Part shown: positions 1-64,000 of the stretch, piece by piece
Layout: each line of letters starts with the position of its first letter
How positions within the stretch are numbered: the first letter of the stretch is position 1
NCBI RefSeq assembly: GCF_000189775.2
Contig: NC_015555.1
Location: 1,747,001 to 1,811,000 of the forward strand
DNA from: Thermoanaerobacterium xylanolyticum LX-11
GTDB lineage: Bacteria > Bacillota > Thermoanaerobacteria > Thermoanaerobacterales > Thermoanaerobacteraceae
Direction of reading: 5' to 3'
Length of the DNA stretch: 64,000 nucleotides
Notes under the pieces: generated by a model
What the model was told of the DNA's origin: nothing
Seen by the model: only the letters and a program-made list of their open reading frames with translations
Database searches by the model: none
Position numbers and translations under genes: made by a program

Positions 1-894
1 TTGTACTCCTATAGCAAGCGATACGGTGACAACTGCAGGAAGACCTTCAGGTATAGCAGCTACAGCAAGGCTAACTCCAGACAAAAACATGTAATAAATA
101 GACTCGCCTCTAATGATTCCCATAACTACCACAAGAGCGCAAATTAATAAAGAACCTGTTACAAGGACCTTACCTAATTTATCGAGCCTTCTTTGAAGTG
201 GTGTCATGCTATCGTCAATATTTTTAATCATCCCTGCAATTTTGCCCATTTCAGTCCTCATACCTACATCAACAACTAAAGCTTTGCAGCGTCCGCTCGT
301 GACTACAGTACCCATGTATATAAAGCTATTTTTTTGCGCCACCCTCCTATTTCCTATTTCGACAGGTTCTTTTGTTACAGGTATAGACTCACCTGTTAAA
401 ATAGATTCATCAATCCTTAAGTTAGAAGATTCAAATACAATAGCATCTGCTGGTACTTTGTCGCCTGCTTCAAGCAATATTACATCATCAACTGTTATTT
501 CTTCTGAAGGTATTTCTTTTACAACACCATCCCTTAAAACCTTTGAAGATGGCGCAGAAAGTTTTTTCAGAGCATCCAGTGACTGTTCGGTCCTGTATTC
601 TTGCACAAAACCAAGAATTGCGTTAAGGATTATAATAACCGTGATCGTCACAGCATCGGCTATTTCTCCCATTAGAGCAGAAATCAACGTTGCAACCAAC
701 AAAACCATCACAATGAAATCTTTAAATTGATCTAAAAAAATATCGAAAGCAGTCAATTTTCTACCTTCATCAAGAACATTATGACCGTATTTCAATAATC
801 TCTTGCGTGCTTCTTGTTCGCTTAACCCATTTTTGACAGATTCATCGTTAAAGAAGTAAATTGTACTATTTTCTGGTTTTTTTGTTTGAAACAT
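1..894 (-). CDS. Cation-transporting P-type ATPase (Ca2+ type), N-terminal part, cut by window edge
   Basis: The 298 visible codons cover the N-terminal cation-ATPase domain, the first membrane segments and the actuator domain. The actuator carries the LTGES motif (TGES glutamate for dephosphorylation), and the PEGLPAVVT motif of membrane segment M4 lies at the window edge. The phosphorylation motif DKTG, the nucleotide-binding domain and M5-M10 lie outside. PEGLP with a cytosolic N-terminal domain is typical of type II (Ca2+/PacL-like) ATPases that export divalent cations using ATP; the ion cannot be decided from this part. The ATG at 894 is chosen because an AAAGGGGGAT ribosome binding site precedes it and the protein opens with the usual short amphipathic N-terminus. 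It follows the DUF2225 terminator by about 30 bases. Confidence 0.9.
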   Translation of the reverse strand, partial: MFQTKKPENSTIYFFNDESVKNGLSEQEARKRLLKYGHNVLDEGRKLTAFDIFLDQFKDFIVMVLLVATLISALMGEIADAVTITVIIILNAILGFVQEYRTEQSLDALKKLSAPSSKVLRDGVVKEIPSEEITVDDVILLEAGDKVPADAIVFESSNLRIDESILTGESIPVTKEPVEIGNRRVAQKNSFIYMGTVVTSGRCKALVVDVGMRTEMGKIAGMIKNIDDSMTPLQRRLDKLGKVLVTGSLLICALVVVMGIIRGESIYYMFLSGVSLAVAAIPEGLPAVVTVSLAIGVQ

Positions 895-918
895 TTGTAT
901 CCCCCTTTGTACATTTCT

Positions 919-963
919 CCTCATATAAAAATATGAGGTCACATGTAAAAACATGACCTCATA
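919..963 (-). terminator. Rho-independent terminator after the DUF2225 gene
   Basis: Arms at 932-945 and 952-963 pair as TATGAGGTCA...TGACCTCATA with a small bulge, and on the minus strand a TTTTTATA run follows. The stem overlaps the stop codon of the DUF2225 gene. A second small palindrome (CCTCATAT...ATATGAGG) overlaps it at 919-938. Confidence 0.75.
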
Positions 964-1612
964 TTTTTAGGCTTTGCCATTCATCCCTTGCAAAATCAAC
1001 TATCATAGAATAATTGCTTCTCAATGGATGATTTATTACCTTATTAAACCATTTTAGAGCTTCATCTCTATTGCCTAATATCTTGTTTAGCTCACCTATC
1101 AAATATATAAGCTGTATTTCACCTTCAAATGAATCATTTCCTTCATATGCTTTCTCATACTTATCTAATGAAATCTTTAAGAACTTTATTTTATTGGCAG
1201 TATCTCCTAATATGTCGTATATCCAACTTATCCTTAAGCATGTCTTAGCAAATATTATATCTTTATCGTTCTTTATTTCTGAACAATATAAAGACAAAAG
1301 ATATGATTCTAAAGCTTTTTTAGGAGTCCTTTCACCAGAAAACTTTCTTTTTGTCCAATTTGTAGTGATTTTTGAAAGAACTTCTTTTTTACTTTCTTCA
1401 GTAATGTTGTTAAAAGATTCGTTTAATGCAGCATAACCACAATTTGGGCATACAATGGGATCATAAAAAAAAGGCTCTATTCCCTCATACTTTGTATACA
1501 GATCCTTTCTGATTTCTCTAATTCTCAAATGCGACATTCTTACTTTAGTATAAGTAAATTCTCTGCCACATACTGGACATTTTGTCTTTGTATCATACAA
1601 AAAAGAATCCAT
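959..1612 (-). CDS. DUF2225 family protein with zinc-ribbon-like cysteines
   Basis: This 217-residue protein starts with a CPVC pair (C12, C15) and has a second CPNCG pair near residue 53. The arrangement suggests a small zinc-binding head. A helical, TPR-like C-terminal region ends with the pattern ALKWFNKVI near residue 190. The pattern matches the DUF2225 family of Firmicutes, whose function I do not know. The ATG at 1612 is preferred to an upstream in-frame start at 1693 because AGGAGTG sits directly before it and the upstream extension is unlike the family. No signal peptide is visible, so it is probably cytoplasmic. The gene ends in its own terminator. Confidence 0.8.
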   Translation of the reverse strand: MDSFLYDTKTKCPVCGREFTYTKVRMSHLRIREIRKDLYTKYEGIEPFFYDPIVCPNCGYAALNESFNNITEESKKEVLSKITTNWTKRKFSGERTPKKALESYLLSLYCSEIKNDKDIIFAKTCLRISWIYDILGDTANKIKFLKISLDKYEKAYEGNDSFEGEIQLIYLIGELNKILGNRDEALKWFNKVINHPLRSNYSMIVDFARDEWQSLKI

Positions 1613-1708
1613 GGTTTCACTCCTGTCTATGAAGTCTGCAGCAATACTATTATCCAATATATATTTCGAATTACAAGCAAAAAATATTAGCAAATTAGCT
1701 TATTTACA

Positions 1709-2758
1709 TCATTTTTTCTTCATTAAACCATATGTTATCCCAATCAGCATCACAATTCCAGCATAACCTGCAACTGGGTACATGTAGTGTACTAATTTTG
1801 AAAAACCAAACCCGCTTAATATCAGTCCTACACCACCTGTAATGATTGTACAAACTTTATACAATGTACTTTTAGCATCAGTCAATCTTGCCACGAATCC
1901 ATAAAGATTCCCAACTGCTGTCGTATAAATCTCTGCAATTAAAATAAAACTGTAAATAAGCTTAAGCAATTTTGAGAATTTTCCAGCTATGTAAAGCATA
2001 GGTATTTGATAATTGGAAACGTGAGGCATATTCAAAAGAATCGCCACCAAGATCATCGTAGCACCTGCCCATAAACCTAAACCTCCAAATAATGCACCTA
2101 ATTTTAAATCCGATTTATTCGTTGTTTGATTTCCAAGTGGCGCCAAAATTGCCACAGACATTAGCAAATTATATGAAGCGTAAATAACCCCAGATACAAA
2201 AAAATTCTTGACGGCTGCATCAAATGGCATTGATATGCGGTTTAATACAGAAATATCTGGTGTATAAAAAAGTGCTAATGCACTTATTAAAAATACTCCC
2301 AGCAATAAAATCGGCACTACAAAAGAAATAGCAGAAATAACACCTGCTATTCCTGTCAAAACTGTCATGACTGATATTACAGCCATCAAAACAGCTCCAA
2401 ACTGAGATGGTAGCTCAAACTGCTCTTTAAAAATCGCTGCTGTACCTGCCAGCATTGCCGTAAAAGCTCCGAATAAAAAAAATATTATCACATAATCCAT
2501 TATTTTGCCAAAAAAAGGGCCTCCAACATCCATAATAACCTCATAATGTGAAGAAGCATTAAGTTTATTGCCCAATAGCAAAATAAAATACCCATATACA
2601 ATAAACATGATGGCTGCGACAAAAAGACCCACAAATCCTTTTACACCGTGATATCCAAAGAATTGCAGTACTTCCTGTCCAGATGCAAACCCAGCACCGA
2701 CTACAGTACCTATATATGTAGCAGTAATTGAAAATACCGACAATCTTTTATTCTTCAA
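1709..2758 (-). CDS. YkvI-like polytopic membrane protein
   Basis: This protein of about 349 residues has roughly ten hydrophobic segments. Its N-terminus, ATYIGTVVGAGFASGQEV, is the hallmark of the YkvI family, which is distantly related to amino-acid/sodium symporters of the LeuT/APC fold. The substrate is unknown. The TTG at 2758 is chosen because AGGAGG lies seven bases upstream; an in-frame GTG at 2785 would place that same box inside the coding region. The gene is divergent from the LCP gene and shares the intergenic region 2759-2904 with it. Confidence 0.75.
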   Translation of the reverse strand: MKNKRLSVFSITATYIGTVVGAGFASGQEVLQFFGYHGVKGFVGLFVAAIMFIVYGYFILLLGNKLNASSHYEVIMDVGGPFFGKIMDYVIIFFLFGAFTAMLAGTAAIFKEQFELPSQFGAVLMAVISVMTVLTGIAGVISAISFVVPILLLGVFLISALALFYTPDISVLNRISMPFDAAVKNFFVSGVIYASYNLLMSVAILAPLGNQTTNKSDLKLGALFGGLGLWAGATMILVAILLNMPHVSNYQIPMLYIAGKFSKLLKLIYSFILIAEIYTTAVGNLYGFVARLTDAKSTLYKVCTIITGGVGLILSGFGFSKLVHYMYPVAGYAGIVMLIGITYGLMKKK

Positions 2759-2904
2759 GATTGCGCCTCCTAAACGATTTTTCACTAATATATATATTCT
2801 CCTAAATGATTTTTATTTATAATCACTTTTAATATTATATTTGATTGTTGTATAATCTTATAAAGTGGGATTTTTAAATCAAAAATTTGACGAGGAGAAA
2901 TAAA

Positions 2905-3831
2905 ATGAGAAAAAAAACAATTATTTTAACATTGATTATTATTTTTGCAATTATTTTATCTATATTTGGTTATAATAGCTATAATACATTTAAAAATCCA
3001 ACATCCGCATTTTCAAGCACTAAAATGCCAAATAGCTCAAAAATTACTGATAAAGCTAAAAAAAACAATTCTGAATTTAGCAGTGAAAAAATATATTTGG
3101 CATTTCTCGGTTTAGATATGACAGATGAAAGAATAAAAACAATAGGAAACTTTAGGACAGATACAATAGGGATATTTTCAATCGACTTAAAAACAAAAAA
3201 AGTAAATCTTTTATCGATTCCAAGAGATACATACGTTCAAATACCAGGTAGAAAAGGATACGATAAAATAAATGCTGCATATCCATATGGTGGCATGGGC
3301 AAAAGTGGATATGAACTAAGCTTAAAGACAATCAGCAATTTTCTGGGAATCGATGTTAATTACTACATATCAATAGATATGCAAAACATCTCTCAGATAG
3401 TCGATGCGGTTGGTGGCGTTCCAATAAACGTTGAAGAAGACATGCATACACACGGTGCCAATTTAAACAAAGGGTATCAGGTTTTAGACGGCAAAAAAGC
3501 TGAAGAATATGTTAGATGGCGTTACGACCCGATGGGAGACATAAATAGAGTAAAAAGGCAGCAACAATTTTTACTGGCATTTTTAAAACAATTAAAGGCA
3601 AACAAAAATGATGTATCTTCATACATAAAATTGTACGATGCTTTTAAAGGTGATATATACACAAACCTTAACTTCAATCAGATACTTGCCTTGATTTCGG
3701 TGATGAAAGATGTAAACGCTGATGACATTAAAACTTATACAGTGCCAGGAAGTTTCTATAATTTAAACAATATAAGCTACTGGAAGCCCGATATGGAAAA
3801 ACTGAATGAAATACTTAAAGAATTTAAGTAA
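2905..3831 (+). CDS. LCP (LytR-CpsA-Psr) family glycopolymer transferase
   Basis: This 308-residue protein has a short cytoplasmic head, one membrane anchor (about residues 5-25) and an extracellular LCP domain. Conserved LCP residues are visible in FRTDT, SIPRDTYV, YDKINAAY and RWRYDPMGDINRVKRQQ, which supply the arginines and aspartates that bind the polyprenyl pyrophosphate. LCP proteins transfer lipid-linked anionic or secondary wall polymers to peptidoglycan. The ATG at 2905 has GAGGAG nine bases upstream; an in-frame TTG at 2887 has none. The SLH-protein gene downstream fits a role in attaching the polymer that SLH domains bind, which is inference. A TATAAT box at 2851-2856 may be its -10. 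Confidence 0.9.
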   Translation: MRKKTIILTLIIIFAIILSIFGYNSYNTFKNPTSAFSSTKMPNSSKITDKAKKNNSEFSSEKIYLAFLGLDMTDERIKTIGNFRTDTIGIFSIDLKTKKVNLLSIPRDTYVQIPGRKGYDKINAAYPYGGMGKSGYELSLKTISNFLGIDVNYYISIDMQNISQIVDAVGGVPINVEEDMHTHGANLNKGYQVLDGKKAEEYVRWRYDPMGDINRVKRQQQFLLAFLKQLKANKNDVSSYIKLYDAFKGDIYTNLNFNQILALISVMKDVNADDIKTYTVPGSFYNLNNISYWKPDMEKLNEILKEFK

Positions 3832-3897
3832 ATTGTCGACTTATATCAAAAAAATCACAATTTTAGCTGAAGTTTTGAAAAAGTTGCCGAAATTATA

Positions 3898-3926
3898 TTG
3901 ACTATATTTTTCCATAGTCATATAAT
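3898..3926 (+). promoter_or_regulatory. SigmaA-type promoter inside an inverted repeat, for the SLH protein
   Basis: TTGACT (3898-3903), a 17-base spacer and TATAAT (3921-3926). The spacer is bounded by TGACTAT (3899-3905) and ATAGTCA (3914-3920), a perfect 7-bp inverted repeat, so a dimeric repressor could sit between -35 and -10. The transcript would have a leader of about 80 bases that includes a GGAGGTGAA box at 3951 far upstream of the coding start. Confidence 0.7.
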
Positions 3927-4015
3927 AAAGATGAAATTTTTTCATAAATAGGAGGTGAATTGTTAATTAATTTTTCTTAAATCCTATGAAATTTTACGAT
4001 AAAGGAGTGAAGGAG

Positions 4016-5929
4016 TTGAAAAGATTTTCTCTGTCAAAAATCATCTTAGCTTTTGTCTTGTCACTAACGCTTATTTTTCCTTACTTAAATGTTACAGCAT
4101 TAGCAGATTCAGTTACTATCACACAAGATCAACTGAATATTGTAAACCCATTTATTACACAAGCAGCTACAACTTTTGCAAGTTTACCGTATAATCAAAG
4201 AGAAGAAGTAGTACAAAAAGTAAGAAACTTTGTAAATGGAAATATAAGTCAAACTACTAGCAATTTACTAAATAGCATAGCAAACACGCTATCTAGCATA
4301 AATACAACAAATTACAATGTAACAGCAGACAATATCGTACTTTTAGCACAAGCAATGAAGACATTCATAACATCAGATAAGCGCAAATCTATACTAGATC
4401 AAATTGAAAGCGGTACTATAACAGATGTCACATTAAAACCAAAGGACATAGACACAGATGCATTAAGTAGTTTTAATGATGCTCACAGCAATGTCATCAA
4501 TTTCTTAATAGACAATGTTCAAACAGGCAGTTTGTTAAATTTAATTCAAGAACATCACAATAACTTAAGGATAGACGATAATTTTAAAGTGTACTACGCT
4601 TTAGGAGATACTGTATATTCATTAGATGATATAAGCAAAAACCAAGATCTTAAGGATTTAGCAAATGAACTCTTAAAAGATATGGGTAACAATTTAACTC
4701 TAGACGATATTGTCACTGCTGCAGATAGCTTTTCTAGTGCCGCAAGAGGATTGTCATCAGATAATCAAAATCTCCTTCGAGCAGTATTGAATGCGTATGG
4801 CATTCAAAATTACACACCTTCTAATGGTAGCGGAAACAACAGTGGTGGAAGCAGTGGTAGCGGAACTATAGGCGGCGGTTCATCAAGTAGTGGAACAGAA
4901 GTAACCGAAGTCGGAACACTTGTTGCATCATCTAATGTAGACTTGACAAAAGAAACAACCGTTGCTAGCTCAGACAACGCAATAAGTCTCTATATACCTG
5001 CAGGTGTTATAACTAATAACGATGGTTCAACACTTAAAGTTTCTATAAATGTACTTGATGATACACAAGCTAAGACAATCGCTGATAAAGTAAATATAGC
5101 ATCACTTACACTTCTCGGCAAAGTATATGAGTTCTATTTTAAAGCTACAAAAGATGGGAAAGATACATACATTTCTTCATTCGACAAACCAATAACAGTG
5201 AAGCTGTCGTTAAATGGTATAGATACGACAAAGTACGATCCAAAGAAAATAAGCTTATTTAAGATTGACAACGATACTGCTATATATAAAGGCGGTAAAT
5301 ACGACAAAACAACAAACACTATAACAACTAAACTATATGGTTTTAGCACATATGCGCTTATGTACTACAATAAAACATTCAAAGATATATCAAATCACTG
5401 GGCAAAAAGCGATATAGAATACATGGCATCTAAACATATAACAGATGGTATAACATCTGATACTTTTAATCCTGAAGGAAATGTAACAAGAGCACAATTT
5501 GCTGCATTTCTAATCAAACTATTAAATGTACCATATCAAACGAAAGCAACACCATTTACAGATGTAAAAAGTAGTGATTGGTATTACAACGACGTGACAA
5601 CAGCGTACAATATTGGATTGGTAAAAGGCATCTCATCTGACAAATTTGCTCCAAATGACAATATAACTAGAGAGCAGATGGCTGCAATGGCTCTTGATGC
5701 GTTGAAATATATGGGTAAAGATACTGCCATCAGCCAAGATGAAGTGACAAAATTTTTAGCACAATATAAAGATACTAAAGATGTATCAGGTTGGGCAAAA
5801 GAGGCTGTTGCAGCATCTGTCAAATATAATATCATGAATGGGATGACACAAGTTACCTACAGTCCACTTTCAACATCAACAAGAGCACAAGCAATTGCCG
5901 TAATAAGCAGATTATTTGACATGCAGTAA
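4016..5929 (+). CDS. Secreted SLH-domain cell-surface protein
   Basis: This 637-residue protein starts with a signal peptide (KRFSLSKIILAF... ending near TALA-DS). A helical N-terminal region of about 240 residues follows that I do not recognise, then a Ser/Gly-rich linker and a beta-type domain around residues 300-450. Three C-terminal SLH modules begin near FKDISNHWA, FTDVKSSDWY and YKDTKDVSGWA, each with the TR(A/E) signature (VTRAQ, ITREQ, STRAQ). SLH modules anchor proteins non-covalently to pyruvylated secondary wall polymer. The TTG at 4016 is chosen because AAAGGAG (4001-4007) sits eight bases upstream and the signal peptide starts there; an in-frame ATG at 3986 lacks a close ribosome binding site. 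A strong promoter lies at 3898 and a terminator follows. Confidence 0.85.
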   Translation: MKRFSLSKIILAFVLSLTLIFPYLNVTALADSVTITQDQLNIVNPFITQAATTFASLPYNQREEVVQKVRNFVNGNISQTTSNLLNSIANTLSSINTTNYNVTADNIVLLAQAMKTFITSDKRKSILDQIESGTITDVTLKPKDIDTDALSSFNDAHSNVINFLIDNVQTGSLLNLIQEHHNNLRIDDNFKVYYALGDTVYSLDDISKNQDLKDLANELLKDMGNNLTLDDIVTAADSFSSAARGLSSDNQNLLRAVLNAYGIQNYTPSNGSGNNSGGSSGSGTIGGGSSSSGTEVTEVGTLVASSNVDLTKETTVASSDNAISLYIPAGVITNNDGSTLKVSINVLDDTQAKTIADKVNIASLTLLGKVYEFYFKATKDGKDTYISSFDKPITVKLSLNGIDTTKYDPKKISLFKIDNDTAIYKGGKYDKTTNTITTKLYGFSTYALMYYNKTFKDISNHWAKSDIEYMASKHITDGITSDTFNPEGNVTRAQFAAFLIKLLNVPYQTKATPFTDVKSSDWYYNDVTTAYNIGLVKGISSDKFAPNDNITREQMAAMALDALKYMGKDTAISQDEVTKFLAQYKDTKDVSGWAKEAVAASVKYNIMNGMTQVTYSPLSTSTRAQAIAVISRLFDMQ

Positions 5930-5936
5930 AAATATA

Positions 5937-5975
5937 TAGAGGGGAACATAGATCTCTTCCCCTCTACATTTATTA
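5937..5975 (+). terminator. Terminator after the SLH-protein gene
   Basis: Perfect 10-bp stem TAGAGGGGAA (5937-5946) with TTCCCCTCTA (5957-5966), followed by CATTTATTATT. The weak T tract may allow read-through into the next gene at 5990. Confidence 0.65.
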
Positions 5976-5989
5976 TTGCGAGGTAGAGT

Positions 5990-6568
5990 ATGAAAAAGGC
6001 AATAATTATTATATCAATATCAATATCAATATTGCTCATATCAGGCTTAACATATGTGGGAATTAACTATGCATTTAACAAAATTTCATCAAATTTACTA
6101 TCAAATATGGTATTGAAAAATAGCACTGAAAACTCTTTAAATGGCAATCAACATGAAACTAAAAACATCAACAGTTATGAAATCAACAGTGACAATCCAA
6201 AAAACAATGAGAATACAAAAAATGAAGACAACAATCCTTTGGGTAATAAAAACAATAGTTCTTCAAGTAAAAACTCAAACAATAATAGCAATAAAACAAA
6301 TGCATCAACTAATTCTACTGTGACAAAAGACACTATCAAACAAATTGAAAGTTCAGTTTCCGTTTCTGACAAAGCTGAAATTGTAAAAATGGTAACATCA
6401 AAACTTAGTACTAGTGACATTCAATATTTAATGTCGCTATTAAAAGGTGGTTTAACACCTGAAGAAAAAGAAAAAGCCAAAAACATTGCCTATTCAAAAT
6501 TTTCTCCTGCTGAAATCGAAAGAATCAAAGAATTATATCACAAATACTATTTAGCAGGTAATAAGTAG
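5990..6568 (+). CDS. Asn/Ser-rich membrane-anchored protein of unknown function
   Basis: This 192-residue protein has an N-terminal hydrophobic segment (about residues 4-24) and then a low-complexity stretch of about 80 residues rich in Asn, Lys and Ser. The compact C-terminal part, from about residue 120, contains KLSTSDIQYL and LTPEEKEKAKN and is predicted helical. I do not recognise the family. The start is supported by GAGGT just upstream. It lies 20 bases past the SLH-gene terminator and has no obvious promoter of its own, so partial read-through is likely. The layout (anchor, disordered spacer, small domain) suggests a wall-spanning protein, which is inference. Confidence 0.65.
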   Translation: MKKAIIIISISISILLISGLTYVGINYAFNKISSNLLSNMVLKNSTENSLNGNQHETKNINSYEINSDNPKNNENTKNEDNNPLGNKNNSSSSKNSNNNSNKTNASTNSTVTKDTIKQIESSVSVSDKAEIVKMVTSKLSTSDIQYLMSLLKGGLTPEEKEKAKNIAYSKFSPAEIERIKELYHKYYLAGNK

Positions 6569-6628
6569 CTATTTTATTATCTGTAATACCATATTATTCT
6601 GCATAATTTTATACATATGTGAATGATT

Positions 6629-6665
6629 AAGAGTAAAAATACATTTTTTACTCTTATTTTTATTA
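6629..6665 (+). terminator. Rho-independent terminator after the Asn-rich protein
   Basis: Perfect 11-bp stem AAGAGTAAAAA (6629-6639) with TTTTTACTCTT (6645-6655) and an ATTTTTATT tail. Confidence 0.85.
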
Positions 6666-6815
6666 AAAATCTTTGTTATTTAAACCAGTAAAAGTAACAC
6701 GCTATACTTATAAAATTTAAAAACTTTTAATCATTTTTAATATTTATTTAATGAATGAGTAAACATTAAAATGTATAATATTGTTAAATATATATAAGCA
6801 AGGGAGGAAAAGCAA

Positions 6816-7745
6816 TTGAAAAAATTGTTAATGATATTTTTAGCATTAGCACTGCTTTTAAGCAGTTGTCAACTTGATAATAAGAATAGTCTAAACATAA
6901 CAAGTAAAATTACTGCTAAACATGCCGCAAGTAGTGAAAAGTCGGATTTAAACATTGAAAAAAATAAAGATACAGTTTCTGTAGAAAAATGGAAATGGGA
7001 TTTTAAAGATAATCATATTTCACTAGATAATTTACAGTTATACAAAAGCGTTGATAGCGGCAAATCATGGAATAAAATTTCTATTCCGATGGATAAAATT
7101 CCTAAAGAATCATACACCGATGCTGAAAGCATAGTACCTTATTTTTTAGGAGACATCGGATGGGTATCTTGGATTGTGCCGCCAACGCTATACACACTCA
7201 AAACCACAGACGGTGGGTTGCATTGGAAAAAATTAAGTTTTGAAATTGAACAATTGGGAGAGGATATAGCTGCCCTCCAGTTTATTACAGCTGATGAAGG
7301 CTGGGTCTTAACGGTACTACATGGGGCAGGAATGCAGATAAATTATTTATTAAAAACAGACAACGGTGGTACATCGTGGAAAGAAATAAAAATAACTTCA
7401 GACAAAAATTACACAGGTCTCTACAGTTCTGGAAATTATTCAAACATGATATTTTATGGTCGCTACAATGGCTGGATAACTGTCTCAAATAGCACATCTT
7501 CAGAAACCGTAACATATAAAACATCTGATGGAGGAAAAACGTGGTCAAAAGTTTTATTGCCAGTGCCAAAAAGTTACAAAAAATACTACGTCATGTCTGC
7601 AAATGTCCCTGTCCTCGTAGGTGTCAAAAATTACACATTTACTGTAGAGTATAGGGGACTTAGCAACAATAAAACCGTAAAACATGCAATAACGTATAAG
7701 TCAAATGATGGCGGAAATAAATGGGAAATAGCCCATATAGACTAA
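6816..7745 (+). CDS. Lipoprotein with BNR/Asp-box (YCF48-like) repeats
   Basis: This 309-residue protein starts at TTG with AGGGAGG upstream. A lipoprotein signal peptide ends in LLSSC (Cys21), so the protein should be lipid-anchored on the outer face of the membrane. Asp-box repeats of the form (S/T)xDGGxxW recur: VDSGKSWNK, TTDGGLHWKK, TDNGGTSWKE, TSDGGKTWSK, SNDGGNKWE. This is the beta-propeller pattern of YCF48/sialidase-like folds. No sialidase catalytic residues can be assigned, so a binding or structural role is more likely than hydrolysis. A TATAAT box at 6774-6779 is a possible -10. The gene converges on galU with only 3 bases between them and no clear terminator. Confidence 0.75.
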   Translation: MKKLLMIFLALALLLSSCQLDNKNSLNITSKITAKHAASSEKSDLNIEKNKDTVSVEKWKWDFKDNHISLDNLQLYKSVDSGKSWNKISIPMDKIPKESYTDAESIVPYFLGDIGWVSWIVPPTLYTLKTTDGGLHWKKLSFEIEQLGEDIAALQFITADEGWVLTVLHGAGMQINYLLKTDNGGTSWKEIKITSDKNYTGLYSSGNYSNMIFYGRYNGWITVSNSTSSETVTYKTSDGGKTWSKVLLPVPKSYKKYYVMSANVPVLVGVKNYTFTVEYRGLSNNKTVKHAITYKSNDGGNKWEIAHID

Positions 7746-7748
7746 ATC

Positions 7749-8663
7749 TTATTTTACATTCAAACCAGAAATCGCAACTTCATCCAAAACATCATGGTCA
7801 CTTAATTTTAAAGTTTTTAGATATTTTATAAAGTCGTCTTTTAAGTCGTCTCTTTTCAAAGCATATTCAACAGTAGCCTTAAGATACCCTAATTTATCTC
7901 CTACATCATACCTCTTGCCTTCAAAATTATATGCGTATATTGCTTCATAGTCTAATAGCACTTTAAGTGCATCAGTAAGCTGTATTTCACCACCTGCTCC
8001 GGGCCTTAAGTCTTTTAGTATATCAAATATCCTTGGCGATATTATATATCTTCCAAGTATGGCCATGTTTGACGGTGCTTCTTCTTTTTTTGGCTTCTCT
8101 ACTAGGTTGTTTACTCTATACAGCCTGTCATCAATCATGTTGGCATCTACTATGCCGTATTTGTCTACTTCACTTTTTGGCACTTCTTGTACGCCTATTA
8201 TGGAACAGTTGTATCTTTCGTACTGTTCTATCATCTGCTTCAATACGGGTACTTCTGCATCAACTATATCGTCCCCTAAAAGAACTGCAAATGGCTCATC
8301 TCCTACAAATGTATGTGCACAATAAATGGCATGTCCAAGTCCTTTCGGCTCTTTTTGCCTTATATAATGTATATCCACCATATTTGTTATATCTTCAACG
8401 AGGTTTAAAAGATTTTCTTTGCCTTTTTTCTTTAATTCTAACTCTAATTCTACAGATTTGTCGAAATGGTCCTCTATGGCTCTTTTGTTTCTTCCTGTTA
8501 TTATGAGTATATCCTCTATGCCAGAGTTTACGGCTTCTTCCACTATATATTGTATAGTCGGCTTATCAACTATTGGAAGCATCTCCTTTGGCTGTGCTTT
8601 TGTTGCAGGTAAAAACCTTGTTCCAAGTCCTGCCGCTGGAATTATCGCTTTTCTTATTTTCAT
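7749..8663 (-). CDS. galU: UTP-glucose-1-phosphate uridylyltransferase
   Basis: This 304-residue enzyme makes UDP-glucose from UTP and glucose-1-phosphate. The nucleotide-binding signature [20 protein letters not shown] is at the N-terminus, and VEKP and the metal-binding GDD of LLGDDIVDA follow. Length and motifs are those of bacterial GalU throughout. Start at the ATG with GGAGGAATACGC upstream. It is the last gene of the minus-strand polysaccharide operon, 54 bases after the PHP phosphatase, with no terminator between. UDP-glucose is a precursor for exopolysaccharide and wall glycans, which fits the Wzz/BY-kinase neighbours. Confidence 0.95.
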
Positions 8664-8717
8664 GCGTATTCCTCCATTATTTCATAGCGTTTGTAATCAT
8701 GATTTATTTAGCATATT

Positions 8718-9494
8718 TTAAGTTCTAAACAGTTTATGAAATATGCCTTTTTTCTTTAAAACAGGTTCGCGAACATCTATTTCAAGTCCATTTATCACTT
8801 TGTATCCATTTTCAACAATATAATCAATAACTTCATGATCAATTCCGCTATCTTTCAATATCAATAGCGAATCAACAATATGTGGAGATCGCCCTTTCGC
8901 AGTATGAGCATCTGATGCTATTAAATGCACCATATTTAATCTGGTTAGGTGAGCAACCTTCTTCGCAATCTTGTTTCCAAAGAGTCCGGTTACGCTGGTG
9001 GAATTAACCTGCATTAATGCTCCCTTTTTAATAAGATTATACACTAAATCAAAATTATCGTCGACGTATTTATATCTTTCTATATGGGCAATTATAGGCG
9101 TAACGCCCATTAATTTAAATTCAAATATCACGTCTTCTACATAGCTAGGAAATTCCACCATCGGAAGTTCTACCAATATATATTTGCCATTATCGCTAAT
9201 AGACATAATGCTGCCCTCTTTATATTTTGATGGCAACGTATGAGAAATATATGCCTCACAACCAGGCAATATTTTTACATCAATACCATTTTTCAAAAAA
9301 TAATTGTTTAATAAGTCACATTTATTTTTTATAAAGTCTTTACTTATTTCACTTTCGTATTCGATATAGTGTGGAGTTGCTACTATCGTCTTGATACCAT
9401 CTTTTTGGGCTATTTGTGCCATTTCTAAAGATGTATCAATGTCGGCTGCTCCGTCGTCAATTTCTGGTAGTATATGGCAATGAATGTCAACCAT
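8718..9494 (-). CDS. PHP-type protein-tyrosine phosphatase (CpsB/YwqE family)
   Basis: This 258-residue PHP-fold metal-dependent phosphatase has its first metal motif at the start (DIHCHILPEIDDGA) and further ligands at ATPHY, AHIERY and ASDAH. In CpsB/YwqE-type systems this enzyme dephosphorylates the tyrosine cluster of the partner BY-kinase and so controls polysaccharide polymerisation. Its start overlaps the stop of the kinase gene by one base, a sign of translational coupling. No signal peptide, so cytoplasmic. Confidence 0.92.
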   Translation of the reverse strand: MVDIHCHILPEIDDGAADIDTSLEMAQIAQKDGIKTIVATPHYIEYESEISKDFIKNKCDLLNNYFLKNGIDVKILPGCEAYISHTLPSKYKEGSIMSISDNGKYILVELPMVEFPSYVEDVIFEFKLMGVTPIIAHIERYKYVDDNFDLVYNLIKKGALMQVNSTSVTGLFGNKIAKKVAHLTRLNMVHLIASDAHTAKGRSPHIVDSLLILKDSGIDHEVIDYIVENGYKVINGLEIDVREPVLKKKGIFHKLFRT

Positions 9495-10216
9495 TATTTT
9501 TTCCTTCTTTTCCTTTTATGTTTGCTTCCATCATTATTATAATAATAGTAATAATAATAGTCACTTCTTTGTTCTTTTACTTTATTTAAAACAGCTCCAA
9601 GAATATTAGCTTTCAAATTTGTAAGAATTTCCTTTGCTCTTTTGGTAGCTTCAATTTCTGTCTTATTTGCTTGGATAACTAAAATAACCCCATCCACTAC
9701 TGGCGCAAGAACCGTAGGATCTGTTACCAATAAAACGGGCGGTGCATCAAGCAAAACATAATCATAATCTTCTTTAAGTCTGTCTAAAAAAACTTTCATC
9801 CTGTTTGAACCTATTAATTCAGATGGATTTGGCGGTATTGGACCAGACGTTATTATACCCAAATTGTCAAATTCTTTATCTGATATAACATACTTTTCAT
9901 ACCTATCATCTTCCACAATTATATTTGTCAATCCACTCATATTTGGTATTTTAAACATCTGGTGCACAGTAGGGTTTCTTAAATCACAATCAACAACAAT
10001 CACTTTAACGCCAGTCATAGCTAATGCATATGCCAGATTTTTTATAATTGTGCTTTTCCCTTCATTTGGCAACGAACTTGTTATCAAAATGCTTTTTACT
10101 TTTTTATCCACGCTAGTAAATTGTAAATTTGTCCTCAATGAGCGAAAAGCTTCTGAAACTGTTGTCTTTGAGTTAACAACATTATTTTTGAATACATTAT
10201 TATTTACATCAATCAA
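9494..10216 (-). CDS. BY-type tyrosine kinase (CpsD/YwqD family)
   Basis: This 240-residue cytoplasmic kinase has Walker A (SSLPNEGKST), Walker A' (VIVVDCDLRNP) and Walker B (VLLDAPPVL) of the MinD/ParA-like BY-kinases. The C-terminal tyrosine cluster is SDYYYYYYYNN, the autophosphorylation tail, followed by a basic end (KHKRKRRKK). It needs the cytoplasmic tail of the Wzz-like protein encoded just upstream for activation. Start TTG at 10216 with GGAGG eight bases upstream. The gene follows the Wzz gene by 13 bases. Confidence 0.93.
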   Translation of the reverse strand: MIDVNNNVFKNNVVNSKTTVSEAFRSLRTNLQFTSVDKKVKSILITSSLPNEGKSTIIKNLAYALAMTGVKVIVVDCDLRNPTVHQMFKIPNMSGLTNIIVEDDRYEKYVISDKEFDNLGIITSGPIPPNPSELIGSNRMKVFLDRLKEDYDYVLLDAPPVLLVTDPTVLAPVVDGVILVIQANKTEIEATKRAKEILTNLKANILGAVLNKVKEQRSDYYYYYYYNNDGSKHKRKRRKK

Positions 10217-10229
10217 TTATATGGCCTCC

Positions 10230-10913
10230 TCAGTCTTTAAGTTCAGGAATTACACCCAGTACAGGCAAATCAAGATATTTTTTTACATCGTCAATACTTT
10301 TGTATGTCTTATCAAAGTACTCAAATAGAAATATTATAAATATGCTTACCATTATGCCTAATATCGCAGCAATGCTCATATTAAGTGTCGGCTTTGGACT
10401 TATCTTAGTTGTAGGAGGTATAGCCTCATCAATCACACTTACATTGTCAACTTTCATTATTTTTACTATATTATCGACGAATGAACCTGCAACTGCATTA
10501 GCTATATCTGCTGCAATCTTTGGGTCATTATCTTTTACACTTATATTTATTACTTCTGTATCCCCTTCTTCTGCTACATCTATATTTTTCTTTAACTGAT
10601 CTGTCGTCATATTTAAATTCAATTTATTTATAGCTTCTTGCAGTACTGATCTGCTTGTTGCGATTTCCGCATATGTTGCTGCAAGAAGCCTGTTCGTCTG
10701 AACATCCTGAAACTGAATTTGTCCATTATTGTACTGTGCTGTTTGAGATTTGCTTACAATTAGCGATGTACTAGCCTGATACGTTGGCTTTATTACATAA
10801 AAGGACAAAATTCCGCTCATCACTACTGCTGCTACAGTAATAATTAATATGAGCCACCATCTTTTTCTTAAAATTTCCAAAATCTCCTTCAAATCTATTT
10901 CTTCTTCACTCAT
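10230..10913 (-). CDS. Wzz/CpsC-type polysaccharide co-polymerase, kinase activator
   Basis: This 227-residue protein has two membrane segments (near residues 19-41 and 178-200) around an extracellular Wzz domain, and the proline-rich TTKISPKPTLN motif before the second segment. It regulates glycan chain length and, through its cytoplasmic C-terminus (FEYFDKTYKSIDDVKKYL), activates the BY-kinase. ATG start with AGGAGAGA upstream. It is the second gene of the LoaP-led operon. Confidence 0.92.
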   Translation of the reverse strand: MSEEEIDLKEILEILRKRWWLILIITVAAVVMSGILSFYVIKPTYQASTSLIVSKSQTAQYNNGQIQFQDVQTNRLLAATYAEIATSRSVLQEAINKLNLNMTTDQLKKNIDVAEEGDTEVINISVKDNDPKIAADIANAVAGSFVDNIVKIMKVDNVSVIDEAIPPTTKISPKPTLNMSIAAILGIMVSIFIIFLFEYFDKTYKSIDDVKKYLDLPVLGVIPELKD

Positions 10914-11000
10914 AGTCTAATTTCTCTCCTTTGCTATTAATTTGTCTTTTCAATTTTTAAAACACAACCCTTATTAAAAACTTATAAACTAATTACGATT

Positions 11001-11564
11001 CTACGACACTTCAGACAACTTATTAAATTCACCATTGTCTAGTTCCTCTACAATATGTATTCCTAAGTCAACAAGATTAGCATTTCCAGATACATTTAGC
11101 CTAACTTTTACCCTTCCTTTTCGTTTATCAATTTTTTCGATAAGACCTTCAAACCCTTTAAGCGGTCCATCGATTATCTTAACTTTACCACCTATCTTGA
11201 TTCCTGTTGAGAATCCAACAATGTCAGAGTCGCCTACGAGCGAAAGTATAATCTTTATTTCTTCTTCTCTAACCTCAGCAGGCTCTGCCTCATCTTTTAA
11301 AAATTTTAAAAAGCGAGGTAATCTTTTAATATCATTGTAAAGTTCATAGCTCATGCACGTCTTTATAAATACGTAACCCGGAAATAAAGACTTTATCTTT
11401 TCCACACGATTCTTGCCTTTTCTTTCAATTATTGCCCTTTTAGGTATCAACACTCTAATAGATTTTCTTTTCAATTTACAAAATAGCAATTCAATCAACC
11501 TTTTTACTTTCAGTTCATCTCCAGTCCTAGTATATATGACATACCATTTTTCATCATCTTCCAC
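11001..11564 (-). CDS. NusG-paralogue antiterminator (LoaP type)
   Basis: This 187-residue protein has an N-terminal NGN domain (WYVIYTRTGDE... LFPGYVFIKT) and a C-terminal KOW domain (KIGGKVKIIDGPLKGFEG). Housekeeping NusG normally lies beside secE and ribosomal genes; this copy heads a polysaccharide operon, which is the LoaP/RfaH situation. LoaP proteins act on RNA polymerase in long biosynthetic operons so that it passes terminators. The GTG at 11564 is chosen because AGGAGG lies eight bases upstream; an in-frame start at 11615 would place this box inside the gene. The 87-base gap to the Wzz gene could hold the loading site, but I see no strong hairpin there. Confidence 0.8.
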   Translation of the reverse strand: MEDDEKWYVIYTRTGDELKVKRLIELLFCKLKRKSIRVLIPKRAIIERKGKNRVEKIKSLFPGYVFIKTCMSYELYNDIKRLPRFLKFLKDEAEPAEVREEEIKIILSLVGDSDIVGFSTGIKIGGKVKIIDGPLKGFEGLIEKIDKRKGRVKVRLNVSGNANLVDLGIHIVEELDNGEFNKLSEVS

Positions 11565-11675
11565 ATATGCTGCCTCCTTTTGATTTGTTTTTATGATGTA
11601 TTCGACATGACACATTAAAAATCCTTCTTTAGTGACCGTTTACAACAAAAAAATCATAAAATTTTTCCAAAACAA

Positions 11676-11704
11676 AAGGGACGTGATATTTCCCACAGTC
11701 CCTT
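11676..11704 (-). terminator. Terminator after the phosphomutase gene
   Basis: Stem AAGGGAC (11676-11682) with GTCCCTT (11698-11704); on the minus strand it is followed by TTGTTTTG. It separates the phosphomutase from the LoaP operon. Confidence 0.6.
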
Positions 11705-11713
11705 CGTACATTC

Positions 11714-13084
11714 TTATTTAAGCTCAACACCGTATTTTTTTAATACCTCTGCAAGCTCATCTTTTATCTCTTCAAGCCTTTTTTCAGTATCAGCTTCACA
11801 CCTTACAATCAATTCAGGTCCTGTATTAGATGCTCTAACAAGCCCCCATCCGCCGTCAAACATGACTCTTGCACCATCGATATCGATCAATTCATATCCT
11901 TTTTCTCTAAAATGTTTTGTCACACCTTTTACAACATCAAATTTCTTTTCATCATCGCAGTGCAATCTCAATTCCGGAGTCGACGGATATTTCGGCACAT
12001 CTGACAAAAGCTCTGACAATGTCTTATTCGTATTAGAAAGTATTCTAAGGAGTCTTGCTGCAGCATACGCCGCATCATCATAGCCATAATACTCATCTGC
12101 AAAGAACATGTGGCCTGACATCTCGCCTGTAAAGACAGCATTGATTTCTTTCATCTTTGCCTTTATAAGGCTGTGACCAGTCTTATAGAAGATCGGATTT
12201 CCACCAAGTTTCTTTATCTCTTCAGGCAGTGCCTTTGAACATTTTACTTCGACTATGGCATCTGCACCTGGATGCTTTTTCATTATTTCCCTCCAGTAAA
12301 GCACCATCAGCATATCGCCCCAGATTATGTTGCCCTTCTCATCAACGACGCCAATCCTATCTCCATCACCGTCAAAAGCTATGCCAACGTCTGCGCTAAG
12401 TCTTTTAACCTCACTTATCAAGTCTTTCAGATTGTCTGCATTCACTGGATCAGGAAAATGGTTTGGAAATGTTGGATCTGATTCACAGTACAGTGGGTAT
12501 ACTTCGCACCCAAGCCCGTATATAATATCAGGATATATGTTTGAGCATGTACCGTTTCCACAGTCTACAACAACTTTAAGCTTTTTATCGCCAAGTCTCA
12601 CCTTATCCTGAATCATCTTTATGTAGCTTTGTATAGGGTATGCGTATTTCAAAGAACCTGTCCCTGTCTTGAAATCACCTTTCTCTGCAATATGATATAG
12701 CTTTTTAAGCTCATCACCATATATAGTAGATGGTCCAAATGCAACTTTAAATCCGTTAAACTGCGGTGGATTATGGCTTGCTGTTATCATAAGTCCTGCG
12801 TCGTAATTATATAGTATGCGTGAATAGTAAAAAGCAGGCGTAGACAGAACACCGATATCCAGCACATTACATCCAGTAGAAGTAAGTCCCTTTACCACAG
12901 CATTTCTTATGGGTTTTGAAGATATCCTGTTGTCTCTGCCTACAATTACATCTTTTACGTTTTTTTCATTTTGAATATATGTACCGAAGGCTTTGCCAAT
13001 AAGCTCTGCTGTTTCTTCGGTAAGATCATCATTCCATACACCGCGTATATCGTACATCCTAAACATATTTTGATTTAGAGCCAT
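11714..13084 (-). CDS. Phosphomannomutase/phosphoglucomutase
   Basis: This 456-residue alpha-D-phosphohexomutase has the catalytic serine loop TASHNPPQFNG (about residue 100), the metal loop DGDGDRIG (about 238-245), the sugar-binding loop GEMSGHMFF and the phosphate-binding RASNTGPEL near the C-terminus. It interconverts hexose-1- and 6-phosphates and would supply glucose-1-phosphate for GalU or mannose-1-phosphate for GDP-mannose. The ATG start has AAAGGAGGGAG upstream. It is a single gene with its own promoter (13121-13148) and terminator. Confidence 0.92.
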   Translation of the reverse strand: MALNQNMFRMYDIRGVWNDDLTEETAELIGKAFGTYIQNEKNVKDVIVGRDNRISSKPIRNAVVKGLTSTGCNVLDIGVLSTPAFYYSRILYNYDAGLMITASHNPPQFNGFKVAFGPSTIYGDELKKLYHIAEKGDFKTGTGSLKYAYPIQSYIKMIQDKVRLGDKKLKVVVDCGNGTCSNIYPDIIYGLGCEVYPLYCESDPTFPNHFPDPVNADNLKDLISEVKRLSADVGIAFDGDGDRIGVVDEKGNIIWGDMLMVLYWREIMKKHPGADAIVEVKCSKALPEEIKKLGGNPIFYKTGHSLIKAKMKEINAVFTGEMSGHMFFADEYYGYDDAAYAAARLLRILSNTNKTLSELLSDVPKYPSTPELRLHCDDEKKFDVVKGVTKHFREKGYELIDIDGARVMFDGGWGLVRASNTGPELIVRCEADTEKRLEEIKDELAEVLKKYGVELK

Positions 13085-13120
13085 AAAAACTCCCTCCTTT
13101 AAAATTAGCGTTCATAATAT

Positions 13121-13148
13121 ATTATATACTAAAGTATTACATTCACAA
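13121..13148 (-). promoter_or_regulatory. Promoter of the phosphomutase gene
   Basis: On the minus strand TTGTGA (13148-13143), a 16-base spacer and TATAAT (13126-13121), about 40 bases before the start codon. Confidence 0.55.
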
Positions 13149-13286
13149 GCTGCATCAATAAAATTCTGTCAAATTCAACTTGAATTATTTATCAATTTTG
13201 TTCATTATAATCAAAAAGTCTATGATTAACGCTGTTTCAATAATATTATAAACAATACTATATTAGCCATATCCTTTTGTAAAACC

Positions 13287-13298
13287 GTGTGGTATAAT
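13287..13298 (+). promoter_or_regulatory. Extended -10 promoter of the Rpn gene
   Basis: TGGTATAAT (13290-13298) is a TGnTATAAT extended -10 box; no good -35 is seen. It lies 36 bases before the Rpn start codon. Confidence 0.5.
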
Positions 13299-13333
13299 AA
13301 TTATAAGTATTAAGAGAAATGGAAGGAAGAAAT

Positions 13334-14185
13334 ATGAGCCAAAAATACGATATAACGATGAAAAATATTTTTTCGGATATGACTGATGACATAATGAGTT
13401 ATTTTCTTGGATTGCAATATACAAAGATTGATGAACTTAATATAGAATTTGCAAGAATAGAACGAAGGGACAGCGACATGATATTCAAATGTACTACTGA
13501 TAAAGGAAATGTCGCTGTGCATATAGAATTTCAATCAGAAAATGACGGAAAAATGCCTTACAGGATGTTACGATATTCCATGGAGATAATGGAAAAGCAT
13601 AATCTCTTACCATATCAGATAGTCCTATATATAGGAAAAGACAATGTAAAAATGGCAAATAGCTTAAGCTACGACTTTGGAGAACAAAACACATTAGATT
13701 ATAAATACAGGATAATAAATGTTGGTAACATAAAATATACTGATGTTGTAGGAACAGACTATTATGACTTGTATTCGCTTCTTCCATTGATGGACCAAAA
13801 TAGAAGGGAAAAAGAAGGAGAAAAATATTTAGAAAGATGTGTTGAGGCTATAAAAGATATTCCTTTGGACATAAATAAAAAGAAAGACATAACATTTAAG
13901 GCTGAGATATTGTCAGGTATAGTTTTTAAAAGAGAAGTTATTGAGAAAGTTTTTTCGGAGGTGGTAAGAATGTTTAGAATTGAAGAATCCGAAACATATA
14001 AGATGATAATCGAAAAGGGTATTGAAAAAGGTATTGAAAAGGGTATTGAAAAGGGTATTGAAAAAGGCGAAAAAGAAAAAAGCATAAAAATTGCTAAAAA
14101 ATTATTAGAAGAAGGTATGGATATTGATAAAATAGCAAAAATTACAGAATTAGCAAAGGAAGAGATAAAAAAATTAATAAATTAA
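13334..14185 (+). CDS. Rpn-family PD-(D/E)XK nuclease (recombination-promoting nuclease/putative transposase)
   Basis: This 283-residue protein belongs to the Rpn/YhgA-like family. The PD-(D/E)XK core is visible as D48 and E65-x-Q67 (HIEFQS), followed by the family motif MPYRMLRYSMEI. Rpn proteins are Ca/Mg-dependent DNA endonucleases linked to recA-independent recombination and, in recent work, to phage defence. The C-terminal quarter contains IEKG repeated several times, predicted coiled coil, encoded by a 12-bp tandem repeat. The ATG at 13334 has GGAAGGA upstream; an in-frame ATG at 13319 lacks one. A strong internal ribosome binding site and ATG lie at 13957-13972. The gene converges on the Wadjet operon and shares a bidirectional terminator with it. 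Confidence 0.85.
   Translation: MSQKYDITMKNIFSDMTDDIMSYFLGLQYTKIDELNIEFARIERRDSDMIFKCTTDKGNVAVHIEFQSENDGKMPYRMLRYSMEIMEKHNLLPYQIVLYIGKDNVKMANSLSYDFGEQNTLDYKYRIINVGNIKYTDVVGTDYYDLYSLLPLMDQNRREKEGEKYLERCVEAIKDIPLDINKKKDITFKAEILSGIVFKREVIEKVFSEVVRMFRIEESETYKMIIEKGIEKGIEKGIEKGIEKGEKEKSIKIAKKLLEEGMDIDKIAKITELAKEEIKKLIN
13970..14185 (+). CDS. Possible internal small protein, C-terminal Rpn fragment (RpnS-like)
   Basis: An in-frame ATG at codon 213 of the Rpn gene is preceded by GGAGGTG (13957-13963) with eight bases between GGAGG and ATG, far stronger than the site of the full gene (GGAAGGA). Translation there gives 71 residues starting MFRIEESETYK. This product holds the IEKG repeats and the helical C-terminus but not the nuclease core. 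Some enterobacterial Rpn genes make such an internal short form, which restrains the nuclease. That this gene does so is inference from the start site alone. Confidence 0.55.
   Translation: MFRIEESETYKMIIEKGIEKGIEKGIEKGIEKGEKEKSIKIAKKLLEEGMDIDKIAKITELAKEEIKKLIN
14015..14066 (+). repeat. 12-bp tandem repeat in the Rpn gene
   Basis: About four and a half units of GGTATTGAAAA(G/A), encoding GIEK repeats. The units differ only at the last base of the lysine codon or the next glycine, so copies are nearly identical and could change number by slippage without shifting frame. Confidence 0.9.
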
Positions 14186-14192
14186 AACAAGT

Positions 14193-14240
14193 AATGAGCA
14201 TAACAATTCAAAAACTAATTTGTTATGCTCATTTTTTTAA
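14193..14240. terminator. Bidirectional terminator between rpn and jetD
   Basis: Perfect 14-bp stem AATGAGCATAACAA (14193-14206) with TTGTTATGCTCATT (14220-14233). T7 follows on the plus strand; the minus strand has a shorter TTGTTTTAATTT tail. It serves the convergent rpn and jet transcripts. Confidence 0.85.
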
Positions 14241-15518
14241 TTAACTCATTGACAATAAATCTTTAATGATATCATCAAGAATAAGCTCTTGATATCCAGC
14301 TTTTTTCAATAATCTCATTTTGTCTGCTAAAGGCTTTAATTGAGCCATATCGATTTTATCTATCATTTTAAGCCTTGATTCAGTCAATGTCTTATCTGAT
14401 AAAGCTTTTATGTAATCTTCAACATCATATCTCCAAAAATGAAATCTGTCAGGATATCTCTTGAAAAGTCTATGTGCTATCTGTAATCCTTCGGGGTCAA
14501 AATCACCTGAATAATATATATCTGTACCATTTTTATATAGCATATCTAAAAGGACAAGCAGAGATAATCTGGGCTGGCCATATGCGCATACAAGTGGAAC
14601 AGGCTTCCTAATAAAATCACATACGGATAAAAAAACACCTGGATTTTCCAATACAAATACTTTTTTGGATGGGCTCTCGACCTTATCCAACACGCTCAAA
14701 TTGTAAAGCGGTATTTGCAAAACTTCATTGCATTCATAAGCAGCTTCAAACACCTTATTACACTCGTCTTTGCTATATGCCAAAAGCCCTTTAAGCGTCA
14801 CAAAATTCGATATCTCATCAATCACTATGCCAGCTTTATATAAAAGCTCGGCAACCTCCTCAGAATTTTTCACCTCATCGAACCCAAAAATCGTAGCCAA
14901 TGCATTTATAAGCATTTTACCACAGTCAGTGTTTACATCGAATCCATGCGGGTCTCTAGTTATATGGGATGAAAAGACTGGCAGCCTTACCTTCTTTCCT
15001 TCGTAAACCGGAAGTCTATTTAATGCATCACAAACGTATTTTATATCTTTTTTGAGCAAAGTGCGATCACTATCATATCTCTGATTTATCGTTTTTACAC
15101 CAATAGCTTTATTTTCATAAATAGATTTCAACCACTGCCAGCACTTTGTCCCTTCATACTCAGATAAAAACTTGTTAAAGAACTTTTCTTTTTCATTTTC
15201 ATACTGATACATGTCTTCTTTTTTGCTGGTCAGCTTTTCATCAAAATACGATTCTAATATATCCATCAAACTGTACTCTTCAAATCTCGTATTCAAAAAT
15301 GTCTCTGCAAATTTATTGACATCGATATTTACTGATTTTCGCTTGCTAAAGTCTTTTTTAAAATGGTTAGATAATACTACTTTCTCAGAATCCGTTAAAT
15401 CATCAAGTTTGATTACACCGCCTATCCTTCCTATGCTCTTATATTTATCCCTAATAGCTTTAAATATCCTTTCATACCCTTTATTTCTTCTAAAAAATGC
15501 TATATCATCGGCTTTCAT
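14241..15518 (-). CDS. jetD: Wadjet nuclease subunit JetD (DUF2399/TIGR02679)
   Basis: This 425-residue protein is the topoisomerase VI A-like nuclease subunit of Wadjet. The C-terminal Toprim fold is visible: E291 in VFVLENPG, then YYSGDFDPEGLQIA with the D339-x-D341 pair that binds metal. The N-terminal part is helical and probably docks on the SMC complex. In Wadjet, JetD cuts closed circular plasmid DNA after JetABC has extruded it. The start lies 4 bases after the jetC stop with AAGGAG upstream. Its size and neighbours match the TIGR02677-02680 gene set; I think this is the type II Wadjet but am not certain of the numbering. Confidence 0.9.
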   Translation of the reverse strand: MKADDIAFFRRNKGYERIFKAIRDKYKSIGRIGGVIKLDDLTDSEKVVLSNHFKKDFSKRKSVNIDVNKFAETFLNTRFEEYSLMDILESYFDEKLTSKKEDMYQYENEKEKFFNKFLSEYEGTKCWQWLKSIYENKAIGVKTINQRYDSDRTLLKKDIKYVCDALNRLPVYEGKKVRLPVFSSHITRDPHGFDVNTDCGKMLINALATIFGFDEVKNSEEVAELLYKAGIVIDEISNFVTLKGLLAYSKDECNKVFEAAYECNEVLQIPLYNLSVLDKVESPSKKVFVLENPGVFLSVCDFIRKPVPLVCAYGQPRLSLLVLLDMLYKNGTDIYYSGDFDPEGLQIAHRLFKRYPDRFHFWRYDVEDYIKALSDKTLTESRLKMIDKIDMAQLKPLADKMRLLKKAGYQELILDDIIKDLLSMS

Positions 15519-15522
15519 CTAC

Positions 15523-18500
15523 TCACCTACTCCTTGTAAATGCAACCTCATCGTACGAAAAATCATCGATCTCTTCAACACTTTTTTCAATTCCAGTAAC
15601 TAAACGCCTAATCTTTCCATCCCATTTATATCTTACCAACGACACATAACTTGCATTTTTAGGCCTTATAAGCTCGTATATAGATAGCTCTGGCACTGTA
15701 TCATAATCGCCCCACAGTACTTGTGAGTTCATGATGAAATTCAATCCCAAGTCTTCTATAAGTTTAAACATATCTCTTATGTTGTTGTCATCCACTCCTG
15801 CAAAAGCTTCATCAAGCGATATAATCTTTGGAGCTTGTGATGACGCCGATTGATACATAGAGTACACTGCTGAGAAAAGAGGTATATACATAGCCATAGC
15901 TTTCTCTCCACCGCTAAACTTGTAAAAGGCATTGTTTGTAAGTTCTTTGCGATTTTCTCCTTCTTTTTTGAAATACAACTTAAACTCAAACCAATCTCTA
16001 TAGTCGAGAATGCTCTTCATTATCTGGTGGAATGTATCAGTATTGCTGTTTTCCTCATATATTTTCTTTGCACTTTCAACCTTTGATCTAAAGTGATTTA
16101 CTACTAAATTAAAATCTTCTTCTTTCATCATGTCTGCATCAAGCTTTAAAAGCTCTACAAGCTCTCTTGTATTTAGCTCTTGCTCATTTGTAGCAGCCTT
16201 TGGCTTCCATTCCAATTGAAACTTAAGACCGCTTGACGTATCACGCTGAGACATTAACTCATTCATCTTTTTAACCCATTCTTCTGCTTTAAAGATTCTG
16301 CTTCTTATTTTACGCCCTACATTGTGCATGATTATATCCTCAAAAAGCTGCCTATCCTTTTCTTTCATAAGGTTTTCGTTTATTTTTATATCTTCATCGA
16401 TCATATTATAAAGCCCATAAAGGGATATCTTTTTGTCATTTACTTTCGCTGTTATCTGATATCTTCTTAAATCTTTATATATTTCTTGATAAGTATCAAT
16501 ATCTGTATCAGTTTGTTCAATTTCTACCACATCTAATGAAAGCCCATATTCTACAAGCTCATTTATACAGACATAAAATGCATTTCTTATTTTTTCTGTG
16601 GCACTGTCTTTATCAAACTTTGCAAACATCTCTTTGTACTGTGATTGAATAGTCTTCGCTGCTTTATACATATCATCTATATCTGTAAGCTCATCAACGA
16701 ATCCAAATATTATCTCATCTTTTAACCCTTTATGGTATATGTTTAAAATATCCTGATTTTTTCTTATTTCTTCTTTTAACCTTTCATATTCTTTTTCTTG
16801 CAGGACTACTCTCTCTTTAAGTGCAGCAGTTTTAGCAGTTAAATCATTTATTTCTTTTGGTATGTCGTCAATCCTTTTTATACACTGTAAAAGCTCTTTT
16901 TGAAGATCTTCTATGCCAAGTTTTTCAATGGTTTCTTTTAATACATTGATCTTTTCTATGCTGTTTTTTATCTTCGCATCTAATACATCAATCTCAAACT
17001 TGTAATTATCAATGTCATACTCAATATCTTGTTTCTGCATTTTTCTAGTCTCTGCACTTCTTAAGACAGTAATATAGCTATTGTAATTTATCTGTAATTT
17101 CTGTAGGAGATTCTTGTACTCATCTAACTGTTCTAAAGCACTTTCGTAAGATTTGGCATCTGCATGAATGCCAATTCCAGACGTCAACTTCCTAACAATT
17201 GCTTTTTTTTCTTGAAGCACATCAAAAAGCTTCTTAGCAGCAATTGTCGCATCATTCAATTTAATCTCCGTGAATTTTTGATTCGATTGCGCTTCTTTCA
17301 ATTCCTTTAGCGCTTCTTCCAAATCATCTTTCCCTGGAAAATTTTTATATTCTACGTCTAAATCACTTAGCTGAGATTTTATTGACAGTTGTCTATCATT
17401 TAGTTCTCTTATTTCACCTTTTATGGCGTCTATTTCTTTAGATATTGATGATATCATTTCATCTCTAAAGCGCCGTCTCGACTCAAAACCTATATACCTT
17501 GACTTTACATTTCCTACAGCTTTCCCTTTTAAAACCCCTATTCCATACGTGCCATCATCATTCACATATGTTGCATTCTCTTCCTCATAAATAAATACAT
17601 TGCTTAAAGCATCTGAAATTTCATCTAAGCCGACACCGCTATTTGAATCGACAACATCAAAATACTGCAGTACATTAAGTTTCATGTTAAAAGTCCCTGG
17701 AATGATATACTTATCTGCCATGTCCTTATCCATTTTCATTGCTCTATCAATATCGCTTCTTGACACAATAAGTGCATCCAAGATTCCCATGTCCATAAGA
17801 GCTGATTCAATATTTCCCTTTGTATCATCATCTATATCATTTTTAAAGTCAATTGCTTTATAAAGTGGCACATATGCAATTCCTGCTTTATCCAATCTAT
17901 TTCTGTTTTCTATAACTTCCACATTGCGAGGTGGTTCTGGATCATATGTCTCTCTCCACTTTCTTAATTCCTCTTCTTTTTCATCCAGCTTAGAATTTCT
18001 TAAGTCCAATTCATTTTTAACTTTAATCAAGTCCATCTGAAACTTTTCTCTGATATCCTCGTAGGGCTTCCTTACAAATGATATAAGATCTTCATAAGTA
18101 CTTGTTTTCCCGTATGATAGAACTATTCTGGAAAGTTCTTCGATTTTTTCTCTATTAAGCTTCAAAAATCTATTCGTATCTGACCAATCGTAAATTTTAT
18201 CAATAAACCTGTTTTTTTCTTCATCAAGCAAAATCTCAATTTCGTTGACTTTTCGTTTCCAGTCCTCGTTTGCCTTTCTCAACCTATCTTCTTCTAACAA
18301 TGCGTCATTGTATTTTTTGTTTGCGTCTACCTCGTCATTAATGGCATCTAATGCCTTTTTCACTTTTCCTGTATACTCTTTTAGTGAATTGCTCCAAAAA
18401 TCAAAGTCAAAATCCTTACCATAAGACTTTTTTAATTCTTCTTCTGAGAAGCTATGCTCATCAAAATTGACTTCTTCAGATATAGAAGCCATATCCAAAA

Positions 18501-19692
18501 GATTTTCTTTTATTTTTTCATCAATGCTATATTCTCTACTGTAAAGCTCCTTTAGCTCTTCCTCTATTTGGAAACATTTCTCTTTTTTCTTTTTAAGCTG
18601 AATTTCTTTTAAATCCCTATCTTTTCTAAATTGTTTTAAAATATTTTCTTCTTCAACAAGTTCTCTTTGTGTATTAAAGGCATCATTTTTTCTCAGTTGA
18701 ATTTCTTTATTTTTCAAAGCCTGAAGTTCACTTTCAAGTTCTGATATTCTATCTTCACCCTGGAAAACATCTTGATTATTTTTTTCAATGCTTTGCAGCA
18801 ATTCATCACTTTGTTTTTGTACCTTAGACAGCTCACTTTTCTGCACCAAAAGTTTGTCTGCCTTATAATAAAGCATAAACTTATTGTACCTATCATATTC
18901 ATTTTTAAGCTTCTTTAAAGATTTCATATTTTTATTTAATGAATCTAAATGCAGCTTTATCTGATCCATATTTTCTATCGTCTCAGACATCGACCTTAAA
19001 TCGTCATCTGTCAAAGGTGATAGAGAGGCATTCAATATGTCGTAAATACGACTTGGTCTTAAATCATTGGAAAGTTTTGGACTCCTAAGCTGTATTAAAA
19101 GCTTTATAAGTTCATCATAGTCATCAATGTTTGAAAAACCAAATATATTCTTGTTTACTAATTCCATATATTCTCTTTGCGTATCAACTACTTCTCCGCC
19201 ACTTCCAATGTAATTTTTAAGCTCTTTTTTGGATAAAGGTATTTTGACTCTTTTCCCATCAATACCTGTCTCTAATTTATAAAGCAATATGTCAATGCCT
19301 ATTCGCCGTCCATCTTTAATGACAAATCCCCAAAAATCCATGCTTTGATGTCTTTTCGCCTTAAGACCTATGCCTATAGAGATATAATTATCTTTATTTT
19401 CCCTTTTAAATTCCATATAAAGATAGCCAGTTCGCTCGTCAATTCCATTTACATCTTCTTCACCTAAAAGATAATCCTCAAGCCTCCTGGCCCTTGAGCC
19501 AAATGAATCCAGTCTTTCAGGGCTTTTATTGCCATCTAAAAGAAGAGGTATGAAGCTCTGCATAGTTACAGATTTTCCTGAACCATTGGAACCTCTTAGA
19601 AGAAGCCTCCCTCCAGAAAATTCGAATACTTCATCATCATAATACCAAAAGTTAAGAAGACCAGCTCTATTAATTACCCATCTATCATTCAT
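15523..19692 (-). CDS. jetC: Wadjet SMC/MukB-like ATPase JetC (TIGR02680)
   Basis: This is a 1389-residue SMC-like ATPase. Walker A is at residues 34-41 (GSNGSGKS). Long coiled-coil arms fill most of the protein, with a hinge-like globular part near residues 600-740. The C-terminal head has the ABC signature FSGGEKAMAMYIPL and Walker B IISLDEAFAGVDD. JetC is the loop-extruding motor of Wadjet. The ATG at 19692 is chosen because AAAGGAG sits upstream and the head strand begins there (RWVINRAGLLNFWYYD); an in-frame start at 19731 would overlap jetB further. The true overlap with the jetB stop is 8 bases, a coupling signal. Confidence 0.93.
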   Translation of the reverse strand: MNDRWVINRAGLLNFWYYDDEVFEFSGGRLLLRGSNGSGKSVTMQSFIPLLLDGNKSPERLDSFGSRARRLEDYLLGEEDVNGIDERTGYLYMEFKRENKDNYISIGIGLKAKRHQSMDFWGFVIKDGRRIGIDILLYKLETGIDGKRVKIPLSKKELKNYIGSGGEVVDTQREYMELVNKNIFGFSNIDDYDELIKLLIQLRSPKLSNDLRPSRIYDILNASLSPLTDDDLRSMSETIENMDQIKLHLDSLNKNMKSLKKLKNEYDRYNKFMLYYKADKLLVQKSELSKVQKQSDELLQSIEKNNQDVFQGEDRISELESELQALKNKEIQLRKNDAFNTQRELVEEENILKQFRKDRDLKEIQLKKKKEKCFQIEEELKELYSREYSIDEKIKENLLDMASISEEVNFDEHSFSEEELKKSYGKDFDFDFWSNSLKEYTGKVKKALDAINDEVDANKKYNDALLEEDRLRKANEDWKRKVNEIEILLDEEKNRFIDKIYDWSDTNRFLKLNREKIEELSRIVLSYGKTSTYEDLISFVRKPYEDIREKFQMDLIKVKNELDLRNSKLDEKEEELRKWRETYDPEPPRNVEVIENRNRLDKAGIAYVPLYKAIDFKNDIDDDTKGNIESALMDMGILDALIVSRSDIDRAMKMDKDMADKYIIPGTFNMKLNVLQYFDVVDSNSGVGLDEISDALSNVFIYEEENATYVNDDGTYGIGVLKGKAVGNVKSRYIGFESRRRFRDEMISSISKEIDAIKGEIRELNDRQLSIKSQLSDLDVEYKNFPGKDDLEEALKELKEAQSNQKFTEIKLNDATIAAKKLFDVLQEKKAIVRKLTSGIGIHADAKSYESALEQLDEYKNLLQKLQINYNSYITVLRSAETRKMQKQDIEYDIDNYKFEIDVLDAKIKNSIEKINVLKETIEKLGIEDLQKELLQCIKRIDDIPKEINDLTAKTAALKERVVLQEKEYERLKEEIRKNQDILNIYHKGLKDEIIFGFVDELTDIDDMYKAAKTIQSQYKEMFAKFDKDSATEKIRNAFYVCINELVEYGLSLDVVEIEQTDTDIDTYQEIYKDLRRYQITAKVNDKKISLYGLYNMIDEDIKINENLMKEKDRQLFEDIIMHNVGRKIRSRIFKAEEWVKKMNELMSQRDTSSGLKFQLEWKPKAATNEQELNTRELVELLKLDADMMKEEDFNLVVNHFRSKVESAKKIYEENSNTDTFHQIMKSILDYRDWFEFKLYFKKEGENRKELTNNAFYKFSGGEKAMAMYIPLFSAVYSMYQSASSQAPKIISLDEAFAGVDDNNIRDMFKLIEDLGLNFIMNSQVLWGDYDTVPELSIYELIRPKNASYVSLVRYKWDGKIRRLVTGIEKSVEEIDDFSYDEVAFTRSR

Positions 19693-20821
19693 TTTGAATT
19701 GCTCCTTTAAAATCATTTCGATATTCACCAATAAACTTTCCTAAGATCGGCATCAAAGTATATGAGTGGGTATCCTCATTGTATATTGCCATTTTCCAGC
19801 TTTTCATAAACTCTGTAATCTCATCAAATAATTTTTCATCACTCATATCAGTGTAAATCTTGCTCCATCCGCTTTTAAACCTACTCTTTACATAAGATAC
19901 GATGTTCATAAATTGCCCTTCTGTAATTTCAATACGGTCATCTATACCTACATTTAAACTGCCGGAATCCATCATATCTCTTAAAACATAAGCTATTTGA
20001 AGAACTATGTCAGATATATTTTTATTGTCCGGGAAATAAGATGATGCATATTTATTCTCATCAAAAATTATGTATGCAGATGTTTTATGGATGTGCAGTT
20101 GTGCATCGAGATAATCATCAAAATCTTTTTCTAATGTATTTCTGTAGTTTTTTATGTAAATAAAATCTTGATCGTCAGTTCCCTCATAGTAGACGGCTGG
20201 AGATAGAAGCAATTTTCTGTAAACTCTATGCCTTCTCTCAAGGACTTTGTTGTCCTCATACCTGTCGTCTTTTATAAAATCTTCCAACGTCATCTCTTCA
20301 TTTATTTCACTGCTCATAATTCTCATAAAGTATCTTGAAAGCCCCGTATTTTCATATAAAACCTCTACATCGCGACTATCGGCAAATCTTTCATGCTCTC
20401 CATCATCAACTTTTATCATTTTCATTTTTTCTGCAAAATTAAGTACCCTGACAAGGGATTTTCTATGCTTAAACAAGGTCCAATCAACACTTTCCATGCC
20501 TTCGTACTGCATCTCAATATACTCCGTTATATTTGAAAGTATAAATTGATCACCTATGCCCATATCCTCTAAAAACGCAAGGAGAAGACATAAAAACGCA
20601 TAATCCATCGAGCTCTGAAACTCTTCAATCCCCATCCACTTCTCAGCATCACCAGGTATTTTTTCTAGCTTTATAAGAAATGGATTTACGATAAGACGAT
20701 ATCCTAACTTATCCTCTACAAATGATCTTAATTTCTTTTCATTGTCACGTATTCTATTAAACATTTCCGTGTCATCTTTTGTAACCCAAAAGTTTTCTAA
20801 AAGGATTTTAAGTTCTTCCAA
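19685..20821 (-). CDS. jetB: Wadjet MukE-like subunit JetB (DUF2398/TIGR02678)
   Basis: This 378-residue protein corresponds to the MukE-like winged-helix subunit that bridges the kleisin and DNA. The order jetA-jetB-jetC-jetD, the size, and motifs such as DYAFLCLLLAFLEDM and LSRYFMRIM support the TIGR02678 assignment. I see no catalytic motif, as expected. Start TTG at 20821, 17 bases after the jetA stop, with GGTGGTG upstream. Confidence 0.88.
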   Translation of the reverse strand: MEELKILLENFWVTKDDTEMFNRIRDNEKKLRSFVEDKLGYRLIVNPFLIKLEKIPGDAEKWMGIEEFQSSMDYAFLCLLLAFLEDMGIGDQFILSNITEYIEMQYEGMESVDWTLFKHRKSLVRVLNFAEKMKMIKVDDGEHERFADSRDVEVLYENTGLSRYFMRIMSSEINEEMTLEDFIKDDRYEDNKVLERRHRVYRKLLLSPAVYYEGTDDQDFIYIKNYRNTLEKDFDDYLDAQLHIHKTSAYIIFDENKYASSYFPDNKNISDIVLQIAYVLRDMMDSGSLNVGIDDRIEITEGQFMNIVSYVKSRFKSGWSKIYTDMSDEKLFDEITEFMKSWKMAIYNEDTHSYTLMPILGKFIGEYRNDFKGAIQNE

Positions 20822-20838
20822 CTAAAAACACCACCGTA

Positions 20839-22323
20839 TCAATTTAAAAACTCTATCGTTACATCAGGCATTTCAAGAATCCCATCTGTACATTTTAGAA
20901 CTATCGTCTTGTTCCTTGAAATGCTGACTTTGTATGTCCTTCCATCTTCTGATTTTGCTATGTTTTTAGGCTGATTTAAGGATTTGCTTATCCAATTTAA
21001 AAGGGTTGTCCTTATAAAAGGCTTAATTACTGGCAACTCTCTCAGTACAATCTTGCCGTCAATTATATACTTTGATATTTCTTCAATCTCACTGTGTCTT
21101 TCTTCAAGGTACTGTTTTAAGCACATCTCTTTTTCTTCTACCCTATCTATTATAGCATTTGTCTTTGTGGATTGTGTATAATTTCTCGTCTTTGGTCTTA
21201 TTAAGAATTTACATGGCATATCATCCCACACGCTTTCATTTATGCTTTCAGTCTTTTTGTCAAAATCGCCATATAAATGTCTCGTGTGAAAAACTCCAAA
21301 TACAACTGATGAAAGCTTATGTGCATAGTTTATATCATCAGTATTTGCAAATATCTTTGAAAGCTTTATATACTCACTTTTCCTGCTGGCCGTCTTTAAC
21401 CTGTTTTCAGAAATTCTGGCCGCATACATCGTGATCTTTCTTATTATCTCATTTGATATTTCAAGAAGCCTGTACGCTTCACTATCTTCATCGCTGTTTC
21501 CTCTAAACCAAAATACTATGTTTTGCCATTTGCTTAATATATTTTCTTTGACATCATTAATATCAAAATCTTTATCCAACCTCGGTATGTTCTCCTCATA
21601 AAGCAGCAATTTTTCTACAATATCTTCTAATGACTTTTTATCAAGCTTATTTAAAAGCGATACGATAACTTGAGAAAATCTCTGCAAATCCTTTATATAT
21701 CCTCTTAAATACTCAGTAAGCTTGTCTTTGTATATTAAGAAAGCATCTGTCTTCATAAGTTCATCTGCATTTGAACTTTGCAAGCTGGCAATGTAGTCTA
21801 TAGCGTTATGATAAATATTTTCAAAATCTGAAGTAAAATCTTTCCACCATCTATATACAGCTTCTAAGTCGTCACTTTTAGATATATCGTCAATTTTCTT
21901 TAAGCTTTCATACAATCTTTGGAATAAAGATGGCTCTAAAGAACCACCATAACCCTTTATTTTCTCGAGATTAATTGTCATCCTTTCTATTTCTATCGAA
22001 TACTCGCTAAGCATGTATCTAAATTTTTTATTTTTAAATTCTTCTGCAGATTGAGCTCTTCCAGTGTCCTGCTCAGCAATCAAGTTTTTCCACTCAGTCA
22101 GCGACTTTAAATCCTGCTCACACTTATCCAATGTATAGTCGTAAAACAAATCAAAACTTTTTACATAATTATACACATCCTCTTTAGTCAGCCAATATCT
22201 AAGCCTCTCATAATTTTGATAAAAATACCGCATGATGAGGCGATACCTTGATGCATTATCAGCAGTAAGGTATCTTGCCTCATCTATAGGCTTTATGACA
22301 TTAAAATTTATTTTATCAGTCAT
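20839..22323 (-). CDS. jetA: Wadjet kleisin/MukF-like subunit JetA (DUF2397/TIGR02677)
   Basis: This 494-residue, mostly helical protein has an N-terminal winged-helix-like part (ASRYRLIMRYFY...WLTKEDVYNYV), a long helical middle and a C-terminal beta part. It matches the TIGR02677 kleisin subunit that links the two JetC heads. ATG with AAAGGTGAAA upstream. It begins 12 bases after the stop of the MIF-like gene and has no promoter of its own, so both are on one transcript. Confidence 0.88.
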   Translation of the reverse strand: MTDKINFNVIKPIDEARYLTADNASRYRLIMRYFYQNYERLRYWLTKEDVYNYVKSFDLFYDYTLDKCEQDLKSLTEWKNLIAEQDTGRAQSAEEFKNKKFRYMLSEYSIEIERMTINLEKIKGYGGSLEPSLFQRLYESLKKIDDISKSDDLEAVYRWWKDFTSDFENIYHNAIDYIASLQSSNADELMKTDAFLIYKDKLTEYLRGYIKDLQRFSQVIVSLLNKLDKKSLEDIVEKLLLYEENIPRLDKDFDINDVKENILSKWQNIVFWFRGNSDEDSEAYRLLEISNEIIRKITMYAARISENRLKTASRKSEYIKLSKIFANTDDINYAHKLSSVVFGVFHTRHLYGDFDKKTESINESVWDDMPCKFLIRPKTRNYTQSTKTNAIIDRVEEKEMCLKQYLEERHSEIEEISKYIIDGKIVLRELPVIKPFIRTTLLNWISKSLNQPKNIAKSEDGRTYKVSISRNKTIVLKCTDGILEMPDVTIEFLN

Positions 22324-22335
22324 AATTTTTCACCT

Positions 22336-22686
22336 TTAAAATGTACTGCCATTGTATCCCCAATTTTCACCGGCAAATTCTTGAATGACTATGTACACAT
22401 TGTCCTTAGGATATTTTAAATTACTTTCAAAAATATTGCAGATTCTGGCGGAAATCTTTTCCTTTTGTTCTCTTGTAAGCTTTCCTATTAACTGTATCTC
22501 TACGATTGCACCTTTATCTAAAGGCTCTCCATGAAAATACAAATCATCGCCTTCTGTAAATCTCACCATAAGCCAATTTTCGCTTTTACCGGCTACATCC
22601 ATCATCATAGATGCAAAATCTGTCTTTAAAGTATTTTTCAAATCGTCACTTAGTTTTTCCTTTGTAATTGAATTGATTATAGGCAT
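22336..22686 (-). CDS. MIF-family tautomerase homologue, first gene of the Wadjet operon
   Basis: This 116-residue protein begins MPIINS, so Met removal would expose the catalytic Pro1 of the tautomerase superfamily. A lysine near position 34 (AGKSENWLMV) and the C-terminal NWGYNGSTF match the MIF/D-dopachrome tautomerase pattern (NVGWNNSTF in MIF). Family members tautomerise phenylpyruvate-like keto acids in vitro; bacterial roles are mostly unknown. It has its own promoter (22732-22760) and an AAAGGAG site, and jetA follows after 12 bases. Whether it contributes to Wadjet function is not known to me and is the question here. Confidence 0.85.
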   Translation of the reverse strand: MPIINSITKEKLSDDLKNTLKTDFASMMMDVAGKSENWLMVRFTEGDDLYFHGEPLDKGAIVEIQLIGKLTREQKEKISARICNIFESNLKYPKDNVYIVIQEFAGENWGYNGSTF

Positions 22687-22731
22687 ATAGATACACTCCT
22701 TTATATATAGAAATTTAATAACTTATTAACA

Positions 22732-22760
22732 ATTATAAATTAATGTGTAAAATTCATCAA
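22732..22760 (-). promoter_or_regulatory. Promoter of the MIF-jetABCD operon
   Basis: On the minus strand TTGATG (22760-22755), a 17-base spacer and TATAAT (22737-22732), about 45 bases before the MIF-like start codon. It sits just after the terminator of the ABC permease gene, so it is the only visible promoter for the five genes. Confidence 0.75.
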
Positions 22761-22773
22761 CAGAAATAGAAAA

Positions 22774-22816
22774 TATTGTGCTATCATTGAAATCTTCATT
22801 AAATGATAGCACAATA
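22774..22816 (-). terminator. Terminator after the ABC permease gene
   Basis: Perfect 15-bp stem TATTGTGCTATCATT (22774-22788) with AATGATAGCACAATA (22802-22816); the minus strand continues TTTCTATTTCTG. Confidence 0.8.
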
Positions 22817-22823
22817 CTATTCA

Positions 22824-25730
22824 TCAATCAATCTCTGGACTTTTTAATGATTGCACCATATCGACTTTTTTAAGTTGGAGGTGCACTACGACGCTTACGA
22901 GAATAGAAAATCCCATTGTTATAAGTGCAGAATACAAGAAGCTCATCGGTTCAATATTTCTTCCAAACATCAATATATCAACTTCTACTGTGGACATGAG
23001 ATACCTGTGAAGAAAGACACCCATCACAAACCCTAATAAAATTCCTATGATTGTCAAGATAAAATTCTCTCTCATGACGTACAGAGAAACTTCTTCATCG
23101 TAAAATCCCAAAACTTTCATCGTGGCAAGCTCTCTTATCCTTTCTGTTATATTGATATTTGTCAGATTGTAAAGAACCACAAAAGCAAGCGTACCTGCAG
23201 ATACAATCAAGACTAATACCACCGACAGCAAGTTATTTACAACGTCCTGAAATGTCTTTTTAATAGATGATATAAAATTAACCGTCATTACAGCTTTTGA
23301 TTTCAATATCTCTTGAGATATTTCATCTTCTTTTGTGCTTGAAGTGTCAGTAATCTTCGACAGTATCTCGTTTGATGTCATCTTCTTATTAAACACTTTC
23401 TCATACAAAGATGAGCTCATATAAACGTAATGCTGCAAATAATTTTCTGCTATGCCAATTACTCTCGCTTTTACTTTCCTGCCATCACCAATGTTTAAAT
23501 AGATATAACCTCCACTCCTCACTCCAAGAATATTTGCAAGTTTTTCAGTTACTACAACTCCTTCGTCCGTCAATGGTATTTTATCACCAGTAGTTCTGCT
23601 TCTTAAGACTATAAAATCTTTAAATTTTTCCTTGTCGTCAGTGACGACTAAAATTGCGCTTTTTTTAACTTTACCTCTTGTAACGTCCACATTGGATTGA
23701 CTAACCATGATGCTTTCTTTTATATTTTTGTCATTATTTATAGCATTTGTAAGCTCATTTAAATCTTCTTTAGAAGCGTCACTTTTAAAAGTCGTTATCA
23801 TCTGATATTTGAAGATTTGATTGAACTGCTTAGAAACAATGATATTTATTGAGTCCCTTATTCCAAATCCAGTAAGCAGCAGTGCAGTACAACCACCTAT
23901 ACCTATTACGGTCATTAAAAATCTTCTTTTGTATCTAAATATATTTCTGGCAGTCACTTTCTGCATAAAATCAAGTCGAGACCAAATAAATCTCATATTT
24001 TCCAACAAAACCCTCTTACCTGCTATCGGCGCTTTAAGCCTCATTAATGATGCGGGAACTTCTTTTAAATCGTTAAATGACACCAATGCTGCAACGACCG
24101 TAGTAGACACAAGTGCAGCCAAAATTCCCACAAAAGCATAATATGAATTAAATTCTGTAATCACAGGTGGCAGTGTATACATCATCCCATAGGCATTGAA
24201 AATTATTCTCGGCAATATGTTAAAACCCAAAAGCAAACCTACAAATCCACCTAATATTGTTGCAACAGATGAATAAACGACAAATTTAAACATTATTGAT
24301 AATCTACCATAACCTAAAGCTTTTAAAATCCCCATTTGCGTTCTCTGCTCTTCCACCATCCTGGTCATAGAAGTGAGGCTAACTAACGCTGCAACAAGAA
24401 AGAAGATAGTCGGAAATACATTTCCTAATGCTTTTATCCTGTCTGCTTCATCCCCATACTCTACATAACCTATATTAGATTTTCTATCTAATACATACCA
24501 TACAGGCTTTTTTAAATCTTTAAGTTTCTCTTCCGAAGAAGCAATTTTGGCTTTGGCATCATTTATCTCATTATCAAATTCTGATTTATTAGCCTCATAT
24601 TTCTTATAATTATCATTAAGCGTAAGGAAAGCATTATTCAACTGTTTTGCTGCGCTATCTATCTGCATTTGACCTTGAATCTTGGCTTTGCTTAAAGCTG
24701 ATTCTTGTTCTTTTATGTTTTCCTGTGAAGCCGCCAATTGAGCTTTGGCACTTTCAAGCTGCGACTTCTTTTCATTTAACTGCACCATATTCTCATCTAA
24801 TGCTTTTTTGTTTGCATTAAGTACATCTATTTGTTTTAATACACTTGCGATTTGCGCATTTAATTCATCTACCTTTGGTTTTAGTTGTTCTTTTAAAGAT
24901 GGATTATTGTTTATCTCAGAATTCAATTGATTTAGGGAACCATTAAGCTCATCGTACATCGAATTTAATTTTTTTATGTTTTCATCATAATTTAATTCTT
25001 TTTCTTTTGCCTGAATCTCAGCTTCTGCATTGTTTAATTTCATTTCATTTTGTGATATATTTGCTTGAGCATTAGCAATCTGATTTTTTCCATCATCAAG
25101 TTTTTTCTGATTTAAAGCCATTTGCTCATTAAAACTGGCTTGTTTTTTGTTTAACTGGATTTGAGAATTTTGAAGTGTAATTTTTGTCTCATCAAGCTTT
25201 GCTTTAGCATCAGCCAATTCTTTGTTGTACTTAGCTTCTTTGTCTTCAAGAGCTTTTTTAGCATCGTCTATTTCCTTTTGAGCTTTACTTTTAATTTCTT
25301 CATATCTGATTTCGCTTCGAGTTTTACCTAATTTTATTAAATCATCTTTTACAGGACGAATAAAATTGTAGTATTCATCTGAAAATGTGGAAAATTTCTT
25401 TGCACCATCTACCAATACATCTATTTCAGTATACGCATCCATTGAAAAATCAGATTTAGGTACCATCATAAAAGCCTGTATCTGTCCATTTCCCACATTG
25501 CTGGAGCCTCTGTCTCTTGAGATGTAATAAGGCGTTTCAACTACACCTACTATCTTGTATTTTTTGTTTTTTATATTGTCTTGATTTTGAGAATCCAAAT
25601 TTATAGTTACGGTATCGCCTATTGAAAATCCTAAGTCTTTAAGAAATTTTGTCTCCACCACACACTCAGAATTGTTTTCAGGAAATCTGCCTTCTAAAAG
25701 TTTAGGTTTATTTACATAACTCAAACTTCG
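22824..25730 (-). pseudogene. FtsX-type ABC permease, C-terminal 969 residues, cut off by an IS
   Basis: This is the larger part of a permease interrupted by the IS at 25731. It begins in an extracellular MacB-like domain (SYVNKPKLLEGRFPENNSE). A predicted coiled coil of about 250 residues rich in KAKLDE and AQANISQ heptads follows. Then come two FtsX permease blocks, one near GDEADRIKALGNVFPTIFF and one at the C-terminus (ITERIRELATMKVLGFYDEE). Together with the N-terminal piece at 27297-27670 the gene would be about 1094 codons. A GTG created at the IS border (25731-25733) could open a shortened product, but it lacks the first membrane helix and has no ribosome binding site. Before insertion it worked with the ABC ATPase encoded upstream, probably in envelope export or stress response. 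Confidence 0.85.
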
Positions 25731-25783
25731 CACTTATAAAAGTAGCTCTGTACCTTGATAATTCAATATTATTTGGCTATAAA

Positions 25784-25853
25784 ATAGCATGAGACCTCCA
25801 TTTTTGGTATAATTGAATTATCAAAAAATAAACCAATTGGAGGCTCATGCTAT
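25784..25853 (+). promoter_or_regulatory. Transposase promoter with RBS-sequestering inverted repeat
   Basis: An extended -10 TGGTATAAT is visible at 25805-25813. The segment ATAGCATGAGACCTCCA (25784-25800) is complementary, with one bulged base, to TGGAGGCTCATGCTAT (25838-25853), which carries the ribosome binding site and start. A transcript from the internal promoter would begin near 25820 and lack the first arm; a read-through transcript would contain both and hide the start. Confidence 0.6.
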
Positions 25854-27225
25854 GAATAGTATAACACAAAATTACCAAATTGATAATAAGGTTTCTACTT
25901 CGATTAAAAGTTTCTTCAAAAAATATAGAATTTCGGCTGCTTTAAGGTTATCGAATGCTTACAAAAGCAAGGGTATTCCCGTTATTTCTATTTTCGAGTA
26001 CTTATTCTGTATGATCTTTACCAATAGATCTATGTATATGAATATGCTAATGGGTACAAATCAGGTTGGTTTTAAGAAAGACACGGTTTACAGATTCTTA
26101 AACTCTATTCATATTAATTGGATTCGGTTTACCACTTGGCTTAGTGCACAGATTATAAATGAGACAATTACTGGGTTAACAAGTGACAAACGCGTAAATG
26201 TTCTTATTGTTGATGACTCTTTATTCGAACGCTCTAGCTCTAAAAAAGTAGAACTACTAGCAAAAGTATATGACCATGCTAAGAAAACATACAAATATGG
26301 CTTTCGCCTACTTACACTCGGATGGTCAGATGGAAATACTTTTATCCCAGTCAATGGATGTCTTTTATCTACTGAGAATCAAAAGAATCGTATCAATGAA
26401 GCTATACCTGTGGACAAGCGTTCCGCCGGGTATTTAAGAAGGAATCTATCCCAAACTAAAGCAACAGCCGTAGCTCTGGAATTAATAAAGACCGCTAAAA
26501 AAGCAATGATTCCAGCATCTTATGTATTGTTTGACACTTGGTTCTGTTCTCCCTCTTCTTTGATTGCTATTAAAGAAATAGGCTATGATGTTATTGCAAT
26601 GGCAAAGAAAACATCAAAGATGCATTACCTATATAATGGAATAATGCAGCCGTTAACAGAAATATACAAGCAGAACAGAAAAAGAAGAGGCAGGTCTAGA
26701 TACCTGTTATCCGTGGAAGTTTCCATTGAAAAAGACGGAAAATCTATTCCTGCTCGAATTGTATTTGTCAGAAACAGGAATAATCGAAAAGACTATCTGG
26801 CACTTATTACCACGGATATGAACCTTAACGAGGACGAAATCATTCGTATATACGGGAAGCGCTGGGATATAGAAGTCTTTTTCAAAGTGTGTAAATCATA
26901 CTTGAAGCTCAGCAAGGAATGCAATTCATTATCTTACGATGCGATGACAGCACATACAGCAATCGTATTTACCAGATACATGATGCTTGCACTAGAGAAC
27001 CGTCGATCATCAGATTTACGAACAATGGGAGAGATATTTTACTACATACAGGATGAAATGTCCGATATTACGCTGATTCAGGCTTTTCATCTACTTATGC
27101 AAGTATTCATAGATACAATAACAGATAAACTATCGTTATCTTCAGAACAGCTGGACCAATTACTTGATGCTTTTATGGCTGCGATTCCCAAAGAACTTAA
27201 GGAAAGACTTCCGAAGTGTGCATAA
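25852..27225 (+). CDS. IS4-superfamily DDE transposase
   Basis: This 457-residue transposase has the acidic triad in VDDSLFERS, LFDTWFCSP and the YREK signature YGKRWDIEVFFKVCK (Y-2-R-3-E-6-K), which defines the IS4 superfamily. The ATG at 25852 is chosen because GGAGG lies eight bases upstream; an in-frame start at 25813 would fall before the likely transcription start. The gene looks intact, so the element may still be active. Confidence 0.92.
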   Translation: MNSITQNYQIDNKVSTSIKSFFKKYRISAALRLSNAYKSKGIPVISIFEYLFCMIFTNRSMYMNMLMGTNQVGFKKDTVYRFLNSIHINWIRFTTWLSAQIINETITGLTSDKRVNVLIVDDSLFERSSSKKVELLAKVYDHAKKTYKYGFRLLTLGWSDGNTFIPVNGCLLSTENQKNRINEAIPVDKRSAGYLRRNLSQTKATAVALELIKTAKKAMIPASYVLFDTWFCSPSSLIAIKEIGYDVIAMAKKTSKMHYLYNGIMQPLTEIYKQNRKRRGRSRYLLSVEVSIEKDGKSIPARIVFVRNRNNRKDYLALITTDMNLNEDEIIRIYGKRWDIEVFFKVCKSYLKLSKECNSLSYDAMTAHTAIVFTRYMMLALENRRSSDLRTMGEIFYYIQDEMSDITLIQAFHLLMQVFIDTITDKLSLSSEQLDQLLDAFMAAIPKELKERLPKCA

Positions 27226-27296
27226 TTGTGTAAATTACTATTACTTTTTTCTGGCAAAGCATTAAGTTTTCAAGGAACAGAGTAATTATTTATGTG

Positions 27297-27670
27297 CGAA
27301 GTTTTAGTACATAATTTTTATCATTCTTAATTTTAATTGGATCTACACTTATGACTTTTACTACAAATCCCTTATTATTTTTATCCACCACAGCATCAAC
27401 TGTATAAAATGGATATGCTGATAGTACACCTTTTACAGATTTGATGCTATTCAAATCATCACTTGTAAGACCCATTGTAGATAAAATTTGTACATCAAAC
27501 AAATTATAATCATCAGCGTATTTTGAGGCAGTAAGCTTCATGTCTTGGCTGGCTGCTTTTATTCCACCAAAAACACCTACTCCCATCAACACGATGAAAA
27601 ACAATGATAAAAATCTTTTTCTCGTATTAGATATTTCTCTAAATATGTCTTTCAGCAAAGATTTTCCCAT
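27297..27670 (-). pseudogene. FtsX-type ABC permease, N-terminal fragment
   Basis: The 124 native codons hold the cytoplasmic start (MGKSLLKDIFREI), the first membrane helix (RFLSLFFIVLMGVGVFGGI) and the beginning of the extracellular domain. The frame then runs into the IS end and stops at 27290. The ATG directly follows the stop of the ABC ATPase gene, so the two were translationally coupled. Confidence 0.85.
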
Positions 27671-28375
27671 TTACCATTCTATCCTTTCTATAGGTACTGG
27701 AGAATCATTAATAGATATCTTATCGATGCTGCCATTTCTAAGGCTTATAACTTTATCTGCCATTGGCGCAATAGCTTTATTGTGAGTTATTATTATGATG
27801 GTCATTCCTAATCTCCTGCAGGTATCGTGCAGTAGCTTTAAAATTGCCCTACCAGTCTTATAATCTAATGCCCCTGTTGGCTCATCACATAATAACAACT
27901 TAGGGTTTTTAGCCAATGCTCTGGCTATGGCGACTCTTTGCTGCTCACCACCTGATAATTGCGAAGGAAAATTATTTAGCCTTTCAGAAAGTCCTACATC
28001 TCTAAGCACTTCTACAGGATCCATTGGATTATCGCAGATGTCTGTTGCCAATTCTACATTCTCTAAAGCAGTAAGATTTGGAACCAGATTGTAAAATTGA
28101 AACACGAACCCAATGTCCTTCCTGCGGTAAGTCGTCAACTGTCGCTGATTGTATTTGCTTATGTCATTTCCATCTACAATTATTTGTCCTTCATCACATA
28201 TATCCATTCCACCAAGCACATTAAGAACTGTCGTCTTACCTGCACCACTCTCACCTACTATGACTGTAAATTCTCCTTTATCTATATTGAAACTTACTCC
28301 AGATACAGCAGTAATGGTTATTTCCCCCATCCTATACCTTTTTACAAGGTTTTTAACTTCTACAAAGCTTCCCAT
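27671..28375 (-). CDS. ABC transporter ATPase (MacB/LolD type)
   Basis: This ATP-binding subunit of about 234 residues has Walker A GESGAGKT, the Q loop in FVFQFYNLV, the signature [15 protein letters not shown], Walker [13 protein letters not shown] and the switch ITHN. It pairs with the FtsX permease encoded next, now broken, so it may be an orphan in this strain. ATGs at 28381 and 28375 are both in frame; the second has better spacing to GGGAG. A perfect inverted repeat upstream (28400-28415) and the TetR gene before it suggest local repression. Confidence 0.92.
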
Positions 28376-28399
28376 TAGCATCTACTCCCGTTTATATGA

Positions 28400-28415
28400 T
28401 TAAACAACTGTTTAA
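28400..28415 (-). promoter_or_regulatory. Candidate TetR operator before the ABC ATPase gene
   Basis: TTAAACA-AC-TGTTTAA, two 7-bp arms with a 2-base spacer, lies 25 bases before the ATPase start and just downstream of the TetR gene. That it binds the neighbouring regulator is inferred from position. Confidence 0.4.
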
Positions 28416-28496
28416 AATATTTGTTTTAAGTTTAGCACAATAAGACTATTTAATCAATATTTTATGTCTAAAAAACAAAAAAATGACAATAGAACA

Positions 28497-29099
28497 TTAC
28501 CTTAAGATACTTTCTATTAAAAGCACTAAGTACTGTCTTAATTCTTCAGAATCGCTTATATTTAAAATGCTTTTTTCATCACCGTAAATACTTACTACAA
28601 TGTGATTTATGACAGTACCCAAAATTCCTGAAAAAAGCTGAAGATATTTGAAATTTAAAATTCTACTGTCTTCTATTTTTGTTATATCTTTAATAATATT
28701 TTCAACTATCTTTTGTACTTCATCATTAAAATATATCTTTTTAATTATTACTGGATTATAACTTTTATCATCATGTGTCAGTTTAACAATTATAGAAATC
28801 AATGCCGGATATTTGTACATGTACTCTATTAAATTTAGTGCCCATTTAAAAAGTTTATCATGTGGCATCAAACTTGTGTCCAACAAAATATCATAACCTG
28901 ATTTTAAAAGTTTCTCTGCATAATAATTCTCTACTTCTTTAAACAAGTTATTTTTATTGCCAAAATAGTAATTAATCGATGCAACATTGACACCGGCTTT
29001 TTCAGTAATCTCTCTGATTGTCGCCTCTCCTTTCATGCCAACTATGTCAATCGTCGCATTTAAAATCTTTTCTCTTGTTTCCAATTGTTCACCATTCAT
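28497..29099 (-). CDS. TetR-family transcriptional regulator
   Basis: This 200-residue protein has an N-terminal TetR DNA-binding domain: helix-turn-helix in ATIREITEKAGVNVASINYYFGNKNNLF, cited here by its ends near residues 26-53. The helical ligand-binding part is variable and gives no clue to the inducer. The ATG at 29099 is used; an in-frame TTG precedes it. Upstream are TTGATG-17-TACTAT promoter boxes. The next genes in the same direction are the ABC ATPase and permease, the likely targets. Confidence 0.88.
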   Translation of the reverse strand: MNGEQLETREKILNATIDIVGMKGEATIREITEKAGVNVASINYYFGNKNNLFKEVENYYAEKLLKSGYDILLDTSLMPHDKLFKWALNLIEYMYKYPALISIIVKLTHDDKSYNPVIIKKIYFNDEVQKIVENIIKDITKIEDSRILNFKYLQLFSGILGTVINHIVVSIYGDEKSILNISDSEELRQYLVLLIESILR

Positions 29100-29131
29100 C
29101 AATATTCACTCTTTCCCTAAAATCTAAAAAT

Positions 29132-29160
29132 ATAGTATCATAATGTACAATTGTCATCAA
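29132..29160 (-). promoter_or_regulatory. Promoter of the TetR gene
   Basis: TTGATG (29160-29155), a 17-base spacer and TACTAT (29137-29132) on the minus strand, about 30 bases before the start. Confidence 0.6.
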
Positions 29161-29198
29161 TATCTTATATAGCTTCAAATATTATTTTAAAATAAAGT

Positions 29199-29243
29199 AA
29201 AAGTTGTAAATCCATTTTTTATAATATGGACTTACAACTTTTT
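29199..29243 (-). terminator. Terminator after the stalk-domain gene
   Basis: Stem AAAGTTGTAAATCCAT (29200-29215) with ATGGACTTACAACTTT (29226-29241), one mismatch in 16; the minus strand then reads TACTTTATTTTAA. Confidence 0.7.
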
Positions 29244-29278
29244 CTCATTGTCATTATATATTTATCCATTGTGTGTAC

Positions 29279-29941
29279 TTAATCTTGTTCATTGTCTTGT
29301 TCACCGTACACATTGTTTGTCACTGTGTCATCAGAATTATAGACACCTTGCGATACAGTTTCATCTGTCTGTCCATAAACACTTTGCGATACTGTACTAC
29401 CTTGTTGGCTTCCGTCTTCTATATCGACATCGCCTGTTTTATCGTCATAATTGATATTTACTCCAAGTGTTTCTGCTATAAATCTTATCGGCACAAAAGT
29501 CCTATTGCTTATTTCCATTGCTGGCATGCTTAAAGTCACTTCGCTGCCATTGACATACACTTTTGATCCATTTAAGTCAAATACAATTGTCGTACCACCT
29601 TTTGTTATAGTAACAGTATTTGTTGCAGCATCCCAATTTACATTTGCTCCTAAGCTTTCAACAACAGCTCTGACTGGAATAAGCATGGTACCGCTTTTGA
29701 TTACAGGAGGAACATCAAACTTGATTTCTCTACCTTTTGCTCTGACTTTTCCATGATAAAACGTGTAATTTACTTCTTTACTTTTGCCAAAAGATACTTC
29801 TTCTCTACTTTCACTTTTTACAGTTATTGCACTTTCCTTCCTTAAAGCATTTCTGTGATTTTCCCTCGGTTTTGCCGCAACAAGCGATACAGAACTTATA
29901 ACAATCGCCGCTGAAAGTGCAAATGCCACTATCTTTTTCAC
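29279..29941 (-). CDS. Secreted protein with copper amine oxidase-like stalk domain
   Basis: This 220-residue protein has an N-terminal signal peptide (KKIVAFALSAAIVISSVSLVAA). Two halves of the copper amine oxidase N-terminal (stalk) fold follow: MLIPVRAVVESLGANVNWDA and RTFVPIRFIAETLGVNINYD, each cited here by its ends. No oxidase domain is present; such stalk domains are common in cell-surface proteins of Clostridia. The last 45 residues contain three near-repeats (TVSQSVYG, TVSQGVYN, TVTNNVYG). GTG start with AGAGGAGGTGA upstream. Confidence 0.8.
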   Translation of the reverse strand: MKKIVAFALSAAIVISSVSLVAAKPRENHRNALRKESAITVKSESREEVSFGKSKEVNYTFYHGKVRAKGREIKFDVPPVIKSGTMLIPVRAVVESLGANVNWDAATNTVTITKGGTTIVFDLNGSKVYVNGSEVTLSMPAMEISNRTFVPIRFIAETLGVNINYDDKTGDVDIEDGSQQGSTVSQSVYGQTDETVSQGVYNSDDTVTNNVYGEQDNEQD

Positions 29942-29998
29942 GCTATCACCTCCTCTAAAAGATATATCGATCGAAAAAATTATTTTTTAAACTACAAA

Positions 29999-30046
29999 AC
30001 AATCATCCACTATATCATTTTAGTAATGACAATAGTGGATGATTGT
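29999..30046 (-). terminator. Terminator of the sugar ABC/CE4 operon
   Basis: Perfect 15-bp stem ACAATCATCCACTAT (29999-30013) with ATAGTGGATGATTGT (30032-30046), followed on the minus strand by TTTGTAGTTT. Confidence 0.8.
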
Positions 30047-30055
30047 CAATAAATG

Positions 30056-30862
30056 CTATTTTAATAGCTTCGTCTCACCAGAATCTATCTTCACTGCTTC
30101 ACCGTCTACTCCAATCCATACAGGTATTGCTGATGGATTATATACAATGCTACCATCAGCGCTAAATTTTAAGCTTTTTAGTGCATTTATATAATTCACA
30201 ATTTCAATATTTGTAGCATACCAAACATCTTCGTCAAATGATGCCATCTTGCAAAATTCTTCTATCAATTCCCAATTGCCATTTCTCTCAAACTCGAAGC
30301 TGTGTCCCCAAACATAGAATAAAGGCATCTGCTCCCACGCTGGCACATTTTTAAAGTCATTAAGCTTTTCTATTACATCCTGGTCATGGTGACACGTTGG
30401 ATGCCATTCTAAAAAGTCATTTGGTATTCTAAAGCTTCTTGTAGAATTAACAGTCCTTGAATACTCAATTCCAAACGATTTAAGCTCTTTTGCCAACGCA
30501 TGACTGTAATCGCCAAATGGATATGCCATACCTCGTACCTGATAGCCTACCAATGCCTCAAGATTCTTTCTATCTTCCATTATTTGATACACCAATTCTT
30601 CCTTTGATATTAAGGTAAGGTACGGGTGGTCTACTGTATGGACAGCAACTTCATGTCCTTCATATAGTTTCTTTATTTCTTCTTTTGATACATAAGGTTC
30701 AGAGTCAAACACACCTGAATTAAGATTGAACGTCCCTTTTATGCCGTATTTATTGAAGATCTCAACCAATTTTCTGTCGTAAACCTGTCCATCGTCATAG
30801 CTCATAGTCAATGCTTTTCTTTTGCCGTTAGGGTAATAATCAAAGCGTATTCTCACTTTCAT
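30056..30862 (-). CDS. Polysaccharide deacetylase-family (CE4) protein
   Basis: This 268-residue NodB-fold protein has catalytic and metal motifs in TMSYDDG (first Asp pair), HTVDHPYL (His-His metal ligands), GMAYPFGDYS and WGHSFEFE. There is no signal peptide, so unlike wall deacetylases it probably works in the cytoplasm, perhaps on acetylated oligosaccharides imported by the neighbouring transporter. It is the last gene of the operon, after two permeases. The substrate is not visible from sequence. Confidence 0.8.
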   Translation of the reverse strand: MKVRIRFDYYPNGKRKALTMSYDDGQVYDRKLVEIFNKYGIKGTFNLNSGVFDSEPYVSKEEIKKLYEGHEVAVHTVDHPYLTLISKEELVYQIMEDRKNLEALVGYQVRGMAYPFGDYSHALAKELKSFGIEYSRTVNSTRSFRIPNDFLEWHPTCHHDQDVIEKLNDFKNVPAWEQMPLFYVWGHSFEFERNGNWELIEEFCKMASFDEDVWYATNIEIVNYINALKSLKFSADGSIVYNPSAIPVWIGVDGEAVKIDSGETKLLK

Positions 30863-30909
30863 TATCTCCTTTTAAAAATTTCTATACTAAGCAACCTCTG
30901 TATATAATT

Positions 30910-31770
30910 TTACCCTTTTACAGCTCCTACTACAAGGCTTTTTTGCACTTGCTCGCTAAGCAAAACATATATTAAAATTGTGGGAATCGTTGCGATTACA
31001 AGGCCAGCACCGATAGGTCCCCATTCTGTTTGATATTGTCCAGATAATGACATTATACCAACTGTCAATGTCTTTATGGCATCGCTGTTTATAAAAGTAT
31101 TTGCAAACATAAGCTCGTTCCACGTCGACAAATAGGTAAAAATAGCTATTGTCGCTAATGCTGGCCTTATAAGCGGCAGTATGATGTAATAAAACGACTT
31201 ATATATGCTGCATCCATCTAAAAAAGCAGATTCTTCAAGTTCTTTAGGTATCGTATAGAGAAATCCAGTCAAAATAAATATGCCCATCGGTATAGCAAAT
31301 GCGACATAAGGTATCACTAACGATGCGTACGTGTTAAGCAAGTTCAAATCTTTTAATATTATAAAGAGTGGAAGCAGTGTAGCGTGTATAGGCACCATCA
31401 TACCCATCAAAAATATGGTTAAAACCAACTTACTGTACTTCCATTTCATCCTTACAATGGCATAGGCACTTGTTGCAACTAAAATACTTGATATTACTAT
31501 GGTCAAAATAGTGACAATAGAGCTATTTATAAAGTATCTGCCTACATTACCACTGGACAATGCTTCAGAATAGTTTGACCACTGCCATATGCGTGGAAAA
31601 CCTAAAATATTGCCACCAAAAATTTCAGTATTGTTTTTAACAGAAAACAAAAATAGCCAAAACAATGGGTATACTTGTATTATAGCCCAGATAGCAAGCA
31701 TAGCCTCCAATAGGTAAAAACCAATTTTTTTCACACCGCTTTTATTTTTCTTGTTTGCTACATTATCCAT
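30910..31770 (-). CDS. Sugar ABC transporter permease, MalG/AraQ type
   Basis: This 286-residue permease has six membrane segments and the cytoplasmic coupling motif EESAFLDGCSIYKSFYYIILP (EAA loop) with the ILPL ending. The ATG at 31770 has AAAGGTGGTGTG upstream; an in-frame start at 31833 would overlap the previous gene. It forms the membrane channel with the 31784-32668 permease. No ATPase gene is present in the operon. Confidence 0.92.
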   Translation of the reverse strand: MDNVANKKNKSGVKKIGFYLLEAMLAIWAIIQVYPLFWLFLFSVKNNTEIFGGNILGFPRIWQWSNYSEALSSGNVGRYFINSSIVTILTIVISSILVATSAYAIVRMKWKYSKLVLTIFLMGMMVPIHATLLPLFIILKDLNLLNTYASLVIPYVAFAIPMGIFILTGFLYTIPKELEESAFLDGCSIYKSFYYIILPLIRPALATIAIFTYLSTWNELMFANTFINSDAIKTLTVGIMSLSGQYQTEWGPIGAGLVIATIPTILIYVLLSEQVQKSLVVGAVKG

Positions 31771-31783
31771 TTTCACACCACCT

Positions 31784-32668
31784 TTAATATGCTTCGTCTT
31801 TTCCAAATAGTTTTTGTATGATAACTGTTCCAATCAGTGATTCCAATATGATAAATATAGCCATAGCACTGCCATAACCATACTGATATCTGAAGAATAT
31901 CATGTTGTACATAAGAGTCGACGGAACTTCACTGGCATGAAGCGGTCCACCATTTGTAAGAACATATATTAAATCAAAAGCTTTAAAGGATCCAATTACT
32001 GCAAATATAACGCAGACTTTTAATATAGGCTTCATGAGTGGTATTGTTATCCTGAAGGCTATCTGCGATTCTGTCGCACCATCGATTTTAGCAGCCTCGT
32101 ATATATCTGTAGGTATTGACTTTGCAGATGCATACATCAGCAACATGTGATAGCCGATGTATTGCCATAGTATAGGTACAAAGACTGCACCAAGAGCCGT
32201 CTTAGTATTTCCCAGCCACTGATTCGTAAGTGATTCCAATCCTATTTTAGTCAAGATAAAATTCAAAAGTCCGTAGTTGGGATTGTATATCTTCATCCAA
32301 AGTTGTCCTATGACCACAGTAGACAAAATAACTGGTATGAAATAGACAGTCCTGTAAAATTTCTCACCTTTAATTCCCCTTGAAAGAATAAGAGCCAGCA
32401 ATAGAGAAATAGGTAGCTGGATAAAAACAGATAACAAAGCTAATATAAATGAATTTTTCACTGAGATAATAAACCCATCTGTATTGTTTATAAATAGATT
32501 CTTGTAATTTTGAAGGCCAATAAATACTCCTTTGCTGAAACCGTCCCATTTTAGTAAACTGTAGTAAAATGAAAAAAATATGGGAAGCAGTACGATGACT
32601 AAAAAGACTAAAAATGCTGGAAATACAAAGAGGAATATAGCCTTTTTATCGCTTAAAATTTTTTCCAT
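31784..32668 (-). CDS. Sugar ABC transporter permease, MalF/UgpA type
   Basis: This 294-residue permease has six membrane segments and the EAA coupling loop YEAAKIDGATESQIAFRITIP. ATG with TTAGGAGG upstream. It follows the solute-binding protein gene after a 104-base gap with a 17-bp stem-loop and is 13 bases before the next permease. Confidence 0.92.
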   Translation of the reverse strand: MEKILSDKKAIFLFVFPAFLVFLVIVLLPIFFSFYYSLLKWDGFSKGVFIGLQNYKNLFINNTDGFIISVKNSFILALLSVFIQLPISLLLALILSRGIKGEKFYRTVYFIPVILSTVVIGQLWMKIYNPNYGLLNFILTKIGLESLTNQWLGNTKTALGAVFVPILWQYIGYHMLLMYASAKSIPTDIYEAAKIDGATESQIAFRITIPLMKPILKVCVIFAVIGSFKAFDLIYVLTNGGPLHASEVPSTLMYNMIFFRYQYGYGSAMAIFIILESLIGTVIIQKLFGKDEAY

Positions 32669-32724
32669 AGGAAACCTCCTAACAAAATTAATAAAGCAAC
32701 ATGTAAAATAGTATTATAGCTAAA

Positions 32725-32763
32725 CAATTTCCTGCTAATTATCGCGTAATTAGCAGGAAATTG
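32725..32763 (-). other. Intercistronic stem-loop after a solute-binding protein gene
   Basis: Perfect 17-bp stem CAATTTCCTGCTAATTA (32725-32741) with TAATTAGCAGGAAATTG (32747-32763), 9 bases after the stop codon. It is followed by TTTAGCTATAATAC, not a T run, so it looks like an mRNA-protecting or partly attenuating hairpin. Confidence 0.75.
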
Positions 32764-32772
32764 AAAATATCA

Positions 32773-34098
32773 TTATTTTCCGTTTATCTTTTGTTGCATC
32801 TGTTTTGCATAGTCTTGAGGGGTAATCTGTTTTGCAAATAATTGTGCCACTAAATCTTTATGTGTCTGTGCTGCATCACCCATCAGGTACAGATCCCACG
32901 CTGGTACATTTCCTTTCGCATTAGCAACAATATTATTCATGATCTGTATTTCTAATGGATCGACTTTTGATTGATCTACATTATCGTATTTATACATTGG
33001 CAATCCTGCACCTATCAAATATTCCATGTCGGATAACTGTTTTGCAAGGTATTTCGCAGCTTTAACAGCTTCATCTTTATGCTTTGAATTTGCACTAACC
33101 ATTAAAGCATCTGCACCACCACCGATGTACTCTGTAGGATCACCTTTGCCACCTTCAATTGTCGGAAATCTTACTGCTTCAATCTTGCCTTTTACAAGCG
33201 ATGACGGATCTGAATCAAATGCTGCCGCATCGAAATTTCCTCCAAAGTACATAGCAGCCTTGCCTTGATTGAATTCTGCTGTCGCTTCATCCCTTGTAAG
33301 ACCCATAAATCCAGGATCAAAAGCACCTGCATTAACCATGTCTTGAAGCTTTTGCGCTGCATCTACAAACGCTTGGTTGTCAAATGATGCCTTGCCATTT
33401 AAAGCATCTCTCGTAAGCTGCACACCGCCTTCACGAAGTGCTATCATATCGTAGTACCACATTCCAGGCCATTCATCTTTTTCACCAAGTGCAAATGGCG
33501 TTACGCCTTTCGACTTAAATGTCTTTATGGCGTCGATAAGTTCGCTAAAAGTTGTAGGAACCTTTACATTATATTTATCGAAAAGCTCTTTGTTTATATA
33601 GAGAACACTTGCCTGTTGATCGTAAACTAAACCATATATTTTTCCATCATACGTAACATTATCTAGTGCTCCTGGCAACATTTGATCCTTTGTGCCATCA
33701 TTTAAATAACTATCTAATTGAAGAACTTTGCCTGATTCTACAAAAGGTTGTGAAAATCCCCCAGCCCATGTCTGGAAAATGTCTGGCGCTTCGTTTGCTG
33801 CTATTGCTGTCTTTATCTTCGTCTTGTAGGCATCATTTTCTGTCACGCTTTCTACGATCTGTACGTTTGGATTCTCTTTATTCCACTGATCAATGATCTC
33901 CTTAACTTTTGTCTTTGCAGGTTCACCAGTGAAGATGTTCCAATAAGTAAGCGTTATCTTTTCAGATGAACCAGATGACTTCGATGAATTAGAAGCATTG
34001 GAATTATTTGAGTTGTTTGAGCTAGTGCCACACGCTGATGCCGAAATAATCAGTACCACAGATAGCAAAACTAGCATGAGTTTTTTAAATCTTTTCAT
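32773..34098 (-). CDS. Sugar ABC transporter solute-binding lipoprotein (copy 1)
   Basis: This 441-residue family-1 extracellular solute-binding protein has a lipobox SASAC (Cys23) and a Ser/Asn-rich spacer. The binding domain begins ITLTYWNIFTGEPAKTKV. It captures an oligosaccharide, probably a xylan fragment judging from the neighbours, outside the membrane. It is a close paralogue of the next gene upstream: long blocks such as ALGEKDEWPGMWYYDMIALRE are identical in both. ATG with AAAGGA nine bases upstream. It has its own copy of the shared promoter structure. Confidence 0.93.
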   Translation of the reverse strand: MKRFKKLMLVLLSVVLIISASACGTSSNNSNNSNASNSSKSSGSSEKITLTYWNIFTGEPAKTKVKEIIDQWNKENPNVQIVESVTENDAYKTKIKTAIAANEAPDIFQTWAGGFSQPFVESGKVLQLDSYLNDGTKDQMLPGALDNVTYDGKIYGLVYDQQASVLYINKELFDKYNVKVPTTFSELIDAIKTFKSKGVTPFALGEKDEWPGMWYYDMIALREGGVQLTRDALNGKASFDNQAFVDAAQKLQDMVNAGAFDPGFMGLTRDEATAEFNQGKAAMYFGGNFDAAAFDSDPSSLVKGKIEAVRFPTIEGGKGDPTEYIGGGADALMVSANSKHKDEAVKAAKYLAKQLSDMEYLIGAGLPMYKYDNVDQSKVDPLEIQIMNNIVANAKGNVPAWDLYLMGDAAQTHKDLVAQLFAKQITPQDYAKQMQQKINGK

Positions 34099-34124
34099 TG
34101 CTACGCATCCTTTCTAATTTGTTA

Positions 34125-34139
34125 TTGTAATGTTTACAT
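34125..34139 (-). promoter_or_regulatory. cre-like element at the copy-1 start region
   Basis: On the minus strand ATGTAAACATTACAA, matching most of the CcpA site WTGNAANCGNWNNCW but with A for the central G and A for the last C. It lies just downstream of the predicted -10, where CcpA would repress. The paralogous promoter has a similar element. Confidence 0.3.
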
Positions 34140-34185
34140 CTTTCATGTATATAATAAAACATCATCAAGCTTTATTGAATACAAA

Positions 34186-34214
34186 TTTTTTACCACAATC
34201 TTTAATTTATTTAC
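34186..34214 (-). promoter_or_regulatory. 21-bp-spaced direct repeat, candidate AraC-type activator site (copy-1 promoter)
   Basis: TTTTTTAC (34186-34193) and TATTTAC (ending 34214) on the plus strand, 21 bp apart end to end. On the minus strand these are GTAAATA and GTAAAAAA, followed 30 bases later by a TATTAT -10 (34156-34151). The flanking ACCACAATCTTTAAT is nearly identical at the copy-2 promoter. Confidence 0.6.
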
Positions 34215-34252
34215 CTATTCATTTTTTTTACTTTTCATGCATATTTAAAATG

Positions 34253-34279
34253 CCGCAAAGCAGCTAAAATGCTTTGCGG
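34253..34279 (-). other. Intercistronic stem-loop after solute-binding protein copy 2
   Basis: Perfect 10-bp stem CCGCAAAGCA (34253-34262) with TGCTTTGCGG (34270-34279), 9 bases after the stop, followed on the minus strand by CATTTTAAATATGC. Confidence 0.7.
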
Positions 34280-34288
34280 TAGACTTCT

Positions 34289-35611
34289 TTACTTTCCATT
34301 GATTTTTTCTTGCATCTGTTTAGCATAATCCTGTGGTGTAATCTGTTTTGCAAATAATTGTGCTACTAAATCTTTATGTGTCTGTGCTTGATCTCCCTCA
34401 AGGTACAGATCCCATGCAAGAACGCTGTCTTTTGAATTTGCCACAATGTTATTCATTATCTGTATTTCTAAAGGATCGACTTTTGACTGATCTACACTAT
34501 CGTACTTCCACGTTGGCAAAGCAGCTCCAACTTTATAAAACTCAAGAGACATATTTTCAGCTAAATATTTTGCAGCCTTTACAGCCTCATCTTTATATTT
34601 AGTATTAGCATTTACAAGTAAAACATCGCTGCCACCGCCAATGTATTCAGTCGGATCTCCCTTGCCTCCCTCAATGGTAGGAAATCTTACGGCTTCTACT
34701 TTACCTTTAACTAATGAAGAATCTACTTCAAATGAAGCTGCATCAAAATTCCCTCCAAAGTACATAGCAGCCTTGCCTTGATTGAATTCTGCTGTTGCTT
34801 CATCTCTCGTAAGACCCATGACACCTTGGTCAAACGCACCAGCATTTACCATCTCCTGTAGTTTTTCTGCCGCATCAACAAATGCCTGATCTTCAAAAGA
34901 AGCTTTTCCATTTAATGCATCCCTGGAAAGCTGTGCACCAGCTTCACGGAGTGCTATCATGTCATAGTACCACATTCCAGGCCATTCATCTTTTTCACCC
35001 AAAGCAAATGGTGTAATTCCTTTTGACTTAAATGTCTTTATAGCATCTATCAACTCGCTAAATGTTGTAGGTATCTTTACATTGTACTTGTCAAAAAGCT
35101 CTTTGTTTACATAAAGCACACTGGCTTGCTGAGCAAAAGTCAGTCCGTAAACCTTTCCATTGTACGTAATATTATTAAGTGCGCCAGGTAACATCTTATC
35201 TTTTGTTCCATCGTTTAAATAATCATCCAAAGGCAAAATCTTTCCTGCATCCACAAATGGCTTTGAAAATCCTCCACCCCAAGCATATATAATATCAGGA
35301 GCTTCATTTGCTGCTATTGCAGTCTTTATCTTCGTCTTATACGCATCATTCTCAGTTATGCTCTGCTCTATCTGCACATTTGGATTTTCTTGATTCCATT
35401 TGTCTACTATATTTTTAACTATGGTCTTTTGCGGGTCGTTGGTGAATATATTCCAAAATGTAAGCGTTATCTTTTGAGTTGCACCAGATGAATTTGAAGA
35501 CTTAGAAGCATTAGAATTACTTGGACCTTTTGAACTCGTGCCACATGCTGATGTACTGACTATCAACATAATTGACAGTAAAACCAGCATGATTTTTTTT
35601 AACACCTTCAT
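34289..35611 (-). CDS. Sugar ABC transporter solute-binding lipoprotein (copy 2)
   Basis: This 440-residue paralogue of the following gene has lipobox STSAC (Cys23) and a binding domain starting ITLTFWNIFTNDPQKTIV. Differences from copy 1 cluster in the ligand-facing segments (for example YAWGGGFSKPFVDAGK against QTWAGGFSQPFVESGK), so the two may bind different chain lengths or decorations, which is inference. It is the first gene of the importer operon and divergent from the intracellular GH10 gene. Confidence 0.93.
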   Translation of the reverse strand: MKVLKKIMLVLLSIMLIVSTSACGTSSKGPSNSNASKSSNSSGATQKITLTFWNIFTNDPQKTIVKNIVDKWNQENPNVQIEQSITENDAYKTKIKTAIAANEAPDIIYAWGGGFSKPFVDAGKILPLDDYLNDGTKDKMLPGALNNITYNGKVYGLTFAQQASVLYVNKELFDKYNVKIPTTFSELIDAIKTFKSKGITPFALGEKDEWPGMWYYDMIALREAGAQLSRDALNGKASFEDQAFVDAAEKLQEMVNAGAFDQGVMGLTRDEATAEFNQGKAAMYFGGNFDAASFEVDSSLVKGKVEAVRFPTIEGGKGDPTEYIGGGSDVLLVNANTKYKDEAVKAAKYLAENMSLEFYKVGAALPTWKYDSVDQSKVDPLEIQIMNNIVANSKDSVLAWDLYLEGDQAQTHKDLVAQLFAKQITPQDYAKQMQEKINGK

Positions 35612-35638
35612 GCCTCCACATCCTTTCTATTACTTTTA

Positions 35639-35653
35639 TTAAATTGTTTACAA
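35639..35653 (-). promoter_or_regulatory. cre-like element at the copy-2 start region
   Basis: On the minus strand TTGTAAACAATTTAA, with the same two deviations from the CcpA consensus as the copy-1 element and the same position after the -10. Confidence 0.3.
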
Positions 35654-35692
35654 TAATATAATAAAACACCATATATTTAGAATGAATATAAA

Positions 35693-35721
35693 TTTTTTAC
35701 CACAATCTTAAATATTTTTAC
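35693..35721 (-). promoter_or_regulatory. 21-bp-spaced direct repeat, candidate AraC-type activator site (copy-2 promoter)
   Basis: TTTTTTAC (35693-35700) and TTTTTAC (35715-35721), 21 bp apart. The minus-strand TATTAT -10 is at 35663-35658, 30 bases on, the same distance as in the copy-1 promoter. A 12-bp palindrome CTTAATATTAAG (35768-35779) lies further toward the GH10 gene. Confidence 0.65.
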
Positions 35722-35868
35722 TTTTTAATGCAAGGATAGCACATCGTCAAATACGACAAAAAAGCACCTTAATATTAAGTTAGTCTTATATGCATAATTT
35801 ATTGACTTATCTAACGTATGAGAGTAAATTTTATTTATAAACAATTACATTTCATTGGAGGGATTATA

Positions 35869-37110
35869 ATGAGCATAAATACTTCAGATGAATTAAAACA
35901 CCGCAAAGGAATCGCCAAAATAAGATTAACTAAAAAAGATGGTTCACCTATAAAAAACGCAGAAGTTACTGTATCTCAGGTGAAGCATAAATTCTTATTT
36001 GGATGTGGAGCATTCGATTCTCTTCCTCTTGCTAATGACGAATTGAAAGAAAACGATAAAGAGAAAATTGAAGATCGGTTTGAAAAATTTTTTGATATAT
36101 TTAACTATGCCACAATTCCCTTTTATTGGGGCAGATTTGAACCTGAAAAAGGAAAGCCAGATACAAATAGACTTAAAAAAGCCTCAGAGTGGCTTGTATC
36201 AAAAGGTTGTCTTGTAAAAGGTCATCCGCTTTGCTGGCATACCGTAACTGCACCTTGGCTTTTGGATATGACCAATGAAGATATATTAAAAGCTCAACTT
36301 GAACGCATAAACCGTGAAGTAAGTGATTTTAAAGGATTAGTTGATATATGGGATGTAATAAATGAAGTCGTAATCATGCCTATTTTTGATAAGTACGACA
36401 ATGGAATAACCAGGATATGCAAAGAATTAGGCCGCATTCGCCTCGTGAAGGAAGTTTTTAGTGAAGCAAAAAAAGCTAATCCAGAAGCAGTTCTCCTTAT
36501 AAATGACTTTAATACATCAATTTCATACGAAATACTCATAGAAGGATGCCTTGAAGCTGGAATCCCTATTGATGCCATAGGAATTCAGTCACACATGCAT
36601 CAAGGATATTGGGGAGTTGAGAAGACTTTAGAAGTACTTGAGAGATTTTCCCATTTCAACATCCCATTGCATTTTACAGAAAATACATTGTTATCAGGGC
36701 ATTTGATGCCACCCGACATAGAGGACTTAAATGACTACCAGATAAGTGATTGGCCGTCAACACCTGATGGTGAAGAACGACAAGCAATGGAGGTCATAAA
36801 GCATTATAAGACTCTCTTTTCGCATCCAATGGTAGAATCAATTACATGGTGGAATTTCTGTGATGAAAATGCATGGCTTGGTGCACCTGCAGGTCTTCTT
36901 AGACGTGACAATTCATGCAAACCATCATATTACGAATTAAAAAAACTTATAAAAGACGAATGGTGGACACATACTACACGTATTATCACAAGCAATACAG
37001 GCGAATTTGAATTTACAGGTTTTTTAGGCGAATACGAATTAGATATTGATGATAGAAAATTCAATTTTAACCTTGACAAAAACAGCACATTGATAGAAAT
37101 CACTTTATAA
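35869..37110 (+). CDS. Intracellular GH10 endo-xylanase-like enzyme
   Basis: This 413-residue protein has no signal peptide, so it should act in the cytoplasm on imported xylo-oligosaccharides. The GH10 core has the acid/base E166 (WDVINEV) and nucleophile E271 (HFTENTLLSG), with the GHPLCWH substrate loop. Small beta-rich pieces flank it: residues 12-45 (GIAKIRLTKKDGSPIKNAEV) and the C-terminal 45 residues. The nucleophile motif differs from the usual TELD, so hydrolysis of plain xylan should not be assumed. The ATG at 35869 is chosen for the GGAGGGAT box at 35857. It converges on xynA. Confidence 0.88.
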   Translation: MSINTSDELKHRKGIAKIRLTKKDGSPIKNAEVTVSQVKHKFLFGCGAFDSLPLANDELKENDKEKIEDRFEKFFDIFNYATIPFYWGRFEPEKGKPDTNRLKKASEWLVSKGCLVKGHPLCWHTVTAPWLLDMTNEDILKAQLERINREVSDFKGLVDIWDVINEVVIMPIFDKYDNGITRICKELGRIRLVKEVFSEAKKANPEAVLLINDFNTSISYEILIEGCLEAGIPIDAIGIQSHMHQGYWGVEKTLEVLERFSHFNIPLHFTENTLLSGHLMPPDIEDLNDYQISDWPSTPDGEERQAMEVIKHYKTLFSHPMVESITWWNFCDENAWLGAPAGLLRRDNSCKPSYYELKKLIKDEWWTHTTRIITSNTGEFEFTGFLGEYELDIDDRKFNFNLDKNSTLIEITL

Positions 37111-37122
37111 ACAAATAAGGTA

Positions 37123-37162
37123 AAAGGCAGAAGGAACTCACTCCCTCTGCCTTTATTTTTTA
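37123..37162. terminator. Bidirectional terminator between the GH10 gene and xynA
   Basis: Stem AAAGGCAGA (37123-37131) with TCTGCCTTT (37146-37154); ATTTTTTAC follows on the plus strand and TTACCTTATTTG on the minus strand. Confidence 0.8.
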
Positions 37163-37163
37163 C

Positions 37164-40100
37164 TTACAGACTATTTGTTTTCTCTAATAAGCCATATATG
37201 ATAGCCGCTGCTTCTGCTCTCGTAGCTACACCTTTAGGTACAAACACATTGTTAGGTTCTCCATTTACTATTCCTAATTTCGCTGCATTTGCTACTACAT
37301 TCCTTGCCCAGTCGCTTATGGATTTGTCATCGCTAAATGATGTCGCACCTATGTTTTCTTCTTTGTACTGTGTCAGCATCTCGTATGCTCTCATTGCTAT
37401 TGCTGTCATCTCTTCTCTTGTTATATTGTCATTTGGCCTTGCGTTCTTTCCGTCACCTTCTATTATTCCTGCTTTGTATGCTGCTTCTATTGCGTTTGCA
37501 TACCAGTCTCCGCTCTTAACATCACTAAATTCTCCATTGTATGTTTCTTCTTTTATGTTTAAAAGCCTCAGTATCATTGCTGTGAATTCTGCTCTCGTTA
37601 CTGTCTTATTGGGTTCATACTGAGTGTCTGTCATTCCTTCTACTATATGCCTTGATGCTAATACTTCTATTACGTCTTTCGCCCAATTGTCTTTTATATC
37701 ATTAAACGTCACATCTTTTTTAAGGGCGCCAGATGACTTACCTGTTAACATCAAATTACCAAAACCTGAAGTATCTTGCCATGAATTTCCGCTTGGATCA
37801 CACCATGTGACAACGCCTGTCCTCTTGCCATTTTCATCTGCATCATTAACTTGCAAATCAAATCCTATTATAGTGCCATTTGATGGCGTGATACTGGTCC
37901 AAGGAATAGCTTCTTCTACAATATATCCACTTTGTGTAAGACTAGTTGCCGATTTAAAACCATTTGAATTAGTGCTTCCCCCAAAGCTTTGTTCATTGTC
38001 ATAATTAACTCTATATTGACCGTCATCATTCTCATAATAAGTCGTCTTATCATTGTTCTGATCTACAAAAACTTCTACAGAATCTTGTTCGTATGGATTG
38101 ACACTAGATTTGTTCAGATTTGGATCTGTAACAACCGCCAAAACATAAAGATATTTATCGTCCCACATCATCTTTGCTGTCGCAGTAGCACCATTTGAGC
38201 CCAAAACCCATGTATTTGTTGAAATAGGTTCAACATTATTCCAAATATCGTCTACTTTGCCATCAATAACAGGAGTGCCATATATAGCTGTTGCGATTTG
38301 TGCAGATTTTGACAATACAATATCACCAAAATATGATGTATTAGTATTTTGACTATTTGTATAATCATTCCAAACTGTTATTGCATCTATATTGCCTTTA
38401 TCATCATTTATTCTAATGTCAAACCCAATTTTATCATTAACTGCAGGATTAATATCTTCAATTGGAATGGCTATCTGTGCTACATATCCGTCAGCATTAG
38501 ATGTCACATATTTGGTAATATCTGAACTCTCTGTACCATCCCTTTTAATTGTATAATGTTCATCATCAGTTTCATAAGAAGTAGATTTATTATCATTCTT
38601 ATCTACAAAAATTTCTATACCATCATTACTAGATGGAGTATTGTCTGAAACTTGTACTAACAAATATAAGTTTTTAGTATCCCACATAGACTTAACAGTA
38701 GCAGTTGCTCCGACAGTTCCTTCTACATAAGTATTTACATACAATGGTTTAACAAGTTTCCAAGAACTATCAACATTTGCACCAATCGTAGGTGAACCTT
38801 CTAAAGCTTTCGCAGATTGAATATCGGGTATAGCTTTGCTTGGATCTACTACTGCCCAGAATGCCGGTTTTGCTTGTAACTTTGAATCAAAAAGCAGTGG
38901 AGCATTTGGCTTACTAAGCCAAGTTACATCATCTGAAACTCCCCAAAAAACCACAGCAGTTATATATTGTTTTTCTGCTTTAAATAAATCAAACAATTGT
39001 TTATACAATCTCGCTTGCTTGAGCAGTGCTTCATTAGATACATTACCATTCATATCCATATCTAATTCAGTTACCTGTATTTCCACACCTAATGATGCAA
39101 GTTTTTCTATAGAAGCTTTTATATTATCTATATTTGAATTTATATTTATGTGCATTTGCATGCCTATTCCACTTATCGGCACACCTTCACTTTTTAACTT
39201 TCTCACTAAGTCATACATTGCCTGTGTTTTAACACCATTATTTTCGATATTGTAATCATTAATAAACAATTTCATAGATGGATCTGCTTCATGTGCATAT
39301 TCAAAAGCTTTTTCTATATAATCAGGTCCTATAATTTGTAACCACTTAGAATTTCTTAAATTGCCATTATCATCAAGAACTTCATTTACAACATCCCATC
39401 CAATTATTGGATTCTGAGAACCATATTTTGTTTTAAAATGGTCTAACACAGTTGTTATGTGGGTCTTTAATCTTTGAAGCAGTAAATCCCTTGAAGCTGG
39501 TTTAGACGGATCAGATGGGTCCTGGAAAAACCAATCCGGAACCTGATTATGCCAAAGCAATGTATGACCTCTCATCTTCATATTATGTGCTATTGCATAA
39601 TCAACAATCTTATCTGCATTATCAAAAGTAAAGTTTCCTTCTGTAGGCTGTAAACTTTCTGGTTTCATGGCATTTTCTGCAACAAGCATATTAAAATGTT
39701 TAGCCGTCAATTGAGCATGCGGATCCGTATCATTTAATCTACTTGGATCAACCGCAACGCCTATAGGAAAATAGTCTTTAAATACAGAGTACAAATCTGG
39801 AATGTCATTTTGAATAGTAATCTGATTATTTGCAATTTCACCTATTACAGAAAAATCATCAATGTAAAACTCTAAAGTAGGATTTTGAGATTCTACATAG
39901 ATGCTAATGCTGTTGTAATCTGCAACAGGTAAAGTAAAACTGCCTTTTATTTCTGTCCATTCGCCTTTACTTACATCTGCAAAATCATCAACTTGTATAT
40001 AATTATCTTTGTCAGAAGTCGCTTTAACAGTAGCCTTAATTTGCTCTGTATCATTACCATCAATAAATTTCACCCAAAAATCAACATTGTATTGCTGTCC

Positions 40101-40862
40101 TGGAACTACTTTGCCAGTCAAATCATAACTAGGACCATTCCAATTAGCTGTCCTCCCTGTCGTCAATAAGCTATATTCTCCGCTATGAGCTACTCCATAT
40201 ACTGCTTTAACAACAGATGAACCTGTTCCAACCCATCCAGAAGTATTTCCATTTTCAAAAGTTCCATTGGCAATTACATTCCCTACTTGTATTGGATTTT
40301 GTGGTGTCACTACAACATCATCAATATAGTATTCCAGCGTTGGATCTGGTGATTCCACGTACATATATAATGTTTTTAATGTTCCAGTATAATCCAGCGT
40401 ATAAGTCCCATTTATAGTAGTCCATGAATCTTCAGAAACTTGTTTTTGCCAAGCTATTGTATCATAATGCTTGCCATTGTCATCTTCTCTAAACATAGTT
40501 ACAGTAATCAAAGGATTAGACGAATTTTGTCCGGAAACAAGTCTAACTTTAAGCGATATATTGTATGATTCACCTTTCTGCATTTTTCCTAAAAAGCTAT
40601 ATGCAGGTCCTTCATATGTCTGCGTCCTACCAGTAACTTTCATACTATATTGCCCAATTGCTTGCTCAGTCGTTACTTCTAATGTTGGATTTCCCTGTTT
40701 TGTCCATCCATCTAAAGTCCCATTTTCAAAATCACCGTTGGAAACTAAATTAGTGCTGGTGTTGTCCGCAAACACTTTTACATGTGGCATGTATATTGAC
40801 GTCCCTAAAATCATTATAAAAACTGTAATAAATGATACAACTTTATTTATTTTTAAGCTCAT
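37164..40862 (-). CDS. xynA: Cell-surface multimodular endo-1,4-beta-xylanase XynA
   Basis: This is a 1232-residue secreted enzyme. It has a signal peptide (residues 1-32, ending VFA-DN), two CBM22 modules (about 38-187 and 195-342), a GH10 catalytic domain (about 352-675), two CBM9 modules (about 690-870 and 875-1045) and three SLH modules (about 1052-1228). GH10 catalytic residues are E494 (DVVNEVLDD) and E599 (IQVTELDMD). CBM22 and CBM9 bind xylan and chain ends; SLH modules fix the enzyme to the wall polymer, so hydrolysis takes place at the cell surface next to the importers. The start has GGGAGG seven bases upstream. It is the last gene of the operon after a binding protein and two permeases, with a 159-base gap before it and no clear separate promoter. 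Confidence 0.95.
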   Translation of the reverse strand: MSLKINKVVSFITVFIMILGTSIYMPHVKVFADNTSTNLVSNGDFENGTLDGWTKQGNPTLEVTTEQAIGQYSMKVTGRTQTYEGPAYSFLGKMQKGESYNISLKVRLVSGQNSSNPLITVTMFREDDNGKHYDTIAWQKQVSEDSWTTINGTYTLDYTGTLKTLYMYVESPDPTLEYYIDDVVVTPQNPIQVGNVIANGTFENGNTSGWVGTGSSVVKAVYGVAHSGEYSLLTTGRTANWNGPSYDLTGKVVPGQQYNVDFWVKFIDGNDTEQIKATVKATSDKDNYIQVDDFADVSKGEWTEIKGSFTLPVADYNSISIYVESQNPTLEFYIDDFSVIGEIANNQITIQNDIPDLYSVFKDYFPIGVAVDPSRLNDTDPHAQLTAKHFNMLVAENAMKPESLQPTEGNFTFDNADKIVDYAIAHNMKMRGHTLLWHNQVPDWFFQDPSDPSKPASRDLLLQRLKTHITTVLDHFKTKYGSQNPIIGWDVVNEVLDDNGNLRNSKWLQIIGPDYIEKAFEYAHEADPSMKLFINDYNIENNGVKTQAMYDLVRKLKSEGVPISGIGMQMHININSNIDNIKASIEKLASLGVEIQVTELDMDMNGNVSNEALLKQARLYKQLFDLFKAEKQYITAVVFWGVSDDVTWLSKPNAPLLFDSKLQAKPAFWAVVDPSKAIPDIQSAKALEGSPTIGANVDSSWKLVKPLYVNTYVEGTVGATATVKSMWDTKNLYLLVQVSDNTPSSNDGIEIFVDKNDNKSTSYETDDEHYTIKRDGTESSDITKYVTSNADGYVAQIAIPIEDINPAVNDKIGFDIRINDDKGNIDAITVWNDYTNSQNTNTSYFGDIVLSKSAQIATAIYGTPVIDGKVDDIWNNVEPISTNTWVLGSNGATATAKMMWDDKYLYVLAVVTDPNLNKSSVNPYEQDSVEVFVDQNNDKTTYYENDDGQYRVNYDNEQSFGGSTNSNGFKSATSLTQSGYIVEEAIPWTSITPSNGTIIGFDLQVNDADENGKRTGVVTWCDPSGNSWQDTSGFGNLMLTGKSSGALKKDVTFNDIKDNWAKDVIEVLASRHIVEGMTDTQYEPNKTVTRAEFTAMILRLLNIKEETYNGEFSDVKSGDWYANAIEAAYKAGIIEGDGKNARPNDNITREEMTAIAMRAYEMLTQYKEENIGATSFSDDKSISDWARNVVANAAKLGIVNGEPNNVFVPKGVATRAEAAAIIYGLLEKTNSL

Positions 40863-41021
40863 TTTTTTACCTCCCGGTAATTAAATTAATATTAAAATTT
40901 AAACTGCTATTCAAAAATTTATCACCTCACAATCAAATATCTATTTCTCTAAAAAAGATTAGTATTTTCAAATAATCACCCCTTTCACGCATATAATTCT
41001 CAAATATTCAAATAACAAATT

Positions 41022-41927
41022 CTAACCCTTAACACTGCCAATAGTTAAACCCTTTACAAAATACTTCTGTAAGAATGGATATACAATCATAATTGGAACT
41101 ATTGCTACTATTGTCATAGCAGCTCTTATGCTTTCAGGAGTAACTGTATTAGAGTTATTTCTCAGTCCCATATCAAAAGATGCTTGTTGTGTAAACTGCT
41201 GAGTCGACTGCAAAACTTTCTGCAATTCATATTGCAATGTGCTTAAATTGGGATTCATGGAACAAAAAAGCATTGTATCAAACCACGAGTTCCATTGTCC
41301 AACTGCAACAAAAAGTGTTATCGTCGCTAATACTGGTACACTAAGCGGAAATATGATAGAGAATATTATCCTTAATTCGCTGGCTCCATCTAATTTCGCC
41401 GATTCGATGAGACTGGCTGGCAGACCATCTATATAGCTTCTTACAACCATTATATTCCACGCACTTACTATCCCTGGCAAGATGTATACCAAAAAATTGT
41501 TCATAAGATGTAAGTCTCTGATTAACAAGTAATATGGTATTAAGCCACTCGAAAAATACATGGAGTACGTAAAAATCTTCGAGACAATTCCTCTTAAGAC
41601 AAAATCTCTTCTGCTTATGGCATATGCGACTATTATGCTGGCAAGTACATTTAAAGCGGAACCTATAATAGCTCTCAATGCTGAGATGATTGTCGCATTA
41701 TAAATCTCAGAATCGCTTAAAATTGATACATAATTAAAGGTCGTAAATTTTCTTGGAAATAAATAAATTCCACCTCTCACTGTATCTATAGCATCATTAA
41801 ATGAAACTGCTAATACATGTATGAATGGATACAGTGTGACTATTATTACGATCGTAAGCAAAATATAATTTATTGTGTCAAATACAATATCTTCTGTGCT
41901 CAACCTTATTTTATTATTTCTAGCCAC
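41022..41927 (-). CDS. Oligosaccharide ABC permease, LplC/YtcP type
   Basis: This 301-residue permease has six membrane segments and the coupling loop IESAKLDGASELRIIFSIIFP. The C-terminal YFVKGLTIGSVKG is typical of the LplC/YtcP group, which imports oligosaccharides with large binding proteins. Start GTG with GGAGG seven bases upstream. It pairs with the permease encoded 32 bases upstream; xynA follows. Confidence 0.92.
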   Translation of the reverse strand: MARNNKIRLSTEDIVFDTINYILLTIVIIVTLYPFIHVLAVSFNDAIDTVRGGIYLFPRKFTTFNYVSILSDSEIYNATIISALRAIIGSALNVLASIIVAYAISRRDFVLRGIVSKIFTYSMYFSSGLIPYYLLIRDLHLMNNFLVYILPGIVSAWNIMVVRSYIDGLPASLIESAKLDGASELRIIFSIIFPLSVPVLATITLFVAVGQWNSWFDTMLFCSMNPNLSTLQYELQKVLQSTQQFTQQASFDMGLRNNSNTVTPESIRAAMTIVAIVPIMIVYPFLQKYFVKGLTIGSVKG

Positions 41928-41959
41928 TTTATAACCTCCTGAAATTTCGTGAATTAGAT

Positions 41960-42937
41960 TTAAAATGCACTTTCTCCGCTAAGTGTTTTCGATATTCTAT
42001 TTGCTAATGTAACCATTGCTAAAGAAACTACTGAGTTAAATATACCTGCTGCTGTCGCAAATGAAAATCTCCCCATCGGTATACCATAATTGTATACATA
42101 CAATTCCAATGTCTGTGAATAGTCTATGACCATAGGATTTGACAACAGAAATACTTGTTCAAATCCGGCATTTAATATCCACCCTGCATTTAATATTAAA
42201 AGTATTTTTATGGTTGGCACTATGGACGGTAATGTTATAGAGAAAATTCTTCTTATCCTACCGGCTCCGTCAATACTCGCTGCCTCGTATAACTCACTGT
42301 CTATAGCAGTCATTGCCGCCAGATATATTATTGAATTCCATCCTACTTCTTTCCACATATCGGATAGTGCCATTAACGGCCAGAAAAGATGTGGAACTCC
42401 TATGAAATTAATCGATTGCTTTATAATGTGAAGTTTTAAAAACAGCTGATTTACCACTCCATTTGGTGATAGGACATCAAGGACAATACTTGCAGCAACA
42501 ACCCATGAGACGAAATGTGGTAAATATGAAATGGTTTGTACCGTCCTTTTAAACTTCACATTTCTAACTTCATTTATTAAAACAGCCAATGTTATTGAGG
42601 AAAAAAATCCAAGAAAATATTTTAAAATGCTTATTCCTAACGTGTTTCGTATTGACTGATAAAAAGTAGGATCTTCAAACAGCATTTTAAAGTTTTCAAG
42701 TCCAACCCAAGGAGATTTGTTTATTCCAAAGGCAGGATTAAAATTTTTAAATGCTATTATCCATCCCCACAACGGAACATAGCTAAATATAATAAGCAAT
42801 ACAAGAAACGGCAATACAATAAATACTAGTTCTTTTTGTTGAGCTAGTTTTTTGTAAAATTTTTTTCTCTTATCTCTTTTACTATTTACCATTTTTTCTT
42901 CTGATAAAACTTCCACTCTAGCATCTGTAAAGGCCAT
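41960..42937 (-). CDS. Oligosaccharide ABC permease, LplB type
   Basis: This 325-residue permease has a basic N-terminus (KRDKRKKFYKKL), six membrane segments and the coupling loop YEAASIDGAGRIRRIFSITLP. The ATG at 42937 is placed seven bases after GGAGG; the in-frame TTG at 42943 abuts that box. It is the LplB partner of the following LplC-type permease. Confidence 0.92.
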   Translation of the reverse strand: MAFTDARVEVLSEEKMVNSKRDKRKKFYKKLAQQKELVFIVLPFLVLLIIFSYVPLWGWIIAFKNFNPAFGINKSPWVGLENFKMLFEDPTFYQSIRNTLGISILKYFLGFFSSITLAVLINEVRNVKFKRTVQTISYLPHFVSWVVAASIVLDVLSPNGVVNQLFLKLHIIKQSINFIGVPHLFWPLMALSDMWKEVGWNSIIYLAAMTAIDSELYEAASIDGAGRIRRIFSITLPSIVPTIKILLILNAGWILNAGFEQVFLLSNPMVIDYSQTLELYVYNYGIPMGRFSFATAAGIFNSVVSLAMVTLANRISKTLSGESAF

Positions 42938-42965
42938 GTTCAATCCTCCAAATAATATTTTAAGT

Positions 42966-42996
42966 GTAATGAAGTACGATTTTCGTACTTCATTAC
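42966..42996 (-). other. Intercistronic stem-loop after the LplA-type binding protein gene
   Basis: Perfect 14-bp stem GTAATGAAGTACGA (42966-42979) with TCGTACTTCATTAC (42983-42996) and a 3-base loop, 25 bases after the stop codon. No T run follows on the minus strand. Confidence 0.75.
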
Positions 42997-43020
42997 AGAA
43001 TTTTTTAACTATGTTGTTCT

Positions 43021-44706
43021 TTATTTAGTACCCCAATGTTGTATTCTCCAATCAATTTGCTGCTGGATATATGGCACTTCAAGGTCGTAATGAGCTTTCT
43101 GCATTTCAGAAACGTACTCTTTCCAAATGCTTTCAAATTGATCTGGTTTTGCTGGTATCATTTGTGCTACATATTTTCTTGTAAGGTCAGATGCTTTTTG
43201 ATTTGCAATCTTTATCTGTTGTTCGCTGTCTGGTATGCTTATATCGTATACAAAGCCATAAGGTGTCTCTATTGGTGGTGCCATCATTTGCGATAAATTG
43301 GTTATATTATATGCTTTTAATACTTCTTGTTCGTATGGTTTGTATGAACTTGCTATATATTCTGGAGTATCTTGAGGTGATGCAAAGTTGCCATCAGCAA
43401 GTTTTACACCGTCATTTGGATGTGGGAAATACCAATACTGTCCAATTCCTTCTTGTTTAGTATAATTGTTATCTTTGTATTGAGTCAATTGTTCTGGTGT
43501 CATATACATCTTTCCATCTTTTACTGAATAATCTTTGCCTTCTATTCCCCAGTTTTCAAGCTTCAAAGCTCCATCACTGCACATAGCATCTAAGAATTTG
43601 AATGCAGCAACAGGATCTTTGCAGCTCTTTGTTATAACAATACCTGCACTATTGCCTGTCATATTCATACTATTATAGTCTTCTTTTGTAACACCATCAA
43701 AGGTTACAGGCAAAGCAAAAGGAACTCTGTCATAAAGTTTTTGCTGCTCAAGCGAATTGATAGCATTTTGGATATCCCATCTTTGATCGTAGAATCCTAA
43801 AACTCTTCCTGATGAAATCAAAGATAGATATGAATCATAATTTCTAGTAAACATCTGTTTGTCGAGTATGCCTTTATTCCATTCTTCGTTCAACTTCTTA
43901 TAGTAATCATGTGCCCATTGGCTTATTGCAAATGGATGTGCTTTATTGTTGTCATCCACCCATACATCACCTGTATTTGCATTTCCAGCTAAATAACTTG
44001 GAACACCAGTTAATGTGAATATCTTCCAGCTATCAGTTAGAGCAGTAAATCCTACTACTGGCTGCCCATTATACGTTGGATGCTTTTTTACGTAATCTTC
44101 AATGATATTAAAATACTGATCTAACGTTAATTTTTTAGGCCATCCAGCTTCCCTTAAAACCTCTAATGGAAGATAGAAACCAGAGTATGGATATAGATAT
44201 AATGTTTTTCTCGCTGGTGTTAAGTAATAGATATGTCCATCTTTTGGGTCTTTCATCTTATTTAAGTCTTCTTGGGAATACCATCTTTTTATGTTTGTGC
44301 CGTATTTGTCAATCAAATCGTCAAGAGGTACCAGATCATTAGCTTCTCTAAAAAGTTCAAATGTGTTATTACTTGCCACAATTAAATCAGGCAAATCGCC
44401 ACCACTTATCATAAGTGTCGCTTTTGATGTTTCATCTGTACCAACAAGATAACTTACTTGTAAATTTACACCTGTTAATTCAGAAAGCTTTTTCCAGACA
44501 GGTGTTTTTGTATAGTCATATGGTGTAGCTGTTGATGTGTCATAAAAAAGTGTGAATGTCTTCATCTGTTTAGTGTTATTGCTATTATCGGATGTGTTTT
44601 TACTTGTATTATTGCTGGTTGTTTTTGTGTTGCTGCAGCCTGTCAAAAGCGCCGAGATAACCATTACAATAGCCAGAATTAAAATAAATAATTTTTTCCC
44701 TTTCAT
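43021..44706 (-). CDS. Oligosaccharide-binding lipoprotein, LplA/LipO type
   Basis: This large solute-binding protein (561 residues) has lipobox LLTGC and an Asn/Ser/Thr-rich spacer. The binding domain begins MKTFTLFYDTSTATPYDYTK, cited by its first residues. The size and the LplB/LplC-type permeases downstream place it in the group that binds longer oligosaccharides, here presumably those released by XynA from the same operon. The ATG at 44706 is seven bases from GGAGG; the earlier in-frame ATG at 44721 overlaps that box. The promoter is deduced about 310 bases upstream beside the AraC-type site at 45061-45090. Confidence 0.92.
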   Translation of the reverse strand: MKGKKLFILILAIVMVISALLTGCSNTKTTSNNTSKNTSDNSNNTKQMKTFTLFYDTSTATPYDYTKTPVWKKLSELTGVNLQVSYLVGTDETSKATLMISGGDLPDLIVASNNTFELFREANDLVPLDDLIDKYGTNIKRWYSQEDLNKMKDPKDGHIYYLTPARKTLYLYPYSGFYLPLEVLREAGWPKKLTLDQYFNIIEDYVKKHPTYNGQPVVGFTALTDSWKIFTLTGVPSYLAGNANTGDVWVDDNNKAHPFAISQWAHDYYKKLNEEWNKGILDKQMFTRNYDSYLSLISSGRVLGFYDQRWDIQNAINSLEQQKLYDRVPFALPVTFDGVTKEDYNSMNMTGNSAGIVITKSCKDPVAAFKFLDAMCSDGALKLENWGIEGKDYSVKDGKMYMTPEQLTQYKDNNYTKQEGIGQYWYFPHPNDGVKLADGNFASPQDTPEYIASSYKPYEQEVLKAYNITNLSQMMAPPIETPYGFVYDISIPDSEQQIKIANQKASDLTRKYVAQMIPAKPDQFESIWKEYVSEMQKAHYDLEVPYIQQQIDWRIQHWGTK

Positions 44707-45060
44707 CATTTCTCCTCCCATAAAATGTTAAATAACTCTAAAAATATCAAAGACATGCCTTATAATACCACCACCTCCGTATAGAACAAATATATTTTTA
44801 TACATGAGTAGAAAATATTTTTAAATCAAACAAGTGTTTAAATAAAGTTAACATATCTACTCATATATACTATCATTTTGTACTTAACGTTTACTAATCC
44901 GCCAAATATTAGTTGTGCTGAATACAAACGAATCTAAAAGAAATTAAATAAAACAAATGAATATAAAGGAATAAAAATTAATTATTGTTAATACTTGTTT
45001 TTATTTCTAACTCTTACTTATAAGAAAATTATATATCAAAATTTTTTTAATAAAATAGAA

Positions 45061-45090
45061 TTTTTTTACCTGATTCTTTAATTTTTTTAC
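45061..45090 (-). promoter_or_regulatory. 21-bp-spaced direct repeat, candidate AraC-type activator site (xynA operon)
   Basis: TTTTTTTAC (45061-45069) and TTTTTTTAC (45082-45090), 21 bp apart. Between them is CTGATTCTTTAA, which resembles CACAATCTTAAA at the other two sites. On the minus strand a TATAAT follows at 45033-45028, 28 bases on. The site would then cover about -40 to -69, the usual place for an AraC-type activator. Confidence 0.65.
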
Positions 45091-45172
45091 TTTGTCTAAT
45101 CAACAAATAAACCAGTTACTTTTTTCCTCAAGATATGATAAAATATAGATAAAGTATTTTGTCTAAATATCA

Positions 45173-45196
45173 CAAAACTATGTTACAATAGTTTTG
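45173..45196 (+). promoter_or_regulatory. Promoter with overlapping inverted repeat, two-component genes
   Basis: A TACAAT -10 (45184-45189) is overlapped by CAAAACTAT (45173-45181) and ATAGTTTTG (45188-45196), a perfect 9-bp inverted repeat. A TTGTCT 19 bases upstream of the -10 is a poor -35. An operator is plausible. Confidence 0.45.
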
Positions 45197-45241
45197 TTTA
45201 TAGATGCATTTAAAAATATTAGCTCCAAAGGAGTAAATAAG

Positions 45242-46990
45242 ATGTTTGACAAGGTAATTAAAAAATTTGGAGATCTAAGTATATCCTCTAAAATAGTGTT
45301 GTATTACTTGTTTGTGCTTATTATTTCGATTTCTTTTCTTTCGATTGCATACCAAGAGATAAATAATAATATAACCAGCAACAAGGTTATGCAGGTTTCA
45401 AATGAAATTGTCTCAAATATCAATTCCAGCATAGAATCGTTAATAAATACTGTAGACAACCAGTCTAAAATATTAATATCGAGTCAGATTCTGCAATCAG
45501 CTTTAGCAAATGGAAATGCAGGAAACTATGCAAGCTATATACAGCCAATGAGCAAATACTTGTCGGATTTTTTAAACTTTAACGACTTTATTTCATCCAT
45601 ATATATTTTTGACAACATGGGAAACGAATACTTTGTTGATAATGTTTCTTTTAAAAGCATAAGCTTGTCCACAATAAAGACAGCTAAATGGTATGACAGA
45701 CTGGTAAGTTTAAATGGAAAATATATATTAGAAGCAAATGATGGAGATCTTATTGACCAAAGCAGTGGTAATAAAGGATATGTATCTTTCATAAGAGTCA
45801 TAAACGATATAAACAGTCAGAAATCAGCCGGAATCATGATAATAAATATTTCTGAGTCTTATTTGTACAAGTATATAAATAGCTCAATAAATACCTATAC
45901 GTCTGGTATAATAATAAGAGATGAAAAAGGAAATACAATAATTAAGCCGACAAACATCAGCAAAAATTTAAACAGTGAAATATATACATTCATCAATCCA
46001 AATGGCTCAACAGTTAGGAAGATAGATGGTAAAGTCTATATAATATCAGACTTGAAAAATGACTTTGGCTGGAATATCATAAGCATAACACCGTTTAATG
46101 AACTTAATAGCCAATTTTGGATCTACAATATAATACTTCTTTTTGTCATAGTCATAAACATCGTATTGCTTTTGCTGGGGCTTCTATTTATATCGCTTTT
46201 TATATCGCAACCTATAGTAAAGTTAGTAAACTCCATGAAAGGTATAAAAGACGGTAAATTTGAAAAAGTAGACATCGTGACAGGAAATGACGAGATAGGT
46301 ATGTTAAAAGACGTGTACAACAAGATGATAGACGAAATAAAGAAGCTTATCGGCGATATAATAAATGAGCAAAAGATGAAAAGAAAACTAGAGCTGGAAG
46401 TAATGCAATCGCAGATAAAGCCTCATTTTCTGTTTAATTCTTTTGATGCAATAAGTGCATTGATTTTGATAAATGACACAAAAAGCGCCAGCAAAATTGT
46501 AAAAGCCTTAGGAAAGTTTTATAGATCTTTTTTGATGAACGGCAACGAAGAAATAACAATAAAAGAAGAACTTGAAATAATAGATAATTACCTTACAATC
46601 CAAAAGATACGCTTCGGAGACAAATTTGACGTCATAAAAGAGATTGACGATAGGACATTGCCTTATAAAATACCGAAGCTGATACTTCAGCCTTTAGTAG
46701 AAAACGCATTAAACCACGGCGTAAGAGGAAAAGACGGACAAGGCATAATAACAATAAAATCCCTTTACGATTTAAATCAAATAATTCTTATTGTCTCTGA
46801 CAATGGAAAAGGCATGAGTGAAGAAAAATTAAAAGAGATAGAATCTGGTCAATCAAAAGGAGTTGGGCTCAGATCTACGATTGAAAGGCTAAAAATTTAC
46901 TACAATTATAACGATGTTGTGAAGATTCAAAGTAAGCCAGACAAGGGAACAACTATCATAATAACTATTCCTATAAATAAGGAGGACTAA
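45242..46990 (+). CDS. Sensor histidine kinase, YesM/LytS-like class
   Basis: This 582-residue sensor has membrane segments at about residues 18-38 and 296-321 with a sensory domain of about 255 residues outside, then HAMP, His_kinase (H395 in QIKPHFLFNSFD) and HATPase (N box LVENALNHGV, G box DNGKGMSEE). Such kinases with AraC-type partners commonly sense extracellular or binding-protein-delivered oligosaccharides. The ATG at 45242 has AAAGGAG upstream; an in-frame start at 45194 lies almost on the predicted transcription start. The regulator gene follows after one base. Confidence 0.93.
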   Translation: MFDKVIKKFGDLSISSKIVLYYLFVLIISISFLSIAYQEINNNITSNKVMQVSNEIVSNINSSIESLINTVDNQSKILISSQILQSALANGNAGNYASYIQPMSKYLSDFLNFNDFISSIYIFDNMGNEYFVDNVSFKSISLSTIKTAKWYDRLVSLNGKYILEANDGDLIDQSSGNKGYVSFIRVINDINSQKSAGIMIINISESYLYKYINSSINTYTSGIIIRDEKGNTIIKPTNISKNLNSEIYTFINPNGSTVRKIDGKVYIISDLKNDFGWNIISITPFNELNSQFWIYNIILLFVIVINIVLLLLGLLFISLFISQPIVKLVNSMKGIKDGKFEKVDIVTGNDEIGMLKDVYNKMIDEIKKLIGDIINEQKMKRKLELEVMQSQIKPHFLFNSFDAISALILINDTKSASKIVKALGKFYRSFLMNGNEEITIKEELEIIDNYLTIQKIRFGDKFDVIKEIDDRTLPYKIPKLILQPLVENALNHGVRGKDGQGIITIKSLYDLNQIILIVSDNGKGMSEEKLKEIESGQSKGVGLRSTIERLKIYYNYNDVVKIQSKPDKGTTIIITIPINKED

Positions 46991-46991
46991 G

Positions 46992-48599
46992 ATGTCAGAA
47001 AATAACATTAAGGTATTTATAATAGATGATGAATATTTAGAAAGAAGTCTTTTAAAACAATGCATAAATTGGGAATCGTTAGGAATGGAAATTGTAGGTG
47101 AAGCCTCAAATGCAAATGAAGGCATAAAATTAATCGATGAGCTAAAGCCAGATATCGTATTTACCGACATAAAAATGCCTGGTATAGACGGCATTGAGTT
47201 TAGTGAATTTATTTTAAAAAAACATCCATCGCTTATCATTATAGTCCTTACAGGTTACAATGATTTTAATTACGCCCAAAAATCTGTAAAATTAGGAATT
47301 TTTGATTTTTTGCTTAAACCTATTGACGAAAATGAAGTCTTAAACACAGCAAAAAAAGTGAAATCGTACATCGAAGTGAAGAAAAAAGAAAAGAAAGAGC
47401 TTGAAGATCTAAAAAAGCAATTATATGAGAACCTGCCTTATTTGAAGGAGCGTTTTTTAAACGAGCTTATAACCAGCAACTTACCTGAAAGTTCAATAAA
47501 TGAAAGGCTTGAATTTTTTAAGCTACATTTGAAAAATGAAAATTTTCAAATTGCTGCGATAGAAATCGCAAATTCAGCCGATTTAAATGAAGAATCTCGA
47601 TTGATTCAAAACTTTAAAGTCAGTAACTACGTTAAAAGCTATTTTAAAAAATTAAAAAATATCATTGTATTCTCTGACCAGATGAATAGAATCATCATAT
47701 TAAGCAACGATGAGAAGATAGACCTATATAAAATTTGCATGCGTCTTAAAAACAAAATAAATAAAGAGCTTGATTGTACTTTAAATATCGGCATCGGCAA
47801 CATAAAAGAAAACATCGGCGAAGTTAGAACGTCCTACATGGAGGCCATCGATGCATTAAATTATCACATTGCTGTTGGAAACAACAACATAATACATTAT
47901 AGAGATGTTCAATTTAAAGAAAGTAAATCAGAAAGTGACACAATGCATCTTTTAAATGAATTAAAATTTTATCTGAAATCTGGATTAGAAGACGATGCTA
48001 TAAATACTGTAAAAGAAGTTTTCTCTTTGATCGATGTTAAAAGTGAAAATGCGCTTAAGTTAATACATGTTAGTGCATTAAACATTATTTCTGTTTGCTT
48101 CTCGGTTTCTCTCGAATTAAAAGAGAATTTTGACGACATCTATTTATCTGAAATAAACACATACAACAAAATAGTAAATATAGAGACGTTGCCTGAGATG
48201 ATAGAATTCTTATCATCCATCGTAATAAACACAATAAAAGCTGTCAATAAAGAACAGATTAGCAACATAAATAATTTGATTGATGATGTTAAAAAGTTCA
48301 TAGAGGAAAATTTAAGCGACAGCAATTTGTCACTATCATTTGTAGCAAAGCATTTTTACTTAAACCCCAGCTATCTAAGCAGGACATTCAAAAAGGAAAC
48401 AGGCATAAACTTCATAGAATACCTGACAAATAAGCGAATGGAAAAAGCAATAAGCCTTATTAAAGAGAAAAACATGAAGTCATTTGAAATCGCCAATGCC
48501 GTAGGCATACAAGACCCAAACTACTTCTCATCGTGTTTTAAAAAATACACAGGCTTAAACGTAAGCGAATATAAAAAATTAATAAAAAATACAGTTTAA
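46992..48599 (+). CDS. Response regulator with AraC-type DNA-binding domain, YesN-like
   Basis: This 535-residue protein has a receiver domain (acidic pocket D12-D13, phospho-acceptor D59 in FTDIKMPG, switch lysine in LLKPID), a helical middle region and a C-terminal double helix-turn-helix of the AraC family (about residues 430-530: LSFVAKHFYLNPSYLSRTFK and SFEIANAVGIQDPNYFSSCF, each cited as a unit). AraC domains bind direct repeats spaced about two helical turns apart, which fits the 21-bp repeats upstream of the three binding-protein genes. It is cotranscribed with the kinase. Confidence 0.93.
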   Translation: MSENNIKVFIIDDEYLERSLLKQCINWESLGMEIVGEASNANEGIKLIDELKPDIVFTDIKMPGIDGIEFSEFILKKHPSLIIIVLTGYNDFNYAQKSVKLGIFDFLLKPIDENEVLNTAKKVKSYIEVKKKEKKELEDLKKQLYENLPYLKERFLNELITSNLPESSINERLEFFKLHLKNENFQIAAIEIANSADLNEESRLIQNFKVSNYVKSYFKKLKNIIVFSDQMNRIIILSNDEKIDLYKICMRLKNKINKELDCTLNIGIGNIKENIGEVRTSYMEAIDALNYHIAVGNNNIIHYRDVQFKESKSESDTMHLLNELKFYLKSGLEDDAINTVKEVFSLIDVKSENALKLIHVSALNIISVCFSVSLELKENFDDIYLSEINTYNKIVNIETLPEMIEFLSSIVINTIKAVNKEQISNINNLIDDVKKFIEENLSDSNLSLSFVAKHFYLNPSYLSRTFKKETGINFIEYLTNKRMEKAISLIKEKNMKSFEIANAVGIQDPNYFSSCFKKYTGLNVSEYKKLIKNTV

Positions 48600-48621
48600 G
48601 GAGATGCTTATGCATCTCCTT
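48598..48621. terminator. Stem-loop between the response regulator gene and axe1
   Basis: Perfect 10-bp stem AAGGAGATGC (48598-48607) with GCATCTCCTT (48612-48621). It overlaps both stop codons of two convergent genes that are only 20 bases apart. T-rich sequence follows some bases later on the minus strand. Confidence 0.65.
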
Positions 48622-49582
48622 ATGCATTTAGTTCCAATATAAACTGCATCGCCAAATCTTCAAACCCTCTCATAGGCTCATGTCCATAATCGGGATACAC
48701 TTTTATATCCTTTTTTGATTTTATGTTGTTGTAAGCTGCAAAAACAGTTGACGGCGGACACACTTGATCCATAAGCCCAACGCACATTAAGACGTCGCCT
48801 TTTATCCTTTTTGAAAGATTTTTAACGTCTATATATCCAAGCTTAGTAAATATCTCATTCTCCCTTTCATGCCTTGGATCAAAAAGCCTAAAATAGTCTG
48901 TAATCTCTTGGTAGGCATTTTTAGCAAGGTCTAAATCCCATACTCTCTTATAATCAGACAAAAATGGATATTCAGATACTACTTTGCGTATCCTTGGCTC
49001 CAATGCTGCACACACTAATGATAGCCCTCCCCCTTGTGATGGCCCCATGACTGCAACTCTATCTTCATCGACTTCTGGCATATTCATTACTATTCCAGCC
49101 AATTGGGCAGTATCTAAGAAAATATGCCTAAAAAGCATGTTGTCAGCATCATCGTCTAACCCTCTTATAATATGCCCATTTAGAGTATTTCCCTTTACAC
49201 CGCCAACATCTTGAGACTGCCCTCCTTGACCTCTTGCGTCCATAGCCACAACAGTAAAACCTGCCGCCACATAATTTAATTTGTCATTCCAGTCACCTGA
49301 ATTTGATGAATATCCATGAAATCTTATCAGCGCTGGATGTTTTCTCTCTGTCTTAGGCTTTATATACTTTGCATGGATTCTTGCACCACGCACACCTGTA
49401 AAGTACAAGTCGTAGCACTCTGCAAAAGGCACTTGAAAGCTACTTTTTTTGAGTTCAATCTTAGGATCAATTGACCTCATCTCATCTAAAGCCCTCTCCC
49501 AATACTCATCGAAATCTTCAGGGCATGGATTTGTACCAGTATATTCTTTTAGTTTTTGCAATGGCATATCAAAAAGTCCCAT
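48620..49582 (-). CDS. axe1: Acetyl xylan esterase, CE7 family
   Basis: This 320-residue alpha/beta hydrolase has no signal peptide, so it removes acetyl groups from imported xylo-oligosaccharides in the cytoplasm. The catalytic triad is S182 (GPSQGG), D272 (GLMDQVCP) and H301 (DYGHEP). The CE7 marker RGQGGQS is at residues 117-123. Length and sequence match the hexameric T. saccharolyticum Axe1 as I remember it. It is the last gene of the minus-strand glucuronoxylan cluster, 21 bases after xynB, with AGGAGG upstream. Confidence 0.95.
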   Translation of the reverse strand: MGLFDMPLQKLKEYTGTNPCPEDFDEYWERALDEMRSIDPKIELKKSSFQVPFAECYDLYFTGVRGARIHAKYIKPKTERKHPALIRFHGYSSNSGDWNDKLNYVAAGFTVVAMDARGQGGQSQDVGGVKGNTLNGHIIRGLDDDADNMLFRHIFLDTAQLAGIVMNMPEVDEDRVAVMGPSQGGGLSLVCAALEPRIRKVVSEYPFLSDYKRVWDLDLAKNAYQEITDYFRLFDPRHERENEIFTKLGYIDVKNLSKRIKGDVLMCVGLMDQVCPPSTVFAAYNNIKSKKDIKVYPDYGHEPMRGFEDLAMQFILELNA

Positions 49583-49603
49583 TTTAAATCCTCCTAAATC
49601 ACA

Positions 49604-53166
<3,563 letters not shown>

Positions 53167-53195
53167 TTAAAACACCTCTTCTTAAGATTATGAAT

Positions 53196-54266
53196 TTATT
53201 CTACCTTTATAGCTTTTGTTTGAGCTTCTAACGCCAATTCTATAGCTTTAAAAATGTGCTCCTGCGTCATGGCATTTTCTGTCCTGTTTAATGAGTCCAG
53301 TATCAAGTCCCCAAAGAAAGGAAATCCTACCTTTCCACTCACATCTATAAAAAATTCACCGTCTTTGTTTACTAAGTACACATGGTCTGGAGCATTTTCT
53401 CTTGCAACATCGATGTACTTTCTAAGCTCTATGTAGCCATCTGTACCTAAAATAAACAGCCTTCCATCGCCCCACGTGCCAAGCCCATCAGGTGTAAACC
53501 AATCAAGCCTGAAATAGCCTGTTGCGCCATTATCGCCAATTAGCGTTACATCGCCAAAGTCCTCAAAAGTAGGGTACTGTTTATGATTGTAATTTGCTAC
53601 TTTCGCTGATTGAACCTTTGCGTCTTTTGCACCTGTAAAGAACAAAAATTGTTCTATCTGATGGCTTCCTATGTCACACAGTATGCCTCCAAATTTGTCT
53701 TTTTCGTAAAACCAGTCTGGCCTTCCTTTTCCTTCTCTGTGTGGTCCCATTCCTAATACTTGTATTACTCTGCCTATTGCTCCTTTTTCTACCAATTGTC
53801 CAGCATAAACTGATGCTTCATTGTGAAGCCTCTCTCCATAATACACGGCATATTTTCTATTTGTCTTTCTAACTTTTTCTTTTGCTTTTTCTAATTGCTG
53901 CCATGTCGTCATTGGAGGTTTATCTGCAAAGTAGTCTTTTCCTGCATCCATTGCTTTTAAGCCTATGTCACATCTTTCTGATGGTATTGCTGCACTTGCT
54001 ACCAATTTAACTGAGTTATCCATCAGTATTTCATCTTCGCTGCGAGCTTTTTTGGCAGTAGGAAATGCTTTTATGAATCTTTCAACTTTCTCTGGGTCTT
54101 TGTCGTACACCCATTTTACTTCAGCACCTGCTTCTATTAATCCTTTTGTCATACCGTATATGTGTCCGTGGTCTAATCCAATTGCTGCAAATTGAAATTC
54201 TCCATCGCTGCAGACTTTTTTAGCTTTGCTTTCAGGCATATAGTACATACCGTTTTCTCTGCTCAT
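53196..54266 (-). CDS. Gfo/Idh/MocA family oxidoreductase (1)
   Basis: This 356-residue NAD(P)-dependent sugar oxidoreductase has a Rossmann start FAAIGLDHGHIYG, the family DKPP motif (equivalent to EKP) near residue 118 and a substrate-side loop GGILCDIGSHQIEQ with the catalytic-type D-x-x-x-H. The substrate is unknown; its place between alpha-glucuronidase and xylosidase genes suggests a uronic acid, methylglucuronate or xylose derivative. ATG with GAGGAGG upstream. 29 bases separate it from the GH52 gene. Confidence 0.85.
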   Translation of the reverse strand: MSRENGMYYMPESKAKKVCSDGEFQFAAIGLDHGHIYGMTKGLIEAGAEVKWVYDKDPEKVERFIKAFPTAKKARSEDEILMDNSVKLVASAAIPSERCDIGLKAMDAGKDYFADKPPMTTWQQLEKAKEKVRKTNRKYAVYYGERLHNEASVYAGQLVEKGAIGRVIQVLGMGPHREGKGRPDWFYEKDKFGGILCDIGSHQIEQFLFFTGAKDAKVQSAKVANYNHKQYPTFEDFGDVTLIGDNGATGYFRLDWFTPDGLGTWGDGRLFILGTDGYIELRKYIDVARENAPDHVYLVNKDGEFFIDVSGKVGFPFFGDLILDSLNRTENAMTQEHIFKAIELALEAQTKAIKVE

Positions 54267-54284
54267 TTGGTGTTCCTCCTCTAT

Positions 54285-55445
54285 TTACTTAATATCTCTT
54301 CCAAATGTTATGCGTTCGTCATTGAAATTTTCTACAAACGTTTTTTTCTCATAAAAATGAGGCACTCTTGCCATTATGCCATTTACTGTGTAGAATGGAT
54401 CATCTTTCTCAAGTGGCAATTTGACAGCTTCTTTTGTTGTAGCTGCTTTGTATATGGCAGTTATAAGCTCTATGGCATTTCTTCCGTCGATACCACTTAC
54501 CAAGATTTCATTACTTGATTCTAACGCTTTTAATACATCGTCAATCTGTGGAGTGTGCCCTGTGTACTTTGTTTCTTCCAAGCTGTCATAGTATTCCTGT
54601 ATTTTCTTTTCCAATTCTTCGTCTTCTCCAGATGGGAAACCATTGCTGGACGCTGTTGACGCATATACTTTCCATGGCACTGATATCCTGGCCTTTTTCC
54701 CTTGAAGCACAATTTGTTGTTCTTCTCCATGGTGCACGACTGAACTGGTTATCTGAGCCAACGCACCATTTTTATACTTTAGTATGGCTATTGATATGTC
54801 TTCAACTTCTGCGTTGTCATGTGCAACATTGCTCATTACAGCCTGTACTTCTTCGGGCATACCCAAAAGCCATATAAGCATGTCTATATGATGTATTGCA
54901 TGATTTAATGTGCAACCACCACCTTCTTTTTCCCATGTACCTCTCCACCATAGGTCGTAGTACGAATGACCTCTCCACCAAAATGAGTCAACTTGTGCAT
55001 GTACTATATCACCTGCTAAACCTGACTCTACGATCTTTTTTAGTTTCATGAACTGAGTCCTGAAGCGATTCTGCGCTATTACTGAAAGAATCTTTTTGTT
55101 TTTCTTTGAGGCTTCAATCATCCTGTCACACTCTTCTAACGATGATGCCATCGGTTTTTCTACGATTACATGTTTCCCTGAATTTAAACTTTCTACGGCT
55201 ATGTCAGCATGTGTATATGGTGGCGTGCATATGTCCACCAGATCAATATCTTCTCTTTTCAATATTTCTCTGTAATCACTGTACAAAGTGGCATCTTCTA
55301 AGCCAAACCGCTTCTTTTTTTCATAAGCCTTGTCCTCGTAGATATCAGCTATAGCGACGACCTTGCACCTGTCTTTAAACTCCAAAAAGCCTTGTATGTG
55401 GGCAGATGAAATATTACCTGCCCCAATTATGGCTATATTAATCAT
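54285..55445 (-). CDS. Gfo/Idh/MocA family oxidoreductase (2)
   Basis: This 386-residue enzyme has the Rossmann motif AIIGAGNISSAH, the VEKPMA motif and the GGGCTLNHAIHHIDML loop with catalytic-type residues. It belongs to the same family as the next gene but is not a recent duplicate. The ATG at 55445 has GGAGGAAG upstream and starts directly at the Rossmann strand; an in-frame ATG at 55469 would add eight residues. The pair may carry out coupled oxidation and reduction of a sugar from glucuronoxylan, which is inference. Confidence 0.87.
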   Translation of the reverse strand: MINIAIIGAGNISSAHIQGFLEFKDRCKVVAIADIYEDKAYEKKKRFGLEDATLYSDYREILKREDIDLVDICTPPYTHADIAVESLNSGKHVIVEKPMASSLEECDRMIEASKKNKKILSVIAQNRFRTQFMKLKKIVESGLAGDIVHAQVDSFWWRGHSYYDLWWRGTWEKEGGGCTLNHAIHHIDMLIWLLGMPEEVQAVMSNVAHDNAEVEDISIAILKYKNGALAQITSSVVHHGEEQQIVLQGKKARISVPWKVYASTASSNGFPSGEDEELEKKIQEYYDSLEETKYTGHTPQIDDVLKALESSNEILVSGIDGRNAIELITAIYKAATTKEAVKLPLEKDDPFYTVNGIMARVPHFYEKKTFVENFNDERITFGRDIK

Positions 55446-55534
55446 ACTAAACTTCCTCCAATCAATCAACTAAGTTATTAATCTAAATTTTTCGATTTTT
55501 ACTGTATTTCTACATCAATCTCTCCCTGAGACAG

Positions 55535-57604
55535 CTATTCATAAATTTTCCTTCCATGTTCATCTTTTATGCCAGTCTTCCTGTAAAAATAAGTGTTTAC
55601 AACATCTCTCCACTCTTTAGCGTCAACTACCTGTATGTCAAACCTCTCTAACACTGCTTTATACGTCTCATCATCTATCTTGCCTTTCAACTTTATCCAA
55701 GCTTCTCTCATTTTTTCTGCACGCTCTACACCTTCAAAATGTGTATCGTATATGTGTTGGATAACTGTCTTACCTGATTTTAGCTTGTGACTGTACGGTA
55801 CATGGTGGAAAAATAGCAAAAACTCATCAGGACATGTATCTATATTTTCGTACATCTTTGCAACAGGCTCTTTGTACTGCGCCGTATAACCTGTACCTGT
55901 TTCTACAGTCCTATCGACGCCTATCCCCTTAAAATCTGCGTAGTGATACGTACCCCAATGGGAATATTCATAGCCATCAATATTAGGGCCGTAATGATGA
56001 CCTGGGTTTACCATCCATCCTATTCCAAGAGGACTTGTGTACTCTTCGTATATCTCTCTCGATTCTAAAAGCATCGGTACGACTGTATTCAAAACATCCT
56101 CATCACATCCAAATGTAAGCCTCACCCATTCCTCAGCAATCTCTCTTGATGAAAAATCCGGATTCCAAGCAAGCCTCCCAAAGCCATAAAGATTCGATTG
56201 TGCAAGTGGATGTCCTGTCCATGACGCACTATCACCTATGTTCGCTACACCAACAATTCCACCGTGCTCTGAGCCAAACAGACTGCCGTTTACAACTTTC
56301 TTTACAAACGAACCTTCTCCTTTTGCAAATGTATCAAAGTCTAAAGCTTCCTTCCAAAGTGGCACAAGGTAACATAAATGTTTCTGTTGTCCTGTATACT
56401 CTTGAGTAATCTGAAACTCCATAAAAACATTTGTCTTTTCCATTGCACCAAACAATGGTGTAATCGGTTCTCTAATCTGAAAATCCATCGGTCCATTTTT
56501 AACTTGCAAAACCACATTATCCATAAATTTCCCATCTAATGGCTTGAAATTGTCATAGGCAGCTTTCGCTCTATCTGTAGAACGGTCTCTCCAGTCTACC
56601 ATGCAGTTATATACAAAAGTCCTCCAAATAACAATGCCGCCATATGGCTTTAATGCCTCAGCCAACATATTTGCACCATCTGCATGATTGCGGCCGTATG
56701 TGAATGGTCCAGGTCTAAACTCTGAATCTGCTTTTACTAAAAACCCACCGAAGTCAGGAATGTAACTGTATATTTTTGATGCTACATCTTTCCACCACTT
56801 CTTAACTTCATCGTTAAGCGGGTCTGCAGTAGAAAGACCACCTATTTCAACAGGGGATGCAAAATTTATGCTTAGATATGTCTTTATGCCGTAACCTCTA
56901 AAGACATCTGCGATCCTGGCAACATCAGGCAAAAATTCATCTGTAATAAGCTTAGTTTCTTGCTCATGCACGTTGACATTATTTATTACAACGCCATTTA
57001 CTGCAATGGATGCAAGCAGCCTTGCATAATCTTTTATCCTCGAAAGATCATCAACTATGCGATTATCTTTAAAGAAGATAGATTTTCCTGCATACCCTCT
57101 TTCAATATTGCCATCCATGTTGTCCCAATGATTTAATATCCTAAAATCATTTTGAGGATTGTCAATGCACAATGCATCTTCCAGACTTTTACCGCTAAAT
57201 ATAGATCTTATGATGTGAAAAACGCCGTATAAAACGCCTTTTTCGCTTCCACCGATTATAGACAGTACATTGTGATTATCCTTTTTTACAACATTTAATG
57301 CAAAGCCTTCACTTTTAAGTTTTCTTTCTAAATCCACTTTTAATCCTTCTGCCTTAAAATCATCCAGTGTGCCTATAAAAATGCAATTTGACTTTGGCAT
57401 GTAATCTAAAACTTCTGCTTCTTCTACAATACTTGATAAAGCTTTTTTAAGCTCTTCAACAGCATTATTTATAATTCTATCACTGCTTTTAACTACAATA
57501 TATTTAAAATAGTCCTTATACCCATCAAATACTTTATCATCACAAAGTACATACTTAAGCCAACAATCGTACATACTGGCAGCAAATTTCCTCTCGCTAA
57601 TCAT
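55535..57604 (-). CDS. aguA: Alpha-glucuronidase, GH67
   Basis: This 689-residue cytoplasmic enzyme removes (4-O-methyl)glucuronate from the non-reducing end xylose of imported aldouronic acids. From the ATG at 57604 the catalytic set is E295 (KADSEFRPG), D374 (GPMDFQ) and E402 (ITQEY), with the same spacings (79 and 28 residues) as E285/D364/E392 of Geobacillus AguA. The ATG has GGAGA nine bases upstream; an in-frame GTG at 57613 is too close to that box. It follows the binding-protein gene and its stem-loop. Confidence 0.94.
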
Positions 57605-57685
57605 TATTATCACTCTCCGTAATTCAATTATATACTAAATAATCCCATCATTTTGAACATTTAAGTAAATTTGCCTCACTAACAT

Positions 57686-57721
57686 TTTTCCCTTTGAAGG
57701 CATAAGCCATCAAAGGGAAAA
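57686..57721 (-). other. Intercistronic stem-loop after the aldouronate binding protein gene
   Basis: Perfect 12-bp stem TTTTCCCTTTGA (57686-57697) with TCAAAGGGAAAA (57710-57721), 18 bases after the stop. No T run follows on the transcribed strand, so mRNA protection is more likely than termination. Confidence 0.7.
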
Positions 57722-57739
57722 TAGAATAAACATCAACCA

Positions 57740-59407
57740 TTATTTGTTTTTGCTGCTTTTGTATACATCGTTTGTAAGTTTAACTAATTGATCTACACCT
57801 TTAGCATTACATTGTTGAACATAACTATCCCAATCTTTATCAAGTGATGCCACACCTGTTATAAATTTGTATGTCATCTGCTGTACATAATCAGCCAATG
57901 GTTGATTTAACATATTATACTGTTCTCTTTGACTTTCGGTAAATGGTACAGGTGGAGGTACAGGAAGCCATTTTCTTTGTGTATTTGCATCATTTTCAAA
58001 CTTTAATACTTCAGGTGTCATCATTGATTCAGCAAGATCTTTTGGACCCCCATAAATAAGTGCAAATACACCGCCAGAGAAGCCGTAATCCTTCTGCAGG
58101 TTCTTTGTACCGCTTGGATTCAGATTCATGAAGTTTACATCAGGCATAAGCTGGAACTTGCCGTTGACTTTCTGATAAGTTACACCTTCAACACCCCACT
58201 TTGTAAGCGTCTCACCTGCTTCACTGTACCACAACCAGTCTACAAACTTAAGAAGTTGTGGGAAGTTTGGATCGTCTTTTGCTTTAGATGATATCATTAT
58301 ACCGTTTTCAAGACGGCTACCTGCTAAAACAGCACCTTTTGGACCTGCTAATGGCAAAATCTGTGTAACTTTAAAATTACCTTTTCCTAAAGTATCATTC
58401 ATCCTATTTATTAAACTATTTTGAATCTCCTGTGTATTTGTCATGATGACAAATGACTTACCTGTTACAAATTTCTGTATTGCTTGGTCATCTGTCTGTG
58501 TGAAGCTGGCTGGATCAAGAAGCCCTTCTTTTACAAGCCTGTTAAAATATGTTAACATATCTTTGTATTCTTGTGATGTTGGATAGAACTCCCAATCATC
58601 TTTTGAACTGTTGTACAACACATTTCCAGTCGTCCAATCATAAAGTCCGTCACTACTTGATACTGGAATACCAAAAGTTGGAGCCGCATTAAGGAGTAAA
58701 GCTTTACCCTGCCATCTATCCGACATAGGATATGTGTTTGGATATATCTCTTTTAATTTTTTCAATGCTGATTCCAATTCATCCCATGTGTTTGGAATCG
58801 GTATATTATTTTTCTCAAATATATCTTGTCTAATAGCAAGTGAATATTGTATCGAATAAGTTTGATGTAACATTGGCAAAACGTAGAATTTTCCATCGGC
58901 TTGCTTTAATGAATTGATGTCATTTTGTAGTCCCCACTCTTTTACTTCTCTTGAGAAGTTAGGCATTTGATTTATATAGTCGCTTATTGGCAGTATAGCA
59001 CCTGATGAAACAAATGGTATTTCTTGCCCCGGATAAGTCTTTGGAATTATCTCTGGTGCCTGTCCTGAGCTAATAAGAAGGCTTCTCTTTTGAGAATAAT
59101 CACTCATTGGCACTATAGTGAGTTTAAGCGTAACATTAGTAGCATCTTTTATGGCTTTCCACAATAGCCAGTCTGGCTTATATGGGTAATTTGGATGGTC
59201 GCTATACAGCATCGTAAATTCCAATGGCTTATCTGATTTAAAATGTAAATTTTGTGGATCGTTATTGTTTGTGGCAGTCTGAGTTTGTTTGCTTGTATTG
59301 TTGCTGCTGGACGAAGAATTTTTATTTCCGCAGCCTGATAGCAAAACACCTACAACCAAAACCACAACTATCAAAAACGACAACAATCTTTTTGCGCTTT
59401 TACTCAT
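57740..59407 (-). CDS. Oligosaccharide (aldouronate) binding lipoprotein
   Basis: This 555-residue LplA/LipO-type solute-binding protein has lipobox LLSGC (Cys26), an Asn/Ser-rich spacer and a binding domain starting LEFTMLYSDHPNYPYKPDWL, cited by its first residues. Its place between LplB/LplC-type permeases and alpha-glucuronidase suggests methylglucuronoxylo-oligosaccharides as ligand. ATG with GGAGG upstream. An IS has been inserted between it and the permease genes, starting 34 bases before its start codon, so its original leader and any upstream promoter are cut off. Confidence 0.9.
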   Translation of the reverse strand: MSKSAKRLLSFLIVVVLVVGVLLSGCGNKNSSSSSNNTSKQTQTATNNNDPQNLHFKSDKPLEFTMLYSDHPNYPYKPDWLLWKAIKDATNVTLKLTIVPMSDYSQKRSLLISSGQAPEIIPKTYPGQEIPFVSSGAILPISDYINQMPNFSREVKEWGLQNDINSLKQADGKFYVLPMLHQTYSIQYSLAIRQDIFEKNNIPIPNTWDELESALKKLKEIYPNTYPMSDRWQGKALLLNAAPTFGIPVSSSDGLYDWTTGNVLYNSSKDDWEFYPTSQEYKDMLTYFNRLVKEGLLDPASFTQTDDQAIQKFVTGKSFVIMTNTQEIQNSLINRMNDTLGKGNFKVTQILPLAGPKGAVLAGSRLENGIMISSKAKDDPNFPQLLKFVDWLWYSEAGETLTKWGVEGVTYQKVNGKFQLMPDVNFMNLNPSGTKNLQKDYGFSGGVFALIYGGPKDLAESMMTPEVLKFENDANTQRKWLPVPPPVPFTESQREQYNMLNQPLADYVQQMTYKFITGVASLDKDWDSYVQQCNAKGVDQLVKLTNDVYKSSKNK

Positions 59408-59440
59408 ATAAAATATCCTCCTCTTAATTATTGAATATTC

Positions 59441-61398
59441 TCGGCAACTTCTGTTGCCTGATATATCTGAATTTCAGGAGACATATTTTAAATTTATCCC
59501 CCAAAATTTCATTCTGAAATCCTTTTTCGATTTCCAATTCATTTACATCTTTATTTACATTGTAAGATTTTTTCTTTATATTTCCCTTTATTTAACATAT
59601 ATGGTTACATTCTATCTTGACTTTTTTAAATCGCCCCAATAATCGAAATGGATGGTGTTTTTACCATACTACTTGTTATTGAGGTGATTTTATGTTGGGC
59701 GCATGGCGTTCGCATTCTGATTATCAGTCTTTCCTTGTCGAAAATATTCAACCCATTTATGCTTCAGATAAAAATCGTGTCCTTCAATTTTCTGAAGCTT
59801 TATCTAAACTCTATAATTTAGATCTTGATGTTCTTAAACTTGTACTGGAACCTTATTACTCTAATACTGGTTCTCCAGCCAAAAATCAGCCTGAAGTTTT
59901 TCGGTCTTTTGTACTTATGTCTCTTCTTAAATGTCACAGTATTACTAAATGGGTTTACATGCTTCATCATGATGACCTTTTGTGTTACATGATTGGCGTG
60001 TCTCCTGATAATATTCCTGGTGTTGGTACTCATTATGACTTGATTAACAGGTTATGGCTTGAGGATCCTGATATTGAAAAAGACCGACAGGATTCTCTCC
60101 ATCCTTTTAAACGCAAACCACGTAAAAAACTTGCTAAAAATCAGAAGCTTCCACCACGCCACCCTGGTATTATACAGAAATTTGTTGATTTGGCTTTACA
60201 GGGTAAAATTTTTGAGTCAAGACCTGAGAAGCTTCTTCAACAAATTTTTGCCGATGTTGCTGTTAGGCCTTCCGCCAATGCTGGCATCCTCGGTGATATT
60301 GAAAAACTTACTATTTCCGGTGACGGTACTTGCATTAAAACCGGCGGAAGTCCTTTCGGTATTAGAACTTGTGATTGTGCTAATAAGGGTATATTTAATT
60401 GTGACTGCCATCGCAAGTTCTCTGACCCCGATGCTCGCTATGGTTGGGATAGTTATCATGAGACATGGTTTTATGGTTATTCTGGTTATTTTTTAGTGAC
60501 ATACAACGAAGAGCTTAAATCTGATATTCCGATTTATCTTCGCTTGGTTGAGGCTCCTCGTTATGATGGTGTTACTGCTATTATTGCTTTGTCTGAAGCA
60601 AGGGCTTTGTATCCTGATTTCGTTTTTGATAAATTTATTGGTGATTGTGCTCATGATAATTACCCTACTTATCATCTTCTTAATAAGTGGAATATTAAAC
60701 CTGTAATTCCGCTTAATAAGAAGAATAAAAACAACAGCAAGTACCAAGGTACTATTAAAATCAATGAAAATGGTATTCCTGTCTGTATGGCAGGATTACC
60801 TATGGTTTACAATGGTTTTATGAAAGACCGTAACAGAATTAAATGGCGCTGTCCTTTTGCGACTGGTAAAGTTGATTCATGTAATTGTAAAGATAAGTGC
60901 TCCTCTTCTGATTATGGTAGAACCGTTTATACGAAGCCTTCATCTGATCCTCGCTTGTTTACCGTCATTCCACGTGGTTCTGATGAATGGAAAGGCGAGA
61001 TGAAAAAGCGAACTTCTTCTGAGCGTGTTAACAAAAGGCTTCTTAATGACTATGAGTTGGAGCTATCTAAAACCAGAGGCAAAAAGCGTTGGTCTTTCTG
61101 GATTATGATACACTCTATTAATATCCATCTTGATGCTAGATTGAAAAAATCTAAGTTTGATTTTATTTCTATGCTTGATGGATTATTAGGTAGAGTAGCA
61201 TAAATATTGAGATTCCATATACTGTTAATTTTTAAACCTATTTTATTAGGCTTTATTTCTTATACTCTTTTTTTAAATTGATTTTCATTATTTTACATTT
61301 TCTTTCCTCTTTTCAGTATTTTATCGCAAAGGCTTTGTTATTTTCTGTATCTAATTTTTAATTTATGCCATAGTATGACGTTGGAAATTAGTTTCCGA
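59441..61398 (+). mobile_element. Second insertion sequence, about 1.96 kb
   Basis: The ends are deduced from TCGG(C/A)AACT, present as TCGGCAACT at 59441 and, on the minus strand, from 61398. Each end also carries a small hairpin: GGCAAC-TTCT-GTTGCC (59443-59458) and GGAAA-TTAG-TTTCC (61383-61396). A clear target duplication is not visible, so borders are approximate. It sits in the permease to binding-protein gap of the aldouronate importer operon, in the opposite orientation. Apart from the transposase gene I see no other genes in its noncoding ends (59459-59691 and 61204-61382). Confidence 0.6.
59692..61203 (+). CDS. DDE transposase of the second insertion sequence
   Basis: This 503-residue transposase has acidic residues that fit a DDE triad at ISGDGT, IGDCAHDNYP and RTSSERVNKRL. 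A cysteine-rich insert (CDCANKGIFNCDCH, and CPFATGKVDSCNCKDKC) may bind zinc. I recognise it as a transposase common in thermophilic clostridia but cannot name the IS family with confidence (IS1182-like or unclassified). GAGGTG stands before the ATG. The frame is intact. Confidence 0.85.
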   Translation: MLGAWRSHSDYQSFLVENIQPIYASDKNRVLQFSEALSKLYNLDLDVLKLVLEPYYSNTGSPAKNQPEVFRSFVLMSLLKCHSITKWVYMLHHDDLLCYMIGVSPDNIPGVGTHYDLINRLWLEDPDIEKDRQDSLHPFKRKPRKKLAKNQKLPPRHPGIIQKFVDLALQGKIFESRPEKLLQQIFADVAVRPSANAGILGDIEKLTISGDGTCIKTGGSPFGIRTCDCANKGIFNCDCHRKFSDPDARYGWDSYHETWFYGYSGYFLVTYNEELKSDIPIYLRLVEAPRYDGVTAIIALSEARALYPDFVFDKFIGDCAHDNYPTYHLLNKWNIKPVIPLNKKNKNNSKYQGTIKINENGIPVCMAGLPMVYNGFMKDRNRIKWRCPFATGKVDSCNCKDKCSSSDYGRTVYTKPSSDPRLFTVIPRGSDEWKGEMKKRTSSERVNKRLLNDYELELSKTRGKKRWSFWIMIHSINIHLDARLKKSKFDFISMLDGLLGRVA

Positions 61399-61532
61399 AA
61401 TCACTCTTATTATTAATTAAAATCAGAATCTTATCATTATGAAAATTTGTTTTTTTGTTACCACCACCTCCTTAAAAATCATCTCAGATAGTCCCTCCTT
61501 TTATTTAAATTTAATAATAATTAATGATGCCT
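61399..61532 (-). other. Remaining leader of the aldouronate binding-protein gene, cut off by the IS
   Basis: This 134-bp stretch between the permease stop and the IS contains GGAGGTGGTGGTAAC on the minus strand, the same GGAGGTGGTGGTA found in the leader of the 43021-44706 binding-protein gene. No gene is seen. Confidence 0.45.
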
Positions 61533-62405
61533 TTAGCCTTTTAATGAGCCAATCATGACACCTTGAACAAAGTACTTTTGTATAAATGGATATACCATCA
61601 TTATTGGTATTGAAGTCAATATTACACTGGCTGATTTTAAAGTTGCTGATATTTGAGCTAAGCTATTAACATCTGAGGTGCTGCTGACAGATGTTTGCTG
61701 TGATCCTACAATTATATTCCTTAAGTATAGTGCAACAGGAAATTTTGAGCTATCATCAAGGTATATAAACGGTCCAAACCAGTTGTTCCAAACACCTACC
61801 GCATAGAAAAGTGCCATAACATACATTATTGGTTTAGAAAGAGGAAGAATTATCTTAAGCAATATTCCATATGTGCTCATTCCGTCTACTTCTGCAGCTT
61901 CTTCCAATTCCGCTGGTATACCTTCAAAGAAAGTCTTCATGACCATTACGTTAAATGTGCTGACTGCGCCTGGAAGCACAACGCCCCATATAGTGTTTCT
62001 CATGCCTAAAGCGTTTACTAAAAGATAAGTCGGTATCAATCCACCGCTGAAAAACATAGTAAATACTACAAAGCCTAAAATGATTCCTCTTCCTTTTAAC
62101 CGCTTCTTTGACAGTGGATACGCCAAAAGCGTAGACAGAAACAGTGAAACAAGGGTGCCTACAATCGTATAAATAATCGTATTCTTATAGCTGGTCCAGA
62201 ATTCTTTCTCTGCTAAAAGAACTTGATATGTCTTAAATGTAAGGCCTTTTGGGTACAATGATACCAATCCTGCATATACATACTTCTCACCACTTAAAGA
62301 CACGCTTAATAGATACCAGAAAGGATACAGTGTCACCAATATTACTATGATCATTATTATGGTATTAAAAACTTTAAATACTTTGTATTGTTTCGATTCT
62401 TTCAT
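61533..62405 (-). CDS. Aldouronate ABC permease, LplC/YtcP type
   Basis: This 290-residue permease has six membrane segments, the coupling loop EEAAEVDGMSTYGILLKIILP and the group-typical end KYFVQGVMIGSLKG. It starts 15 bases after the LplB-type gene. The second IS directly follows its downstream gap, so transcription into the binding-protein gene may be reduced. Confidence 0.92.
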   Translation of the reverse strand: MKESKQYKVFKVFNTIIMIIVILVTLYPFWYLLSVSLSGEKYVYAGLVSLYPKGLTFKTYQVLLAEKEFWTSYKNTIIYTIVGTLVSLFLSTLLAYPLSKKRLKGRGIILGFVVFTMFFSGGLIPTYLLVNALGMRNTIWGVVLPGAVSTFNVMVMKTFFEGIPAELEEAAEVDGMSTYGILLKIILPLSKPIMYVMALFYAVGVWNNWFGPFIYLDDSSKFPVALYLRNIIVGSQQTSVSSTSDVNSLAQISATLKSASVILTSIPIMMVYPFIQKYFVQGVMIGSLKG

Positions 62406-62420
62406 TTATCATCACTTCCC

Positions 62421-63392
62421 TTACCATAGACTGGATTCTGTGAATTTTCTTGACAAGTAGTTTGCTGTGTAAACCAATGTAAGACCTATCACTGCTTCAA
62501 ACATTCCTATTGCAGCGGCATAGCTAAAGTTATTTGATACAAGTCCCATTCTGTATAGATACGTCGATATGACATCTGCTGTAGAATACGTCAGAGGATT
62601 ATACAGAAGCAGTATCTTTTCAAATCCTACTGACAAAAGTCCACCAATGTTTAGTATCAAAAGTATCATTATCGTAGGCAATATACCTGGAATAGTGACG
62701 TATATCGTTTGTTGCCATCTGCTGGCACCATCAATTATAGCAGCCTCGTACAATTCCGGGTTGATATTTGTCAGCGCTGCTAGGTACAGTATCGCGCCCC
62801 AGCCCATGCCTTGCCATATACCTGAAACGATGTATATAGTCCTAAACCATTGCGGTTCTGCTAAAAAGTTGATAGTATGCCCAATGTAATGCTTCAAAAT
62901 CATATTGATGACTCCTGATGATGGATCAAGTATCTGCATTATCATATCTGCCACAACAACCGTTGATATAAAGTATGGCAAATATGACACTGTCTGCGTA
63001 AACCTCTTAAACCACGTGCTTTTGATCTCATTCAAAAGCAAAGCAAAGATTATTGGAAATGGAAAGCTTATTACCAAATACTCGGCACTTAAAATTATTG
63101 TATTTCTAAATACTTGCCAAAACGATGGATCATGTATAAACATATCAAAGTATCTAAGTCCAACCCATTCTGTTCCATACACTGGTCCACCAGGGACAAA
63201 CCTTCTAAAAGCAATAATATTTCCATACATAGGTACATATCTAAATATGATGTAATACGCTATAGGAAGTATAAGTAGGCTGTACAATTGCCAATCTTTT
63301 TTAATAGCTTTTAATGTCTTCTTAAAATCCCTATTCTTGCCTTGTTTAGCCTCCTTTTTGCCCCCACCTTTATTAATCAATACAGAATCCAT
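62421..63392 (-). CDS. Aldouronate ABC permease, LplB type
   Basis: This 323-residue permease has a basic N-terminal region, six membrane segments and the coupling loop YEAAIIDGASRWQQTIYVTIP. ATG with AAAGGAGAAA upstream. It follows uxuA after 108 bases in which I see no terminator; a shared transcript with uxuA is likely. Confidence 0.92.
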   Translation of the reverse strand: MDSVLINKGGGKKEAKQGKNRDFKKTLKAIKKDWQLYSLLILPIAYYIIFRYVPMYGNIIAFRRFVPGGPVYGTEWVGLRYFDMFIHDPSFWQVFRNTIILSAEYLVISFPFPIIFALLLNEIKSTWFKRFTQTVSYLPYFISTVVVADMIMQILDPSSGVINMILKHYIGHTINFLAEPQWFRTIYIVSGIWQGMGWGAILYLAALTNINPELYEAAIIDGASRWQQTIYVTIPGILPTIMILLILNIGGLLSVGFEKILLLYNPLTYSTADVISTYLYRMGLVSNNFSYAAAIGMFEAVIGLTLVYTANYLSRKFTESSLW

Positions 63393-63500
63393 ATGCTTTT
63401 TCTCCTTTCTCAGTAAAACAGATAATTACTTTGACTTTGATTTTTAATACTGTCAACTGTTTTCTTATAATAGTTTCTTTCAATTGAAGTAAAGCAATCT

Positions 63501-64000
63501 TTATTGATGAGACATCTTATCTATTGCTTCCCAAAGCCCATTCAAATATGTCACACCTAAGGCCCTGTCATAAAGTCCATATCCTGGTCTTGCTTTCTCA
63601 TCCCATATCATCCTTCCATGGTCCGGCCTTATATATCCTTCAAAACCTATATCATAATAGGCTTTCATGATTTCAAACATATCAAACGACCCTTCGCTTG
63701 ATAAATGCGCTGATTCGTAAAACTTTTTCTCGCCTATAAACTTTATATTTCTTACGTGACCAAAATGGATTCTTCCCATTTTGCCAAAATGCCTTATAAG
63801 CTCTGGTATATTGTTTTCGGGGTTTGAACCTAAAGAGCCACTGCAAAGCGTCAATCCATTGTAAGGACTGTCTACAAGGTTTACAATCCTTTCAAGATTC
63901 TCCTTGCATGTAACTATCCTCGGCAAACCAAATAGCGACCATGGTGGATCATCTGGGTGTATAGCCATCTTTACATCGTATTCTTCACATGTAGGTATAA
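63501..64000 (-). CDS. uxuA: Mannonate dehydratase UxuA, C-terminal part, cut by window edge
   Basis: About 166 C-terminal codons are visible; the frame runs open to the window end, so the ATG at 63968 is internal (the codons before it read EEYDVK). The motifs [15 protein letters not shown] (metal site), [21 protein letters not shown] and [11 protein letters not shown] are those of UxuA. It dehydrates D-mannonate to 2-keto-3-deoxygluconate, so glucuronate set free by the GH67 enzyme can enter the pathway. The other uronate genes (uxaC, uxuB, kdgK, kdgA) are outside the window. Confidence 0.92.

Follow-up and report, generated by a model that had tools for sequence, protein, structure and literature searches.

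The rpn gene and its surroundings

In the window (the whole 64-kb stretch of T. xylanolyticum LX-11 DNA that was analysed) the gene rpnL, coding for a full-length Rpn nuclease of 283 aa (the toxin component of the unit proposed below), extends over positions 13334..14185 of the forward strand. Its start was set at 13334 (MSQKYD) according to the homologues, the mechanical ORF opening at ATG 13319, and it is preceded by a weak ribosome-binding site, GGAAGGAAG (13321..13329, forward strand). The product matched TIGR01784 over residues 5-281 with 72.7 bits (curated cut-off 52.1) and PF04754 with 35.1 bits (cut-off 21); with these profile cut-offs passed and the D...ExQ residues present, its sequence places the gene in the Rpn family (TIGR01784 / COG5464 / PF04754). 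The codons of D48 (13475-13477), E65 (13526-13528) and Q67 (13532-13534), spanning 13475..13534 on the forward strand, specify residues invariant in 19 homologues, which we take, from knowledge of the family, to form a putative PD-(D/E)XK active site. The full-length model was of low confidence (mean pLDDT 60) and the fold search made with it gave no informative match.

A second start lies inside this frame. The Shine-Dalgarno box GGAGGTG occupies 13957..13963 of the forward strand, and eight bases lead from its GGAGG to an ATG (13970-13972) that is codon 213 of the frame counted from 13334. The reading frame opened there, rpnS (13970..14185, forward strand), shares frame and stop with rpnL and would code for a proposed antitoxin of 71 aa, whose long first helix includes four-residue repeats (I-E-K-G) encoded by five 12-bp units (14009..14068, forward strand). 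The position of the box, the in-frame ATG, the codon number and the product length had all been given correctly in the first-pass annotation. It had also described the small product as devoid of D48, E65 and Q67, and these three residues are indeed encoded upstream of the internal start, outside the small product.

A complete Wadjet type 2 locus lies 55 bp from rpn in convergent orientation (14241..22323, reverse strand, jetD-jetC-jetB-jetA; PADLOC JetD2, JetC2, JetB2, and JetA2). Although this is a single locus, such a neighbour is in keeping with the published defence-gene surroundings of rpn. Between rpn and jetD an inverted repeat (14176..14250, no strand assigned) with 31-nt arms, 77% complementary, may act as a bidirectional terminator; the terminator scan gave no score to this segment. 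Farther along, an intact-looking transposase, IS4-like by eye, was found at 25813-27225 (forward strand) amid an ABC-transporter permease region, whose parts at 22824-25733 and 27290-27670 (both on the reverse strand) it may have split. The search for an internal promoter that could give a short rpnS transcript returned only consensus matches, no commoner than chance, and that for riboswitches and other Rfam RNAs returned none. Phage-borne rpn or RpnS, considered with counter-defence in mind, did not appear in viral contigs or phage records, and the plasmid search yielded distant cyanobacterial Rpn only.

Strength and conservation of the internal start

Pairing energies were computed against a 16S tail that was the assumed Bacillota consensus. 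The internal site reached -15.8 kcal/mol vs. -9.1 kcal/mol for the rpnL start, which bears out the first-pass reading of the internal site as the better of the two, and it surpassed the full-length start in every one of 31 copies from the genus and the family. How often strong in-frame internal starts arise by chance was judged from the 64-kb window, where this site ranked first among 827 internal in-frame ATG, GTG, or TTG codons of 47 ORFs (runner-up, -11.9 kcal/mol). Purine-rich codons of an A+T-rich gene coding for a coiled coil can mimic a Shine-Dalgarno box, so a fortuitous likeness to a ribosome site had to be considered; nevertheless, GGAGGTG-N6-ATG occurred once in the window vs. 0.02 occurrences expected from shuffling, and this figure, along with the rank of the site in the window and the conservation in homologues described below, already contradicts such an explanation, which we regard as extremely improbable. 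Over the whole genome the same arrangement appeared 34 times vs. two for the reversed control, indicating a true gene-start signal used by the organism; three of the 34 were within rpn copies.

When synonymous codons of rpn were permuted with the protein held fixed, the observed strength was reached in 0.3% of the shuffles, a figure modest by itself because the site tested had been picked as the strongest among 16 internal starts. The same test in members from the phylum, with the best start picked per gene, gave P < 0.05 in 13 of 30; it is weak singly in many of them, their peptides by themselves already favouring G-rich codons. Around the internal site, the RNA was predicted to be only about half unpaired.

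Of this rpn subfamily, the genome of LX-11 harbours three copies, two of them intact and one broken, and around 45 copies, full or partial, were found in nine Thermoanaerobacterium genomes. For the comparison of the site we used the 42 copies in which the joint was present, with identities down to about 40%, from the genus, the family and further, divergent Clostridia. The heptamer was GGAGGTG in 39 of them, AGAGGTG in two and GGGGGTG in one, and the start codon was ATG in 41 and GTG in the other. The codon providing the first G of the box specified S, M, L, T, A, E, R, or Q and ended in G in 40 of the 42, and the valine codon of the box was GTG in all 42 while nearby residues changed; elsewhere in the gene, the 31 close and family copies used GAG for 25% of glutamates and GTG for 23% of valines. 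Many close copies are recent paralogues, and the 42 homologues are thus not independent; the divergent set shows the pattern by itself. Among six divergent members V210 was the sole one of three shared valine sites with a single codon throughout. Taken singly, the synonymous invariance of E209 was set aside as weak evidence, because four of the 13 other shared glutamate sites were invariant too.

Outside these families, a sample of 26 further Rpn genes from the phylum was compared with their flanking ORFs. The best internal start was at or below -12 kcal/mol in 23 of the 26, in contrast with eight of 52 flanking ORFs, and its position fell between 53% and 84% of the gene length, ahead of the helix with the repeats. 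The peptides encoded there differed (e.g., NEVIDM and KGGWNM).

These data bear on the proposal that box and ATG are kept solely for the peptide F-x-E-V-x-x-M of the full-length protein, with no second product. At the residue level, too, E, V and M hardly vary, and 27 codons of the gene are without synonymous change in the close set, as such a constraint would predict. It would, however, leave unexplained the G that persists at the wobble position before GAG whichever of eight amino acids is encoded, as well as the copy in which E is replaced by G and the box survives as GGGGGTG, and the copy in which M is replaced by V and the GTG still provides a start. Neither does it account for other Rpn subfamilies, which have differing peptides at this joint and yet a strong box, nor for free-standing copies, which have no upstream protein to conserve. 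We therefore consider conservation for the peptide alone very improbable. Had the box and the ATG varied freely among homologues, the internal start would have lost its case; both were kept across the 42 copies, which constitutes evidence that selection acts on the RNA itself at this position.

The predicted small product and the C-terminal modules

The small product was predicted to form three helices (residues 8-47, 52-59, and 63-70), the model being confident from about residue 30 on only. With this model Foldseek ranked the crystal structure of E. coli RpnA-S (7TH0) first (rmsd 0.9, 36% identity, TM on target 0.83, E 0.35), and so did VIA-align over 46 of 46 residues with Z 6.0, a value that is low for helical bundles. 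By sequence, the 71 residues matched 7TH0 with E 0.006 when used alone and 8.6e-5 as a profile; a designed "CAP repeat" protein outscored 7TH0 in this search, covering the last ~30 residues of the product only. Taken with the limits of the model, RpnS resembles the three-helix RpnA-S module.

The first-pass annotation placed the coiled-coil repeat and the C-terminus within the small product, and the repeats are found there, starting at RpnS residue 14 (published range 8-20; PMC10327210). In 26 intact copies the stretch from YKM to the conserved helix measured 12-44 residues, always a multiple of four, and repeat copy number differed among paralogues by whole four-residue units. Avoidance of crosstalk by unequal repeat numbers between paralogues of the same genome was not apparent, the numbers being equal in five of 35 pairs (permutation P(<=5) = 0.90).

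What follows the conserved start is of two kinds within one nuclease subfamily, an HTH_7-like module or DUF4351. In Moorella, Tepidanaerobacteraceae and related organisms DUF4351 formed the C-terminus behind a conserved nuclease domain, box and start; the internal start of these members lay at codon 209-213 (198 in one with a cut-off start). Furthermore, in several genomes the same ATG opened the frame of free-standing small genes, the upstream sequence being unrelated. The small frame was intact in 15 of the 19 broken or free-standing copies listed, a survival possibly due in part to chance because this frame makes up only a quarter of the gene.

Several single copies were also observed. The third rpn copy of the LX-11 genome (2042411-2043170) is frameshifted in its nuclease part but has retained the box, the internal ATG and an intact small frame of 59 residues. 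In a second Rpn-like cluster of the same genome (about 1879345-1881140, reverse strand), the gene for a divergent protein of 296 aa, which ends in DUF4351, contains an internal AAAGGAG-ATG. Two small DUF4351 genes flank it, and the one coding for 146 aa has its own internal in-frame GGAGGTGATTAAGATG (S-E-V-I-K-M). Three copies of genome G003 (L034, L043, and L046) carry frameshifts of the small frame in the C-terminal helices, the nuclease part of L034 being open; these frameshifts are possibly assembly errors, as the copies are at or near contig ends.

The fold of RpnS also admits another role. It is HTH_7-like, and structural comparison matched resolvase HTH domains as well, so that an RpnS made from the internal start might serve as a structural partner of RpnL, in assembly or DNA binding, and not as an inhibitor. 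Obligate co-translation would likewise keep the start, and the Cas11d/Cas10d pair, discussed in PMC10327210, offers a precedent. Against this, E. coli RpnS inhibits cleavage by RpnL in vitro and relieves growth inhibition (PMC10327210), and RpnS frames kept beside broken nucleases, together with the free-standing copies, fit an antidote better. On balance a structural partner appears unlikely, though less so than conservation for the peptide alone, and RpnS is treated below as a candidate inhibitor.

A more speculative reading, which we put forward tentatively and as somewhat less probable than its opposite, is that, across Bacillota, the internal start sits where a nuclease gene was anciently joined to an antitoxin gene formerly or still separable from it. 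The antitoxin module (HTH_7-like or DUF4351) might have been swapped there as a cassette with its own ribosome site, and might outlive the decayed nuclease as an orphan immunity gene.

Comparison with known RpnL/RpnS pairs

Rpn genes of E. coli make both RpnL and RpnS, and RpnS blocks the toxicity of RpnL, the induction of the SOS response and, in vitro, DNA cleavage (Zhong et al., 2023; PMC10327210). Specificity between RpnL and RpnS is determined by the repeats, and a C. difficile rpn gene also yields an internal RpnS (PMC10327210), so the precedent already extends to Gram-positives. It was to such restraining short forms, known from enterobacteria, that the first-pass annotation had alluded, and the E. 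coli pair answers that description.

The locus of LX-11 shares with the pairs of E. coli (RpnA-E and RpnP2) and C. difficile the in-frame internal ribosome site and start, a small C-terminal product of three helices, and four-residue repeats located 8-20 residues past the start and varying by whole units. Free-standing copies (of rpnS, downstream, in the precedent), DUF4351 as alternative annotation of the small protein, and defence-gene neighbours are likewise found in both. In contrast with the precedent, the host is a thermophilic member of Bacillota, the box is a near-perfect GGAGGTG far stronger than the full-length site, and two C-terminal modules (HTH_7-like and DUF4351) are joined at the internal start; besides, E. 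coli rpn has an internal transcription start, whereas here no internal promoter signal rose above chance. The type I-D CRISPR pair Cas10d/Cas11d also derives a small C-terminal subunit from an in-frame internal start, a likeness of arrangement only; Cas11d is a needed subunit of its system, whereas for RpnS the evidence favours an inhibitor.

Since every testable sequence feature of RpnL and RpnS is present, the published mechanism is the best explanation for this gene, which very probably is an rpnLS toxin-antitoxin unit composed of the RpnL nuclease and an internally started RpnS that would restrain it. The analysis itself established the site, its conservation as RNA, a modular C-terminus and the match to RpnA-S in structure and sequence; translation, binding, inhibition and phage defence are carried over from the E. 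coli work. RpnL (283 aa) would be a PD-(D/E)XK-type nuclease, and the stronger second ribosome site in its gene would direct initiation at codon 213 to give RpnS (71 aa), a long repeat-bearing helix with two short ones. Because the pairing of this site with 16S rRNA is much the stronger, RpnS would be expected in excess over RpnL. Its repeat helix would then bind the C-terminal module of RpnL, which is identical to RpnS, and keep the nuclease inactive until the RpnL/RpnS balance is disturbed, for instance by phage infection. The suggestion that the nuclease carries its own antidote is thus supported by homology, through the conserved box and ATG, the RpnA-S match and the published RpnL/RpnS pairs.

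Although a system of this kind was already known, our analysis shows in addition how widely the internal start is conserved in Bacillota, that it is positioned at a joint for domain exchange and that orphan RpnS frames are retained. The precedent for an intragenic antitoxin, provided by E. coli and a single gene of C. difficile, would now extend to a whole Bacillota nuclease subfamily. These results suggest that many genes annotated as "Rpn family nuclease/putative transposase" may have a second product absent from their annotation, and that antitoxin domains may be exchanged at the internal start as a module boundary.
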